NCBI GenBank assembly: GCA_026552955.1
Contig: JAPMTS010000050.1
Location: 1 to 55,532 of the forward strand
Source of the DNA: Candidatus Methanoperedens sp.
GTDB lineage: Archaea > Halobacteriota > Methanosarcinia > Methanosarcinales > Methanoperedenaceae
Length of the DNA: 55,532 nucleotides
Reading direction: 5' to 3'
A model generated the notes under the pieces. That model saw only the letters and a program-made list of their open reading frames with translations. It was not told the DNA's origin and did not search any database. The translations under genes were made by a program, and so were the position numbers. This document shows positions 1 through 55,532 of this stretch, one piece after another. Position 1 is the stretch's first letter, and the number at the start of each line of letters is the position of its first letter.

Positions 1-45
1 GTTGAACATAGTGATAATGCCCCGGTCTTTATAGACCGGGGTTAA
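1..45 (+). mobile_element. Right end of an IS200/IS605-type (TnpB) element with the last codons of tnpB
   Basis: An open frame runs from the window edge to TAA at 43-45 and ends in residues EHSDNAPVFIDRG. The last codons lie on a perfect hairpin: stem CCCCGGTC at 20-27, loop TTTATA, stem GACCGGGG at 34-41. A GC-rich subterminal hairpin overlapping the end of tnpB is typical of IS200/IS605 right ends, where it also forms the 3' part of the TnpB guide RNA. The same arrangement, inverted, closes the other end of the window. Only 45 bases are visible, so the family call rests on hairpin form, frame, and the way amt-like coding sequence resumes right after it. Confidence 0.5.
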
Positions 46-151
46 AGTTACATTGAAGATACTGAATGCAACTATGGGTCTGCGTGTCCGGGATGATGAA
101 GAAATAGAAGGTCTTGATATTACCCAGCATGGAGAGAAAGCATATGTTTAA
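46..151 (+). pseudogene. amt: 3' remnant of ammonium transporter gene amt
   Basis: The frame ending at TAA 149-151 encodes about 34 residues, including GLRVRDDEEIEGLDITQHGE. This is the conserved cytoplasmic tail of Amt/AmtB ammonium channels (family pattern GLRV-acidic-EGLD-x-x-x-HGE-x-AY). None of the eleven membrane segments is present: in-frame TAG at 32-34 and the TnpB hairpin lie directly upstream. Amt is the usual partner of the PII protein encoded just downstream, and the PII T-loop docks on the cytoplasmic face of this channel. The simplest reading is that amt was cut near its 3' end by the TnpB element. The rest of the gene would lie beyond the window edge. Confidence 0.55.
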
Positions 152-187
152 AAAGCAGGATAACTTATGCGAATGGCTGGTGATGTC

Positions 188-526
188 ATGAAAAAAATTG
201 AAGCAATAATCAGGTCGGAAAAGCTGGGAGATATCAAGAATGCCCTGGCATTAGCGGGTTTTATCGGTCTTACCACATACGAAGTGAAAGGACGGGGAAG
301 GCAAAAAGGAGTTTTACTGCAATACCGCACCCAGGAATACAGGGTGGATATGCTGGCCAAGACTAAAATCGAGCTTGTTGTGAATGATATGGATGTGGAA
401 AAGGTCATTGAAATAATATGTGAGTCCGGAAAGACAGGTAATATTGGAGACGGCAAGATTTTTATCATACCCATCGAAGAAATCATTCGGGTAAGGACTG
501 GAGAAAGAGGAACAGACGCTATATAG
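188..526 (+). CDS. glnK: PII nitrogen regulatory protein GlnK
   Basis: A 112-residue PII protein, the standard family length. It senses ATP/ADP and 2-oxoglutarate and gates ammonium uptake by plugging Amt. The T-loop spans about residues 36-55 with GRGRQKG at the start and tyrosines at the canonical positions 46 and 51. The C-terminal nucleotide-binding part reads GKTGNIGDGKIF and RVRTGERGTDAI. The start at ATG 188 (MKKIEAIIRSEKL) matches the family N-terminus and is preceded by GGTGA; an upstream in-frame ATG at 167 would add seven residues with no homology. It sits 36 bases after the amt remnant, the usual amt-glnK order, so its normal partner appears broken here and it may serve another Amt copy. 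Confidence 0.93.
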   Translation: MKKIEAIIRSEKLGDIKNALALAGFIGLTTYEVKGRGRQKGVLLQYRTQEYRVDMLAKTKIELVVNDMDVEKVIEIICESGKTGNIGDGKIFIIPIEEIIRVRTGERGTDAI

Positions 527-606
527 AAACATTGTGTCCATAGAACTTATATGAATGTTCATTGAAGTACTTTAATTATAGGAATCGAAGCATTTGGAGA
601 CATAAT

Positions 607-1473
607 ATGATTTTCTATAATAATTTTCAAAGAAAAGTGCGAAATATAATTAAGAAAATCGAGAATGGAAGCGCAGGTGAGTCCAATATATCATCTCTTT
701 GTGAATTGCTTGAGGATCATACGGATATGATGCAGGAATCCTTAGGGGCGCTTAACATCATATTGGTCAAAGGTAACGTAAAAGCATATAATTGCGCAAT
801 TTCAGCCTTGAATAACATAGCTGAAAAATATATCGGATTTGAACATTATTCAGTAGATGTTATAGTAAACTGCATGCAGGAAAGGAAAAATGACCTCCGT
901 GAAGACAGTTTGCTCAAGTTACTTGAGATCCTTTCAAAACTCACTCAAAAATCTCCGGAAAGGATGAAAATTGCAGTACCTGAAATGTTTATTTGTCTTG
1001 AAAATACGAATCCGAAAAGTAGGGAGACAGCACATTTCATACTCAGCATAATTGCAGCAACTCATCATGAGTTTTTCGAAGGCCACTCCAGGGATATCAA
1101 ACGTGTCCTGAATGGCCTGTACGTGGATGAAAGAATATATGCATGCAGGTTATTAAAACAACTTGCCCAGAATGATCAAACAATAGTCAATGATATGCAT
1201 GACCTATTAGAAGACTTGATGCTTAACCATCCGGATTGTAATCTACGTTTAGAGGCTGGATTCGCGATGGACAGGTTAAAGGAAGGTATCAGAAACAAAT
1301 CTTCCGAAGTAGATCGGCCGCCAAAGTTAATAAAACCAGGCACACTTGTTGAAGATAAGAACGTAATTCCTGAGGATTTTTCCGGATTATCAGAACTCAT
1401 AGCGCCAAATAAGAAAGATATGATTGACATTCTTGAAGGAATGAATCTCAAGCACCTGATTATCAATCGGTGA
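607..1473 (+). CDS. HEAT/ARM-like helical repeat protein of unknown function
   Basis: About 288 residues, mostly amphipathic helices in a repeated pattern (for example LLKLLEILSKLTQKSPER, then MFICLENTNPKSRETAHFIL, then RLEAGFAMDRLKEGI), typical of HEAT/ARM-type alpha-solenoids. No signal peptide, membrane segment or catalytic motif is visible. Such solenoids usually act as protein-protein scaffolds. The start at ATG 607 has GGAGA six bases upstream; a TTG at 562 would add 15 residues without clear support. It follows glnK in the same direction after a gap of about 80 bases, so a link with nitrogen control is possible but is only positional. Confidence 0.6.
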   Translation: MIFYNNFQRKVRNIIKKIENGSAGESNISSLCELLEDHTDMMQESLGALNIILVKGNVKAYNCAISALNNIAEKYIGFEHYSVDVIVNCMQERKNDLREDSLLKLLEILSKLTQKSPERMKIAVPEMFICLENTNPKSRETAHFILSIIAATHHEFFEGHSRDIKRVLNGLYVDERIYACRLLKQLAQNDQTIVNDMHDLLEDLMLNHPDCNLRLEAGFAMDRLKEGIRNKSSEVDRPPKLIKPGTLVEDKNVIPEDFSGLSELIAPNKKDMIDILEGMNLKHLIINR

Positions 1474-1545
1474 ACGGATAGTAGTATAAAAATCGTCAAA
1501 AAATGAGGAAAAAAAATCTGTTAATACGTTATTAAATTGGATATA

Positions 1546-1920
1546 TTATTTTCCCAATTCCTTTAAACGCTCAACGTTTGCTTTTGCCTCCTCAACTACT
1601 TTTTTTTGCTGTTTTTCAAGCTGCGAAACGATATCCTTAAACCCAACTTTGAGCGAGTACACCTTATATGGTCTTCCTTTTCCCGGCGTCTTCTCTTCCC
1701 GTTCATCAATCCAATCCCGTTCTTTTAACTGCCTCATGGCAATACTGACTTCAGGTTGGCGTAACCTTGCCACTCTCTCAAGGTCCACTGATGTAGCTGA
1801 ATTCATATTCTGAAGATAGGTAAGACTCATTGCCACATTTCTGGTCATTCCCAGGGAAATAAGTATGTCTGCAATTTCTTCATCTTTTTCATCAAGCTGT
1901 TTTATCTTAAGCGCTTTCAT
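1546..1920 (-). CDS. Winged-helix transcriptional regulator (COG4738-like)
   Basis: A 124-residue protein with a central winged helix-turn-helix: SLGMTRNVAMSLTYLQNM and LRQPEVSIAMRQLKERDW form the recognition region, followed by a basic wing (EEKTPGKGRPYKVYSL) and a C-terminal coiled coil rich in K and E (about residues 98-124), probably for dimerisation. It resembles the archaeal ArsR/TrmB-like predicted regulators of COG4738. A GGAG lies just upstream of the ATG. It is transcribed after the aIF1A-rio1-KH operon in the same direction, but a gap of 78 bases suggests its own promoter. Targets are not evident from sequence. Confidence 0.8.
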   Translation of the reverse strand: MKALKIKQLDEKDEEIADILISLGMTRNVAMSLTYLQNMNSATSVDLERVARLRQPEVSIAMRQLKERDWIDEREEKTPGKGRPYKVYSLKVGFKDIVSQLEKQQKKVVEEAKANVERLKELGK

Positions 1921-1998
1921 ATTGACTCCAGAAATATATTATGCCCTGGTATTATTTTAATCTTTCGATAAGAAAAATATCAAAGGGCTCATAAAATT

Positions 1999-2535
1999 CT
2001 ACAATCCTAATTCTGCTCTCTTCAAATCACTCTTTTTCTTCTCAAGGAATGAATAAACAGGGCCGTGGGCGCTACCTTCAAGAAGCATATTGATCCCCGT
2101 TCTGGCTACTGTATTCTGCTCCGGATACCCTATCAAGCTTATTGTTTTTCCATAAACCGAGATATACGCGTTAGTCAGGCTCTCAAATATCTCCCTGGTC
2201 TTGCCATCCTTCCCGATGAGTCTTCCCCGTATTCTCATAAGGTCTTTTTCTGTCCGTGCAATATTTGAAAGGTCAATCGTTTCAAACATAAGAAGGTCAT
2301 GGTCAAACAATTTAAGGGCTTTTTCAGGGCTAAAACCCCTTGCTATTGCCTGTACGACTTCCTTTGCCCGCATTCCCATAAGTGCATCCGTCGGGTCTGC
2401 TATCTCCACATTGCCGCTCTCGCTATCAATATTTAATGTTGCAGTGGATTTTTCCTCAATGAGTTGTTTTGTCTGGCCTTTCGGGCCTACCAGCACCGCT
2501 ATTCTTTCAAGCGGAATTTTAATATGCTCTGTCAT
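1999..2535 (-). CDS. KH-domain rRNA-processing protein (Dim2/Krr1-like)
   Basis: A 178-residue protein with two KH folds. The first has VGPKGQTKQLIEE and the second has GRLIGKDGKTREIFE, each with the GxxG loop that grips single-stranded RNA. This is the archaeal homologue of eukaryotic Dim2/Pno1 and Krr1, which act near the 3' end of 16S/18S rRNA during small-subunit maturation. Its start codon overlaps the rio1 stop by four bases (ATGA). The order aIF1A, rio1, KH protein is widely conserved in archaea and fits a small-subunit assembly operon, since the Rio kinase and Dim2/Pno1 act on the same late pre-40S step in eukaryotes. Confidence 0.9.
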   Translation of the reverse strand: MTEHIKIPLERIAVLVGPKGQTKQLIEEKSTATLNIDSESGNVEIADPTDALMGMRAKEVVQAIARGFSPEKALKLFDHDLLMFETIDLSNIARTEKDLMRIRGRLIGKDGKTREIFESLTNAYISVYGKTISLIGYPEQNTVARTGINMLLEGSAHGPVYSFLEKKKSDLKRAELGL

Positions 2536-3332
2536 TGTTCTTCCTCTTTAATTTTTTTTATGATCGAAATCATATTATCTTCATTAGCCGGGACATTTAA
2601 TTTCACGAAAAACCGTGCGATATTGGCAACATCTCGCCGCAGGTATGTCTCTGCATTGAAATGACTGGTCAGTACTGACTGCCCCATATCAATTATTACA
2701 GGTTCCATTTTATTCATATCGACCAATATATTATATTCACTCAGGTCCGCATGAACAAGTTTTGCCCGTGAATATAAGCGGTTCATATAATCGACCAGCA
2801 AGTCAAAAATATGTGATGCTTCCTGTTCGGACAATGTTACATCCTTCAGTTGAGGCATCGGGATGCCGTCTTTTCCTATAAACTCCATTAACAATATGTT
2901 CCTTTGTGTGATATAGGGTTTTGGCACCCTTACTCCCGCTTCTTCTGCACGTTTCAGGTTCTTGAATTCCTTTCTTGTCCATGCAAGAATAATATCTTTT
3001 CTTGCATGCCTGATGCCCTGGAAACGTGGGTCCCCAAGAATGTAATCCTTCATAGAATTGAAATTTGCTGTTGATATAAGATATATCTTTACGGCAACCT
3101 CGGAGATATTGTCTTTATTCGCCACCGCGTGAAAAAGATTTGCTTCTTTGCCTGTACTAAAACAACCTCCCAGCGCATCGATATAACCTTTTTTTGAAAG
3201 GTCATACAGAGCCAGCAATGTGGCCGTGTCAAATACATCATTAAGAACTTGCTTCTGATCCGAATCCTTTAAGCGCATGCGGAATTCATCGACTTTCTCA
3301 TCCATGCGGGAAAGTTTCTTATCACTGGCCAT
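2532..3332 (-). CDS. rio1: Serine protein kinase Rio1
   Basis: A 266-residue atypical protein kinase/ATPase of the RIO1 type. Visible motifs are the nucleotide loop GGCFSTGKEANLFHA near residue 55, the catalytic loop LVHADLSEYNILV near 195 and the metal-binding IIDMGQSV near 215. RIO1 enzymes drive late maturation of the small ribosomal subunit. The gene starts nine bases after the aIF1A stop codon and overlaps the KH protein gene downstream, forming one operon. Length and motif order match complete archaeal Rio1. Confidence 0.95.
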   Translation of the reverse strand: MASDKKLSRMDEKVDEFRMRLKDSDQKQVLNDVFDTATLLALYDLSKKGYIDALGGCFSTGKEANLFHAVANKDNISEVAVKIYLISTANFNSMKDYILGDPRFQGIRHARKDIILAWTRKEFKNLKRAEEAGVRVPKPYITQRNILLMEFIGKDGIPMPQLKDVTLSEQEASHIFDLLVDYMNRLYSRAKLVHADLSEYNILVDMNKMEPVIIDMGQSVLTSHFNAETYLRRDVANIARFFVKLNVPANEDNMISIIKKIKEEEQ

Positions 3333-3341
3333 ACACTTAAT

Positions 3342-3656
3342 TTAACTTTTTAAAAATCCTTTTCTCTCCAGCCAGTTTACCTGTGGGCCGCTGTATTTCC
3401 AGATAATATCGGCTTTTTCGGTCTGGAAAGACCATGGTACAACTATAACAACATCCCCTTCCCGGATCCATGTACTTTTTTTCATTTTTCCAGGAATGCG
3501 AGTTAGTCTCACTACGCCGTCCATGCACCTTACACGCAATTTATTTGCCCCCAAAAGACTTTCAACAGTCCCCAGCACTTCTCCCGCCTTTTTCTGCGGC
3601 AGGCGAACTCTTGTGAATTCTTCCGGCTGTTGGTTATAATTAGTTCGCCTATTCAG
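3342..3656 (-). CDS. eif1A: Translation initiation factor aIF1A, apparently with a CTG start
   Basis: The conserved OB-fold core is clear: [20 protein letters not shown] and [19 protein letters not shown]. The first NUG codon in frame (GTG at 3578) falls inside the family-conserved region and would delete the basic N-terminal tail. Upstream, the same frame continues through [20 protein letters not shown], exactly the expected aIF1A N-terminus, up to an in-frame TGA at 3668-3666. Between that stop and the tail the only start-like codons are ATA 3659-3657 and CTG 3656-3654, and a Shine-Dalgarno GAGGTG lies at 3667-3662, five bases before the CTG. From CTG the protein has 104 residues, close to the family norm. 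aIF1A occupies the ribosomal A site and helps scanning and start selection. A sequencing error creating the stop is the main alternative. Confidence 0.85.
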
Positions 3657-3792
3657 TATAACACCTCATGATTTGTATCAATATAGTCCGCACTATATGT
3701 AAAGGTTACTGACAATTATTTAATAAACAAAATGAATACAATTGTCCGATACTTATTTTAGAAACCACTGTCAATGAAGCCACAGTAAAATT

Positions 3793-5370
3793 ATGTCTGA
3801 GATCACCATTCTGGGAATTGAGGGAACTGCATGGAACCTGAGCGCAGCAATAGTTGACGAAAAGGATGTTATTGCAGAAACAACAGCTACTTACCGCCCC
3901 GCTGCCGGGGGCATTCATCCCCGTGAGGCAGCGCAGCATCATGCCAATAATATAACAAAAGTTGTAAGTGAAACCATAAAAAAAGCAGGTCGAAAGGTGG
4001 GTGCTGTGGCATTTTCCCAGGGTCCGGGGCTTGGCCCGTGTCTTCGTACGGTTGCTACAGCTGCGAGGGCTCTTGCATTATCACTTGAAGTCCCTCTTAT
4101 CGGCGTGAACCACTGCATTGCGCATATTGAGGTGGGAAGATGGAAAACACCAGCAAAAGACCCTGTGACATTATATGTAAGTGGTGCGAACTCGCAGGTC
4201 CTTGCATACAGGAAAGGCCATTACAGGGTATTCGGGGAGACGCTTGATATCGGTATCGGCAATGCCCTTGACAAATTCGCACGGTCAGTGGGATTAGCGC
4301 ATCCCGGAGGACCAAAAGTAGAAGAACTTGCAAAGCAGGCCGCACGATACATACCTCTGCCCTATACGGTAAAGGGCATGGATTTTTCATTCTCAGGATT
4401 AACCACAGCCGCGCAGGAATCGGCAAAACACTTCGCTCTCCCCGATGTATGTCATTCTTTCCAGGAAACCGCTTTCGCAATGCTTCTGGAAGTAACAGAA
4501 CGCGCCGTTGCGCATACAGGAAAAGGCGAAGTCCTGCTGGCAGGCGGCGTTGGAGCCAATTCGCGCCTGCGTGAGATGCTTACTATCATGTGTGAGGACA
4601 GGGGTATTGATTTTTATGTGCCTGAAAAGCGTTTCATGGGGGATAACGGTGCAATGATCGCCTATCTTGGCCTCCTTATGTATAAATCGGGATACAGGAC
4701 TTCGATTGCTGAATCAAAGGTCAATCCCAACTTCAGGCCGGATGAAGCAGTAGTCAGATGGAATCCTGAAGAAGGAAGTATGTTCAGGGAAGAAATACCT
4801 GGCACTATAATAGCAAGCGGTGCAGAAGCCGTGATAACTCTTTTCGGGAATACGATCATAAAAACAAGGATATCGAAACGATACCGCCTTGGTGAAATAG
4901 ACCAGACCCTGCGCAAAGAAAGAACAAGAATTGAAGCCAGACTGATATCAGAGGCACGGCGATGCGGCGTTCCCACCCCGATCATCAGGGATGTTTCTGA
5001 TTTTGAAATAAAAATGGAATACATAGAAGGGATAGCCTTGAAAAAAGTGATCACACCTTCACTCAGTGAACACACGGGAGAACTGATAGGGCGTCTGCAT
5101 TCTTATGGAATAATTCATGGCGACCTTACCACTTCGAATATATTATTCAAGGACGGCAAACTCTACCTGATCGATTTCGGGCTTTCCTATCTTGATAAGA
5201 CAGTGGAAGCGCGGGGGGTTGATGTGCATGTGCTTTTCCAGACATTTGAAAGCACCCATGAGAACCATGAAGAGCTTATTGAGGCTTTCAAGAAAGGATA
5301 TGCATTGATGGGCTCTCCAGAAGTCCTGGCAAGAGCAAAGGAAATTGAGGCGCGGGGGAGGTATGCATGA
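3793..5370 (+). CDS. kae1-bud32: Bifunctional Kae1-Bud32: tRNA N6-threonylcarbamoyladenosine synthase and kinase
   Basis: A 525-residue fusion of the two KEOPS core subunits, as in many euryarchaea. Residues 1 to about 325 are Kae1, the ASKHA-fold enzyme that transfers the threonylcarbamoyl group to A37 of ANN-decoding tRNAs; the metal-binding histidines are in GVNHCIAHIEVG, with HPREAAQHHA and ALDKFARSVGL also typical. Residues from about 335 to the end are the Bud32 kinase/ATPase, with the catalytic loop IIHGDLTTSNILF and LIDFGLSY. It is divergent from aIF1A; the 136 bases between them must hold both promoters. The start gives the canonical N-terminus (ITILGIEGTAWN). Confidence 0.97.
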   Translation: MSEITILGIEGTAWNLSAAIVDEKDVIAETTATYRPAAGGIHPREAAQHHANNITKVVSETIKKAGRKVGAVAFSQGPGLGPCLRTVATAARALALSLEVPLIGVNHCIAHIEVGRWKTPAKDPVTLYVSGANSQVLAYRKGHYRVFGETLDIGIGNALDKFARSVGLAHPGGPKVEELAKQAARYIPLPYTVKGMDFSFSGLTTAAQESAKHFALPDVCHSFQETAFAMLLEVTERAVAHTGKGEVLLAGGVGANSRLREMLTIMCEDRGIDFYVPEKRFMGDNGAMIAYLGLLMYKSGYRTSIAESKVNPNFRPDEAVVRWNPEEGSMFREEIPGTIIASGAEAVITLFGNTIIKTRISKRYRLGEIDQTLRKERTRIEARLISEARRCGVPTPIIRDVSDFEIKMEYIEGIALKKVITPSLSEHTGELIGRLHSYGIIHGDLTTSNILFKDGKLYLIDFGLSYLDKTVEARGVDVHVLFQTFESTHENHEELIEAFKKGYALMGSPEVLARAKEIEARGRYA

Positions 5371-5396
5371 AGAGGCTTATAAGATTATTCTAAATT

Positions 5397-7199
5397 TCAC
5401 CCATGTATTTTCATGGAATGCCTCAACTCCACTGCCTTACCCTTTCCACATCCTTTCATTTCCCACCCGCTCATGAGAGAACGCCCCACACCCAGGAACC
5501 TCTCACCGACAACTATCACTTCGTCATTGGGGCGGATCTGCGGGTCGGCATCAAGGATACCTGGTGCAAGGATGCTGCTGTGGGGTATGAAATCCCCGAT
5601 TTTTACCCTGTAATATGGATGATCACCAAGTTTCAACCCACCATCAATAGTAAGGGCAAGAGTCCCGTACTGCGGTATCAATGTTGCCAGCTGTTTTCCC
5701 GCAAACAACTGGAATTTGGGAAATGGTGCCCTGATAATCGCATCATGCGGAACGAGCATATCGCCTGCGCCATTTGCGAACTGGTAATTTGCGGTAGCAC
5801 GCATCATATCAAGCTTTCCCTGATCAGAGGTTCTTTTTTTGGTGTTCTCAAAGCCGGAAACAACCTGTTCCAGATTCCTAAGGGATTCATGTGATGTTAC
5901 TCCCGTATCCGCAGTATAAATAAATTCAAGCCCAAGCTCATTTGCTACGGATTCACAAATCTGCCTGTATGCACCATGAACATGAGCAACGATGTTTTCA
6001 TATTTATTTTTTTGAAGGTATGAGCAAAGGCACTTCCCAACCCATGCCCTTTCTTCAAGGTCCCAGTGTCCCGTTACAGGTGTGTCATAATGCGCCGCCG
6101 GATATATCAATTCAAGCTCCCGCGGAACAACTCCCATGGGTGATGTGATTATTACCTCATGGACAAATTTACGGTATTTGCCAAGGGCATTAATGAATTT
6201 CTGGTGCGACAGGGATATTGAATACGGTTTTTTTGCTGAGCATGGGAGAAGAACAAGCGTATCAAGATCAGGTGCTGTGTAGCGTTCCAATACCCTTTGT
6301 GCGAATCTTTTGATCTCAACCCTGTTTAGCGATTCAGATGTATTTGCATAGAGTGTATTTGACCTCAAGATGGGTGTTCTTTTCTCAAGAAAATCATATT
6401 GCCCATCGATCAGGCGCAGAGCTGCGGTCAGCCATGGGCGAGCTCTGCACTGGCGTTCCACATACTCACGAAGACTTCCCGACCGTATCTGCTCGCGGAC
6501 ATTGCTGAGTTCCTCGCCAAGCTTCAGGGAATTATGCTTTGCCATTAATTGGGCCCTCTTATTTTTGGGCAGTTTTAACAATTCCTGCGGCGTGTTTGAT
6601 GAACATACCGGGCATATACAGGGAAATTCATGGAGTCTGTCGAGGGGGAATTCTCCTGAATTTGTAAGATAAATGTCCTGGTATCCCTTGATAATAGGCA
6701 GGGTCCCATCGACCAGGTCCACCCCAAGATACAGGAGCATCGCCAGGTTTTCAGGAGTGGCAAGAGAAGGAGTATAAAGAAGTGCGTCAGCGCGGGTATT
6801 TTCTTTTAACTTTATGATGGAATCCACGAGTTCACGCGCCCTGTTTTCAAGCTGCTTTGCCGTGCCCAGGACGTAAAGTTCAGATCCTGGCCATTCTTTG
6901 GCAAATGGATGGACGACCAGGCCTGTATGGGCCTGATCTGCATTCTTAAGGTGTACCTGAAGCTCTTTTATAATATCTTCTCTTATTTGCAGGGGGAGTG
7001 ACCTGTGGGGAAGGATGAATAATTTCCCGTCATTTTTTTCGATGGGCTCGGGTCTTTTCCAGACAGAGCCGCAATCGACTATAGGGCAATCCTTTGCCCG
7101 GATGTCAATAATAGCAGGTGTTGACAGGGATGTTTCAAGAACGAGTTTACCGATTCTTGCTGCTGCGTCGCGATGTGTTATTTCGAATATTTTGCTCAT
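5397..7199 (-). CDS. arcS: Archaeosine synthase ArcS
   Basis: About 600 residues, related to archaeal tRNA-guanine transglycosylase but with the ArcS signature LLPCSAKKPYSISLSHQKF (pattern PCxxKPYxxSxSH) near residue 325, and a C-terminal PUA-type RNA-binding domain (from DGGLKLGDHPYYRVKIGDF). ArcS adds lysine to preQ0 at position 15 of tRNA, the step towards archaeosine. A cysteine cluster CICPVC lies near residue 200. The family N-terminus (SKIFEITHRDAAARIGKL) fits a start at ATG 7199; an ATG ten codons earlier adds residues without similarity. The leader carries a perfect inverted repeat at 7253-7276. Confidence 0.92.
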   Translation of the reverse strand: MSKIFEITHRDAAARIGKLVLETSLSTPAIIDIRAKDCPIVDCGSVWKRPEPIEKNDGKLFILPHRSLPLQIREDIIKELQVHLKNADQAHTGLVVHPFAKEWPGSELYVLGTAKQLENRARELVDSIIKLKENTRADALLYTPSLATPENLAMLLYLGVDLVDGTLPIIKGYQDIYLTNSGEFPLDRLHEFPCICPVCSSNTPQELLKLPKNKRAQLMAKHNSLKLGEELSNVREQIRSGSLREYVERQCRARPWLTAALRLIDGQYDFLEKRTPILRSNTLYANTSESLNRVEIKRFAQRVLERYTAPDLDTLVLLPCSAKKPYSISLSHQKFINALGKYRKFVHEVIITSPMGVVPRELELIYPAAHYDTPVTGHWDLEERAWVGKCLCSYLQKNKYENIVAHVHGAYRQICESVANELGLEFIYTADTGVTSHESLRNLEQVVSGFENTKKRTSDQGKLDMMRATANYQFANGAGDMLVPHDAIIRAPFPKFQLFAGKQLATLIPQYGTLALTIDGGLKLGDHPYYRVKIGDFIPHSSILAPGILDADPQIRPNDEVIVVGERFLGVGRSLMSGWEMKGCGKGKAVELRHSMKIHG

Positions 7200-7252
7200 A
7201 AATTTCTCTTGTTCTTGCGTTTTGTTCAACGTTGATAAATGTACTATTAATG

Positions 7253-7276
7253 CGTTAGGTCTTCTTTATCCTAACG
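7253..7276 (-). promoter_or_regulatory. Inverted repeat in the arcS leader or divergent promoter region
   Basis: Perfect 7-bp arms CGTTAGG (7253-7259) and CCTAACG (7270-7276) around a 10-base loop, next to a GC-rich block (GGCGCCGG) in an otherwise AT-rich spacer between arcS and engB. On the minus strand an AT-rich TATA-like stretch lies at about 7298-7310, so the repeat would fall at the 5' end of the arcS transcript. It could be a leader hairpin or a protein-binding site. Confidence 0.4.
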
Positions 7277-7341
7277 GCGCCGGACGTCACCGCATTTTAA
7301 TTTATTTTGAAATTGCGTTCATGAGCAAAATCATGGGGAAG

Positions 7342-7350
7342 CTTTTATAT
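7342..7350 (+). promoter_or_regulatory. TATA box for engB
   Basis: CTTTTATATG lies 25 to 30 bases upstream of the ATG at 7374. That is the archaeal TATA-to-start spacing, so the engB transcript would be leaderless or nearly so. No Shine-Dalgarno sequence sits in front of the ATG, which agrees. Confidence 0.5.
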
Positions 7351-7373
7351 GACTTTGATTATGCAGTTGGTTG

Positions 7374-7946
7374 ATGAAAGAGATAATTTTTGTGGGACGA
7401 TCAAATGTGGGAAAATCCACCCTTATCAGAGTTCTTACGAAAAAGAAAGTCCCTGTGGGAAAGCTTCCCGGTGTCACAAGGAAACCGCTTCATATACCGT
7501 ACCAGAATATTCAAATTACTGATATGCCAGGATTCGGGTACATGAGCAAAGTAACAAAAAAAGGCCAGGAAGCGATAAAGGATAATATTGTCCATTATAT
7601 AGAAGATAATGCTTCCCATATCCTGCTTGCAGTGTTGGTCATAAATACTACATCATTCGCAGAAATAGTGGACAGGTGGACACTGAGAAATGAAATACCA
7701 GTGGAGGTTGAGCTTTTCGAATTCTTCAATGAACTGGACATTGATGTCATCGTTGCTGCTAATAAAATGGATAAAGTGACGGATCAGGATATGGCACTTG
7801 ATGGGGTAGTACAAAGGCTTGGCATGTCCCCTCCATGGAGGCAGTGGCCGGATATGATCATACCTGTGAGCGCAAAGAAAGGAAATATCGGGGATTTGAA
7901 ACTCCGGATACAAAAGAAAATAGAAGGAATCGGTCGTACGAGTTAA
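7374..7946 (+). CDS. engB: Ribosome-associated GTPase EngB
   Basis: A 190-residue TRAFAC GTPase of the EngB/YihA type. G1 is GRSNVGKST at the very N-terminus, G3 is DMPGFGYMSK, G4 is NKMD and G5 contains VSAKKG. EngB proteins act in ribosome assembly in bacteria; the archaeal role is less studied. The start is taken at ATG 7374 (MKEIIFVGRS); the TTG directly before it would add one residue. Convergent with the secreted-protein gene downstream (18 bases between stops). Confidence 0.9.
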   Translation: MKEIIFVGRSNVGKSTLIRVLTKKKVPVGKLPGVTRKPLHIPYQNIQITDMPGFGYMSKVTKKGQEAIKDNIVHYIEDNASHILLAVLVINTTSFAEIVDRWTLRNEIPVEVELFEFFNELDIDVIVAANKMDKVTDQDMALDGVVQRLGMSPPWRQWPDMIIPVSAKKGNIGDLKLRIQKKIEGIGRTS

Positions 7947-7964
7947 TTGTTGATTTTCTTTAAT

Positions 7965-9647
7965 TTAATTGCTTTTTGAGACCGATCTGCAAATCCCGGA
8001 TGTCAGGTTAATCTCCGGATCGATGCCGCTGTTGCAGCCTATAAGAAGATTCAAAACAGCATTCGCATCAGCGGAAAAAGGTTCCGGTACAGGCGCTTTG
8101 ATAGATTTTTTGTTCGGCTTTTGTATGATCTTAACGGCAGGTTCCTGGCTGGTATTGACCTTTTCTGTCGAATTGACAGGTGTTTTAACCGTCGGAACAG
8201 GAGTTGGCTCAGGGATTTGCACAGATTTGATCTTTATTACCAGCTCCTGGCTCGTGGTATTGATCTTTGTTCCTTCTGAACCCAATTCATAAAATCTTGC
8301 AGTAGCACGGGGGAGTTTTATTGGTCCGTCTGAATTTGACCTGATAGTATAACTGAACCTCATATCCTTGTTTGCTTCAAGATACTCTTCATGTTCTGTG
8401 GTACCGCTTATAAGTTCAACATTGGATGGTATTGAATCATTGACAGTCACCATTGAAGGGGTACTTCCACTATTTAAAGCAACAACCGTAACGGTCACAG
8501 CATCACCTCTGTTGATTTCGGAAACATCCGCATGTTTACTGAGGTCGATCCTTGGCCCGTATATTACAACCTCGGGTCTGTTTGACTGGATCATATAATA
8601 TTCATTCAATAGTTTCAATTCTGCGATCGTGGGAGGGAATAAAACACCTTTACTGTTAGATTCTGTGGGTTTTAACAGATAGCGGAAACTCCATTCTGCA
8701 TTTGGCGGGATATTCACTATCCATCGAAGGGAATTATTGCTCAATTGCCTGAATCCTTTTGGAATAGTATCCACAATACTGACATTTTTAAGTTCATAAT
8801 TTGCATTATTCTTAAAATAAAGACTAACTAATATCTGGTCTTTCATATACATCTTGGAGACCATGGTTTTTTTAAGAAGAGGAGCTTTCTGGGCCTGCGG
8901 TGCAATAAGGATCGTCTTTAATGTAATTGATTTATATTCTATACCTTTGATATCTGTTCCATTGACATTAACAGATATGTCAAATTTCTTTAGATCCATG
9001 ACCACTGGTGTCGAAAAAGTTATCGTCTCGGTGATCTCCCTTCCGTTCTTCAGGGTTTCATAATAATATTTCAAATTCCCGTTTAATACCGGAAGTTGCG
9101 TACCTATATCCATATTAATATTTGTGAGATCGGCTGATCCAGTGTTTTTTAGTGTGACCTTTACAACTAATTCAGTATTTGGGGCAGATACAGCTTCATC
9201 CTCACTGTCTATCACTATTTCAGGTTTTGGTGTACCTCTTGGATTCAATTCCAATCTAATCCAGGGACTGTAACTTTCAAATAACCAATCTTTGGATAAA
9301 CCCTGAGGAAGTTCTACAGCTGTAACTTTGAATTCTCCGTCAGGAAAGACATATGATTCTCCCTGGCCAAGACTGATTTCTGTTATAAAACTGCCGTTCT
9401 TGGAAAGATTCAATCCCACAAAAGCTTCGACGGGTTCAATTGGTATCTGTTTATACCTATCAGACTCAACCGGTGCGTTGAAGCCTACAACTTCTACGGA
9501 ATATCCCAAATGTGAAATTACTTCATTGCGCTTGAGAGTCCCGGATTTTCCAATATCCCACTGGAGTTTACTTACATCAAAGGCGGCGGCAATATTGACA
9601 AAATATAATAACACCACGAATATTACTGCCCATTTTATTCCCTGCAT
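7965..9647 (-). CDS. Secreted protein with repeated Ig-like/DUF11-type domains
   Basis: About 560 residues. The N-terminal segment KWAVIFVVLLYFVNIAAA is a signal peptide. The mature part begins with an S-layer-like module (SGTLKRNEVISHLGYSVEVV) and then beta-sandwich repeats of the CARDB/DUF11 kind, for example VVKVTLKNTGSADLTNINM and VVALNSGSTPSMVTVNDSIP. A proline- and threonine-rich linker (about residues 490-525) precedes a short C-terminal tail with two cysteines; there is no membrane anchor. The start at ATG 9647 has AGGAAG seven bases upstream; the ATG seven codons earlier has none. A related protein lies at 13165-14802. Role: probably cell envelope; substrate unknown. Confidence 0.7.
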   Translation of the reverse strand: MQGIKWAVIFVVLLYFVNIAAAFDVSKLQWDIGKSGTLKRNEVISHLGYSVEVVGFNAPVESDRYKQIPIEPVEAFVGLNLSKNGSFITEISLGQGESYVFPDGEFKVTAVELPQGLSKDWLFESYSPWIRLELNPRGTPKPEIVIDSEDEAVSAPNTELVVKVTLKNTGSADLTNINMDIGTQLPVLNGNLKYYYETLKNGREITETITFSTPVVMDLKKFDISVNVNGTDIKGIEYKSITLKTILIAPQAQKAPLLKKTMVSKMYMKDQILVSLYFKNNANYELKNVSIVDTIPKGFRQLSNNSLRWIVNIPPNAEWSFRYLLKPTESNSKGVLFPPTIAELKLLNEYYMIQSNRPEVVIYGPRIDLSKHADVSEINRGDAVTVTVVALNSGSTPSMVTVNDSIPSNVELISGTTEHEEYLEANKDMRFSYTIRSNSDGPIKLPRATARFYELGSEGTKINTTSQELVIKIKSVQIPEPTPVPTVKTPVNSTEKVNTSQEPAVKIIQKPNKKSIKAPVPEPFSADANAVLNLLIGCNSGIDPEINLTSGICRSVSKSN

Positions 9648-9746
9648 GTTTTTTCTTCCTGCTATCATGTTATGAATGGATTGGATTAACGGTAATTAAT
9701 ACTATCCTCTGTATTATTAAATCCACCATAGTACTTAAAGATATTG

Positions 9747-9773
9747 TTCGTATGGTTACGAATATAAAATAAT
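9747..9773 (-). promoter_or_regulatory. TATA box followed by palindromic operator upstream of the secreted-protein gene
   Basis: On the minus strand an AT-rich TATA-like TTTTATATT at about 9773-9765 is followed within a few bases by the inverted repeat TTCGTA-ACCA-TACGAA (9762-9747). A palindrome between TATA box and transcription start is the usual place for an archaeal repressor operator. Confidence 0.45.
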
Positions 9774-9787
9774 TATAATTATAATAC

Positions 9788-11296
9788 TTATAGACTTATA
9801 TCTTTGAATCTTTTTACAACAAAATCCTTATCCAGGGAAGCCAGGAAATGCCCTGCCCTGGGTCCTGACTTTAGACCAAGAAGCGCCAGGTATACGGTTT
9901 CAAATACCTGTTTTCCATCAAGACCCGTTTCCTGGGCCACTTTATATAAATTATCATGGATTTCCTGCCCTGACATCCCATGTTCGATTTCGTCCGCGAG
10001 GATCAATAGTGCCAGCTTCTGTTCTTTTGTGAAACTTTTTACCTGCGGGGGGATGTTTTCCTGGACTTTGAACTTCACGAAAATGGGGGCATATTTCACG
10101 AGCCAGTTCCTTGCATTGTTCGATCTTTGCCTTATCGCATCAACATCTGATATATCGTAATCTGTACGTTTCAGGACAGTAAGAAGATACTCAAAATCCC
10201 TGTCCTGGGCTATCTGCACGGCAGTGACCATATGCCTGAAAGGGATCTTTGAAGGTTTTGTTCCTTCTGTCCTTGAAAGTTGATATGCCCGCTTATCGCC
10301 TTCCACCTGGTCATACTCATCAATAAGATTCAGGAAAGAAAGCCCGGGGTCAAATTCAATATGCTTTTCAGGTTTCTGCCTGATTATCAGGTAGCGCAAT
10401 ACTTCAGGAGGCACGATTTCAAGCATATCGTTAATGGAGATCGCAAGACCTGTGGATGAGTGCATCGCACCCTTACCTTTCAGCATTATCCACTCATATA
10501 CTATCGGAAATGGCGGTTCGTAACCGTATATCTCACGAGCGATGCGTTTTCCGGTGTCATATGAGCCCCCTGCTGTGGCATGATCCTTGCCGAACGGTTC
10601 AACAGTCGTGCCAAATATCGGCCAGCGCGCAGGCCAGTCCACACGCCAGTTAAGTTTACCTCCCCCTTTCATGGAAACGGTCCCCGACGAGCCGCATTTG
10701 CACTGGTAATCGATGGTTTCTTTTTCTGCATCAAACCCTGTCACTTTTGTGGTACTCAGACGCCCGCATTCCTTGCATATTGGATTATATGGACTCCAGT
10801 CAGGTTCAAGGTCGCGCCCTGCCACTTCAGATAGTATTCGAGCAATCGCATCCCTGTTGATGAGGGCTTTCTTGACCGCTTCGACGTATTTTCCTTCCTT
10901 ATAAAGCTCATCAGCCCTGTAGACATCTGGTTTTATCCCGAGGGTATGAAGCGCATCAATAAAGGGAAGGAGGAAATGCTCTGAATAGCTCTTATGGCTC
11001 CCGCAAGGGCATGGGATCTCGGAAAGCGGCTTTCCCACATGGGCTTCGTAATCCTTTGGAAGGAATGGGTATACTTTACGAAGAGGATCGAAAGTATCGG
11101 CGATATAGATAAGACGCACATCTGCGCCTTTGTCCAGAAGCGCCCTATAAACCGTATCCGCTGTGACGACTTCCCGCATATTCCCGATGTGAATAGGCCC
11201 GGAAGGTGTAATTCCTGAGGCCACCGTGTGCTTATTCCCGCGCGAAAGTACATTTTGGGCTATAACATCCGCCCAGTGTATTGTCTCTTCTGTCAT
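9788..11296 (-). CDS. lysS: Class I lysyl-tRNA synthetase
   Basis: A 502-residue class I LysRS, the form found in most euryarchaea instead of the class II enzyme. It charges tRNA-Lys. The ATP-binding HIGN motif is in [13 protein letters not shown] near residue 33, and the KMSKS-equivalent is [11 protein letters not shown] near 272. Zinc-binding cysteine pairs appear as PCPCGSHK and CKECG/CKCGSS. The C-terminal alpha-helical anticodon-binding domain is present, so the enzyme is complete. Divergent from coaD across a 68-base spacer that carries an inverted repeat. Confidence 0.95.
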
Positions 11297-11311
11297 TGCC
11301 CCCTAAAATCG

Positions 11312-11340
11312 CATAAGAGATATTAAAAGATACTCTTATG
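11312..11340. promoter_or_regulatory. Inverted repeat in the lysS-coaD divergent promoter
   Basis: Arms CATAAGAG (11312-11319) and CTCTTATG (11333-11340) flank an AT-rich centre TATTAAAAG. The spacer holds both promoters, so this may be a shared operator or simply two back-to-back AT-rich elements. Confidence 0.35.
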
Positions 11341-11364
11341 GTTTAATTCTACAATCATGAGTAC

Positions 11365-11853
11365 ATGACGCGAGTAGCCGTTGGAGGGACATTTGACCCA
11401 TTGCATGACGGACATAAAGCCCTGCTCTTAAAAGCGGTAGAATTGAGCAGGGGTGGTGAACTGCTGATAGGGTTAACATCAGATGATATGGCAAGGAACA
11501 AGGTCCATGGAGTGAATGATTATCGATCGCGCTATGATGAATTAATGAAATTTGTCCATGAACAGGGAGTTTTCCCTCAAATTGTAAAGCTTGATGATCC
11601 CTATGGACCGACCATAAAAGATGATTTTGATTATCTTGTCGTATCCCCGGAAACGCATTCTGTGGGATATGAGATAAACCGGATACGAAGTGAAAAAAAC
11701 ATGAAACCATTAAAGATCATCCTTGTTGATTATGTCCTTGCAGACGACGGCTTTCCGATATCCAGTACGCGTATCGGGAAAGGAGAGATAGATAATCACG
11801 GGAAAGTATTAAGAGAATATAAAAGAACCGGAGTATCTGTAAAATATGCTTGA
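11365..11853 (+). CDS. coaD: Archaeal phosphopantetheine adenylyltransferase
   Basis: A 162-residue nucleotidyltransferase of the archaeal PPAT type, which makes dephospho-CoA in coenzyme A synthesis. The ATP-binding GGTFDPLHDGHKALL near residue 8 contains the HxGH motif, and FPISSTRIGKGEID near 130 is the second signature. The stop TGA at 11851-11853 is directly followed, in the same frame, by the beginning of the beta-CASP gene, so the two are translationally adjacent and probably one operon. Confidence 0.93.
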   Translation: MTRVAVGGTFDPLHDGHKALLLKAVELSRGGELLIGLTSDDMARNKVHGVNDYRSRYDELMKFVHEQGVFPQIVKLDDPYGPTIKDDFDYLVVSPETHSVGYEINRIRSEKNMKPLKIILVDYVLADDGFPISSTRIGKGEIDNHGKVLREYKRTGVSVKYA

Positions 11854-11862
11854 GGCGATAAA

Positions 11863-13101
11863 ATTAACCTAAGATTCCTTGGAGGAGCAGGAGAAGTTGG
11901 ACGGTCCGCCATCCTGCTAAATGAAGAGCTTCTTCTTGATTACGGGATAAAACCTACGGATCCGCCGTCATACCCTTCAAATGGTCTTCGTCCAAAAACC
12001 ATAATAATTTCCCATGGACACCTTGACCATTGCGGGCTTGCCCCGAATCTCATGGACCTTGAACCGGAGGTATATTGCACATCCCTGACAGCGAAATTGT
12101 CAGCGCTGCTGGCAAGGGATACCCTGAAAATCGCACATAAGAAAGGCCACAATATCCCTTATTATACTGAAGAGATCCAGGAATTCGAAAGAAAGGCCAG
12201 GTCAACAGGATACAGGAAAGAATTCAACACCAACGGTTATTCCGTATGTTTTTACGATGCGGGGCATATTCCGGGTTCTTCAATGGTTCATCTTGAAAAG
12301 GATGATCAATCCATTTTTTATACCGGGGACATGAACACCATCAAGACCGAACTCCAGAACGGCGCTGATACTGACCTTCCCGATAGCGATATTCTCCTTA
12401 TCGAAAGCACATATTTCGGAAAGCAGCATACGGACAGGAAAATACTTGAGGAACGGTTCATCGAATCCGTAAGGGAAACAATTGAAAGCGGAGGAAGAGC
12501 GATAATCCCGGCTTTTAGCATAGGAAGGACGCAGGAGATCATGCTAATACTGAAAAAACATGGGCTTCACGCATATGTTGATGGGATGGGGGTCGATGTA
12601 TTTAACCTGATCAAACGGTCGCCTGAATATGTGTCTGATATAAAAAAACTTGAAAATGCATTCACAAGCGCAAATATAATTGAAAGGCAGGATAGGGCAG
12701 CAGTAATCGAAGAACCTTCAATAATCGTAACAAGCGCTGGAATGTTAAACGGAGGCCCCGTCTTATATTATATCAATGAAATTTCCGATGATCCCAAATC
12801 CAAGATCCATCTTACCGGTTACCAGGCCCAGGATACGAATGGGAGAAGGGCGCTTGAAAGCAGGTATATCGAGAATGGAAAACGTACTGTCAGGCTGAAT
12901 TGCAGGCTTGAGCTCTATGATTTTTCAGCTCATTGCGGGGATGCCCAATTAAAAGATGTTGTTAAGACGTTCTGTGACCGCGGCACTGAAAACGTTATAG
13001 TGGTACATGGTGAAAATACACAGGGTTTTGCACAGTGGGTGCAGGAAACTCTTGGCGTGAAATCTTTTGCCCCTGAAAATAAGGAAACCATCACTTTATA
13101 A
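11863..13101 (+). CDS. Beta-CASP metallo-beta-lactamase RNase, apparently with an ATT start
   Basis: About 412 residues. The zinc-binding SHGHLDHCG lies at about 12009-12035, so the reading frame must begin well before the first ATG in frame (12052). The frame runs back through NLRFLGGAGEVGRSAILL, the usual family N-terminus, to ATT 11863 and AAA/GAT codons, then the coaD TGA. GAGGCG (11852-11857) is five bases before the ATT. No NUG codon exists in that stretch. Later motifs are DAGHIPGSS, YTGDMNT, SAGMLNGGPVLYY and VVHGENTQGF, as in archaeal RNase J/CPSF-like nucleases. It probably processes RNA ends; the exact subgroup cannot be fixed by eye. Confidence 0.85.
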   Translation: MNLRFLGGAGEVGRSAILLNEELLLDYGIKPTDPPSYPSNGLRPKTIIISHGHLDHCGLAPNLMDLEPEVYCTSLTAKLSALLARDTLKIAHKKGHNIPYYTEEIQEFERKARSTGYRKEFNTNGYSVCFYDAGHIPGSSMVHLEKDDQSIFYTGDMNTIKTELQNGADTDLPDSDILLIESTYFGKQHTDRKILEERFIESVRETIESGGRAIIPAFSIGRTQEIMLILKKHGLHAYVDGMGVDVFNLIKRSPEYVSDIKKLENAFTSANIIERQDRAAVIEEPSIIVTSAGMLNGGPVLYYINEISDDPKSKIHLTGYQAQDTNGRRALESRYIENGKRTVRLNCRLELYDFSAHCGDAQLKDVVKTFCDRGTENVIVVHGENTQGFAQWVQETLGVKSFAPENKETITL

Positions 13102-13103
13102 GA

Positions 13104-13111
13104 TTTTTTTT
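13104..13111 (+). terminator. T-run terminator after the beta-CASP gene
   Basis: Eight T residues start two bases after the stop codon. U-runs without a hairpin are the standard signal for archaeal termination, and the next gene has its own TATA-like AGTTTAAAC at about 13131-13139. Confidence 0.5.
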
Positions 13112-13164
13112 AATCATTACTAAGTCAGAAAAGTTTAAACCAATTGAATTCAATTTATAGTATA

Positions 13165-14802
13165 ATGAACATAAAAATTATAATATGTTTCATAGTAATA
13201 ATCTGTTTTTTTCCTTCGGCATCATTTGGTGCAACCGAAAAAGTCTGGAGCGCAAAATACTCCGGCATTATTAGGCCAAATCAAACTGTGGTATTTGAAA
13301 ATTATGCTGTGAAAGTTACGGCAATGAATAATACCGGCTCTTCAATTATTGTTTATAGGGACAGTGTCCAATTGGAAAAGAAGGACTTTATTATAAACGA
13401 ATTTAAGAAATATGATGCAGTGGGTATAACCCTTCTGGAGGCAAATGAGGTGTATTCATGGATCGCCTTCAGTAAACTTGAAGAGAGGGATATCTGGATC
13501 CCTTCAGGACAAAGAACCCTGAAATGGGGAGAAACATATTCATTTGAAGATGCTTCAATAGAAATTGATGGCCTTGGTAAAGATACCGTAAATCTGACCG
13601 TCATAAAGAATAATACCAATAAGACAGATGTTTTCACAATTAATGGTTTTAACAATTACGATGATATACGGATAGTGGTAACGGATATCAATAGAACGGG
13701 TCTTATAGGCATTGAATTATTTAAATATAGGGTCCCAACGTTCGAAGCCAATATCAATACTGATAAAGACGAATATTTTCCCGATGAAACAATTTCCGTA
13801 TCAATAAACATTACAAGCGATGAACTCCTCAACATAGCCAGCATAAGTCTAGATGGCGATGATCCCCTTCAATTCCGGCCGGATGTTTTTACTGCAACCG
13901 GAATTAATGGCACAAGATCCTTTAAGTCCCAAATAAACGACCTGCCTCCTAATTCCACAATTACTATTCATGGAAAAATAGAAGTGCGCGATTTCCATAA
14001 TAATGTCACCTTTGCAAATGTAAGAAAGGAATTATCCATAACTGGGATCATATCGATCATAAAACGCGTCCAGGAAGAAACTGATGATGAAAAAGTCCTG
14101 GTTGAATTGCTTATATACAATTCCGGATCAAATAGAACTTTCATATATATCCATGATAATGTAACTGAAGGAATAAATCCGGATCAAAAGGATTGGAATA
14201 TCGAACTGGAACCAAAAAGATCTACGAATGTATCATATTTCATATCCCCCCAAAAACCCGGAGTATATCAACTTGCCAGTGCCATAGCCAAATGGAATGG
14301 AGAAATAAGCGCATCAAATAAACTAAAAACCACTGTCCATATGCCCTATTTGAGCATAGTCAAGACAGCTTTGAACAATAAAAGCACGACCGAGGTGGAA
14401 CTGGTTGTAAGAAATGTTGGCGACAGGCCGGCTATTGTGATAGTCGATGACACAATACCTGATGGTTTCCCATTGGAAAGCGGCTCTCCAATATGGTCGG
14501 GTTATATAGACTCCGGAAAGAGCGCAAATTTCATGTATTCATTGAAAGGAAATCCTGTTTCTCTACCTCCCGCGAATGCAACGTATCGTGATATCAGGGG
14601 AACCGTCAGGCAGGCGCGATCAAACGCTGTAGAAAACAACGAAATCCTGGGAACAAAGAAAGTCGATACAACACCTATAAATGCAGGTTGGTACGAAATA
14701 ATGGTATTTATGATATCGTCATTTCTGGTGATCTCAGGAATAATCGGAAGCATGGCATTTTCAGCTTATTTAATAACGAAAATTAGAACGAGGTCGAAAT
14801 AA
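13165..14802 (+). CDS. Secreted, membrane-anchored protein with Ig-like repeats (paralogue of 7965-9647)
   Basis: About 545 residues. N-terminal signal peptide IKIIICFIVIICFFPSASFG; mature part with two beta modules of the kind SGIIRPNQTVVFENYAVKV and LKWGETYSFEDASIEI; DUF11/CARDB-like repeats near the C-terminus (VELVVRNVGDRPAIVIVDDT); then a final membrane helix (YEIMVFMISSFLVISGIIGS) and a short basic tail. The module order mirrors the secreted protein at 7965-9647 (DSIPSNVELISG against DTIPDGFPLESG). Many NxS/T sequons suggest glycosylation. The start at ATG 13165 is about 30 bases after the TATA-like element. Followed by an overlapping membrane-protein gene. Confidence 0.7.
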   Translation: MNIKIIICFIVIICFFPSASFGATEKVWSAKYSGIIRPNQTVVFENYAVKVTAMNNTGSSIIVYRDSVQLEKKDFIINEFKKYDAVGITLLEANEVYSWIAFSKLEERDIWIPSGQRTLKWGETYSFEDASIEIDGLGKDTVNLTVIKNNTNKTDVFTINGFNNYDDIRIVVTDINRTGLIGIELFKYRVPTFEANINTDKDEYFPDETISVSINITSDELLNIASISLDGDDPLQFRPDVFTATGINGTRSFKSQINDLPPNSTITIHGKIEVRDFHNNVTFANVRKELSITGIISIIKRVQEETDDEKVLVELLIYNSGSNRTFIYIHDNVTEGINPDQKDWNIELEPKRSTNVSYFISPQKPGVYQLASAIAKWNGEISASNKLKTTVHMPYLSIVKTALNNKSTTEVELVVRNVGDRPAIVIVDDTIPDGFPLESGSPIWSGYIDSGKSANFMYSLKGNPVSLPPANATYRDIRGTVRQARSNAVENNEILGTKKVDTTPINAGWYEIMVFMISSFLVISGIIGSMAFSAYLITKIRTRSK

Positions 14803-15281
14803 TGGAAATCTTTTCAATATTGCTTTTTTTTATATACTCACTGGTTATTCTTGGAATTCTGATATATATATCGCCTTTGTTTTCAGCTCTTATCATGATA
14901 CTTATTCCTTTGGTTCTGGTTTTCATCCTTCCGGATGAGGCTGCGGGATTCTTTTCAATAATGCAATTCTCGTATTCAGGGATACAGGTATTTAATCTTC
15001 ACATCCTGCTTCTTGTGTGGTCTGCTTTTATCGGGATCATCTCTTATGCCGAAGTCCTGACCTGGTATCTTTTAAGAGAACCTGCACCAGTGATCAATGA
15101 AGCTGCACAACCACAAATCAATGAAGCTGCACAATCACCGAATAAGGAAGCTGAGCAAGCACTGATTAAGGAAGCTTTACCTGTAGGGGACAAGCCAAAG
15201 ACATTGATGTTCAAAATAAATGATTTCACACAAAAGCTCTATAAAATACTCAAAGGTGAAAAGATAAAATTAAAGCCATAA
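14802..15281 (+). CDS. Small membrane protein with charged repeat tail
   Basis: A 159-residue protein not recognised as a known family. Three to four hydrophobic helices fill residues 1-85 (FSILLFFIYSLVILGILIYI and following). The cytoplasmic tail has near-repeats of eight residues: INEAAQPQ, INEAAQSP, NKEAEQAL, IKEALP, then a basic end. The ATG overlaps the stop of the secreted-protein gene by one base, so the pair is co-translated and probably forms one envelope unit. Confidence 0.65.
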   Translation: MEIFSILLFFIYSLVILGILIYISPLFSALIMILIPLVLVFILPDEAAGFFSIMQFSYSGIQVFNLHILLLVWSAFIGIISYAEVLTWYLLREPAPVINEAAQPQINEAAQSPNKEAEQALIKEALPVGDKPKTLMFKINDFTQKLYKILKGEKIKLKP

Positions 15282-15352
15282 TTATAAATTTTTGGGAAGT
15301 AAACCAACAAGCTTAATAAACAATTCTTACATAACTAATTACAGGTGATTTT

Positions 15353-15688
15353 ATAACAAATAACGTTGAAGAAGGCGTGAAAACAAGACTGTTAAAATTT
15401 CTGGTAAGGGATAAGATCGGCATAAGGAAATGTCTTTTAAGCCTGTTTCTGCAGACAAGGAATTATACCACCAGTGAAGTTTATGATTATCTTAAGAAGC
15501 AGGGTTTTGAAGTCAATTACAGGGGTGTTTCTGCTATGGTCGGGCAAATGCATACAAGGCTCGGTATCCTTCGTATTTATTTGAAAAGAGAGCATCGCAG
15601 TTATTCACTCAAGGAAGACCACAGGGACATTGTAAAAATGATTTTAACCACCCCATTTTCCGGGAAATCACTGCATCCTATCCCTTGA
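15353..15688 (+). CDS. DUF2551 protein, possibly with an ATA start
   Basis: About 111 residues. The conserved part RDKIGIRKCLLSLFLQTRNY and YLKKQGFEVNYRGVSAMVGQ matches the DUF2551 family, a small winged-helix-like protein known mainly from methanogens and relatives; function unknown. GTG 15377 is the first standard start but has GAAGG only one base away, too close. Eight codons upstream, ATA 15353 has AGGTGA four bases before it, and the frame between (TNNVEEGVK) looks coding. I favour ATA but GTG remains possible. It lies alone between the envelope genes and the end of the radB operon. Confidence 0.7.
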   Translation: MTNNVEEGVKTRLLKFLVRDKIGIRKCLLSLFLQTRNYTTSEVYDYLKKQGFEVNYRGVSAMVGQMHTRLGILRIYLKREHRSYSLKEDHRDIVKMILTTPFSGKSLHPIP

Positions 15689-15704
15689 TTTTCTTTTTTC
15701 CTGA

Positions 15705-16397
15705 CTATTTCGCACCTTTATCCGTCAGCATGAATTCACAGAAAGTACCTTCGCCTTTTGACCTGTGTTTTCGCAATGTAGCTCTTCTTTTTGATGGTCC
15801 TGTCTTATCCAATAATATGATCGTCTTTGAAAGGTGCTCGAATGCATTTCCCCCGACCGGGCATAGTTCACCTGTAACTACATCTTTATAAACCTGGTTT
15901 GTGATCACTACAGCCACCCCATATTTTCGTGCGATCCCGTGAAGGACCCCTATCTGGTTCACAAGTTCACGTCTTGTTGCCACGTTCTCCTGCCCTGTTT
16001 CATCCTGTGTGAGACCAAGCCTGTAAAAAAGCGCCGCAGAATCAAGAATTATCAGGCCGATCTTCTCATTCATAAGTTTCTCAATATCAGTAATTGCTGA
16101 ATATTGCTGTTCAAAGTTCACGGGTTCGTAGATAATTATTTCTCCTGCGATTTTTTTTGCGTCCTCACCCGCTATCTGTTTGAACCTCTCCCCCGAGAAA
16201 CCCTCTGTGTCTATGAAGATCACTTTCTTCCCACTTTTTACACATTCCACGGTAAGTTGTATGCAGATATTGGTCTTCCCTGTACCTGACCCCCCATATA
16301 TTTGCGTGACGATCCCGGTTTCAAATCCGCCGCCCAGCATTTCATCAAGTGATACGCAACCGCTGGGTATCCGATCAGGTTTTTTTATGCTGGTCAC
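15705..16397 (-). CDS. radB: DNA repair and recombination protein RadB
   Basis: A 230-residue RecA-fold protein of the euryarchaeal RadB type: a core ATPase without the N-terminal helix-hairpin-helix domain of RadA. Walker A is GGSGTGKTN near residue 35 and Walker B is GLIILDSAAL near 113. RadB is thought to help RadA in homologous recombination. It starts at GTG 16397, overlapping the CooC-like gene stop by four bases, and is the last gene of the long minus-strand string. Confidence 0.94.
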   Translation of the reverse strand: MTSIKKPDRIPSGCVSLDEMLGGGFETGIVTQIYGGSGTGKTNICIQLTVECVKSGKKVIFIDTEGFSGERFKQIAGEDAKKIAGEIIIYEPVNFEQQYSAITDIEKLMNEKIGLIILDSAALFYRLGLTQDETGQENVATRRELVNQIGVLHGIARKYGVAVVITNQVYKDVVTGELCPVGGNAFEHLSKTIILLDKTGPSKRRATLRKHRSKGEGTFCEFMLTDKGAK

Positions 16398-17152
16398 TCC
16401 ATTTTATTAGATAATCTTTCAAAGATCTTTATTATCGAAGAAATCGCCGCCCCCCCTCTCTCGATCGGTGAAATGTTATCAAGGTCTGCCTTGACCATGC
16501 CAGGATCGAAGGGTATTGAGCCAATTACAGGCAAATCAAAACCTTTAAGGATATTTTCGATCTCTAAAACTTCCCCTGTGGCCTTATTAATTACCACGCC
16601 GAATTTACTTATCCCGATCTGGCGCCCAAGTTCGGCTATCCTTCCCGCAGTTTCGATCGACCGTGCGCCAGGCTCAACAACTATGATCATGTAATCAATT
16701 CCTTTTGTGGTGCCGCGCCCCAGGTGTTCCACCCCTGCTTCCATATCAAGTATCACGACGCTGTTCAATTTTAGGATCACATGGCGCATAAGGGCCTTAA
16801 GAAAAGAACTTGCAGGGCACATGCATCCACTGCCGCCTCTTTCAACCGTACCCATTACCAGCAATTTCACCTTATCAGGCCCTGTTACCCCGAATTTATC
16901 TACAATATCGTCCACTTTGGGATTCAGCTTAAAAACACCTGCCGGGCCTCCGGCTCTTTCATCGATAAGCTCTTTATATTCCGTAAGGGGTCTGGGCGGA
17001 TTTTTTATTCCAAGAGCGGATGCCAGGTTCATGCTGGGGTCGGCATCAATTGCCAGTACATCATACCCTTTTCTTGCGAAAAGCCGCGCCAGTGTGCCTG
17101 AGAGGGTGGTCTTTCCAACCCCGCCTTTTCCTGAAATTGCTATTTTGATCAT
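16394..17152 (-). CDS. CooC-like nickel-insertion ATPase (MinD/ParA family)
   Basis: A 252-residue deviant-Walker-A ATPase. The P-loop is SGKGGVGKTTLSG at residue 7, followed by AIDADPSMN. The CxC pair in GSGCMCPASSF near residue 110 is the metal-binding dimer site of CooC, which loads nickel into carbon monoxide dehydrogenase; DMEAGVEHLGRG is also typical. In this lineage CODH/acetyl-CoA synthase is central, and the PHA genes upstream consume acetyl-CoA, so the location is at least thematically consistent. Its ATG overlaps the phosphoesterase stop. Confidence 0.85.
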   Translation of the reverse strand: MIKIAISGKGGVGKTTLSGTLARLFARKGYDVLAIDADPSMNLASALGIKNPPRPLTEYKELIDERAGGPAGVFKLNPKVDDIVDKFGVTGPDKVKLLVMGTVERGGSGCMCPASSFLKALMRHVILKLNSVVILDMEAGVEHLGRGTTKGIDYMIIVVEPGARSIETAGRIAELGRQIGISKFGVVINKATGEVLEIENILKGFDLPVIGSIPFDPGMVKADLDNISPIERGGAAISSIIKIFERLSNKME

Positions 17153-17784
17153 TATGCTTCAATAAATTCAACATTTATAGTTTCATTAATAGTAATTATA
17201 GCTCCCTGTCCTTTTGACGCCATGCCCGGATTCACCACAATTGTGCCATTAACATTGACCATACCTCTGGCTTCATGGATATGCCCGCAAACGATCAGGT
17301 CAAATCTTCCCAGATACCTCGCAAGTGCGGCGCTTCCCACGTTCCCGTGCGGTAATTTGTCCATAGTATTTAGCGGGGGGGGATGTGATAATAAGATCAT
17401 CCTGCCTTTAGATCCGCTCAGTAATGTCCCGATATATTCACCGATCTTTTTTTCCGTGAGTTCAAAAGGAGTATTAAAAGGCGTTGGGTTTGAGCCGCCA
17501 AGCCCTATGAATGTTAATCCCTCCATTCTATGGAGTGAATTATGCAGGTTAATAGTATTTTCATTCTTATCCAGGACTTTTAACAGAGAGGGATTATCGC
17601 AATTTCCGGGCACTGCAAGAACAGGAACTTTGAACATCTCCAAAAGGTTAAAGGCATTTTCATCAGGTCCGAAATCCGTAAGATCTCCTGCTATGAGTAC
17701 AGCATCAATTTGGCCGGCCATGTTGAGAATAGATCCAATATGTGAATAATCGCCGTGAAAGTCTGAAAGAGCAAGCAATTTCAT
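17152..17784 (-). CDS. Calcineurin-like metallophosphoesterase
   Basis: A 210-residue phosphoesterase of the YfcE/MJ0936 type. Metal-binding motifs are visible in order: LSDFHGDYSHI, AGDLTDFG, VPGNCDNPS, LSHPPPLNT and CGHIHEARG. It probably hydrolyses a phosphodiester; the substrate is unknown. It lies 17 bases after the YkgJ-type gene and overlaps the CooC-like gene. Confidence 0.88.
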   Translation of the reverse strand: MKLLALSDFHGDYSHIGSILNMAGQIDAVLIAGDLTDFGPDENAFNLLEMFKVPVLAVPGNCDNPSLLKVLDKNENTINLHNSLHRMEGLTFIGLGGSNPTPFNTPFELTEKKIGEYIGTLLSGSKGRMILLSHPPPLNTMDKLPHGNVGSAALARYLGRFDLIVCGHIHEARGMVNVNGTIVVNPGMASKGQGAIITINETINVEFIEA

Positions 17785-17801
17785 AGTAGGCCATATTTAG
17801 T

Positions 17802-18416
17802 TTAATGTTTATAATTGTAATGCATCCAGTGCTCGCCCTCGCTGTCATGCACGCACACATTTCCGCTTCCGCCAGGATTGAATCCGTTGAATTTGTCAAT
17901 AAGAGCTATTGCCTCCCTAATTTCATTGATGTATCTTTCTTTAAGAAGTGCTGCCAGCATCAGGCACTCTTGTGTACTGATATTGCCCCCTGTACCAATA
18001 CATTTTGATACCTCAAGCTTCCCGTCGTCTATATAGAAAGGATATGTACTGCAGATAGAAGGCCTGCATTCATAAATCTCACATAAGTCATTTTTCAGGA
18101 AGATGCAGTCGCAGTTTTTCTTCAAAACCCATTCAAATGTATGGATATTGCCTCCGGAATCCCTATCCTCTGAAGGGGTAGGCATTACAAAATCATCGCG
18201 GGAAAGTCCTTTTTTCTCACATATTCTTTTGATTTCATAAGGAAAAACGATCACAGTATTATCGCCATATTGTGCACTGCAGCACTGTGCGCATTTACTG
18301 CATTTAAAACCTATTGCTTTTATCCTGCCGGCAAGCTTTTCTTCCCGGATCTTCAATGCCTTGTCAAGCGCTTCTTTAAGATTTGAGATTTTGATATCTT
18401 TTTGCTTCAAATTCAT
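17802..18416 (-). CDS. YkgJ-type cysteine-cluster protein
   Basis: A 204-residue protein with the UPF0153/YkgJ cysteine pattern: CSKCAQCCS near residue 40, then CDCIFLKNDLCEIYECRPSIC near 105 and a later C. Such proteins are predicted to bind a zinc ion or an iron-sulphur cluster. No enzyme activity can be assigned. It begins one base after the phaB stop codon, so it is translated with the PHA genes. Confidence 0.82.
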   Translation of the reverse strand: MNLKQKDIKISNLKEALDKALKIREEKLAGRIKAIGFKCSKCAQCCSAQYGDNTVIVFPYEIKRICEKKGLSRDDFVMPTPSEDRDSGGNIHTFEWVLKKNCDCIFLKNDLCEIYECRPSICSTYPFYIDDGKLEVSKCIGTGGNISTQECLMLAALLKERYINEIREAIALIDKFNGFNPGGSGNVCVHDSEGEHWMHYNYKH

Positions 18417-18417
18417 T

Positions 18418-19275
18418 TCAGATATACAGCCCGCCGTTTATGTCTATGACCTGGCCTGTTATATAGTCTCCTTCTTGTGATGCAAGGAAAGCGACTGTTC
18501 CTGCGACCTCGGAAGCTTTTCCAAGCCTTCCAAGTGGTATTTTGGATAGGATCTTGCCCATTACATCATCCGGGATCCCTTTTACCATATCGGTTTCAAT
18601 GAACCCGGGGGCAATTGCATTCACGGTAACGCCTTTTCCTGCAAATTCCTTTGCCAGGGCCTTTGTAAGTCCTATCATTCCTGCTTTTGATGCAGTATAA
18701 TTAGCCTGCCCGAAATTACCCATCCTGCCAACCACAGAAGATATATTAATAATCCGCCCGTACTTTCTCTCAAGCATTCCTTCTATGAAAGCCTTGGTGC
18801 AATAGAATGTCCCATCCAGGTTTACATGCATAACATCGTCCCACATGTCAGAAGTCATTTTCACAAATGATTTATCCCGGACTATTCCCGCGTTATTAAT
18901 GAGGATGTCCAGTTTTCCGAATTCTTTTATGACCTCTTCCTGCATTTTTTTTACCTGCTCGAAATTACTGACATTCGCCTGGCATATGTAAGAGTGCTTT
19001 TCAATAGCATCCAGCTGTTTTGAGTATTCTTTTGCATGTTCTTTATTATTCATCCTGTTGATCTTCAAGGCAATTTTTTCAAGCTCATCTGCTATGCCCA
19101 TCATGTCAATTAGCTTTGATACTGTCTCTGCATGCTCTTTCTTATTCTGGTAGTTTATTATAACATCTGCTCCCTCCTGGGCCATGCGCAAAGAGATAGC
19201 TTTTCCGATCCCTCTTGAGCCTCCTGTGACCAGGGCAACTTTACCATCCAGTCTGCCTTTTTCCCTGCAACCCAT
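18418..19275 (-). CDS. phaB: Acetoacetyl-CoA reductase (PhaB/FabG type) with an internal insertion
   Basis: A 285-residue short-chain dehydrogenase. The cofactor site is VTGGSRGIGKA, then NNAGIVRD and the catalytic NISSVVGRMGNFGQANYTAS with YxxxK. It would reduce acetoacetyl-CoA to 3-hydroxybutyryl-CoA for PHA synthesis. It is about 35-40 residues longer than its neighbour at 19507: between strand 2 and strand 3 it carries NKKEHAETVSKLID followed by a second similar stretch NNKEHAKEYSKQLDAIE, which looks like a partial tandem duplication next to the cofactor-specificity loop. The start at ATG 19275 has AGGTGA four bases upstream. Confidence 0.85.
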   Translation of the reverse strand: MGCREKGRLDGKVALVTGGSRGIGKAISLRMAQEGADVIINYQNKKEHAETVSKLIDMMGIADELEKIALKINRMNNKEHAKEYSKQLDAIEKHSYICQANVSNFEQVKKMQEEVIKEFGKLDILINNAGIVRDKSFVKMTSDMWDDVMHVNLDGTFYCTKAFIEGMLERKYGRIINISSVVGRMGNFGQANYTASKAGMIGLTKALAKEFAGKGVTVNAIAPGFIETDMVKGIPDDVMGKILSKIPLGRLGKASEVAGTVAFLASQEGDYITGQVIDINGGLYI

Positions 19276-19279
19276 ACTT

Positions 19280-19492
19280 TCACCTCTGTACAACAATGGC
19301 TATGCCCTGCCCTCCGCCTATACAGAGGGTTGCAAGACCATATCTGCCATTCCTTCTCTTTAATTCATGAAGAAGCTTCAAGGCATCCTTCAATACAATT
19401 GAACCAAGCTGTGCTGGATTGAGATCTTTGAGGCTTCCCCCGAATTTTCCTATTGCCGTACGGGTTGCGCAAGCTATTACCACATTCTTCAT
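19280..19492 (-). pseudogene. phaA: Acetyl-CoA acetyltransferase (phaA-type thiolase) with an internal in-frame deletion
   Basis: The 70-residue frame joins the thiolase N-terminus ([20 protein letters not shown]) directly to the thiolase C-terminus ([31 protein letters not shown]). A normal thiolase has about 390 residues, so roughly 320 are missing, with the junction at about residues 38-40. The reactive cysteine near position 89 and the catalytic histidine of the GHP motif are lost; only the C-terminal cysteine remains. The ribosome site (GGGTGG), ATG and stop are intact and the frame is preserved. It cannot be an active thiolase; it may be a relic or be translated as a small protein. It sits between the two phaB genes. 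Confidence 0.88.
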
Positions 19493-19506
19493 GATTGCCA
19501 CCCGGT

Positions 19507-20247
19507 TTATAGCAGGAGCCCGCCGTCAACAGAAAGTACCGCACCATTAATGAAATTGGCCTCATCGGAAGCAAGATATAATAACGCATAGGCGACATCA
19601 TCAGGCTGTCCAAGTCTTTTTATGGGCGTTTTTTCTTTCATCATCTCAAGAATTTTTTCGGGTACTGTTGCAGTCATGGGAGTATATATGAATCCGGGAG
19701 CCACTGCATTGACCCTTATTCCTTTTCTTCCCAGTTCCTTGGCAAGGGTCTTGGTAAGACCGATCAATCCTGCTTTAGCTGAGGAATAATTCGACTGGCC
19801 GATATTGCCGTACAAACCAACAATAGAAGATACATTGATAATCTCGCCTGTTCCATGATTTGTCATTGCTTCAACAACTGCCTGGATGCAGTTAAAAGGC
19901 CCTTTAAGATCGATATCAATTACCTTGTCCCACTGGTCTTCAGTCATTTTTGATATGAGGGCATCCTGGATAATTCCTGCATTATTTATGAGTACATCAA
20001 TCTTTCCGAATCTTTCCAGCGTATCCTTAACAACTTGTTTTGATTGTTCCCTGTCGGATACATCAAGTTTTGCAAAGAAAGCATCGCTTCCGTTTTGTCT
20101 TATCTCTTCGGCTGTTTCCTCACCGGCTTTTTCATTCACATCTGCGACTACGACTTTTGCGCCTTCTTTTCCAAACAGCAGGGCTGTTTCCCTGCCAATA
20201 CCGCTTCCTGAACCTGTAATAATTACTACCTTGTTTTCAACTCTCAT
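19507..20247 (-). CDS. phaB: Acetoacetyl-CoA reductase / 3-oxoacyl reductase (PhaB/FabG type)
   Basis: A 246-residue short-chain dehydrogenase of normal length. Motifs are [19 protein letters not shown], and [20 protein letters not shown] with the catalytic S, Y and K. It is closely similar to the neighbour at 18418 but lacks its insertion. Its ATG overlaps the phaC stop by four bases, so it is co-translated with the PHA synthase, and acetoacetyl-CoA reductase is the most likely role. Two reductases in one operon suggest different chain length or cofactor preference. Confidence 0.88.
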
Positions 20248-21368
20248 TTCAAACTCTCCTTCGATTTATTATGATTCGTCTTGTTTTTCTTTACGCCAAT
20301 ATTATTTTCATCCTTCTTTGATCTTGGTTTCAGCCATTGCGCTAGTTTCGGGCAGACCTCGTTCTGAGACTTTGAGCCAACGAACATACCAATATGTCCA
20401 GTGGGGAAAACCATCGATTCCTTATCGGTGCTCGATATAGCTCTGGTCAGGGGAAGGCTTGACTCATTTGGAACAAGATGATCAAATTCTGCCATTATAT
20501 TGAGAAATGGCATGGAAATTTCTTTCAGGTTTATCCTTTTCCCACCGATTTCCATCCTGTTTTTAATGAGAAGGTTTTCCTGGTAACAGTCCTTCATGAA
20601 CTGTCTGTAGGCTTCGCCTGCCTGGCCAGGACTATCAAATATCCATTTTTCCATGCGGAGAAAATTCTCTACGGTTTTCTTATCATCAATATGTTCAAAA
20701 AATCCCACATATTTGTCGATCAGAAGCCTGAAAGGGTCAAGAAGCAGGAATCCCATATTCAGGAAATCCCCCGGGATTATTCCGTAATAGTCCACAATTT
20801 TGTCCACATCCATTTCTTTTGCCCAGATATTGAGCAGGGATTTATCGGTTTCAAAGTCAATGGGTGCAACGAAACTTATCAGGTTTTTCACCTTTTCCGG
20901 ATGAAGCGCGGCAAACATTACTGATAATGTTCCCCCCACGCATACACCTAAAAGGGATATCTTATCTGCTCCTGATTTTCGTCTTACATGATCTACAGCA
21001 TTATTCAGATAGCCATTTACATAATCATCTATCGTGAGATATCTGTCCATACCTGAGGGGTATCCCCAATCAATAGCATAAACATCAAAACCCCTGTCCA
21101 AAAGGTTCTTGATCACACTCTTATCGGGTGAAAGATCGAGAATATAATAACGGTTGACAAGTGCATATACCATAAGAACAGGAACAGGACAGGGATTTTT
21201 AACTGTGGTCTTATAGTGGATGAGTTTCATCTTATCTTCACTATATACTATCTCGTGAGGTGTTACCCCCACTAAAATTTCTGTTAATTCCGAAATTACT
21301 TCAGATCCTTTCTGAAATTTTATAAAAGTTTCCCTGATAAAATCAGGTTCATTAATTTTTTGGATCAT
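20244..21368 (-). CDS. phaC: Class III polyhydroxyalkanoate synthase, catalytic subunit PhaC
   Basis: A 374-residue alpha/beta hydrolase that polymerises 3-hydroxyacyl-CoA. The lipase-like box is GVCVGGT with the nucleophile Cys143; Asp296 (AEFDHLVP) and His325 (PTGHIGMF) complete the triad, near the positions known in class III enzymes. Length and the dedicated PhaE partner upstream both indicate class III. The C-terminal tail is unusually basic (KKDENNIGVKKNKTNHNKSK). It lies seven bases after phaE and overlaps phaB. Confidence 0.95.
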   Translation of the reverse strand: MIQKINEPDFIRETFIKFQKGSEVISELTEILVGVTPHEIVYSEDKMKLIHYKTTVKNPCPVPVLMVYALVNRYYILDLSPDKSVIKNLLDRGFDVYAIDWGYPSGMDRYLTIDDYVNGYLNNAVDHVRRKSGADKISLLGVCVGGTLSVMFAALHPEKVKNLISFVAPIDFETDKSLLNIWAKEMDVDKIVDYYGIIPGDFLNMGFLLLDPFRLLIDKYVGFFEHIDDKKTVENFLRMEKWIFDSPGQAGEAYRQFMKDCYQENLLIKNRMEIGGKRINLKEISMPFLNIMAEFDHLVPNESSLPLTRAISSTDKESMVFPTGHIGMFVGSKSQNEVCPKLAQWLKPRSKKDENNIGVKKNKTNHNKSKESLK

Positions 21369-21375
21369 AAAAAAC

Positions 21376-21915
21376 TCATTTTCCCTGTGATAATTCGTTG
21401 ATCTTCCGGTTCAATTCTTTTACTGTTTTTTTGAGGGAATACAATTCCCTGTTGATCTCATCGATATCAGTGCTTGTAGGCAGGTTCATGGGTTTCAGGA
21501 AATTTTCTTCAAGCATTTCCTGATTGTATTTCCTGGCTTCGATCAAACATGACATGAATTTGCCCATGTCCCCGGAAAAATGACCTGACCTGAGAAATTC
21601 CTTGAAGGTATCGCTGTATGTTTCAATCCAATTATTGTATATTTCTTTGTATTTAACAGGGTTGATCTGGCCATCCATGAGTGCTGTTTTGTCATTCATC
21701 CTTTTCATAGCCTCAAGGGATATATTCGCAAAATCGGAAACAGAATCCAGCCAAACTGAATAAAGGTCGGTAAAAAGAGGATAACCTTTCATCATTTTTT
21801 CTGTTTTCTCTCTTGAGGGGCCTAAGGCTGGAAATTCCCCTATGTGGCCGAAGGAGGCTTCCCATGCCTTTAACCATTGGGCAAAAAATATAGTTGGGGA
21901 TTCGTCCATGCTCAT
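21376..21915 (-). CDS. phaE: PHA synthase subunit PhaE
   Basis: About 179 residues. PhaE is the non-catalytic partner that activates class III PhaC. A helical body with one copy of the motif YKEIYNNWIETYSDTFKEF, a conserved proline-rich stretch (NFLKPMNLPTSTDIDE) and a C-terminal coiled coil (INRELYSLKKTVKELNRKIN) match PhaE. The start at ATG 21915 overlaps the upstream stop (ATGA), which is better supported than the ATG 13 codons earlier inside the neighbouring gene. Confidence 0.88.
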   Translation of the reverse strand: MSMDESPTIFFAQWLKAWEASFGHIGEFPALGPSREKTEKMMKGYPLFTDLYSVWLDSVSDFANISLEAMKRMNDKTALMDGQINPVKYKEIYNNWIETYSDTFKEFLRSGHFSGDMGKFMSCLIEARKYNQEMLEENFLKPMNLPTSTDIDEINRELYSLKKTVKELNRKINELSQGK

Positions 21916-22997
21916 ACCCCGGGGCGTGATGCGCGCATATACGAATCGATCCACATTTTCGATATTTTTATGGATGTCCTGGCATATATCTTACAGGCAT
22001 CCCTGATAGGCTCCATCATCTCTTTGACCGGAGATACCATGGGCATCTTGTCAAAGACATCTTCAAGAGCCTTTTCATGCATCTTCACCCAGAGGTTAAA
22101 AAAATCTTTATAAGCACCGGGATCAGTTGTTATTTTAGAATGGTCCTTGAATTTTTCATGCATATTTTCAAGGGCCAAAATCCATGATTTATAAAGATTC
22201 AGGCTTATTTCGCTGCTCTCAATAAAATTATCCAATGCTTCCCGGGATGACATTGCAGACTGAGGATCAAACATTTTTTTAAAGTTATCTTGATAGGTAT
22301 TTACCCATAAGTCAAAGAATTCCTTATAGTTCTCAGGTCCTGCATTGCCCGCAGATATTTTTTCTATATTCATAGAAAGCTTCTGCATGTTTTCGATCCA
22401 GGGATTATACAATTTATTAAAAGAATCCCTCCACATCGAGGACATTTTCAACAATGTCTCTGAATAGAAATCCGGTATGCCGGTATAATTTCCATAAACC
22501 TCTTTCTGGTATCTTACGGCTGGTTGTTCGATAAAATCGTTCGACATTTTATCATAGGATTTCATCCACATTTCATAACACTCTTTGAACCTGGCAGGGT
22601 CAGCTCCATTTTTAAGTAATTCCGAGGTCTTTTTTGCATTTTCTTCAGATTCTTCTATCCATGACCGGTATAGTTTGTTGGATTCACCCGATATTTTTAT
22701 GAAATTCTCAAGAGTTTCTTTTGGTCCTGGAATCGAAGCGGGATAGAACTTACCAAAAGAATTCTCGTATGTTTTCATCCATTCATTATAAAATTCCTTA
22801 TAATTCCCTGGCGTGGCATTTATGGAAGTTTCTTTTGTCTTTTCTGACATTTCTCCCATTAATTCAATCCATGGTTTCATAAGTTTTGAATGGGATTCAT
22901 CCCATGTTTTTGAGGCGCTGCCATATGTATCGGACCATATTTTATGGACATCTCCATTTATCGCGAATTCCGGACTGTTATCCTGTTTCTTGACCAT
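21912..22997 (-). CDS. Four-repeat PhaE-like protein, first gene of the PHA operon
   Basis: A 361-residue, all-helical, cytoplasmic protein. It contains four copies of a unit of about 70-85 residues. Each has an LYxxWIE-type helix (residues about 38, 108, 195, 267) followed by a YKEFYxxWxxTYxxxF-type helix (residues 65-84, 136-155, 223-243, 295-315). The second helix is the same motif found once in PhaE next door. It lacks the PhaE C-terminal coiled coil. It overlaps phaE by four bases and leads the operon. Likely roles are synthase scaffold, granule-binding (phasin-like) protein or multivalent PhaC activator; none is proved by sequence. Confidence 0.75.
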   Translation of the reverse strand: MVKKQDNSPEFAINGDVHKIWSDTYGSASKTWDESHSKLMKPWIELMGEMSEKTKETSINATPGNYKEFYNEWMKTYENSFGKFYPASIPGPKETLENFIKISGESNKLYRSWIEESEENAKKTSELLKNGADPARFKECYEMWMKSYDKMSNDFIEQPAVRYQKEVYGNYTGIPDFYSETLLKMSSMWRDSFNKLYNPWIENMQKLSMNIEKISAGNAGPENYKEFFDLWVNTYQDNFKKMFDPQSAMSSREALDNFIESSEISLNLYKSWILALENMHEKFKDHSKITTDPGAYKDFFNLWVKMHEKALEDVFDKMPMVSPVKEMMEPIRDACKIYARTSIKISKMWIDSYMRASRPGV

Positions 22998-23126
22998 AAC
23001 TACTCACATCTCATTGTTTTGTTCATAATCCTTTGATTCGGTGACCTCTCGTCACATTGAAGCAGTAATTTAACAACAACCTGCGTATATGCATCCCGTT
23101 TTTCATAGACCAAGTGGATTAATACT

Positions 23127-23159
23127 GCATCATAATTATGATGCTTATGATATAAAAAG
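23127..23159 (-). promoter_or_regulatory. PHA operon promoter with an 18-bp palindromic operator
   Basis: On the minus strand a TATA box CTTTTTATATC (23159-23149) is followed five bases later by the perfect palindrome GCATCATAATTATGATGC (23144-23127). The predicted transcription start, about 25 bases after the TATA box, falls at the far end of the palindrome. That leaves a leader of about 130 bases before the first gene. A dimeric repressor bound here would block initiation. Confidence 0.6.
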
Positions 23160-23315
23160 TTTTCGTAGTTCAGATTTACACTTGACTTCGCACTTATACT
23201 AAAATGGATTAAATCCTTCCTTTCTTCAATTTAACTATTAAAGCCAATAAATCAGACTCTTGCTCCTTGATTCTTCTAGAAATCAGTATAAACAAAATCT
23301 GGTACGGAGAATCAA

Positions 23316-23356
23316 CCAGAGATCACAGAGTTAATGTTTCTCTGTGTCCTCTGTGG
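23316..23356 (-). terminator. Hairpin-forming CACAGAG repeat after mutL
   Basis: CCAGAGATCACAGAG (23316-23330) faces CTCTGTGTCCTCTGTGG (23340-23356) across a nine-base AT-rich loop. It starts 13 bases beyond the mutL stop codon and could end the mutL transcript. CACAGAG-rich repeats of this kind are dispersed in many genomes, so it may instead be a mobile repeat. Confidence 0.4.
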
Positions 23357-23369
23357 TTCGTTGTTTCAT

Positions 23370-25100
23370 TCAGCTTCTCCGGAATAGTTTATCAAGTTCC
23401 TGCCTGTTCAAAGAGACCATCGTTGGCCTTCCATGCGGGCAGGTATAAGGATTATCCGTCCTGAAAAGCTGCTGTATGAGTTTTTCCATCTGGGGCACTG
23501 AACAATCAGCTCCTGCCTTAAGGGCGCTTCTGCATGCGATGCTTTTGGTCACTCTCTCAAAGATCCCGGTTTCTTCCTTTATTTTTCCTTGTGAAAGAAT
23601 ATCAGATATTATATCATGAACAATTTGCGGGTCCTCAAGTTTTTCCATGACAATAGGGACAGCAGTTACAGCAAATGAACCGGGTCCGAATTCGGATATC
23701 CTGAATCCGAACTCCTCAAGGAAGGGAATGGTATCCTTTATCAATACCTTCTCCATGGAATCCAGTTCAATATTGATGGGAACGATCAGCTCCTGTGAAT
23801 CATCCCGCTTTGATTCACGGACAAGTTCAAAAAAAATCCGCTCATGTGCAGCATGCTGGTCTATGATCATCAAACCGTTTTTTGTCCCGGCAATTATGTA
23901 AATACTATCCACCTGGCCCAGAACCTTCACCTCAGGCACCTCATTATCCTGTCCCCTCTCCATGTCGGTCCTGTCAGACCGCCTCAGTCTTCTTTGCGTG
24001 TCCCTGGCTGAAGGCTTGAAATAAGATGTTTTTTCCTTTACCAGCAAAGGGTCTGCCGCAGGAGTTACGTAAGGTAATGACTGCTGAACTGGTATTTTTA
24101 TGTCTGGAATTAGATCGTTCTGAGAAAGCGCATTTTTCACAGCCTGCTTTACCATGTCGCATATTTCTCTCTCGTTGCTGAGCCTGACCTGGTTCTTGGT
24201 GGGGTGAACATTTACATCCACTTCATGGGTATCAACATTGATCTTTAATACTGCGATCGGGAAACGACCCCTGGGCATAAGGGTACCGTAACCTTCCCTG
24301 AGTGCAAAACCAATCGCTTTTGAATTGATGTTCCTGTCATTGACATAGAATGACTGGAAATCAAGACTGCTTCGCATCATTGAAGGTCTTGAGATGAAAC
24401 CGGTAATTCTTGCGATGGGAGATTCAAGATCTACCGGCAGCATTGCTCTTGCAACTTCCTGCCCGTAAATGTATATTATCGTGCCGGAAAGTTCCGAAGC
24501 CGGACAGCGCAGTAACTCTTTGCCGTTATTGAATAGGGAAAACGAAATATCATTATGTCCAATCGCTATCCTTGAAACGATATCGATTATCCGGGTAAGT
24601 TCTGAAGTATCGGATTTAAGATATTTTTTCCTGACCGGGGTATTATAGAACAGGTCATTTACCGCAACGGTTGTTCCATCCGGGGTTCCTGTCTCAAGAA
24701 TACTTACAGGATTCCCGCCATGGATAATTATTCTTGTACCTGATAATTCATTTTTTGTTTTTGTGGTGATTTCTACCCTGGCAATAGCAGAAATAGAAGA
24801 GAGGGCTTCTCCCCTGAATCCCATTGTTCTTACCGTTTCTATGTCATCAATTTTCCTGATCTTGCTTGTTGCGTGTTTCACATAAGATAGCGCCGCATCA
24901 TCTTTGCTCATACCGAAGCCGTTGTCAATGACACGGATAGAATCTTTTCCGGATTTTGTTACTTCGATCCGGATAGTATCCGCGCCAGCATCAATTGAGT
25001 TTTCGACCAGTTCCTTTACCACGGAAGCAGGACGTTCTATAACTTCTCCCGCAGCTATCTTATTTATGGATGCTTCATCAAGAATATGGATATTTCCCAT
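23370..25100 (-). CDS. mutL: DNA mismatch repair endonuclease MutL
   Basis: A 576-residue MutL. The N-terminal GHKL ATPase shows LVENSIDAGAD, DNGFGMS and GFRGEALSSI. The C-terminal domain carries the endonuclease motif DQHAAHERIFFE (pattern DQHAxxExxxxE), plus ACRSALKAG and CPHGRP, so it should nick DNA. Most archaea lack MutL; its presence in methanogen-related lineages is usually explained by transfer from bacteria. No mutS is in the window. Confidence 0.96.
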   Translation of the reverse strand: MGNIHILDEASINKIAAGEVIERPASVVKELVENSIDAGADTIRIEVTKSGKDSIRVIDNGFGMSKDDAALSYVKHATSKIRKIDDIETVRTMGFRGEALSSISAIARVEITTKTKNELSGTRIIIHGGNPVSILETGTPDGTTVAVNDLFYNTPVRKKYLKSDTSELTRIIDIVSRIAIGHNDISFSLFNNGKELLRCPASELSGTIIYIYGQEVARAMLPVDLESPIARITGFISRPSMMRSSLDFQSFYVNDRNINSKAIGFALREGYGTLMPRGRFPIAVLKINVDTHEVDVNVHPTKNQVRLSNEREICDMVKQAVKNALSQNDLIPDIKIPVQQSLPYVTPAADPLLVKEKTSYFKPSARDTQRRLRRSDRTDMERGQDNEVPEVKVLGQVDSIYIIAGTKNGLMIIDQHAAHERIFFELVRESKRDDSQELIVPINIELDSMEKVLIKDTIPFLEEFGFRISEFGPGSFAVTAVPIVMEKLEDPQIVHDIISDILSQGKIKEETGIFERVTKSIACRSALKAGADCSVPQMEKLIQQLFRTDNPYTCPHGRPTMVSLNRQELDKLFRRS

Positions 25101-25139
25101 TATATCAATCCTACTTTATGCCTTTCTTCTTATCCCAAA

Positions 25140-25943
25140 TCAAAGCTTTTCTTTTATAATATTATACTGAACATATATAATCATGCTGAGAATTATACAT
25201 ATGGACAATGAATAGAACACAGTATCAGTACCAAGGCCAGTAAAGCCTTTTTCGAGAACATATCTCAATCCGCCGATTATTGCCATAATAATGAAAACAA
25301 AACATGCGGATGCCACAGCGCCGCCAAGGAGGAACCATGGATATAAGGCTCCTCTTTTTTCATAAGAAACAGAAGCCAGGACGAACAGGATAGCGAATAT
25401 GAAAAGAAGAATATAAGGCTTGAGAGGAAATGGATTAATCTTGATAATATAATTTATCCCGTAGACAACAGTTATCATTATCAGAATTGCCATCCCCAGG
25501 ACTATGGACAGCACCCTCGTAAAATCCCGGGGTATAAATCTAAACTCCATTTTTCTCATGACAAAATATAGAATAAGGCTAAGGATCATGGATATGGAAA
25601 ATGCATAGGCAAGAGTTTCGATACCAATACCTGACAAACCTTTTTCCCAGATATATTTCATTCCGGCAACGCATGCTATTATAAGGAAAGTCAAACATGC
25701 CGATGCCATTGCGCCCCCGATAAGTTCTCTTGGATAGACCGCTTTTTTTTCCTGTTCGAAATAAACGGTGAAAATCACGAACGCGATAGAGAATATGAAT
25801 AAGAAATAATACGGCCCGAAAGGAAATACTATTGTTCCTGTCTGGAATATATATGTTATCCCGTAGGCAACAGATATCATAATAAATGCAATTCCAGCTA
25901 CAATTGCCAGTATCCTGGTAAAATCATTTGATTTGAATTTGAT
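25140..25943 (-). CDS. Internally duplicated polytopic membrane protein, possibly with an ATC start
   Basis: About 267 residues, eight predicted membrane helices, two tandem halves. Half 1 has GGAMASACLTFLIIACVAG and half 2 GGAVASACFVFIIMAIIGG; each half begins with a basic strip ending in DFTR. The first ATG in frame (25880) lies inside the first helix and would remove half of it. The frame continues upstream through IKFKSNDFTRILAIVAGIAF, the match to MEFRFIPRDFTRVLSIVLG in half 2, to ATC at 25943-25941, which has GAGGGA four bases upstream. No NUG codon is available there. Family not recognised; the fold resembles small duplicated transporters or sensors. Confidence 0.65.
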   Translation of the reverse strand: MKFKSNDFTRILAIVAGIAFIMISVAYGITYIFQTGTIVFPFGPYYFLFIFSIAFVIFTVYFEQEKKAVYPRELIGGAMASACLTFLIIACVAGMKYIWEKGLSGIGIETLAYAFSISMILSLILYFVMRKMEFRFIPRDFTRVLSIVLGMAILIMITVVYGINYIIKINPFPLKPYILLFIFAILFVLASVSYEKRGALYPWFLLGGAVASACFVFIIMAIIGGLRYVLEKGFTGLGTDTVFYSLSICIILSMIIYVQYNIIKEKL

Positions 25944-25976
25944 AGTATCCCTCGGAAAACAAAATATAATTAAGGG

Positions 25977-25987
25977 TATTTATAATG
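25977..25987 (+). promoter_or_regulatory. TATA box ahead of a candidate non-coding RNA
   Basis: TATTTATAATG lies about 25 bases upstream of the first hairpin of the non-coding segment beginning at 26011, and no coding frame follows on this strand. Confidence 0.4.
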
Positions 25988-26010
25988 TTGGGATAAGTAA
26001 AAGAATATAA

Positions 26011-26245
26011 TGCTGCTAGAATGATGAGACGGACTCTCATTCAGCATACATTCATGCAGGGATTCTTGTGCCTGATGCGAACAACCATCGATACGTACAG
26101 AGTCCTGACAAGTCAGGTGGTCTTCTCTACCCCATGGTATAAAAAATATGTAATAGTACTAGAAAGAAGTGACACAAGAGCCTGTAAAGGGCATCCCGGC
26201 AGGGATCCGATGGTGACCACCCGACTTTGCCGGGTGGTGGGTCAC
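26011..26245 (+). ncRNA. Candidate structured non-coding RNA
   Basis: This segment has no convincing reading frame but several stems. The first (26011-26046) has TGCT/AGCA outside and GAATGA-T-GAG against CTC-T-CATTC inside. The second is CCTGAC-AA-GTCAGG (about 26105-26118). At the 3' end ACCACCCG (26216-26223) pairs with CGGGTGGT (26231-26238), while CCCGGCA (26195-26201) can pair with TGCCGGG (26228-26234), so the two stems exclude each other. GTGACC (26213-26218) can also close on GGTCAC (26240-26245). A TATA box precedes it and T-rich sequence follows. Not a tRNA, SRP RNA or RNase P RNA that I recognise. The last stem could instead terminate the convergent gene at 26247; a decayed mobile element is another reading. 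Confidence 0.4.
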
Positions 26246-26246
26246 T

Positions 26247-26660
26247 TTATCTTTTCTTGTCTTTCTTTGTTGAACTGGCTTTCCTGGTCTTAGAAACAGT
26301 CTTTACTATCTTCTTTTTTTTCGTTGCTGTTCGTGCCTTGGTTACTGGTTTTGCTCTTACCGGTTTGGATTTTGCCTTGACGGTCTTAGGTTTTGCTCTT
26401 ACCGATTTGGATTTTGCCTTGACGGTCTTAGGTTTTGCTCTTACTGGTTTGGATTTTGCCTTGACGGTCTTAGGTTTTGCTCTTACCGGTTTGGATTTTG
26501 CCTTGACGGTCTTAGGTTTTGCTCTTACCGGTTTTGGTCTTGCTTTAGTAGATATTGGCTTTGATCTGGCTGGTTTTGTATTGCCTGCCAGTACTTTCCT
26601 TCTCTCTTCCCACCACGAAGATACTGGTGTGGTGGATTTTCCCTTTGTTTTTATTGCCAT
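26247..26660 (-). CDS. Lysine-rich histone-H1-like repeat protein
   Basis: A 137-residue protein with almost only K, A, P, V, R, T and S. After a short head (STTPVSSWWEERRKVLAG) come four copies of the 14-residue unit RAKPKTVKAKSKPV (one with a P-to-S change), then a KKKK-rich tail. Composition and repeats resemble histone H1 tails and AlgP/H1-like bacterial proteins that bind and compact DNA. The ATG has GAGGT six bases upstream and a strong TATA box at 26693-26705, so it is probably well expressed. Disordered; no fold can be assigned. Confidence 0.75.
   Translation of the reverse strand: MAIKTKGKSTTPVSSWWEERRKVLAGNTKPARSKPISTKARPKPVRAKPKTVKAKSKPVRAKPKTVKAKSKPVRAKPKTVKAKSKSVRAKPKTVKAKSKPVRAKPVTKARTATKKKKIVKTVSKTRKASSTKKDKKR
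26356..26523 (-). repeat. Four 42-bp tandem repeats inside the H1-like gene
   Basis: Units start at 26356, 26398, 26440 and 26482, with a partial fifth from 26524. Copies differ by only one or two bases at one site (ACCGG, ACCGA, ACTGG), pointing to recent expansion. The period is a multiple of three, so copy-number change keeps the frame. Confidence 0.9.
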
Positions 26661-26692
26661 TTAATTACCTCATACTTATGATGACTACATAA

Positions 26693-26711
26693 TTTATATA
26701 TATATCGGTCA
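26693..26711 (-). promoter_or_regulatory. Promoter of the H1-like gene
   Basis: On the minus strand GACCG is followed by ATATATATAAATT, a BRE-plus-TATA arrangement. It is 33-45 bases before the ATG at 26660, which gives a short leader containing the GAGGT ribosome site. Confidence 0.6.
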
Positions 26712-27005
26712 AAAATATAATGAGAATGATAACATAAGGAGAAAACTATCCATACAGCAATTTGAACTATGAAAAGCAAAACTTGGTTTGATTTACAATG
26801 ACAAAATAGTAGAAAAGAACAAAAAGAATGCTCAATTGAAGAGATGGGAAAAAAGACAGCAGAAATATTCAGTAAACTTCAGCTTGGAACGCTCATTCCT
26901 AACTGAATAAAATTTTTGAAGCTAAAAATCCAAGACCGGATATTTACTGGAATCCTCAGATAGATGCCATACAGTCAACGAGAGACCACTGCAAGAAGGG
27001 GAGCA
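26712..27005 (+). other. Decayed coding-looking sequence upstream of the intron fragment
   Basis: No intact gene. Two stretches look like former coding sequence: about 26777-26905, reading KAKLGLIYNDKIVEKNKKNA and on to RSFLTE then a stop; and about 26911-27022, reading KIFEAKNPRPDIYWNPQIDA then a stop. Neither matches a family I can name. The reverse-transcriptase match begins abruptly at about 27006, so this is a junction between unrelated pieces. Confidence 0.35.
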
Positions 27006-27698
27006 AAAAGTGGAATAATGAATGAGGGTTTATTTAAAGAGAGTACCGAAGGTACTCCCCAAGGCGGAAATCTCAGTCCACTGCTGTCGAATATTTATCT
27101 AAATCATTTCGACAGAAGAATGGGCGATTATGGATATCTGCTGCTTCGATATGCTGATGACATCGTTATTTTCTGCAAGTTCGAATCAGATGCACAGGAT
27201 GCCCTGAAACGAGCAAAGGAAATTCTTGAGGGTGAGCTAAAGTTAAAACTCAGTCCTGAAAAGACAAAGACCATCCATGCAAGAAAGAAAGGGGTTGAGT
27301 TCCTTGGTTTCCATTTTAATGGACGCTGGAGAAGGCCGAAGGATAAAGCTAAGAAGAAGTTCAAGGAAGAAATAAAACGGCGGACAAGACGCCAACAACC
27401 TGTAAGTATTGAGACTGTAATAAGTTTTCTCAATCCTGTTATCCGGGGTTGGGGAAATTATTTCAAAGGAGGCACTGTGAAGAAATTGTTTGAAGAACTT
27501 GATGGTTATATAAGGGCACGTTTGAGGAGCTTTAAGGCCAAAAGGCGTACCTGGGGAACTATTCTATACACGCTTCCTCAATCAAAGCTTAAAAATATGG
27601 GGCTGATTTCTCTTTCTTCGTTACTGAATGAATCCGTTTCCTGCAAAGGGAAAATCCAGACGAAAGCCGTGTACGGAAAAACCGTCCGCACGGTTTGA
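27006..27698 (+). pseudogene. ltrA: Truncated group II intron reverse transcriptase/maturase
   Basis: Visible parts are RT motif 4, EGTPQGGNLSPLLSNIYL; the catalytic RYADDIVIF; the EFLGFHF motif; and the maturase-type GWGNYFKGG (domain X). Similarity starts at KSGIMNEGLF, so fingers motifs RT0-RT3 and the N-terminal extension are lost. The frame can be opened at ATG 26964, which prefixes 14 unrelated residues. The stop TGA lies at the end of the domain V helix, as in some archaeal and bacterial introns where the ORF runs into the ribozyme core. Confidence 0.88.
27664..27696 (+). ncRNA. Group II intron domain V
   Basis: The 5' strand AAGCCGTG carries the catalytic AGC triad and pairs with CGCACGGTTT; after a two-base bulge (CC) on the 3' side, ACGG pairs with CCGT around an A-rich loop. 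This matches the size and shape of domain V, the metal-binding catalytic core. Confidence 0.8.
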
Positions 27699-27749
27699 TG
27701 AGGAGAGAGAGGTTGTTAAGATCTCTCTTTTACTCTACTGAGAAAAATC

Positions 27750-29663
27750 CTAGACAAGCCTTATCGTTTCAAGGTTCATCGGTGCCCTGGTCTCGATCTT
27801 GAATTTGCGGTATATCGAACTGGCAAGGTCCATGCAGTTCTTTTCGTCACCATGCTGGGTCAGGACATGCTCCGGTCTTGGTCTCATTTTCCTGATATAT
27901 TCCATTAGCTGCATCCTGTCAGAATGACCAGAGAATCCATCTACCGTTTCAATATTCATGTTGATCTTTACGGTTTCGGTTCTTCCTCCGGCTGCATGCA
28001 TGGGAATTTCTTTCCAGCCTTTCTGTATGCGCCTGCCAAGGGTACCTTCGGCCTGGTATCCCACGAATACCAGGGTATTTTTTTCCTCAGGTCCGAATGA
28101 CTTCAAGTATTCCATAACAGGACCTCCGTTCATCATGCCCGATGTTGCAAGCACGATGCAGGGATCACGGTCATCCAGGATCTTCTGGCGTTTTTCTTTT
28201 GAATCTACCTGAACGAAGCACTTTGCAAGGAAAGGATTCATACCTTTATGGAATATCTGGTTTCTCAGTTCATTATTCAAATATTCTGGATGTGTTGTAT
28301 GAATTGCTGTTGCTTCATAAATCATCCCATCAAGATAAACCGGTACATCATTGATTATTCCTTTTCGGATTGCTTCCTCAAGCACTATCATGACTTCCTG
28401 GCTTCTTCCCACAGCAAATGTCGGTATAAGAAGATTTCCCCCGTTCTCAAGTGTTTCTTTTGCGATTTCCTGCAGATGCCTCTCAGCATCTTTCCTTGAT
28501 GGCTGCATATCCCTTGACCCGCCATAGGTCGCTTCCATGATTATTGTTTCTATACGCGGGAAATCATTGATAGCCGGATCAAATAAACGTGTCTTTTCAT
28601 ATTTGAAATCCCCTGTAAAAGCGATATTATACAGGCCATCCCCTACATGGAAATGGGCCACAGAAGAACCAAGAATATGACCTGCATTATGCAATGTCAA
28701 TTTCATATCGGGACCGATATCTGTAACATCTCCGTAATTCATTGTAATCGTATGCTTTAGAACTTCACGTATCATTGCTGACTCGTATGGGATTTTCTTG
28801 CCCTCACGAGCGGCGACATCAAGGTAATCAAGCTGAAGTAAAGCCATCAGATCCCTTGTTGGGGGAGTGCAATAGACGGGTCCTTCAAATCCATATTTAT
28901 ACAATAATGGGACAAGCCCGATATGGTCAAGATGCGCATGAGTAAGGACAATTGCATCGATCTGGCTTATGGGATGGACTTCCGGGACATAAAGATAAGG
29001 TGTTCCATTGTCTTCACCACTTACGTTTACGCCGCAGTCTATTAAAATCCTTGTTTCGGGAGTCGATAGCAAAAAGCAGCTGCGTCCCACTTCACGGCAT
29101 GCACCGAGTGTGGTCAATCGTACCCATTTATCCTTGGAAGAAACCCCGCGGTGTATCTTTCTCCCGATAGTCTTAAGAAGAGTTTTTCGTTCTTCTTTGT
29201 TAGCGCGCATGAATTGGCGAATATTATTTACGGTCGTGGATTTCATTGGAGGTGTCCGGACCACTTTTGGTGTCCATCCGATCTCTTTTGTGATCTCTCG
29301 AAGGGTTTCGCCATGCCTTCCTATGACCAGTCCGGGTTTTTCTGCTTCAATCACGACCTCGCCCGTATCCACATCAAAAAAATGATTTGAAATTCCGGAG
29401 TCCGCTGAAACGATCTTTGAAATTGCAGTAATTGCTTCTTCGGGTTGAGCAAGGACTTTGGGGTCAGGCCTTACCACAATACGTTTTCTCAGTTCCTTTG
29501 CAAGACCTTTGATCAAATCACCGTCATCAGCGAATTTTCGTGGCTCTTCTGTATAAATAACAAGTTCAGGCCCCTCAAAATCAACATCAGAGATCGTGAT
29601 GTTTTTTGGAAGCTGTGCTTTTATTTTCTTTTTCAAATCATTTAATACTTCTTCAACTGTCAT
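27750..29663 (-). CDS. fttA: Archaeal CPSF1 / transcription termination factor FttA
   Basis: A 637-residue protein of standard length. Residues 1 to about 145 hold KH-type RNA-binding domains ([12 protein letters not shown] is the GxxG loop). The metallo-beta-lactamase domain has [14 protein letters not shown] near residue 240, [11 protein letters not shown] and FTGDFKYE; the beta-CASP part has [20 protein letters not shown] and LTQHGDEKN. FttA (aCPSF1) cleaves nascent RNA and releases RNA polymerase, and is essential and nearly universal in archaea. The intron remnant abuts its 3' end. Confidence 0.97.
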
Positions 29664-29705
29664 TATTGTTTTCCTTATAAAACACTCTAAAAATAAAATA
29701 TGACC

Positions 29706-30335
29706 TTATGTAAGTGTGTCGCGTATTTTTTTAACTTCGCTATCTTCCACTTGCATATACCCGTCTGAAGTGATCTTTACAACATTAATACCATCACCAG
29801 ATGCCGAATCACGCTTCATGGCATTATGCAGTGCGCGTATGGCGAGTTCAACTCCATCATCAATGGGCATATTTTCCACATATCTGTCTTCAAGCACACC
29901 GTATGCCATAGGAGAACCCGAACCCGTGGAGACTGCCTTTTTTTCCTCGATAATCCCGCCAACTGCATCGAGTGAATAAATGCCTGGGCCATTCTTATCG
30001 ACACCGCCTACAAGAAGCTGTACATAATATGGGTAATATCTGTTTCCGCTCAAGATATTGGCAAGTAAACTTACTATCCCCTTTACAGTCATAGGTTCTT
30101 CTCTTCGCATTTTATAGAGTTTTGACTCAACTTGCATCCATTTCACGAGTCTTTGCGCATCTCCTACTGAGCCTGCTGTGGTCATTGCCACAAGATCATC
30201 AATCTGATAGACTTTCTTTGCGTCCTTGCTTGCAATAAAATGTCCCATCGTAGCTCTTTTCTCAGTGGCCAATACTACACCCTCATTGCAAACCAACCCG
30301 ATTGTGGTAGTTCCTTTATATTCCATATTATCCAT
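29706..30335 (-). CDS. psmB: Proteasome beta subunit (catalytic)
   Basis: A 209-residue beta subunit of the 20S proteasome. A short propeptide (MDNMEYKG) precedes the catalytic threonine of [20 protein letters not shown], exposed by self-cleavage. Conserved [13 protein letters not shown]-like and [10 protein letters not shown] motifs are present. It assembles with PsmA, not in this window, and with PAN for protein turnover. Transcribed divergently from the GYD gene; likely separate from fttA, 42 bases downstream. Confidence 0.96.
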
Positions 30336-30459
30336 TTTAAATACCTCTTAAACCTCATCACAAAAAATGAGAAAATTAGCATAATATAATCTGTTTAGGT
30401 GTATTTAAAGGTTTTTGCTCAGATGTGATAAGTCTCAACTCGCAATTATTTTTTGAAAA

Positions 30460-30500
30460 AACATATATAGAATGACAACCGAATATAATATGGGAATGGA
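30460..30500 (+). promoter_or_regulatory. Promoter and ribosome site of the GYD gene
   Basis: TATA-like ACATATATAG near 30460-30469 and a perfect GGAGG at 30496-30500, eight bases before ATG 30509. Both signals are strong for this window. Confidence 0.55.
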
Positions 30501-30508
30501 GGAATATT

Positions 30509-30793
30509 ATGTCAAGATATATAATAATTTCAAACCTTACAGATGAAGGCGCAATGACTTTAAAGAAGAATCCTGGTAGAATAAAAGAAGTAAATGCCGA
30601 ATTGAAGAAAATGGGAGTAAATGTAATCGATCAATATGCTGTCCTGGGAAATTTTGACTTCATATCAATCGTTGAAGCCCAAGATGATAACATGGTTATG
30701 AAGGCAGTTGTTGAAATTGCTTCCCGCGGTAGCATAAAGACGGAGACGTATAAAATAATACCCATTACCGAGTTCATCAATGCGCTGATGTGA
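30509..30793 (+). CDS. GYD-domain protein
   Basis: A 94-residue protein with the GYD-family alpha/beta fold related to ferredoxin-like dimers: YIIISNLTDEGAMTLKKNPG at the start, GNFDFISIVEAQDDN in the centre (the G-x-Y/F-D pattern) and a C-terminal TYKIIPITEF. Members are small cytoplasmic proteins of unknown function, often in archaea and near redox or C1 genes. Strong ribosome site and promoter suggest high expression. Confidence 0.85.
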   Translation: MSRYIIISNLTDEGAMTLKKNPGRIKEVNAELKKMGVNVIDQYAVLGNFDFISIVEAQDDNMVMKAVVEIASRGSIKTETYKIIPITEFINALM

Positions 30794-30811
30794 ATTGCAT
30801 TTCAATATGAT

Positions 30812-31456
30812 TCAGAGAAGTTGATCGATCTTTTCAAGAACCATAATGGCATCCTGCCGTTTCACATCAACTTCATTTGTTTTTATAAAATCAAACAATT
30901 TTTTCTTTTCGCTATCCTTGATAATTCCAGCCTTTAGACTTTCAAATATGATATTCTGATAATTCCTGTCAGGATAGAATAACTTTTGCGCTGTCTTAAT
31001 AATGTCAATTGCCTGTTCTGGATGTAAGATCCCGGCATCTTTTGCTGCTTCAACGGTCATTCTTATATTAACAAGTGGAATTGAAAGCGCTTCATTTGAT
31101 TCTGCATCAAACGTCACAGCAACTTCATCATCTGATTCAATGATCCCTTTTCTAAACATCTCAAAAACTTTTCCGACACCTATCATACCGTAAGATTCAA
31201 GTTCATAGGCACGAAGCGCCCCCATACTTCCCCCGCCGACAACGATTATTCCGCTTTTTATAGCTTCGATTATTTCGCGATGAGCTACTGCTGCACTGTC
31301 AAAAAAAACACCGTCAATTATCCCGATTATTTCAGGGGATGTGTTTAGAAGTCTTCTGATATCATGGCGCCTCACTGGCGGACGATAATCAGCATCCAGT
31401 ATTTTTCGAGCATCATCGTGGCTTATGCTTGTACCCGTATATACAACTGGCTTCAT
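30812..31456 (-). CDS. tfuA: TfuA-like partner of YcaO
   Basis: A 214-residue TfuA protein. The core is GVFFDSAAVAHREIIEAIKS followed by GGGSMGALRAYELESYGMIG. In methanogens TfuA acts with YcaO to install thioglycine in the McrA subunit of methyl-coenzyme M reductase, probably by delivering sulphur. The start overlaps the ycaO stop by four bases, so the two are co-translated. Confidence 0.93.
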   Translation of the reverse strand: MKPVVYTGTSISHDDARKILDADYRPPVRRHDIRRLLNTSPEIIGIIDGVFFDSAAVAHREIIEAIKSGIIVVGGGSMGALRAYELESYGMIGVGKVFEMFRKGIIESDDEVAVTFDAESNEALSIPLVNIRMTVEAAKDAGILHPEQAIDIIKTAQKLFYPDRNYQNIIFESLKAGIIKDSEKKKLFDFIKTNEVDVKRQDAIMVLEKIDQLL

Positions 31457-32691
31457 TGAGCCACTCTTTTCTTCTTTTTCTTAATGCGGTCCCCTTTTCT
31501 TTCACGGTCAAGCGTATAAAGTTCAAACATGGGTATTATCGCTCTTATTACAGGGATATCTACACCTCTTGAAAGATTGGCGATTATTGCACCGTCAGCT
31601 ATGCTGTCAAGTTTTTCCAATACTGTCTTAATGTTTGCGGCTGGCGTATTATTTGAGCTGTCCTCCAATTCATCCATATAGACTTTTTCAAGATCTTCAT
31701 ACCAGTAGCTATTCATTCTTTTCATATGATCATAGCCAAAAGTTCGCACGACCTGCTCCCTGTCCGTATCCTCGCGCGCCCCATGTATCTGGACGACCCG
31801 GCTCTGGGCTGCTTCTGTTATTGCTCTTGCGACTGCAATTTCAGGATCAAGATGAGAACCAGCACCCATAACAAGAAGAGCCGGGTCTTTAAGGACCAGG
31901 TCGTCAAGTGCTGTTACGACTGTAGGAATATCAATATCGGAATCAAGAAGCCAGAGTTTTACATTAATTCCGGCTTCTTCCAATTTTCTTTTAAGTTTAT
32001 AATTCAATCCGTCTTTTTCAGTAAGTGCAATTTCTTTTCCCGGATTGCGGGTATATTCAGCTATGCTGAGAGCATCTCTTTCTATCACTTCAAGTAATCC
32101 ATGAAGTACCGCTTCCTCGATAGTATTTCCCGAAGCAAGGCCGTTCGTATTGCTTCTCATTAACTTGTTCCCGCTTCCGGGATCATAAGGGTGGAAAACA
32201 GCATTTGCAGGAACGAAGACTTCTACATCGTTCAAAATGTCATCCCCCTTGATCCATTCAAGGTTCGTGAACTCAGAAATCGGCTGTGGTAATAGGAGCG
32301 CATCCGGGTACAGGGTGGGACAGCTTTCACAGAGTGACTCATAGGTACCTGTAACTGTCTCTGTATTCAATTTAATACCGCTAAGATTGATGCTTACCTC
32401 AGGCTGCTCTGCAAGGCAGCGCTCAAAACTTTCCATTATCGCAGATATCCTGGCATTTGTTTCTGTGGCCCCTTTTCCGGAGTAAATGGATATTGCGCCT
32501 GCAGCTGCACTTGGCCTTATCGCTGAGAATACCGGGATTCCAACGCGGTCAAGGTCAGTGATATTGGCTATACGGGTAACTCCAATATTCGGAAGAAGCT
32601 TTGTGGTTTTTGCAAGTGTCGTTTCAGGATCAAATACGCGCTGTGTGCCTTCAAGGTATTTGATATTCGGATCTATTTTTATAGCGCTCAT
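31453..32691 (-). CDS. ycaO: YcaO cyclodehydratase-like enzyme for McrA thioamidation
   Basis: A 412-residue YcaO protein. YcaO enzymes use ATP to activate a peptide amide; with TfuA the product is a backbone thioamide. Family features include SGKGATETNARISAIMESFE in the ATP site, GNTIEEAVLHGLLEVIERDA and AAQSRVVQIHGARED. Direct pairing with tfuA, in an organism with methanogenesis markers, makes McrA glycine the likely target. A run of lysines ends the protein. Confidence 0.93.
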   Translation of the reverse strand: MSAIKIDPNIKYLEGTQRVFDPETTLAKTTKLLPNIGVTRIANITDLDRVGIPVFSAIRPSAAAGAISIYSGKGATETNARISAIMESFERCLAEQPEVSINLSGIKLNTETVTGTYESLCESCPTLYPDALLLPQPISEFTNLEWIKGDDILNDVEVFVPANAVFHPYDPGSGNKLMRSNTNGLASGNTIEEAVLHGLLEVIERDALSIAEYTRNPGKEIALTEKDGLNYKLKRKLEEAGINVKLWLLDSDIDIPTVVTALDDLVLKDPALLVMGAGSHLDPEIAVARAITEAAQSRVVQIHGAREDTDREQVVRTFGYDHMKRMNSYWYEDLEKVYMDELEDSSNNTPAANIKTVLEKLDSIADGAIIANLSRGVDIPVIRAIIPMFELYTLDRERKGDRIKKKKKRVAQ

Positions 32692-33349
32692 TTTTTCTTT
32701 CTTATTTGCCTATGCAATCCTCAGTATGTTTTTGTTATATAAAAAAGTATTTTTAAGCCTTAATTTTCGTATTTCCAATTATTTTCTTCAAAGCCATAAT
32801 GCATCCAATCAACAACAATATAAAAAAAGACAATTTATTATTTTTACTCCCATTTAATCCCTCATTACACATGGTCTCCTTGCACTTTTACCACGAAGCA
32901 CAAATCCATCATTAATAGTTAATAATAGGTTGCATTTATATTGCATAAAGGTGACGGTAATGATGAATTTGAATTTCACTAATGCTATCAAAAACACTAC
33001 GAGAATGTCTGGATATCAGAAAATAGCCACCATCAAAGAATTAAATTTTCAGGTCACTCCTGATTAGTAAAATTTTCCCGCAATGAAGGTATAGCCATGC
33101 ATGTTACAAGATGCGTGGGTTATCGAACAAAACGGCAGTTACTTACTGAGCATTGATGTTGCAATTCTTATTGCTATCATATATACCATCATTAGAAGTA
33201 TTCTAGCCACTCCTCCCTTCTTCAATAGCTGATGATCCAGGATTGATGAACTTTAGTATAATCATATTTTATAGGCAAATTTTGCCTCAACTTCTGGAAT
33301 TTTGTCACTATCTTAATGGTTAATACTTGTAAGACACATATAAAAGATC
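32692..33349. other. Long spacer between ycaO and mmp8
   Basis: About 660 bases, AT-rich, with no convincing large gene on either strand. It contains one short frame with a ribosome site (32960-33067) and TATA-like stretches on both strands, for example CATATAAAAG at about 33338. Promoters for ycaO (minus) and mmp8 (plus) must lie here. Confidence 0.5.
32960..33067 (+). CDS. Possible small protein of 35 residues
   Basis: The frame starts with two ATGs (32960, 32963), has AAGGTGA shortly before, and reads NLNFTNAIKNTTRMSGYQKI to a TAG at 33065. No known family. It is short enough to be chance, and could also be a fragment of a lost gene. Confidence 0.25.
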   Translation: MMNLNFTNAIKNTTRMSGYQKIATIKELNFQVTPD

Positions 33350-34213
33350 ATGGCAAAAGACAGACATGTAATGGAAGCTCTCGGGAAAACAAGAGTAGTT
33401 GTTGAGGATGGAAAGGTCATTGAAGTCAATGAACCTATGACAGAATATTGTCCCATATTCGATAAGGTGCGCGGGATAAAAAAATTCACCTCACAGTCGG
33501 CAAAGGAAAATATCGAATTCAGGATAAAGGATTTCGGCCTGTTCACCAAGGACAGGGCTATCGAAATGGAAATATTCGTGGGATTCGGGGCAAGCGAGAC
33601 CTTCATGACAGGATTGCGCCGGGGTCTCATTGATACCAGTGTGACCGCATGTGATGGTGCAGGAACGGTCATTACAAGCAATCCAAAACTCGCACAGGGT
33701 ATGGGCTCACGCATTTCAGGATTGGTTGAAACAACCCCTATCCCTAAGCTAATTGAAAGGATACAGGAAGTGGGCGGCGTCGTACTTGATCCTGAGGCCG
33801 CCGTACTTGACCAGGTCGCTGGAGTGAAAAAAGCTATCGAACTCGGGTATAAGAAAATAGGGGTTTCCGTAACGAATGCAAAAGATATTCGCGCGATGAG
33901 AGAACTTGAGAAAAAACATGGCGTTCAGATAATCGCATTCGGTGTTCATACAACAGGCATGCCTGAAAATGAGGCGAAAGAATTCATAGACCTTGTGGAT
34001 ATGACTACAGGCTGCACCTCTAAATGGATCCGGGGATGCATAGCAGGGAAAACGATCGCGCAATTCGGCACAGCGATACCCATATTTGCAGTAACACAAT
34101 GCGGTAAAGAGATGCTGCTCGAGCGTGCAAAAGAAGTGACAGACCCCATCCTGATAAATACCATGAAACTGCCTGTACAGCCTGATGAGAAGCAGCCCAG
34201 GCCGCTTATTTGA
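33350..34213 (+). CDS. mmp8: Methanogenesis marker protein 8 (DUF2099)
   Basis: A 287-residue protein that matches the marker-8 family in full: EYCPIFDKVRGIKKFT near residue 27, TACDGAGTVITSNPKLAQG near 100 and MTTGCTSKWIRGCIAGKT near 220. It is found in methanogens and anaerobic methanotrophs; the function is unproven, but it tracks with methyl-coenzyme M reductase. Three cysteines near residues 225-250 could bind a metal. It lies near ycaO-tfuA, another Mcr-linked set. Confidence 0.9.
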   Translation: MAKDRHVMEALGKTRVVVEDGKVIEVNEPMTEYCPIFDKVRGIKKFTSQSAKENIEFRIKDFGLFTKDRAIEMEIFVGFGASETFMTGLRRGLIDTSVTACDGAGTVITSNPKLAQGMGSRISGLVETTPIPKLIERIQEVGGVVLDPEAAVLDQVAGVKKAIELGYKKIGVSVTNAKDIRAMRELEKKHGVQIIAFGVHTTGMPENEAKEFIDLVDMTTGCTSKWIRGCIAGKTIAQFGTAIPIFAVTQCGKEMLLERAKEVTDPILINTMKLPVQPDEKQPRPLI

Positions 34214-34562
34214 TTTAAAAGCAAGCCTGAGTATCATTCAAAAATGCCATTGTTGAGCGTACTGTTGGGATTGGATAGCAGTAAAATAGCCTTTGGAAGC
34301 TATTTTATCGGGCAGGCAACCAATGAGATCCTTCCAACATTCTTCTTATATTATCGATGTCCCTGTTAAAGCAGGTAAATTTTTGGAATGTAAGAATATC
34401 TTCTTGAAAGTTAGTAGTATACCGTTTATTCATTTATGTGAGCAAAATTTGGAGTTCCTGTCGGCACAAGAATGGCAGTCGCGATGATTTATAGAGGAAT
34501 AATTTATATTCTTTGGGAGTTTGTCAGCTGTTTATCGAGCGATAATTAAGAAGAATGATATT
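34214..34562. other. Spacer at the border of the glycan island
   Basis: No gene is seen. It carries a hairpin at 34282-34307. Base composition becomes clearly more AT-rich from here onward. Confidence 0.5.
34282..34307 (+). terminator. Hairpin after mmp8
   Basis: Perfect 9-bp stem TAAAATAGC (34282-34290) and GCTATTTTA (34299-34307) with an eight-base loop, about 70 bases after the mmp8 stop. It may end the transcript or mark the island edge. Confidence 0.4.
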
Positions 34563-36341
34563 ATGAACATGATATTATCAAAACACGGACAAATAATTTT
34601 TAAATATAAATACTCAATGTTAGGATCTTGTTTCCTGGTATCATTAGGTTTATTATTTTTTTCTTCTTCGGGGCAAGATGATGCTCATATTACATATTGG
34701 TCAGCTTATGCATTATCGAATTTCGGTGAAATTGTCAATTATAATGGAGATCGCATTGAACAAAGTTCCAGTTTTCTTCATGTGTTATTGTTAGCATTAT
34801 TTTCCAGGATTACTAAAATTGACATAACTTTTATCGGAATTCTTTTTTCAATGTTTCTTGGAGTCTTAACGATAATTACCACAGAAATTTCTTCAAATTT
34901 ATTAGGAAGTCGATTTTCTAAAATTTCTCCATTGATTTTAGGAACCACTACTTATTTTGTTTATTGGTCATTTGGTGGTTTGGAATCTACATTAATGGCA
35001 TTCGTTAGTATTTTGTTGTTACTGTCCTATTCGTCATTCCTGAAACGAAAAAGTCATTTCCCTGGTTTCATGGTTTGGTTTTCAACGGCATTATTTCTAT
35101 TGACAAGGCCAGAAACAATTATTGTCCTATTCGTTTTATTACTTGCCTACATGATTTTATGTATCATTTCCAATATCGTTATTAAGAAAAAAGAGAGCCT
35201 TTTTCTAAAAGAATTAATAAAAAAAATTGGAATTCTTATGATTGCCGCACTTATTGCATCAGCAATTCTTTTTTTATTTCGTTATTTATATTTTCATAGT
35301 CTATTCCCTCAGCCTGTTTATGCTAAGTCTGATGGTATTTCACTAGACTCGATCTTTGCAGGGCTTGGTTATTTCAATAAATATCTATTTGAAGATATAG
35401 ACTCTATACACTTAGCAATTATTACCATTTTATCATTTATAGCTTCCTTGCGAGTAATATATGGATTCTTGAAAAATCGAGAGCCTTTTATAAAAAATCC
35501 CCTCCTTGCTTTATTTGCTTTGTTTTATTTGACGTATGCAGGATTTATAATAGCAGTAGGTGGTGACTGGATGGGGGGAGGAAGATTTCTTATTCCAATA
35601 ATTCCGATAGGAATGATCCTATCTATCGATTTATTCACAAAATTTTCTGGACAAAAATCTTTGGTGATAGCTTTGATTTCTGTATTGATTTTCACTCAAA
35701 TAATAGGTCTTGTGAATTTTGCTGATAAACAATCAACTGGAATGCCCCTCTGGACATATCCTGATTTAAATGACAAGATTATTTTAGAAGAAAAAAATAA
35801 CTTTTCATTCTTTGAAAAAACTAATAGAATTCATCTTAGAGATATTCTTATAATACACGAATTAAAGAAATTATTGCCTGATATACTCAAAGAAAGAGAT
35901 AATGTCATAATAATGAGCGGTCAAGCTGGAATGGTCCCTTATCATATTTTTAAAAAAAATTTTGGAAGAATAAGATTTATTGATAGGTTAGGTCTAACTA
36001 CCAATGATTTTACCACTTGTAGAATAACTTCTAAAAAGTCAAAAAATTATTTGGGGATTCAAATTGGTTATAGATTTTATTTTAAATATGGCCAGCAAAT
36101 CATTGATAAATGCAATATACCAATGCCTGATATTATATATGATATAGATTCCAACGATTTTCTTCGAGCTAAATTAGCAGAAAATAATGGATACACAATC
36201 ATTTATAAACAATATGGATATATTGAAACTCATTCAAAACTAAGAGGCAGGGTAGTTAGGGCCAATACATTTATTGCAGTCAGAAATGATTTAATGAATT
36301 CTGCCATGTCATTCAACTCCTATAATGTTTCTCCTACATAA
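34563..36341 (+). CDS. Polytopic membrane glycosyltransferase (GT-C type)
   Basis: About 592 residues with roughly ten membrane helices in the first two thirds and a soluble C-terminal part. The first loop carries QDDAHITYWSAYALSNFGEI, the acidic pair typical of GT-C enzymes that take sugars from polyprenyl phosphate. GGDWMGGGRFLIP near residue 340 is also GT-C-like. It would act on the outer face of the membrane in surface glycan or protein glycosylation. ATG 34563 is used; a TTG at 34521 could extend it by 14 residues. Codon use is markedly AT-rich. Confidence 0.7.
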   Translation: MNMILSKHGQIIFKYKYSMLGSCFLVSLGLLFFSSSGQDDAHITYWSAYALSNFGEIVNYNGDRIEQSSSFLHVLLLALFSRITKIDITFIGILFSMFLGVLTIITTEISSNLLGSRFSKISPLILGTTTYFVYWSFGGLESTLMAFVSILLLLSYSSFLKRKSHFPGFMVWFSTALFLLTRPETIIVLFVLLLAYMILCIISNIVIKKKESLFLKELIKKIGILMIAALIASAILFLFRYLYFHSLFPQPVYAKSDGISLDSIFAGLGYFNKYLFEDIDSIHLAIITILSFIASLRVIYGFLKNREPFIKNPLLALFALFYLTYAGFIIAVGGDWMGGGRFLIPIIPIGMILSIDLFTKFSGQKSLVIALISVLIFTQIIGLVNFADKQSTGMPLWTYPDLNDKIILEEKNNFSFFEKTNRIHLRDILIIHELKKLLPDILKERDNVIIMSGQAGMVPYHIFKKNFGRIRFIDRLGLTTNDFTTCRITSKKSKNYLGIQIGYRFYFKYGQQIIDKCNIPMPDIIYDIDSNDFLRAKLAENNGYTIIYKQYGYIETHSKLRGRVVRANTFIAVRNDLMNSAMSFNSYNVSPT

Positions 36342-36382
36342 TAGAAGTTTCAGCAAATTTGATTACACTCCCACTAACTTAG

Positions 36383-37087
36383 TTAAGCTTTTCTTCTCTT
36401 GAAAAGGATCACAAGACCAATTACACCTGCAATTACCAATGCTAATATCAGAAACGTTATTATTGTTGGCAGCATAGAACTTATAGCTTCAAGAGCACCT
36501 TCATCTATTCCCTCTGGTGCTGGCGGCTTAGAACTTGTAGCTCCAACAGCATCTATATCTGCTCCCTCAGTAGGTGTATCACTCTCATGCGGCAACCTAT
36601 CCACAAGTTTTACATAACTATATTGTGCCCCTAAAACGACTCCTCCAGAGCCTTTATATGCATCAATATCGATACCTGATGTTGAATTCGTAGTGTTACC
36701 AACGTAAATCCAATTTATTCCATCTTTGCTTATATAAACATCTACTGATTCAAATTTATTACCAATTTCAAAAATCCTCAAATCATCATAATTATTTCCA
36801 GAGGTTGTAAGAGAGTTATCTGTAAACTTTAATACCAAAATCCCCTCATCACCTAAAGAAACAAAATTGGTATTATTGGTATAATCAGGAATACCTAATG
36901 CCATTGATGGATTATCATGACCCATAGCTTCACTTGTTGGATTATAACTAACAACTTCATCAGCGAAAGCACTGGCTCCGTCTCGAAAATCAATTCCATC
37001 ATATACTACTGCGCTACTTAGACCTGCTAACAAACAGATACTCAAAATGAAAGGTGCTAACCTTCTCATTATAGATATTTTATTCAT
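36383..37087 (-). CDS. Secreted protein with C-terminal membrane anchor
   Basis: A 234-residue surface protein. Signal peptide APFILSICLLAGLSSAVVY; a beta-rich domain with NPTSEAMGHDNPSMALGIPD and DDLRIFEIGNKFESVDVYIS, like discoidin/F5-8-type cell-surface modules; a Pro/Ala-rich spacer; and a C-terminal helix TIITFLILALVIAGVIGLVI followed by FKRRKA, as in sortase-like or plain anchors. The start has GAGGT five bases upstream. Exported cargo or an adhesin-like role is plausible. Confidence 0.65.
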   Translation of the reverse strand: MNKISIMRRLAPFILSICLLAGLSSAVVYDGIDFRDGASAFADEVVSYNPTSEAMGHDNPSMALGIPDYTNNTNFVSLGDEGILVLKFTDNSLTTSGNNYDDLRIFEIGNKFESVDVYISKDGINWIYVGNTTNSTSGIDIDAYKGSGGVVLGAQYSYVKLVDRLPHESDTPTEGADIDAVGATSSKPPAPEGIDEGALEAISSMLPTIITFLILALVIAGVIGLVILFKRRKA

Positions 37088-37492
37088 TTCATACCTCTGT
37101 TCAATTCTTTAGGAAATAATTCCCCTTAATTTTCAGATATATAGAACTAACCCGTTATCGATGTTGGGGTTTGCACTAGAGATTTTCACACTCTGCATTA
37201 GATATGACCTTCCAAGGATTTGAATGTTTTCCAGGGTTTTACATGTTTGCAATATTTCGCAAAAGATGAGAACCGAAACTAAAAACAAGAACTGTAAGCA
37301 TTACAAATGCTTCTCTTTCTCTTTTGATTAGACCTTATAAATCCCGATCAATTTTGAGAAGAACGTTAGATTTAAATATGCACAGTCCATTTTATAATGG
37401 TTTCAATCACATTAGAATGTAAAATAACAAATAACTTATAATAGGGTAAAACTATTTAGCTTTCATCCAAACGATGAAACCATGAAAAAATT
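37088..37492. other. Divergent spacer
   Basis: About 400 AT-rich bases between the anchored surface protein (minus) and a glycosyltransferase (plus). It has a TATA-like CTTATAATAG near 37435-37444, about 50 bases before the ATG at 37493. A small inverted repeat CCATTttataATGG lies near 37387. No gene seen. Confidence 0.45.
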
Positions 37493-39904
37493 ATGACAAC
37501 GAAACTCGAAAAAATCAATCGTTTTTTTAAGATATATTTCAATAAAGCACTCATTATTGTTGGTTTTCTGATGATCTTTTTTGGTTTGACCTATAATATT
37601 TTGATTGGATCATTTTCAATGGGAGAAAAAGTACTAATTATAGTAGGGATGTGTTGTCTATTATTTGGATATTTTTTTAGAATTATAAGGTCTGAATGGG
37701 AGAAGATGGGAAAAGACATCCGGGAAAAAGCAGGACATGAAGCGATGGAAGAGAAAAAAAGGGAAATAGAATTTGATACTAACCATTCCCGGATCAGTCA
37801 AGTGATTGGAGTTGGATGGATTATTAAGTGGATGTATAAGGAGGGATGGTGGTATAGCGGTGGTCTGATATTACTCGTTTTTTTGGGTTTTTTCATTCGT
37901 ATTACTAACCTCACTATCCTCTATCCTTATACAGATGAATATTCGCACCTTATAGCGGCCAAAACCCTTATCGAAAATGGAACAACCGATTATACAAGAG
38001 CTTATTTTCTAACCTACATCGTTTATAAATTATTCACATTTTTTGAACCAAGTTTATTTATTGCCAGACTCCCAGGTGTTATTTTTGGAGCATTGGCAGC
38101 AATACCAATATATCTAATGGTTAGAAAGATATCTAAAAAATCTGGATTTATTTCTGCTTTACTTTGGATAACTTCTCCATGGGCCATAATGGCAAGCCGA
38201 AACGTAAGAGAATATGCTATATTTCCATTTTTTATGGTAATATTTTTAATTATTTTGATTTATTATATGCAAAGAATTTTGCAAATAATTATGGGAAATA
38301 CAAAAATTAGCTGGAAGGAAATAGTTTTAACCATAATTGTAATTATCCCTTTTGTATATGCATTCATTATTGACCCTTCATCTTCTTTTAAACAAATCGC
38401 ATTATTTTTGCCGCCAATTGCCCTCTATTTTATATATAGAATCTTAATGATCAAAGATATTAATATAAAATATCGAATATTATTATTAATGACAATAGTA
38501 ATTGGTATTGTTACTGCAATTTTATATATGTATATAAATAAATATTTTATTAATTTTAATCCAACCTTCAATCCATATTATCTCACTATGTTATTTGGTG
38601 ATACTCCAGGTTTTCAACAATATTTATTTTATGATTCATTTGGTGCAATATATCAATACTATTTACGTTATTTTTTATTAAGATTCATACTTTTAGCTGG
38701 AATATTGTATATTTTTATTAAAAAAGAAGATATTGGGATTATTTTATCTTTAGTTTTTTTATTTGAAATTTATTATTTAACTTTTCATTTTGATAGATAT
38801 ATAAAACCCAGATATGGGTTTTTTATTCTTCCTCTGTTTTTGTCTATTGTTGGAATAGGAATATACGCAATTTATAACGTGATATCTAATTGGAAATTTA
38901 ATCAAGGTGCGAAAAAATGTGTTTATGTCCTTGTATTCATGCTACTACTTTTCATATTTAATCCATTTTCTACCTATATGGCAATAACTTATGATAAACA
39001 ATTAGAGGTTCCATGGAGTAGAGAATATCATGACGATATTGGGCCGCTCATGGATACTTTCAAAAATGAAATAAATAATTCGGACATAATAATTGCATCT
39101 AATAAAAATTTGGTGAGATGGTATTTTAATATTTCAATAAATTCTCAAAATATATATAAATATGATTATCTTAATCCTAATAGGTTTCTGGAGATTAATA
39201 AAATAGTTACGGAACATGATAAGGGTTGGATAGTTTTAGATTCGAGGAGAAATAGTTTTCGCCAAGGTTTATCGAAGGATGATTTTGAAACTGGGGGGAA
39301 AAAGGTCTATTTTTTGGGATATTTCGGTAATTTCCTGGTTTATGAGTGGGGTTCCTTATCAAACCTTGTTAGGAATCCGAGCTTTGAAAGAGGCACCTCC
39401 ATTCCTATGAAATGGACATTTGTGAGCCAGAATGGCAACACTCCGATATGGGATAATGTATCTCACCGTGGTTCAAAATCAGTGAAAATATCCGTCAATG
39501 GAACAATTGATCTTAATTCCGGGTTTCCAAGATCGGATATAATAACAGTACAACCTCTTACAAAGTATACAATTTCTGCATGGGGAAAAACCGAAGGTGC
39601 CAACGGCACGAATAGACCAACGGTCAGAGTAGTCGAGCTTGATTCAAGCAATAAATGGATACGACAGACTAACCTCCCTGAATTCAGTAGAAACTCAAAT
39701 AACTGGACACAAAAAACAATGGAAATTCAGACAGGTTTGAATACCAGCTATGTTTACATCTATGCAAATATCTGGAATGGGTATGGAACTTTCTGGATAG
39801 ATGATATAGAGTTAATCTTGAAAAACACTTCCACACCTACACCAATACCTAACGAATCATCAACCGTGTTACAGACACCAATACAAGAGCCTATTTATCA
39901 GTAG
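37493..39904 (+). CDS. GT39-like membrane glycosyltransferase fused to a C-terminal carbohydrate-binding-like domain
   Basis: An 803-residue protein. Two N-terminal helices and a basic helical stretch (residues 1-110) precede a GT-C/PMT_2 core: YPYTDEYSHLIAAKTLIENG holds the DE motif near residue 145, then about nine further helices to residue 500. After a soluble linker, about residues 620-785 form a beta-sandwich of the carbohydrate-binding type (NLVRNPSFERGTSIPMKWTF, YGTFWIDDIELIL). The tail is Pro/Thr-rich. The enzyme would transfer a sugar from a lipid carrier on the outer face, with the extra domain binding the acceptor. Confidence 0.75.
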   Translation: MTTKLEKINRFFKIYFNKALIIVGFLMIFFGLTYNILIGSFSMGEKVLIIVGMCCLLFGYFFRIIRSEWEKMGKDIREKAGHEAMEEKKREIEFDTNHSRISQVIGVGWIIKWMYKEGWWYSGGLILLVFLGFFIRITNLTILYPYTDEYSHLIAAKTLIENGTTDYTRAYFLTYIVYKLFTFFEPSLFIARLPGVIFGALAAIPIYLMVRKISKKSGFISALLWITSPWAIMASRNVREYAIFPFFMVIFLIILIYYMQRILQIIMGNTKISWKEIVLTIIVIIPFVYAFIIDPSSSFKQIALFLPPIALYFIYRILMIKDINIKYRILLLMTIVIGIVTAILYMYINKYFINFNPTFNPYYLTMLFGDTPGFQQYLFYDSFGAIYQYYLRYFLLRFILLAGILYIFIKKEDIGIILSLVFLFEIYYLTFHFDRYIKPRYGFFILPLFLSIVGIGIYAIYNVISNWKFNQGAKKCVYVLVFMLLLFIFNPFSTYMAITYDKQLEVPWSREYHDDIGPLMDTFKNEINNSDIIIASNKNLVRWYFNISINSQNIYKYDYLNPNRFLEINKIVTEHDKGWIVLDSRRNSFRQGLSKDDFETGGKKVYFLGYFGNFLVYEWGSLSNLVRNPSFERGTSIPMKWTFVSQNGNTPIWDNVSHRGSKSVKISVNGTIDLNSGFPRSDIITVQPLTKYTISAWGKTEGANGTNRPTVRVVELDSSNKWIRQTNLPEFSRNSNNWTQKTMEIQTGLNTSYVYIYANIWNGYGTFWIDDIELILKNTSTPTPIPNESSTVLQTPIQEPIYQ

Positions 39905-39914
39905 GGCAATAATC

Positions 39915-41480
39915 ATGATATTTCTCAGGAAGATCGATGAATTATTTGAAACTAAACCATATCATATCCTTTTCCTTATACTGGTAACCGGTTTTTTAAT
40001 CCGGTTATTCCTTTTGCCTGAAAGATGGATAAATCCTGATGAAGGCGCTCACCTTTATGATGCTAAATATATATTGGATGGAAAAATACCTTTTGTAGAT
40101 TATGGGGCCAGGATGCCGGTTTACGTGTATGTCCTGGCTGTATTCCTGAACGTTTTTGGAGTAAGCTATATTTCAGGGAGATTGCTGCCGCTATTTTCAA
40201 ATATGGGGATCAGCATTATCCTTTTTTTTACAGGAAAAAAACTTTTTAATAACAACAAAATAGCATTATTAGCATCGGCAATTTATCTTTATTCTCCCCT
40301 TTCGATACTTTGGTCGGTCGTGGTTAAGACCGAGCAACTTGAGACGCTCTTTGTCACAATAGGTATGTTTTTATTACTATATTTTATTAAATTACAGAAG
40401 GAAAAATATAATTTGGTATTTGTTTCAGGGATTTTTTTCGCTCTTGCCTATTATGTAAGAGAATCGTCTATTGCCATATTTTTAATATCCATATTGTTTG
40501 TGGTCAATTATTATGGACTGCGATCTGCAAAGATGGTTAAAACTTCCATTATGATGGTCTCAGGTTATTTACTGGTTGTTTTCTTAATTGTATTATTTTT
40601 TAGTAGTTTTGTTGGTCTGAATACTATTCTGGATTCCCCACTTAATCCTATGGACACGATAAAAGATCCCTTAAAGAAAATATTTGCAAAAGAGGACACA
40701 ATAACAAGTGCTAATAAGACAGAATATAATCATCAACCATTCGACCAGACAATTGAAGACTGGGTCAGGGTAGTTAAATTCGACTCTTTTTTATTGTTCG
40801 GGGCTGTCATTTTTTTTGTATGTTATTTCCTGCAAAACAAGAATAATATGATCATATCTAAATTGCAATTTACTTTTGTGGGTTTATGGCTTTTTGCCCT
40901 GGCAATATTTTATCTGTATTATTCATTTAGAACAAGTTTTTTTAATCCTTATTTTGGTGAGTTTTTGCCTGCTTTGGCGCTTGTTCTTGCATTTGTTATC
41001 GTATTTCTTATTTCGGAAATGGAAAAACATGATACGTTAAAGAGAAAAATAGCATGGATAAGTTTCATAGCCATAATAGCATTTTATATTTATTCACTGA
41101 GTCTTATTAGTGTTTCTTTTGACTGTGTATATTCCCCGGATACTGTCAAAGAAATATCGCAATATATAAAATCACATTCTACTAAAGAGGATGCTGTTTT
41201 ATCAGGCGCGATGATATGGACTCTTGAGTCAAACACAAGGCCATTTATGAATAAAACCCACCCATCAGGATATTTACGAAAAATGGATGAAGATCAAATA
41301 ATACAAATAGGTTTAGAAATGGAAAATGAAAAGCCAAAGTTTATCGTACTGGATGGTTATACAGAAAAAATTTTTTTAGAAAATGTTATTAGTATTCGCA
41401 ATTCATTGAATGAGTCATATCTTCTTGTAAAGGAAGATGATGGTTCTAAATATCCGGTAAAGGTATATAAACTCAAATAA
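39915..41480 (+). CDS. GT39-family (ArnT/PMT-like) membrane glycosyltransferase
   Basis: A 521-residue protein with about ten helices. The GT-C signature is WINPDEGAHLYDAKYILDG near residue 37 and VDYGARMPVYVYVLAV near 62. It transfers sugar from polyprenyl phosphate. It follows the larger GT39-like gene by ten bases and shares its direction, so the two are probably one transcript. Confidence 0.82.
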   Translation: MIFLRKIDELFETKPYHILFLILVTGFLIRLFLLPERWINPDEGAHLYDAKYILDGKIPFVDYGARMPVYVYVLAVFLNVFGVSYISGRLLPLFSNMGISIILFFTGKKLFNNNKIALLASAIYLYSPLSILWSVVVKTEQLETLFVTIGMFLLLYFIKLQKEKYNLVFVSGIFFALAYYVRESSIAIFLISILFVVNYYGLRSAKMVKTSIMMVSGYLLVVFLIVLFFSSFVGLNTILDSPLNPMDTIKDPLKKIFAKEDTITSANKTEYNHQPFDQTIEDWVRVVKFDSFLLFGAVIFFVCYFLQNKNNMIISKLQFTFVGLWLFALAIFYLYYSFRTSFFNPYFGEFLPALALVLAFVIVFLISEMEKHDTLKRKIAWISFIAIIAFYIYSLSLISVSFDCVYSPDTVKEISQYIKSHSTKEDAVLSGAMIWTLESNTRPFMNKTHPSGYLRKMDEDQIIQIGLEMENEKPKFIVLDGYTEKIFLENVISIRNSLNESYLLVKEDDGSKYPVKVYKLK

Positions 41481-41520
41481 TTAGCCAGGTCTAACTACTT
41501 CCTTAAAATTTGATGGGATA

Positions 41521-42972
41521 ATGAATAACAATCTTCAAAAATCAACTGCTTCTGGTATATTGTGGACCGGTATATCACAGTTTATTTCACAGGCTTTCCA
41601 ATTCATAGTTATTATAATTCTTGCAAGGTTATTATATCCGGAAGAATTCGGGATCGCGGGAATGGCAGCGATTTTTACGGGATTCATCAGCAGATTTAAC
41701 GAACTCGGATTGAGCGCTGCGATAATTCAACGTAAAACCATAGATGAAATGCATCTTTCCACATCATTCTGGACAAGTCTGGGTACAGGGGTGATCCTTT
41801 GCATCCTGACCATAATTGTTTCACCATACATAGCAGACTATTTCCAGGAAGAACTGGTCCGACCGATATTGATCGTATCTTCGATAAATTTTATTGTAGG
41901 ATCTTTTACCGTAATTCCAAGAACATTATTTACCAAAAGTCTTGAATTCAAGAAATTAGCGATCGTTGAAATTTGGGCAACATTTATTTCAGGACTGATT
42001 TCTATTCTTTTAGCGATCTATGGTTATGGGGTATGGAGCCTTGTCCTTGGGGGGCTTTCCATTAGTTTTATTTCAGTTTTCATGTACTGGAAAATGAGCC
42101 CATGGAGACCATCATCACAATTCAGTATTCCACATTTTCAGGAACTGTTTAGTTTTGGAGGTCATTTTATGGGTTCCAGTGTACTTAATTATGTGGATTC
42201 GAACGTAGATTACCTGGTTGTGGGAAGAATGATCGGAGCATCTGCATTGGGGTATTATACCCTTGCCTATAATCTGATAACATTTCCTTTGTATAAGATT
42301 TCTACAATTATCACAAGGGTAACATTTCCTGCATTTTCAATAATTCAAAACGACAACCAGACATTGCGGTCCGCATATCTTAAAGTGGTAAGATATATCT
42401 CTATGATAACTTTTCCCATGCTTGCCGGGATGTTCGTAGTCGCTCCGGAATTCATTCTTGGTGTCTATGGCCCTAAATGGACCCCAATGATCCTGACATT
42501 ACAAATACTGTGCCTGGCTGGAGCTTTAAAATCAGTTGGGACCACTGTGGGCACTATACTGCTGTCAAAAGGCAGGCCGGATATACAATTCAAATGGAAT
42601 ATCCTTACGGTCATAGTTCTGACAATAGCGGTTTTATCAGGTGTGAAATATGGAATAGAAGGCGTTGCCGCGATGGTGACGATATCGGCGCTCCTATTAT
42701 TCTCTATTATCCAGAGAATTACAAATAAATTAATTGACCTGGACATGTACAATTATTTCAAAGCAATGTATCCGGCAATAACCGGCTCGATCAGTTTAAT
42801 AATTGCAGTGATTATATATAAAAAAATAATAATGGTTTATGATCTGTCTAATCCGGAAATACTGATAAGCTCAATAATTATCGGAATAATAGTGTATGTA
42901 ATATTCATGTGGATATTCTTCAACAGCTTAGTAAAGGAAATGAGATCAATTATTAGCGAAATTAAAGGGTGA
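41521..42972 (+). CDS. Polysaccharide flippase (Wzx/MOP superfamily)
   Basis: A 483-residue protein with about 12-14 helices. The N-terminus LQKSTASGILWTGISQFISQ and the stretch FGIAGMAAIFTGFISRFNEL are typical of oligosaccharide-lipid exporters of the RfbX/WzxC type. It would move lipid-linked oligosaccharide across the membrane to the GT-C enzymes. It lies 40 bases downstream of the GT39 gene and 7 bases upstream of the asnB-like gene. Confidence 0.88.
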   Translation: MNNNLQKSTASGILWTGISQFISQAFQFIVIIILARLLYPEEFGIAGMAAIFTGFISRFNELGLSAAIIQRKTIDEMHLSTSFWTSLGTGVILCILTIIVSPYIADYFQEELVRPILIVSSINFIVGSFTVIPRTLFTKSLEFKKLAIVEIWATFISGLISILLAIYGYGVWSLVLGGLSISFISVFMYWKMSPWRPSSQFSIPHFQELFSFGGHFMGSSVLNYVDSNVDYLVVGRMIGASALGYYTLAYNLITFPLYKISTIITRVTFPAFSIIQNDNQTLRSAYLKVVRYISMITFPMLAGMFVVAPEFILGVYGPKWTPMILTLQILCLAGALKSVGTTVGTILLSKGRPDIQFKWNILTVIVLTIAVLSGVKYGIEGVAAMVTISALLLFSIIQRITNKLIDLDMYNYFKAMYPAITGSISLIIAVIIYKKIIMVYDLSNPEILISSIIIGIIVYVIFMWIFFNSLVKEMRSIISEIKG

Positions 42973-42979
42973 AATCTAC

Positions 42980-44848
42980 ATGCCAGGATTAATTGGAATT
43001 ATATCAAAGCGGAAAGAAAATGACACTATTGAGAACCTGTTGTCTAAGATGGGTAAATCCATTAAACACGAAGAATGGCATAAAATGGAAATCCATACCA
43101 GTAAATCAGCAGGATTGGGAAGAGTACATCCAGGAATCTTTAATCCTGAACCGCAGCCAATTTTTAATAAAAATAAGACTGTATGCCTCCTGATGGATGG
43201 AGAAATATATGATTATGAATGTTTGGAACAGGAGTTAATTCAAAAAGGACATGGATTTTCCATCGGGAATGATCCGGAAATCATTTTACATTTGTATGAA
43301 GAATATGGCAAAGGGTTTGTACATAACTTGAATGGTTCTTTTACCGTAATTATATGGGATGAAAAATCAGAAAAATTGATTATCGCCAATGATAGATATG
43401 GAATACGACCTCTTTATTATTCTGAACATAATGGGTCCTTGCTATTTGGTTCTGAAGTAAAAGCAATACTTGAGGATGAAACTTTTGAAAGAATAATAGA
43501 TGATAGGTCTGTCGCAGACTTTTTTTCTTTTGGGTATATCTTGGGCAACAAGACATTTTTCCGGGGAATTGAACTTCTACCTCCTGCTTCTATAATGACT
43601 TATGATTCCGGTAGAATTTCAATAGAACAATACTGGGATTTTGATTTTCAAGAAGAACCTGAAGACCTTCCTGAAGAATATTATATTGAAAAATCATCAA
43701 AACTTGTATTACAGGCTGTGGAACGCCATATGAAAGGTCATCACAGGATCGGGGTCCCTTTAAGCGGGGGATTGGATTCAAGGACGATAGTTGCATCCAT
43801 TCCAAAGAAATATTATCCAGTAGATACTTTTACATTTGGAAAAAAAGATTGTGAAGATGTCAAATACGCAAAAATGATCTCAGACAAATTAGGCCTGCCT
43901 CAGCATTTTTATGAGTTTAAGCCCATTGATCTTGTTTCTTATGCAGAAAAAGCAGTATATTTGACAGATGGTATGCAGAATTGCATTCATGCACATAGGA
44001 TGCAAACCTATAATGAAATCAGGGAATTTATGGACGTTGCCCTTATGGGCTGGATCGGAGATTCGGCAATGGGTGATTATCTTCATGGCGATCCCTCAAA
44101 AGCCAGGGATAAATTCGAACTTTTTAAATTGATAGTCAGGTTTTTACCTGTTGATTTCCTCAGGGATTTATTTAATGAGAACTACTTTATTGTATTTCAA
44201 AAAAATTTTGATTTATCAATGAATTATATTTTGAAAATAGATGAGAAGGCCAATATCAGATTATCGGGCAACAGATTAATGTATTATAATTTTAAAGAAA
44301 GGCAGCGAAGATTCATTTCAATGGGACTTGTCCTGGCCAGAAATTCGGCAGAAGTCAGGACGCCTTTTTCAGATTATGATTTTATTGACTTTATTTTGAA
44401 GATCCCACCCAAATTCAAGGTTGGAAAACATATTTATAAAAAGATGATCCTCTCAATGTTCCCGGATCTGGCAGATTGTCCATATCAGGCGACGGGATTA
44501 CCATTGAATGCACCTGCATATCGACAAAAAGCAAATTATCTTAATGAATTAATGAAGAAAATAATTAACGAATATACTCTAAAAATTTTTAAATCAAAAT
44601 TATTTTTTGAAAAAAACAGAAATTTTCACGATTATGATAATTGGATCAGGAATAATGATGAATTAAGAGAATATATAACAGGGATATTACTGGAGGAAAG
44701 AACAATAAATAGACAATATTTCAATAAGAAAAATATCCGAAAAATCCTTGACCTTCACATATCAGGAAAAAAGGATTATTCGGAATTGATTGGTCGGCTG
44801 CTGACTTTTGAATTGTGGAACAGGCTATTCATAGATCCTAAGTCTTGA
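42980..44848 (+). CDS. Asparagine-synthase-like enzyme lacking the glutaminase cysteine
   Basis: A 622-residue AsnB-family protein. The C-terminal synthetase domain has the ATP pyrophosphatase loop PLSGGLDSRT at about residue 262. The N-terminal glutaminase domain is present (LMDGEIYDYE, DRYGIRPLYYSE, GSEVKAIL) but begins MPGLIGIIS: the Cys2 nucleophile of class II amidotransferases is replaced by proline. It therefore cannot use glutamine in the usual way and may use free ammonia or another amine. In a glycan island such proteins probably amidate a sugar acid or related group. It ends 11 bases into the convergent epimerase gene. Confidence 0.85.
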   Translation: MPGLIGIISKRKENDTIENLLSKMGKSIKHEEWHKMEIHTSKSAGLGRVHPGIFNPEPQPIFNKNKTVCLLMDGEIYDYECLEQELIQKGHGFSIGNDPEIILHLYEEYGKGFVHNLNGSFTVIIWDEKSEKLIIANDRYGIRPLYYSEHNGSLLFGSEVKAILEDETFERIIDDRSVADFFSFGYILGNKTFFRGIELLPPASIMTYDSGRISIEQYWDFDFQEEPEDLPEEYYIEKSSKLVLQAVERHMKGHHRIGVPLSGGLDSRTIVASIPKKYYPVDTFTFGKKDCEDVKYAKMISDKLGLPQHFYEFKPIDLVSYAEKAVYLTDGMQNCIHAHRMQTYNEIREFMDVALMGWIGDSAMGDYLHGDPSKARDKFELFKLIVRFLPVDFLRDLFNENYFIVFQKNFDLSMNYILKIDEKANIRLSGNRLMYYNFKERQRRFISMGLVLARNSAEVRTPFSDYDFIDFILKIPPKFKVGKHIYKKMILSMFPDLADCPYQATGLPLNAPAYRQKANYLNELMKKIINEYTLKIFKSKLFFEKNRNFHDYDNWIRNNDELREYITGILLEERTINRQYFNKKNIRKILDLHISGKKDYSELIGRLLTFELWNRLFIDPKS

Positions 44849-45761
44849 AACTGTCTACATACTTTTTTATTCCGTCCTTTATCCCGATTTCCGGGACATA
44901 CCCGATTAATTTCCTGGCTTTGGTGGTATCTGCATATGTATCTCTTACATCTCCTTTTTGGGCTTCTATATGCTTGACCTGAACATCTTTTCCCACCGCA
45001 TCCTTAATTAGCTTTACCAGTTCAATGACCGATATCCTGCTGCCTCCGCCAATATTGAAGCTCTCGCCCTTGACATCGCTTTGTGCCGCCTGAAGGTTTG
45101 CCGTAACTGCATCTGATATGTATGTGAAGTCCCTGGTCTGTTTAGCGTCACCGTATTCTTCAATTACACCTCCGCCCAAAGCTGCCTTGACAAACTTGTT
45201 AATAGCCATATCAGGCCGCTGCCTGGGCCCATAGACGGTAAAATACCTGAGTGATACGGTGGGGGTGCCGTAATTCATGTAATATAGATTACACAGGTTC
45301 TCTGCTGCGAGTTTGGTCACGCCGTAAGGGGAAAAGGGATTTTTAGGTGTTTCTTCGTGGATAGGCAGTTCAGTCACATTCCCATATATTGAAGAAGACG
45401 ACGCATAGATAAATTTCCTGAGGTTTTGGTCTTTATAATATTCCAGCAGTTTCTGCGTCGCAAGAATGTTATGTCGGGTGTATATTTCAAAATCCTTGCC
45501 CCATGAGGATCTCACTCCTGCCTGTGCAGCCTGGTGGAATACATAATCTACTTCCGGGAATTCCAGCATGTCCACCAGGTCCTCTTCTATGAACGTGAAT
45601 TTCTTATTTCCCAGTGCATTTTTTATATTGTTTTCTTTGATCGTCCTGGGATAATAATCAGTGAAACAATCGATACCTATGACTTCATGTCCCTCTCGCA
45701 GCAATTTTTCTGCCAGATGGGAGCCTATGAATCCAGCACAGCCTGTTATTAATGATTTCAT
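44838..45761 (-). CDS. NAD-dependent nucleotide-sugar epimerase
   Basis: A 307-residue extended short-chain dehydrogenase. GCAGFIGSHLAEKLL binds NAD; ASSSSIYG and PYGVTKLAAENL give the catalytic S and YxxxK; RYFTVYGPRQRPDMAI is the nucleotide-sugar region. It resembles UDP-glucuronate/UDP-glucose 4-epimerases (GalE/WbpP-like). It would supply activated sugars to the island. Adjacent to the GT4 gene upstream by one base. Confidence 0.88.
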   Translation of the reverse strand: MKSLITGCAGFIGSHLAEKLLREGHEVIGIDCFTDYYPRTIKENNIKNALGNKKFTFIEEDLVDMLEFPEVDYVFHQAAQAGVRSSWGKDFEIYTRHNILATQKLLEYYKDQNLRKFIYASSSSIYGNVTELPIHEETPKNPFSPYGVTKLAAENLCNLYYMNYGTPTVSLRYFTVYGPRQRPDMAINKFVKAALGGGVIEEYGDAKQTRDFTYISDAVTANLQAAQSDVKGESFNIGGGSRISVIELVKLIKDAVGKDVQVKHIEAQKGDVRDTYADTTKARKLIGYVPEIGIKDGIKKYVDSFKT

Positions 45762-45762
45762 T

Positions 45763-46953
45763 TTAACACCTCATTTTATTAAAAATCTTTATCAATTTTT
45801 CTGATTCCGATACAATATTATATTTATTCTCAATTATTTGTCTTCCTTTTGCACCCATTTCAAGGCGTAATTTTCTATCTTTATGTAATTTTATAATCGC
45901 ATCTGCAATCGCTTTCTCATCTTTTTGGGATACAAGTATCCCCGAGATACCATCCTCAACAAGTTCAGGTATCCCTGATACCATGGTTGATATTACAGGC
46001 AATTCCATAGCCATTGCCTCCATAATAGCAACTGGAATACCGTCTCGATCACCATTTTGTGCTATGATGCATGGCAATATAAACATTTCTGCATTTTCAT
46101 AATAGTGCATGAGTTCTAAATCTGATTGATCTCCTTTAAATTGTAGGTATCCCTCTAATTTCAGGTCATGTACCAGCTGATGAAGTTGATCATTCAAAGG
46201 TCCTGTGCCCACAATGGTCAAGTTACAATCGGGGATCTCTTTTATCACGATCGGGATCGCTCTTATCAGGTACTCCAAACCTTTTTTCTCAACGAGTCTT
46301 GTAACGGTCAACAATTTGATTCCATCATTGACCATTGATCTTCTACGTGGTGAGAACCTGTTAATATCAATGCCGCACCGGATCACATCAATCCTGTTCA
46401 TGATGCCGATTTTCCCCTGTAAATGGTTCTTGTTATAGTCGGATATCGTAACAACAGAGTGTGCGTTTTCCATCACTTCCCGCAAATTATCTACATCAGG
46501 ATACATATAAATGTCAAATGCGTGTGCTGTTAATGTGTATGGTAATCCCAGAATTTTACTTAATCTTCTTGAAACATTTCCCATGGATGCAAAATGCGCA
46601 TGTATCAATTCAATACGGTTCTTGTGGATAATCGTAGCAAAATATGCCTGTTTTAAATTAAACACAAACATATTAGTATATATTTTTAAATTATATAAGT
46701 CCTGGAAAACACCAAACATAAAATATTTCAATAAGTCAATTACATTTACTTTGAATATGCTGTTGAAACTGAAATAATGAGTTCTTTCCAGTATATTGTA
46801 TTCTTTGACCGCTTCATGTTTAATACCTTCAACCGGCACATTCATCGAAAAAATATGGACATCATGTCCATTTCTCAATAATTCAACGATTTCATTGACT
46901 ATGAATGATTCTGAGAGTTTAGGAAATATTTCAAGAATGTAGGCAATTTTCAT
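45763..46953 (-). CDS. GT4 glycosyltransferase
   Basis: A 396-residue GT-B enzyme. N-terminal Rossmann half AYILEIFPKLSESFIVNEIV; donor half with LLTVTRLVEKKGLEYLIRAI and the EX7E-type DGIPVAIMEAMAMELPVIS. It uses a nucleotide sugar to extend a glycan on the cytoplasmic side. Same direction as the epimerase and directly upstream of it. Confidence 0.9.
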   Translation of the reverse strand: MKIAYILEIFPKLSESFIVNEIVELLRNGHDVHIFSMNVPVEGIKHEAVKEYNILERTHYFSFNSIFKVNVIDLLKYFMFGVFQDLYNLKIYTNMFVFNLKQAYFATIIHKNRIELIHAHFASMGNVSRRLSKILGLPYTLTAHAFDIYMYPDVDNLREVMENAHSVVTISDYNKNHLQGKIGIMNRIDVIRCGIDINRFSPRRRSMVNDGIKLLTVTRLVEKKGLEYLIRAIPIVIKEIPDCNLTIVGTGPLNDQLHQLVHDLKLEGYLQFKGDQSDLELMHYYENAEMFILPCIIAQNGDRDGIPVAIMEAMAMELPVISTMVSGIPELVEDGISGILVSQKDEKAIADAIIKLHKDRKLRLEMGAKGRQIIENKYNIVSESEKLIKIFNKMRC

Positions 46954-47090
46954 GTATTTTATTACTTATCCTTATTTACCATAATATAATTTATTCCTTA
47001 TTATTGATATGAGCATGCAGGAAATGAGATTAATTTAATATAGCACGTTGATTCTTTAGTAAGAATACACGACGCGTTCATTTATTATTC

Positions 47091-47990
47091 ATGGTATCTT
47101 ATATTAATGGTGAAAAACCACTGGTTAGCGTAATTATTCCTACTTATAATAGGGCCAATTTAATAGGAAGAGCTATCCAGAGTGCCATTGATCAGACTTA
47201 CCAGAACATTGAGATTATTATAGTAAATGATGCCTCAAATGATAATACAGAAGAAATTGTGACAAAATTTCGAAATAAAGATGTCGTCTATATACGCCAT
47301 GAAAACAATAAGGGCGGGGGAGCAGCGCGCAACACTGGAATAATCGCTTCACGAGGACAATATATAGCTTTCCTGGATGATGACGATGAATGGCTAAATG
47401 ACAAATTAGAAAAACAAGTAAATGCAATAAAGACTTTATCACCAGAATGGGGCGGCATCTATTGTGGTTTCTATAGAATTTCAGATAAGAAAACTGAAAA
47501 AGTAGAAGTTTTTAAACAAGGCGATCTCAAAACCGAATTATTGAGAGAAAAATTTGATATCGGTTCATCTTCTACACTTCTTTTCATCAAGAAAATTATC
47601 CTGGAAATAGGGTTATTTGATGAAACTTTTGAACGAAATCAGGATTATGAACTTTTGATCAGGTTTTTCAGAAAATATAAATTATTCTCTTTGAAAGAAC
47701 CCCTGGTAAAGATATATACAAGAAATTATAATATTCCGAATGGCGAAATGATGGCTAAAGTGAAATATAGATATTTATCAAAATATAATAATGACATTTA
47801 CGAATATGGGTTGGATATTGGAAATGAAATCGTTGCCATTCAATGGTTAGGAGTAGCATTCATTTTTGCCAAAGAAAGAAAAATTGTCCAGAATATTTAT
47901 TATATCAGGAAATCAATTAAATATAAAATTTTGCCAATAAAAGAATATCTGTACAATTTGATCTTAATTATCAAATATTCAATATATTGA
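47091..47990 (+). CDS. GT2 glycosyltransferase
   Basis: A 299-residue GT-A enzyme: LVSVIIPTYNRANLIGRAIQ at the N-terminus, IIIVNDASNDNTEE, and LDDDDEWLNDKLEKQV with the metal-binding acidic cluster. Processive or single addition cannot be told. Nine bases before the next GT2 gene, hence one operon. Confidence 0.92.
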   Translation: MVSYINGEKPLVSVIIPTYNRANLIGRAIQSAIDQTYQNIEIIIVNDASNDNTEEIVTKFRNKDVVYIRHENNKGGGAARNTGIIASRGQYIAFLDDDDEWLNDKLEKQVNAIKTLSPEWGGIYCGFYRISDKKTEKVEVFKQGDLKTELLREKFDIGSSSTLLFIKKIILEIGLFDETFERNQDYELLIRFFRKYKLFSLKEPLVKIYTRNYNIPNGEMMAKVKYRYLSKYNNDIYEYGLDIGNEIVAIQWLGVAFIFAKERKIVQNIYYIRKSIKYKILPIKEYLYNLILIIKYSIY

Positions 47991-47999
47991 GGTCATTTA

Positions 48000-48896
48000 A
48001 TGATAAGTATAATCGTCCCCACTTATAATCGTGAAGAGTTTTTGGAAAAAACCTTAGAATCATATATACATCAAAAATATGTTGACGAGATCCTTATAAT
48101 AAATGATGGAAGTAAGGATTCAACTGATAAGGTTTTAGAGGATATAAGAAGAAAATATGCCATAATCAAGATCGTAAAACATGATATAAATAAAGGACTT
48201 GCAGCTTCAAGAATTGACGGGATCCTGAAATCAAAAAATGATCTTATCTTATTTGGTGAGGATGACGTAATATTTGAAAAAGATTATGTTGAAAAATTAT
48301 TCAATTGTTTGCAGCAGCATAATGCTGGAATTGTTGGCGGACGCGTAATATCAAAAATCGAAAATGAAACTGATGATGAAGCTTTAGCAAGATGGAACCA
48401 CCTCGGATTGCCATTAATTGATTATCGATATTTTGAAGGGAATTTTGGGGTAGGAACAGACAAAGATGTGGAAGTGCCATTCTTACATGCAATTTATTTA
48501 GCGAATAAAAAAGTTTTTAAAAATGTCAGACTGGAAACATATTATCAAGGGAATGAATATCGCGAAGAAACGGATCTTCAAATATCAGTTCTGAAAGAAG
48601 GATATAAAATCGTATTCTGTCCCAGAGCAATATGTTATCATCTTGCAAAATTGATCAAGAACAAAGGAGGAGGAGTTCATACCATGAATAAAATTTCTTA
48701 TGAATACTGGACAATAAAGAACAATAACCTCTTTCTCAAACGGCATCATGAATTTTTAAGAAGATCCTGGATAAAAAAAAGCCGGATGATTATGGCCGTT
48801 GATTTTGCTATCAATAGAATATTCTATTATCTAATTTATAGAAATATTGGAAGATGGTGTAAAAATATCTGGAAAAAATTCTCGCACAGATATTAA
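48000..48896 (+). CDS. GT2 glycosyltransferase
   Basis: A 298-residue GT-A enzyme: ISIIVPTYNREEFLEKTLES, LIINDGSKDSTDKV and the acidic FGEDDVIFEKDYVEKL. C-terminal half is basic (RSWIKKSRMIM). GAGGTCATTTA precedes ATG 48000. Its stop abuts the convergent membrane-protein gene. Confidence 0.92.
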   Translation: MISIIVPTYNREEFLEKTLESYIHQKYVDEILIINDGSKDSTDKVLEDIRRKYAIIKIVKHDINKGLAASRIDGILKSKNDLILFGEDDVIFEKDYVEKLFNCLQQHNAGIVGGRVISKIENETDDEALARWNHLGLPLIDYRYFEGNFGVGTDKDVEVPFLHAIYLANKKVFKNVRLETYYQGNEYREETDLQISVLKEGYKIVFCPRAICYHLAKLIKNKGGGVHTMNKISYEYWTIKNNNLFLKRHHEFLRRSWIKKSRMIMAVDFAINRIFYYLIYRNIGRWCKNIWKKFSHRY

Positions 48897-51104
48897 TCAG
48901 CCTCTTTTTTTATAAATAACACTGACATTATTCGTATATATTTTGTTACTTTTTTCCAAAAAAGGGGATATTTCAGTTATATACCAATATCTCTTATATT
49001 TCGGACCAACCATTATTTTTTCAACATTATTTAAATATCCAGTATATATATATGAACCGCGAAATATTTTATTGGGGGATTTAGATAATATGCTATAAAG
49101 TCCCTGGTCGCCATATGAAACAAAAAGATTGTTCTTTCGACTAAGATCCATATTAAGATTCATTTTATAATTCCTGGTCTTTGACAGCCACATTGCGCCG
49201 AAATAATCCTGTTCCGGAATAAATGAAGTATAGAAATTTGCTTTTACCTCAACATTTGCATAATTCTTAATTGTTTCCTGGCTCAGTGAAATCGATTCCG
49301 GGTTATCCTTTGCGATCTCATACACAAATCCACTATTAAATAAGAAATATATTATAAAGAACATAAACATTATCTTAAGTGAACTTCTGTCCGGGTGCTT
49401 ATTCCAGGATCGCAAAACTATGTTACTGATCAGATTAAAAACCGTTATTCCACCAATCACAGCAAATGGCGCTAAAAAGATAAGGGTTATCTGGTACAAC
49501 CTTGTGGTATTTAATGAACTGGCAAAATATGGGATTGATAATGATGCAAGCAATATCAAAAAGTTTCCAAAAGAAAAAGCAATATACTCATTTTCGAATT
49601 TTACCCTGCTGCGTTTCAACAATACGATGGTAATTCCGACAACCATAAAAAACTGGGAGATCAGATGGATATATTTACCCATTTCGTGCAGCGGGGATAT
49701 ACTCTGGGACATTAAAATATAAGCGCCTTCTATACGCTCTTTTCTGTTTATCGACTCGGCATTCACAGGATTCAGGAAATCATTGTAAACACTGTCACTT
49801 ATTTGACTTCCAATATGGACTATTGTGGAAAGCGTAGATGAATTTGAAATATACATATACCATGCTAACGTCAATATGACATATAATAATACAAATTTGC
49901 TATTGATATCGCCTTTTATTTCTTTTGATTTGTATTTTGTGAATAGGTAGAACAAAGACCACACAAAAATCAGTAGCACCATAAAGATATAGGAAATACC
50001 ATAATGTGATACTATAATTGAAAATGAAAATATGATATATAGCATCGACCTTTTCATTTTGATCATTTTTTTATCAATTATTAATAATATGATCAGAATA
50101 AGAAATAGTTCCGCGATCTGCTGCCTTGCCAGCGCAAGCATCTCTGTATAGAATGTAAAAAATGACACACAAAAAAAAACTGACAGAAAACCAATTTTGT
50201 CACCGATCTGCTTTTGGAATATTCGGTATATCCCAAGCGGCACCAGAGAAAAGATCAAAGGATATAAAATTTTTAAGACCCATGTCAGGCTCAATCCTGT
50301 AATGAAAGAATAAATCGGGGCAAGCATTACAATACTTAACATTGCATTGACATTTCCATAGGTCGCGGAATTCCATATTAAATTTTTCAATACCAAGTTT
50401 GAATAATAATACTCGAAATGAATATCCCAACCCCATAAGTAATTTGATATGAGTGCGTTATGGAACAGGAGAGAAAAAGATATTAGAAAAATAGCCAGGG
50501 AATATAATTTCTTGGGGATGAATATATCAAAACCAATAAAAAATACAATTAAGGCAATCAAAACAACCATAAACATAAGAAGGAAATTACTATTTCGATA
50601 TTTAACAGAATATGTTCCCAGTATAGTAAAAAAAGGGAGGAGGTATAAGAATAATGCCGGTAACGATAAAATATCTTTGAGATTAATGTAACTTTCTGCA
50701 AAGAAGTCACTATCTCTCTTGTAACAAATAACACACAATAAAATGACAACACCGCTGATCGTAATTAATAATTGTATGAGCGAAATGGGTTTGCTAAGAC
50801 TGAAAAGTGGATATAATGTATTTAATAATAATCCACTGAACATTAAAGAAGCAAGACTCAATCCGACCGCGTATAATATCGTTTCCAAACTATCGAGTTC
50901 ATGCAATTTGAGAATTCGAAGTATAATAATTCCCGGAATGAAAGTCAGATAGAAAAAACCTATGAATTGTCTTAAGAACGGGATATGTAATCCGATATTT
51001 TCAATTCCTATCGAACCCAACATAGTCAGCTGAATGGATAAAATCACGAGAAGAAATTTTCCAATCCTCCAGTCATTCATTTTAAATATATTATTTATTT
51101 GCAT
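48897..51104 (-). CDS. Large DUF2206-type membrane protein (GT-C-like)
   Basis: A 735-residue protein with about 15 hydrophobic helices and a soluble C-terminal tail. It starts with a hydrophobic pair of helices and FLRQFIGFFYLTFIPGIIIL, as in archaeal DUF2206 proteins, which resemble GT-C glycosyltransferases and sit in surface glycan loci. WGWDIHFEYYYSNLVL near residue 225 is a candidate active loop with acidic residues. Exact function unknown. It lies one base downstream of the GT4 gene at 51106, in the same transcript. Confidence 0.72.
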   Translation of the reverse strand: MQINNIFKMNDWRIGKFLLVILSIQLTMLGSIGIENIGLHIPFLRQFIGFFYLTFIPGIIILRILKLHELDSLETILYAVGLSLASLMFSGLLLNTLYPLFSLSKPISLIQLLITISGVVILLCVICYKRDSDFFAESYINLKDILSLPALFLYLLPFFTILGTYSVKYRNSNFLLMFMVVLIALIVFFIGFDIFIPKKLYSLAIFLISFSLLFHNALISNYLWGWDIHFEYYYSNLVLKNLIWNSATYGNVNAMLSIVMLAPIYSFITGLSLTWVLKILYPLIFSLVPLGIYRIFQKQIGDKIGFLSVFFCVSFFTFYTEMLALARQQIAELFLILIILLIIDKKMIKMKRSMLYIIFSFSIIVSHYGISYIFMVLLIFVWSLFYLFTKYKSKEIKGDINSKFVLLYVILTLAWYMYISNSSTLSTIVHIGSQISDSVYNDFLNPVNAESINRKERIEGAYILMSQSISPLHEMGKYIHLISQFFMVVGITIVLLKRSRVKFENEYIAFSFGNFLILLASLSIPYFASSLNTTRLYQITLIFLAPFAVIGGITVFNLISNIVLRSWNKHPDRSSLKIMFMFFIIYFLFNSGFVYEIAKDNPESISLSQETIKNYANVEVKANFYTSFIPEQDYFGAMWLSKTRNYKMNLNMDLSRKNNLFVSYGDQGLYSILSKSPNKIFRGSYIYTGYLNNVEKIMVGPKYKRYWYITEISPFLEKSNKIYTNNVSVIYKKRG

Positions 51105-51105
51105 A

Positions 51106-52305
51106 TTATCCTTTTTTTACTGACAGACGTTTACAGGGTTTCAATTCTTCATATATTCTTAAATATTCTTTCAGAACAACATTCCAATCCAATTCTTCTA
51201 TTACTAATTTCTTGCCATTTTCACTTAAGCTTTGCTGCAATTTCCTATCATTGAGCAACATTGTAATTTTTTTCATTACATCATCTTTAGCATCCCTTGC
51301 GATCAGGATGTCCCGATTATCGCACACTGGGAGTCCTTCTGCTCCAATTTCCGTAGAAACGGTCGGTATGCCCAATGCAAGATATTCAATTATTTTAAGT
51401 CGGGTTCCGGAGCCTTCTGTAAGAGGTACTACACCAATATCCCCCATACTTAAATGCATGGGAAATTCATCAAAGGATATTTCTGACAATTCAATGACTT
51501 TATTTCCAATAAATGATGTGCGTCCCGGTCCGATCAGCAATAATTTGAGATTTGTATGCTTTGAACTAAGTTCAGGAAATATTTGATTCTTGAGAAGATC
51601 ATTGGCTGCATTGTTGGGATTATAGTTCAAGGTTCCATGAAAAACAAGTACAATGTCATCTTTCTGTATTCCATATTTTTGCCGCAGCCTATCCCTAACA
51701 TCGGTTTTGATCTGGAATCTTTGGTAATCTACTCCATTAGGGATGGTCTTTATTGGCCTATTTACCCCAATTCTTAATAATTCCTCTTTGTCCTTTTCAG
51801 AAACTGTAGTAATATAATTCGTGGAATTGCATATATTTTTTTCAATTAATTTAAATTTTTTAATATCTCTTTGTTTTTCTATGGATAGTTTAATATATTC
51901 AACATTATGTTCCGAGATCAATAACGGAATGTTATATTTCTTACTGATCATTGACACCTGATGTGCTGTATGGATAAACTCAACCTGAATAATATCCGGT
52001 TTAATTTTTTCAACTAATTTAGTTACATCCCTTCTTATAAAAGAGTTATTTATCCAACCAATAGTAAATAAACCAAGTTTGCTTAATATTCCAGTTGTCA
52101 GAAATGTGAGCATTGAAAATGTATAGGCTCTGGCACCGGTGATTTTTTCAACAAGTACAAGATCTCTTTTTTTAGTAAAATTACCAACAATATGTACTTC
52201 AATACCATTTTTAGATAGAAATTTCGCTTCTTCGATAACTCGAACTATACCGCCGTGGGAAATAGGATACAATGGATGAACTGTAATAATTAAGATTCTT
52301 GTCAC
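51106..52305 (-). CDS. GT4 glycosyltransferase
   Basis: About 399 residues, GT-B fold: LIITVHPLYPISHGGIVRVI at the N-terminus, LVFHGTLNYNPNNAAND, and GSGTRLKIIEYLALGIPTVS as the donor site. The start is placed at GTG 52305 (TRILIITVHPLYP), five bases after the methyltransferase stop; the ATG at 52332 would overlap that gene and add unrelated residues. Confidence 0.88.
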   Translation of the reverse strand: MTRILIITVHPLYPISHGGIVRVIEEAKFLSKNGIEVHIVGNFTKKRDLVLVEKITGARAYTFSMLTFLTTGILSKLGLFTIGWINNSFIRRDVTKLVEKIKPDIIQVEFIHTAHQVSMISKKYNIPLLISEHNVEYIKLSIEKQRDIKKFKLIEKNICNSTNYITTVSEKDKEELLRIGVNRPIKTIPNGVDYQRFQIKTDVRDRLRQKYGIQKDDIVLVFHGTLNYNPNNAANDLLKNQIFPELSSKHTNLKLLLIGPGRTSFIGNKVIELSEISFDEFPMHLSMGDIGVVPLTEGSGTRLKIIEYLALGIPTVSTEIGAEGLPVCDNRDILIARDAKDDVMKKITMLLNDRKLQQSLSENGKKLVIEELDWNVVLKEYLRIYEELKPCKRLSVKKG

Positions 52306-52310
52306 TGTTC

Positions 52311-53027
52311 TTACTCCGACTTCTTCCTGCAAATCATAAAATATCCACTGACAAACGCGGAAGGAAGTTTATCCGCAAGATAGCAATCTAAATGGCAAAA
52401 TCTTTTTGATTTAACCAGTACAGGTAAGAATGATATGAAATCCGAATGATTTATTTTCAAGATATCGAATCCGGCTTCTTCTATCAAATTACATATATTG
52501 GATAAACTGAATGTTTTTACATGCTCACTGGGTTTGATATTTGATATCCTTGAAATGACTTTGTTCCTTAAATGATCAGCTATCAATGAGTAAGGACCAT
52601 AACCATTTGGAACGGTGACAATTAAAAGTCCGTTATTTCTTAAGACCTTATTGATCAAATTTAATGCTCTATGAGGAGAATTCAAATGCTCCAAGACTTC
52701 AGAACATATCACAAAATCCAAATTATCTTTTCCAAGTGAAAAGTTTTCAGCATCCTCAACCAAAAAAAACGGATTATCAACCGTGATTTTCCGGGATTTT
52801 GCATTATTAATATTTTTAGGTGATATATCTATTCCCGTCATCCTGTAGCCAAGAATTGCCAGAGGAATCGTAATGTTTCCCATGCCACAACCCAGATCCA
52901 GTCCTTCAAGAGTATTCTTATCGGAATTTTCTATTATCGATTGAATGATAAAATCAAGCCGTTTGAAATCAACATATCTAGTATAATTGGTATATTCATG
53001 GTATTGTTTGATCATTTCCTTCCTCAT
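52311..53027 (-). CDS. Class I SAM-dependent methyltransferase
   Basis: A 238-residue methyltransferase: motif I LDLGCGMGNITIPLA near residue 43, then GIDISPKNI and VICSEVLEHL. It probably methylates a sugar or lipid-linked intermediate, as its neighbours are glycosyltransferases. The first ATG (53027) lies inside the upstream gene; a second ATG at 53015 sits behind GGAAGGA. Confidence 0.88.
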   Translation of the reverse strand: MRKEMIKQYHEYTNYTRYVDFKRLDFIIQSIIENSDKNTLEGLDLGCGMGNITIPLAILGYRMTGIDISPKNINNAKSRKITVDNPFFLVEDAENFSLGKDNLDFVICSEVLEHLNSPHRALNLINKVLRNNGLLIVTVPNGYGPYSLIADHLRNKVISRISNIKPSEHVKTFSLSNICNLIEEAGFDILKINHSDFISFLPVLVKSKRFCHLDCYLADKLPSAFVSGYFMICRKKSE

Positions 53028-54099
53028 TATAGACTTTTAATGTATCGATAGCTATTTTGTCCCATGACATTTCTTCTTTCATCTTCTTATATGCGTTTTC
53101 TCCCATATTTATCCTCAATTCATCATTATTTAACAATGTTAATATTGCCGCTGCAAGAGCAATGGAATCTTCCGGAGGAACGATAAAACCGGTTTTATTA
53201 TCCTCGACAACTTCCGAAATGCTTCCTACATCCGTTACAACGACCGGTTTCTTAAAGGCATAAGCTATCGGAATAATTCCGGACTGTGAAGCTTCTATAT
53301 AAGGCAATACAACTAACATTGATTGTTTAAAAAGAAGAGCTACTTCCGTATCATCTATATATCTATTAATTATAATAAATTTATCATTATTTGTTATGTC
53401 TTTATTATAAGGAGTAATGTCACCTTCACCTGCTATTATTATCTTATAGTCTTTTGCTGCTTTTGAGATGATTTTTTCTGCTTCTATTAAATATTTAATT
53501 CCTTTATATGGTTTAATTCTCCCAAAAAACAATATTGTATTATTTTCCTCTATATCGGATCCTGCAAATTTTCCAAAAAATGAATAGTCTCCATGAGGTA
53601 TTACTACAATTTTTTCCGGGGGAATATTTTGTTCTGTTAGATCTTTAAATAATGTCTTCCCATGAACAATTATTTTATCAACTCTTTTCAATTGGTAAAA
53701 CTCATTCACGTTGAAAAAATTCATCACTAATTTATTCCTTTCACCGGTATGTTGGACAGGGTCATGACATGTCAATATAGACTTACACTTTATCATACGG
53801 CGAATTATGTTATTATATGGATGTTCATTTAAAAAATGAATAACATCCGGATCATAGGATTTGATGAAATTGTATAATTTCACAAATGCAAAAATGTTGA
53901 AAAAATATAATAAACTTAAAATAATAGATGGGGGTGCCCTGACTAACTTAATATCGATATTAGTGTCGAAATAGTTCAAATCTGTGTAGCTTGGAATAAT
54001 TATAGCTACGTCATTACCCTTTCCCAGAGCATTAGCGAGTTGGGACGCATAATGAATCATTCCGCCTCTACCATATAAAGAAACAAGTAATATTCTCAT
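52996..54099 (-). CDS. GT4 glycosyltransferase
   Basis: About 367 residues, GT-B fold: RILLVSLYGRGGMIHYASQL at the N-terminus, ILFFGRIKPYKGIKYLIEAE and EASQSGIIPIAYAFKKPVVV. The start is placed at ATG 54099, since the upstream ATG (54117) prefixes six residues without similarity. It overlaps the methyltransferase gene. Confidence 0.9.
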   Translation of the reverse strand: MRILLVSLYGRGGMIHYASQLANALGKGNDVAIIIPSYTDLNYFDTNIDIKLVRAPPSIILSLLYFFNIFAFVKLYNFIKSYDPDVIHFLNEHPYNNIIRRMIKCKSILTCHDPVQHTGERNKLVMNFFNVNEFYQLKRVDKIIVHGKTLFKDLTEQNIPPEKIVVIPHGDYSFFGKFAGSDIEENNTILFFGRIKPYKGIKYLIEAEKIISKAAKDYKIIIAGEGDITPYNKDITNNDKFIIINRYIDDTEVALLFKQSMLVVLPYIEASQSGIIPIAYAFKKPVVVTDVGSISEVVEDNKTGFIVPPEDSIALAAAILTLLNNDELRINMGENAYKKMKEEMSWDKIAIDTLKVYNEEGNDQTIP

Positions 54100-54119
54100 G
54101 TAATGTCCCCTATCCATTT

Positions 54120-55247
54120 TTATCTATCATTGTTGAATAGTTCATGGTAAATGTTAATGTATGTATTTGATACTTTGTCCCAGGTATATTTTTCTCTGAC
54201 AAGTTCCTTCCCGCGTCTGGATAGGTCTTCTCTTAATGGTAAATCATTAAGTACCCTGATAATTGCTTTTGAAAGCTCTTTTTCGTTCTTAGGCGGAACA
54301 AGAATCGCAGAATCACTGAAATGGTCACGAATTCCTGGAATATCGGTAGTGACCACTGGCAAACCAAAATACATTGCTTCAAGAATTGTTGTTGGCAGAC
54401 CTTCAGAAACCGAAGGAAGAACAAAGATATCTGCGATATTATAATAATAGTAGAGTTCCTCGGTACTGACACTCCCCGTAAAAACTATATTGTCAGCAAG
54501 ATCAAGCTTATCAACTAATATTTCCAGCTGTTGACGATAATCTCCCTTACCTACAATTATGCATTTTAATCGATTATTCTTAATGATATCAGGAATTGAT
54601 TTTATTAAGTAGTCTATGCCTTTTCTTTTTATCAGCACTCCCACATATAATAATATTTTTTCTTCATTTTTTTCCTGTATTTTCGTATTATATGATATAT
54701 AATCCAAATATTCATTATTTATGGCATTTGGAATGATAACAATTTTCCCGGGATCGACTCCGATCGAAATAAGATATTTCTTATCCGAATCCGATAAAGC
54801 CGCAATGTTATCAACAGTTTTAAAAATGAATCTGCCAACTGTCCTGCTATATAATGTCTCGAATAGATCTTTCCAATAGTTATCGAATCTTAACTGGCCA
54901 TGACAGGTGAGAACGATCGGTTTCTTATAAAATGAATTAATCAAACAAGTGAAGAACGTAACGAAAGAATGCTCATTATGTACATGAATAATATCAAAAT
55001 TCTTGATATTCTTATATATGTTAAAAAATCCAGGGCAAATAGGATTATTCAGAGGATTAAATAACATCTTACATCTATAAACATCAATCTTCTGGATTTT
55101 TTCATAAACAGGCAGATGGGCGTGATTAGAAGTATAAACGGTAACACTATGCCCAAATTTATTCAATTGTTTGCTCAATTGCAGGACAAATATTTCCTGG
55201 CCTGCAAGATAGGGGTAAAAATAAGGGCATACCTGTAAAATATTCAA
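54120..55247 (-). CDS. GT4 glycosyltransferase
   Basis: A 375-residue GT-B enzyme: ILQVCPYFYPYLAGQEIFVL, ILLYVGVLIKRKGIDYLIKS and SEGLPTTILEAMYFGLPVVT. First gene of the minus-strand run 55247-48897: three GT4 enzymes, a methyltransferase and the DUF2206 protein, all tightly packed. Confidence 0.92.
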   Translation of the reverse strand: MNILQVCPYFYPYLAGQEIFVLQLSKQLNKFGHSVTVYTSNHAHLPVYEKIQKIDVYRCKMLFNPLNNPICPGFFNIYKNIKNFDIIHVHNEHSFVTFFTCLINSFYKKPIVLTCHGQLRFDNYWKDLFETLYSRTVGRFIFKTVDNIAALSDSDKKYLISIGVDPGKIVIIPNAINNEYLDYISYNTKIQEKNEEKILLYVGVLIKRKGIDYLIKSIPDIIKNNRLKCIIVGKGDYRQQLEILVDKLDLADNIVFTGSVSTEELYYYYNIADIFVLPSVSEGLPTTILEAMYFGLPVVTTDIPGIRDHFSDSAILVPPKNEKELSKAIIRVLNDLPLREDLSRRGKELVREKYTWDKVSNTYINIYHELFNNDR

Positions 55248-55384
55248 TTTTGATTCATTTTCCCGGTTAATAGATTAACCCTTTCATATTTGATTTTTTC
55301 TATAAAGGTCAAAATATCCGTATATTTATCTCACAGTAAATAAACATATCTCAATGCGTACATCTGAAGAACATGTCTGTTTCT

Positions 55385-55423
55385 TATAGAAACAAGTGAA
55401 CTACCCCACGCTTTCGCATGGGG
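55385..55423 (-). mobile_element. IS200/IS605-type right end with subterminal hairpin
   Basis: The hairpin CCCCACGC-TTTC-GCATGGGG (one mismatch) is followed on the minus strand by TAGTTCACTTG and then by a small inverted repeat GTTTCTtatAGAAAC (55379-55393). The exact cleavage point cannot be set without another copy. The hairpin side also makes the 3' end of the TnpB guide RNA. Confidence 0.55.
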
Positions 55424-55532
55424 CTTCCTGCGAGTGTACTTCCAATGTTCCCAAAGCACCCGTTGGGTAGCTCCAAGGCATCAGAAGACCTGTTTTTCGC
55501 AGATTATCAACAAACTGCTGATAGCCAGTCCA
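55401..55532 (-). CDS. tnpB: C-terminal end of a TnpB protein (partial)
   Basis: A frame stays open for 43 codons from the window edge to TAG at 55403-55401, ending in TLEVHSQEAPCESVG. The last codons form a hairpin (CCCCACGC/GCATGGGG, 55404-55423) next to GAACTACCCC, the right-end signature of IS200/IS605 elements with tnpB. The zinc-finger and RuvC parts would lie outside. It mirrors the fragment at 1-45, with the opposite strand. Confidence 0.55.
   Translation of the reverse strand, partial: WTGYQQFVDNLRKTGLLMPWSYPTGALGTLEVHSQEAPCESVG

Follow-up and report, generated by a model that had tools for sequence, protein, structure and literature searches.

Class III PHA synthases require the subunit PhaE, whose role is, to our knowledge, poorly understood. 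In Haloferax, the corresponding genes are arranged in the order phaJ-phaR-phaP-phaE-phaC, and phaP, directly upstream of phaE-phaC, encodes the major granule phasin (PMC10948481, PMC4823750). Phasins are usually described as proteins of low molecular weight (PMC5658603). The bacterial phasin families (PF05597, PF09361, PF09602 and PF09650, e.g., PhaF and PhaI) are characterized by amphipathic helices, and PhaF links the granules to the nucleoid. In Methanoperedens, PHA staining is positive (PMC11337218) and "a phasin", not traceable to a sequence, is among the more highly expressed genes in soil (PMC11208441). A PF09712 "PhaE" has been reported throughout the genus, PhaE not forming one cluster in the pangenome (PMC8561730). 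Here we describe a repeat protein, hereafter called REP, encoded in most cases directly upstream of phaE in this genus.

Organization of the pha operon

The analysed stretch, hereafter the window, is the whole of contig C42 (JAPMTS010000050.1, 55,532 nucleotides) of a 54-contig, 2.48-Mb genome of Candidatus Methanoperedens sp. On its minus strand the gene order is REP, phaE, phaC, a short-chain dehydrogenase (SDR) gene, a thiolase remnant and a second SDR gene (Table 1). The window has its closest matches in Candidatus Methanoperedens / ANME-2d, and the REP of "FeB_1" (L045) shows 93% identity. The likely true start of PhaE is the ATG at 21915 rather than the GTG, and it overlaps the REP stop codon as ATGA; since the same type of overlap is found at the PhaC/SDR1 junction, the pha operon is considered tightly coupled, and the "leader protein" of the sequence-only reading is the product of its first gene. 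The order rep-phaE-phaC-phaB(-phaA)-phaB is conserved, and 4-bp overlaps or 2-nt gaps are common. The phaA remnant of the window, compared with the intact phaA in the operons of relatives, reflects either an internal deletion of most codons or an assembly error. Elsewhere in the window (26964-27698, plus strand), a 244-aa ORF resembles, as read by eye, a reverse transcriptase/maturase of the group II intron type with an apparently truncated N-terminus.

Table 1. Positions of the pha operon genes, of the repeat units and of one further gene in the window.
Feature	Position	Strand	Description
REP	21912..22997	-	361 aa, all-helical, four motifs, operon gene 1; ORF and PF09712 match, 34.7 bits (gathering cut-off 25.7)
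REP unit R1	22731..22934	-	residues 22-89; motif 66-77 = 22767-22802
REP unit R2	22512..22715	-	residues 95-162; motif 137-148 = 22554-22589
REP unit R3	22254..22460	-	residues 180-248; motif 224-235 = 22293-22328; nearest to R1
REP unit R4	22035..22241	-	residues 253-321; motif 296-307 = 22077-22112; nearest to R2
REP C-terminal half unit	21927..22034	-	residues 322-357; weakly like the start of R1/R3 (hhalign probability 83%, 18-19 columns)
PhaE, class III PHA synthase subunit	21376..21954	-	192 aa from GTG; PF09712 E 2.1e-20
PhaE first motif helix	21850..21897	-	residues 20-35; conserved aromatics, aligns to REP motif 3
PhaE second unit	21583..21807	-	residues 50-124; motif 102-113 = 21616-21651; helices H48-90, H99-122
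PhaE C-terminal zipper-like segment	21385..21489	-	LPT..EIDEINKELYSLKK, residues 156-190; not in REP
PhaC, class III PHA synthase catalytic subunit	20244..21368	-	TIGR01836 481 bits (cut-off 365.3)
SDR1, PhaB/FabG-like short-chain dehydrogenase	19507..20247	-	start overlaps PhaC stop (ATGA)
phaA thiolase remnant	19283..19501	-	between both SDR genes; codons 1-42 and 361-393 of ortholog
Second SDR, PhaB/FabG-like	18418..19296	-	ORF, operon context
Very basic protein	26247..26660	-	137 aa, pI 12, VRAKPKTVKAK repeats, SSWWEERR; motif as in N-extended REPs

Repeat architecture of REP

The sequence-only reading had noted a helix motif (YKEFYxxWxxTY) occurring four times in REP and once in PhaE, and had proposed an origin by duplication. 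The four copies in REP were recovered at residues 66, 137, 224 and 296 (YKEFYNEWMKTY, FKECYEMWMKSY, YKEFFDLWVNTY and YKDFFNLWVKMH, respectively), and the Smith-Waterman score of one half of the protein against the other was 251, far above the maximum of 60 reached in 500 shuffles; two REP paralogs gave 240 and 258, with shuffle maxima of 65 and 67. The spacings between motifs (71, 87 and 72 residues) hinted at a period of two motifs. Profiles of the units were cut from 48 homologs and compared with hhalign, reversed profiles serving as a control. In this repeat-profile search, which the sequence-only reading had called for, R1 matched R3 at E 7.6e-35, R2 matched R4 at E 1.4e-23 and the first double unit matched the second at E 2.6e-48, whereas the reversed controls did not exceed a probability of 26%. 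As R1 is nearest to R3 and R2 to R4, and as the double units match each other, the protein can be written (R1R2)(R3R4) plus a C-terminal piece; judged from these comparisons, REP is a tandem pair of two-hairpin units followed by a C-terminal half unit, and the proposed duplication is borne out by the matches within the protein.

All four motif copies are kept in the 48 members of the family, the motif Trp being 97-100% conserved. When the four copies of REP and the two of PhaE (see below) are considered together, Trp occupies offset +7 in 96-100% of sequences and offsets 0, +4 and +11 are mostly aromatic, the exceptions being a Thr at offset 0 in the first PhaE copy and a Cys or Val at +3 in R2. 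The conserved positions fall on one face of the helix, which thus carries an aromatic ridge. The helices of REP are strongly amphipathic, with a mean moment of 0.49 compared with 0.23 in shuffled sequences.

Kinship between REP and PhaE

The single motif attributed to PhaE by the sequence-only reading has to be corrected to two, since the first copy (FFAQWLKAW, residues ~20-31) had been overlooked; its aromatic residues at +3, +4, +7 and +11 are present in 91-100% of 33 PhaEs. The kinship that this reading had seen between the two proteins holds: REP matches PF09712 above the cut-off, and residues 13-142 of PhaE align with residues 204-336 of REP (motifs 3 and 4) at E 7.8e-19 in profile-profile comparison. 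The PhaE core matched the REP double units at E 2e-20 to 4e-22. By sequence, therefore, PhaE is one double unit with two motifs, followed by a helix and a zipper-like tail, both of which are missing from REP. As the unit duplicated is the whole two-hairpin PhaE core, REP corresponds to a doubled PhaE core and not to four copies of a single PhaE unit.

The conserved tail of PhaE is the zipper segment LPTxxEIDEINKELYSLKK. Neither the R units nor the C-terminal piece of REP (R5) matched this segment (Ed), and the match of REP to the PhaE-family profile ends at position 251 of 311. The tail resembles the ends of phasin profiles, namely TIGR01837 (weakly) and, in one PhaE with a repeated tail, PF05597. 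The latter PhaE, of 352 aa (L134:4942-5997, minus strand; genome G022, contig C31), carries the zipper segment LPTKTEIDEINKELDSLKGTVKESNLKTMD in about five tandem copies and matches phasin PF05597; the part amplified there is the end of PhaE opposite to that doubled in REP.

The AlphaFold2 model of PhaE (pLDDT 82, pTM 0.56) contains helices at residues 20-35, 48-90, 99-122, 125-153 and 161-191, and that of the REP single chain, of low confidence (pLDDT 67, pTM 0.40), shows long helices alternating with motif helices. The predicted order of secondary structure is the same in both proteins: a motif helix, a loop with P..GP.(R/K)E, a long helix and a motif helix. Sequence searches of solved structures with REP, PhaE and both profiles returned no meaningful relative, and Foldseek searches with the two models gave nothing below E 0.001. 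The low E-value of 3jqh (C-type lectin neck) to PhaE was traced to coiled-coil similarity of the PhaE tail, and a likeness of PhaE to BAR domains was weak (TM-score ~0.25); both candidates were rejected.

In a divergent locus (L098:6947-11617), a direct repeat of 183 nt occurs six times across two REP genes and phaE. Two of the copies, both inside one REP, are 95% identical, which indicates that units were recently duplicated within REP. The PhaE of this locus starts with ASPEAYKEFYNLWTKTYEETFGKF, nearly identical to REP units, and units have probably been exchanged between REP and phaE, as far as these sequences can tell. Besides REP, PhaE and PhaC, the same locus encodes a 135-aa phasin-like protein with one motif near its C-terminus (L098:4567-4971, plus strand).

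Family assignment and distribution

Pfam PHA_synth_III_E (PF09712) is matched by 45 of 48 REP members; the paralog C17 gave no match. With 20.7 bits, the REP of the window lies below the TIGR01834 cut-off of 154.95, as does the PhaE of the window itself (60.5 bits, E 1.9e-16). No match was obtained between the window REP and PF05597, PF09361, PF09602 or PF09650; across the family, 13 of 48 REPs match PF09361 (Phasin_2) at E<=0.01 (best 5.3e-6), the matches of the paralogs from the same genome being below the cut-off. REP is not filed here as a PhaE, because it has no PhaE tail, falls below the TIGR01834 cut-off and stands alongside a separate PhaE. The proposal that the protein is undescribed is thus upheld in part: our literature search found no paper on the repeat protein or its role, but annotators already place REP in PHA_synth_III_E, as the 45 matches show. 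The PF09712 matches of Methanoperedens should accordingly be read with caution as a mixture of PhaE and REP, and this mixing is a possible cause of the split PhaE clusters in the published pangenome (PMC8561730).

Of 60 relatives, 27 carry REP, almost all of them members of the genus and with up to ~12 matches per genome, and in a sample of 295 genomes of the phylum it occurred in two besides its own genome, adjoining PhaE both times; REP is a genus-wide family in Methanoperedens. A few loci were met in MAGs labelled Methanomicrobiales (L059), Nitrospirae (L080), Methanosarcina (L101) and Dehalococcoidales (L103), through transfer or misbinning, and a search of IMG/VR gave no relative of REP or PhaE. 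Of the 75 REP genes on named contigs, 46 are followed by phaE within 600 bp, 12 precede another REP, 3 sit at a contig end and 14 are placed elsewhere. Both REP and PhaC are present in 24 of 31 genomes of the genus, REP only in 2 (77% and 63% complete), PhaC only in none and neither in 5, two of which are more than 95% complete (Fisher p 1.2e-4, the relatedness of the genomes being ignored). In the tree, the operon-linked state occurs throughout, and most of the orphans, as well as the N-terminally extended REPs, are nested inside operon-linked copies. One clade of orphans away from phaEC comprises L144:5464-6561 (genome G000, contig C1), L070, L084 and L088. Among 107 genes sampled, the REP of the window ranked 38 and the orphan on contig C1 ranked 1 for codon adaptation, an index that hardly separates ribosomal genes here and is uninformative as a proxy of expression.

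Proposed function of REP

We propose, with a probability of roughly 0.55, that REP is a PHA granule-surface protein, analogous to a phasin, which derives from a duplicated and tandemly doubled PhaE helical core. This reading relies on the homology of REP to PhaE, its operon coupling and co-occurrence with PhaC, its position in the place of phaP, its amphipathic helices, the expansion of its paralogs, the similarity of some members to Phasin_2 and the expressed "phasin" of the soil study (PMC11208441). Occupying the operon place of the granule coat gene of other archaea, REP probably does the same job, and of the two functions offered by the sequence-only reading, a phasin would fit this position better than a multivalent synthase-binding scaffold. 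The expansion of paralogs and the orphan copies would suit a set of coat proteins, and no other phasin-like family was met among the loci analysed. Against the coat function, REP with its 361 aa exceeds the usual size of phasins, codon usage does not flag the copy of the window as highly expressed, and Phasin_2 is matched below the cut-off by the paralogs of this genome and not at all by the window REP. The combination of amphipathic helices and a place among the pha genes is unspecific, as PhaE has it too; the latter is equally amphipathic (0.48), so that the helix moment does not tell a coat from a subunit.

In the mechanism that we envisage, each unit would consist of a long amphipathic helix, then a short helix with an aromatic ridge (Y..FY..W...Y), and the hairpin array would rest on nascent or finished polymer and shield it. 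The PhaE-PhaC synthase could dock on REP via the like helical module, the zipper tail being kept by PhaE alone. Further paralogs, of which some have a long and charged extension at the N-terminus, may provide different granule coats or partner sites.

The likeness to known proteins is partial in each case. Like PhaE (PF09712, TIGR01834), REP has the homologous helical double unit and belongs to the same operon; unlike PhaE, it has two double units and a half, is devoid of the zipper segment and stands beside a separate PhaE in complete operons. With haloarchaeal PhaP (Haloferax mediterranei, phaR-phaP-phaE-phaC) it shares the position directly upstream of phaE-phaC, a helical nature and, as proposed here, the coat role, but not significant sequence similarity: a PhaP-like ORF of 160 aa precedes phaE in a haloarchaeal-type locus (L121), has no motif array, and the REP unit profiles reached only E 0.017-0.4 against the PhaP-like ORFs of L121 and L108. 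Amphipathic helices are common to REP and the bacterial phasins, and PF09361 is touched by the 13 REPs mentioned above; the end of PF05597 is resembled by the tail of PhaE and not by REP, which has neither the zipper nor a confident membership in these families. A repeat architecture of the REP type was not found reported in the literature for bacterial phasin families.

The main rival is that REP serves the class III synthase as an additional non-catalytic subunit or as a scaffold; its PhaE-like double units would then bind PhaC or pair with PhaE, hold several synthases together and set the granule number. We regard this as possible, though less likely than a coat. The derivation from PhaE by profile comparison, the translational coupling to phaE, the absence of REP from near-complete genomes without PhaC and the retention of the conserved motif face of PhaE would all be expected of such a subunit; the lack of the conserved PhaE C-terminal segment, the five REP loci compared with two class III PhaC above the cut-off in the same genome, and the orphan genes distant from phaEC argue against it. 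These orphans, and likewise the copies that have an N-terminal extension and lie apart from pha genes, could also suggest that REP works outside PHA biology, e.g., as a coiled protein of cell architecture merely travelling with the operon, which appears improbable given the operon linkage throughout the tree with most orphans nested within, the co-occurrence with PhaC and the kinship with PhaE.

It is scarcely credible that the repeats reflect a generic low-complexity or coiled-coil likeness instead of homology. REP is all-helical and charged, and long alpha-helices may align spuriously, but chance similarity was ruled out by the shuffles and reversed profiles, neither of which reproduced the signal; the Trp, Tyr and Pro positions are conserved, the units follow the alternating pattern R1-R3, R2-R4, and at L098 the repetition is visible in the DNA itself, with copies in both REP genes as well as in phaE.

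A motif common to REPs and other proteins

The motif (T)TPxSSWWE[ED]R is common to four kinds of protein (L127-L133, L153-L181 and the very basic protein of the window). TPxSSWWEER is present in one to three copies in the N-extended REPs, which measure 445-557 aa apart from some shorter members that look broken. The motif also begins small PhaF-like, histone-H1-like basic proteins with lysine-rich repeats (VRAKPKTVKAK), a metallophosphoesterase of ~505 aa that includes a Ppx/GppA-III/HD domain, and a mini protein resembling a zinc ribbon (Desulfoferrod_N-like). Across 120 genomes from the order, 25 sites were counted, 23 of them in Methanoperedenaceae, to which the motif is almost confined; the reversed pattern gave 0. 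One genome without REP and PhaC (G015) keeps the motif in the phosphoesterase, which means that it is not strictly tied to PHA.

From its sequence, the 137-aa basic protein of the window is a possible partner of REP. More speculatively, and in our opinion unlikely as a whole, Methanoperedens might possess a modular carbonosome of its own, in which lineage-specific coats would come from duplicated PhaE cores and the short N-terminal motif SSWWEER would dock the N-extended coats to the histone-H1-like proteins and to the phosphoesterase/Ppx enzyme, tying PHA (perhaps also polyphosphate) granules to DNA and to each other; the link of coats to histone-H1-like proteins would be analogous to that made by PhaF.

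Significance

By keeping the PhaE core in doubled form and dropping the tail, REP splits PhaE into its two parts, each of which is testable. If REP is a granule coat, it would be an example of a coat protein with its evolutionary origin in a subunit of the synthase. The lineage in question is uncultured, plays an important part in methane cycling and stores carbon from methane in the form of PHA.
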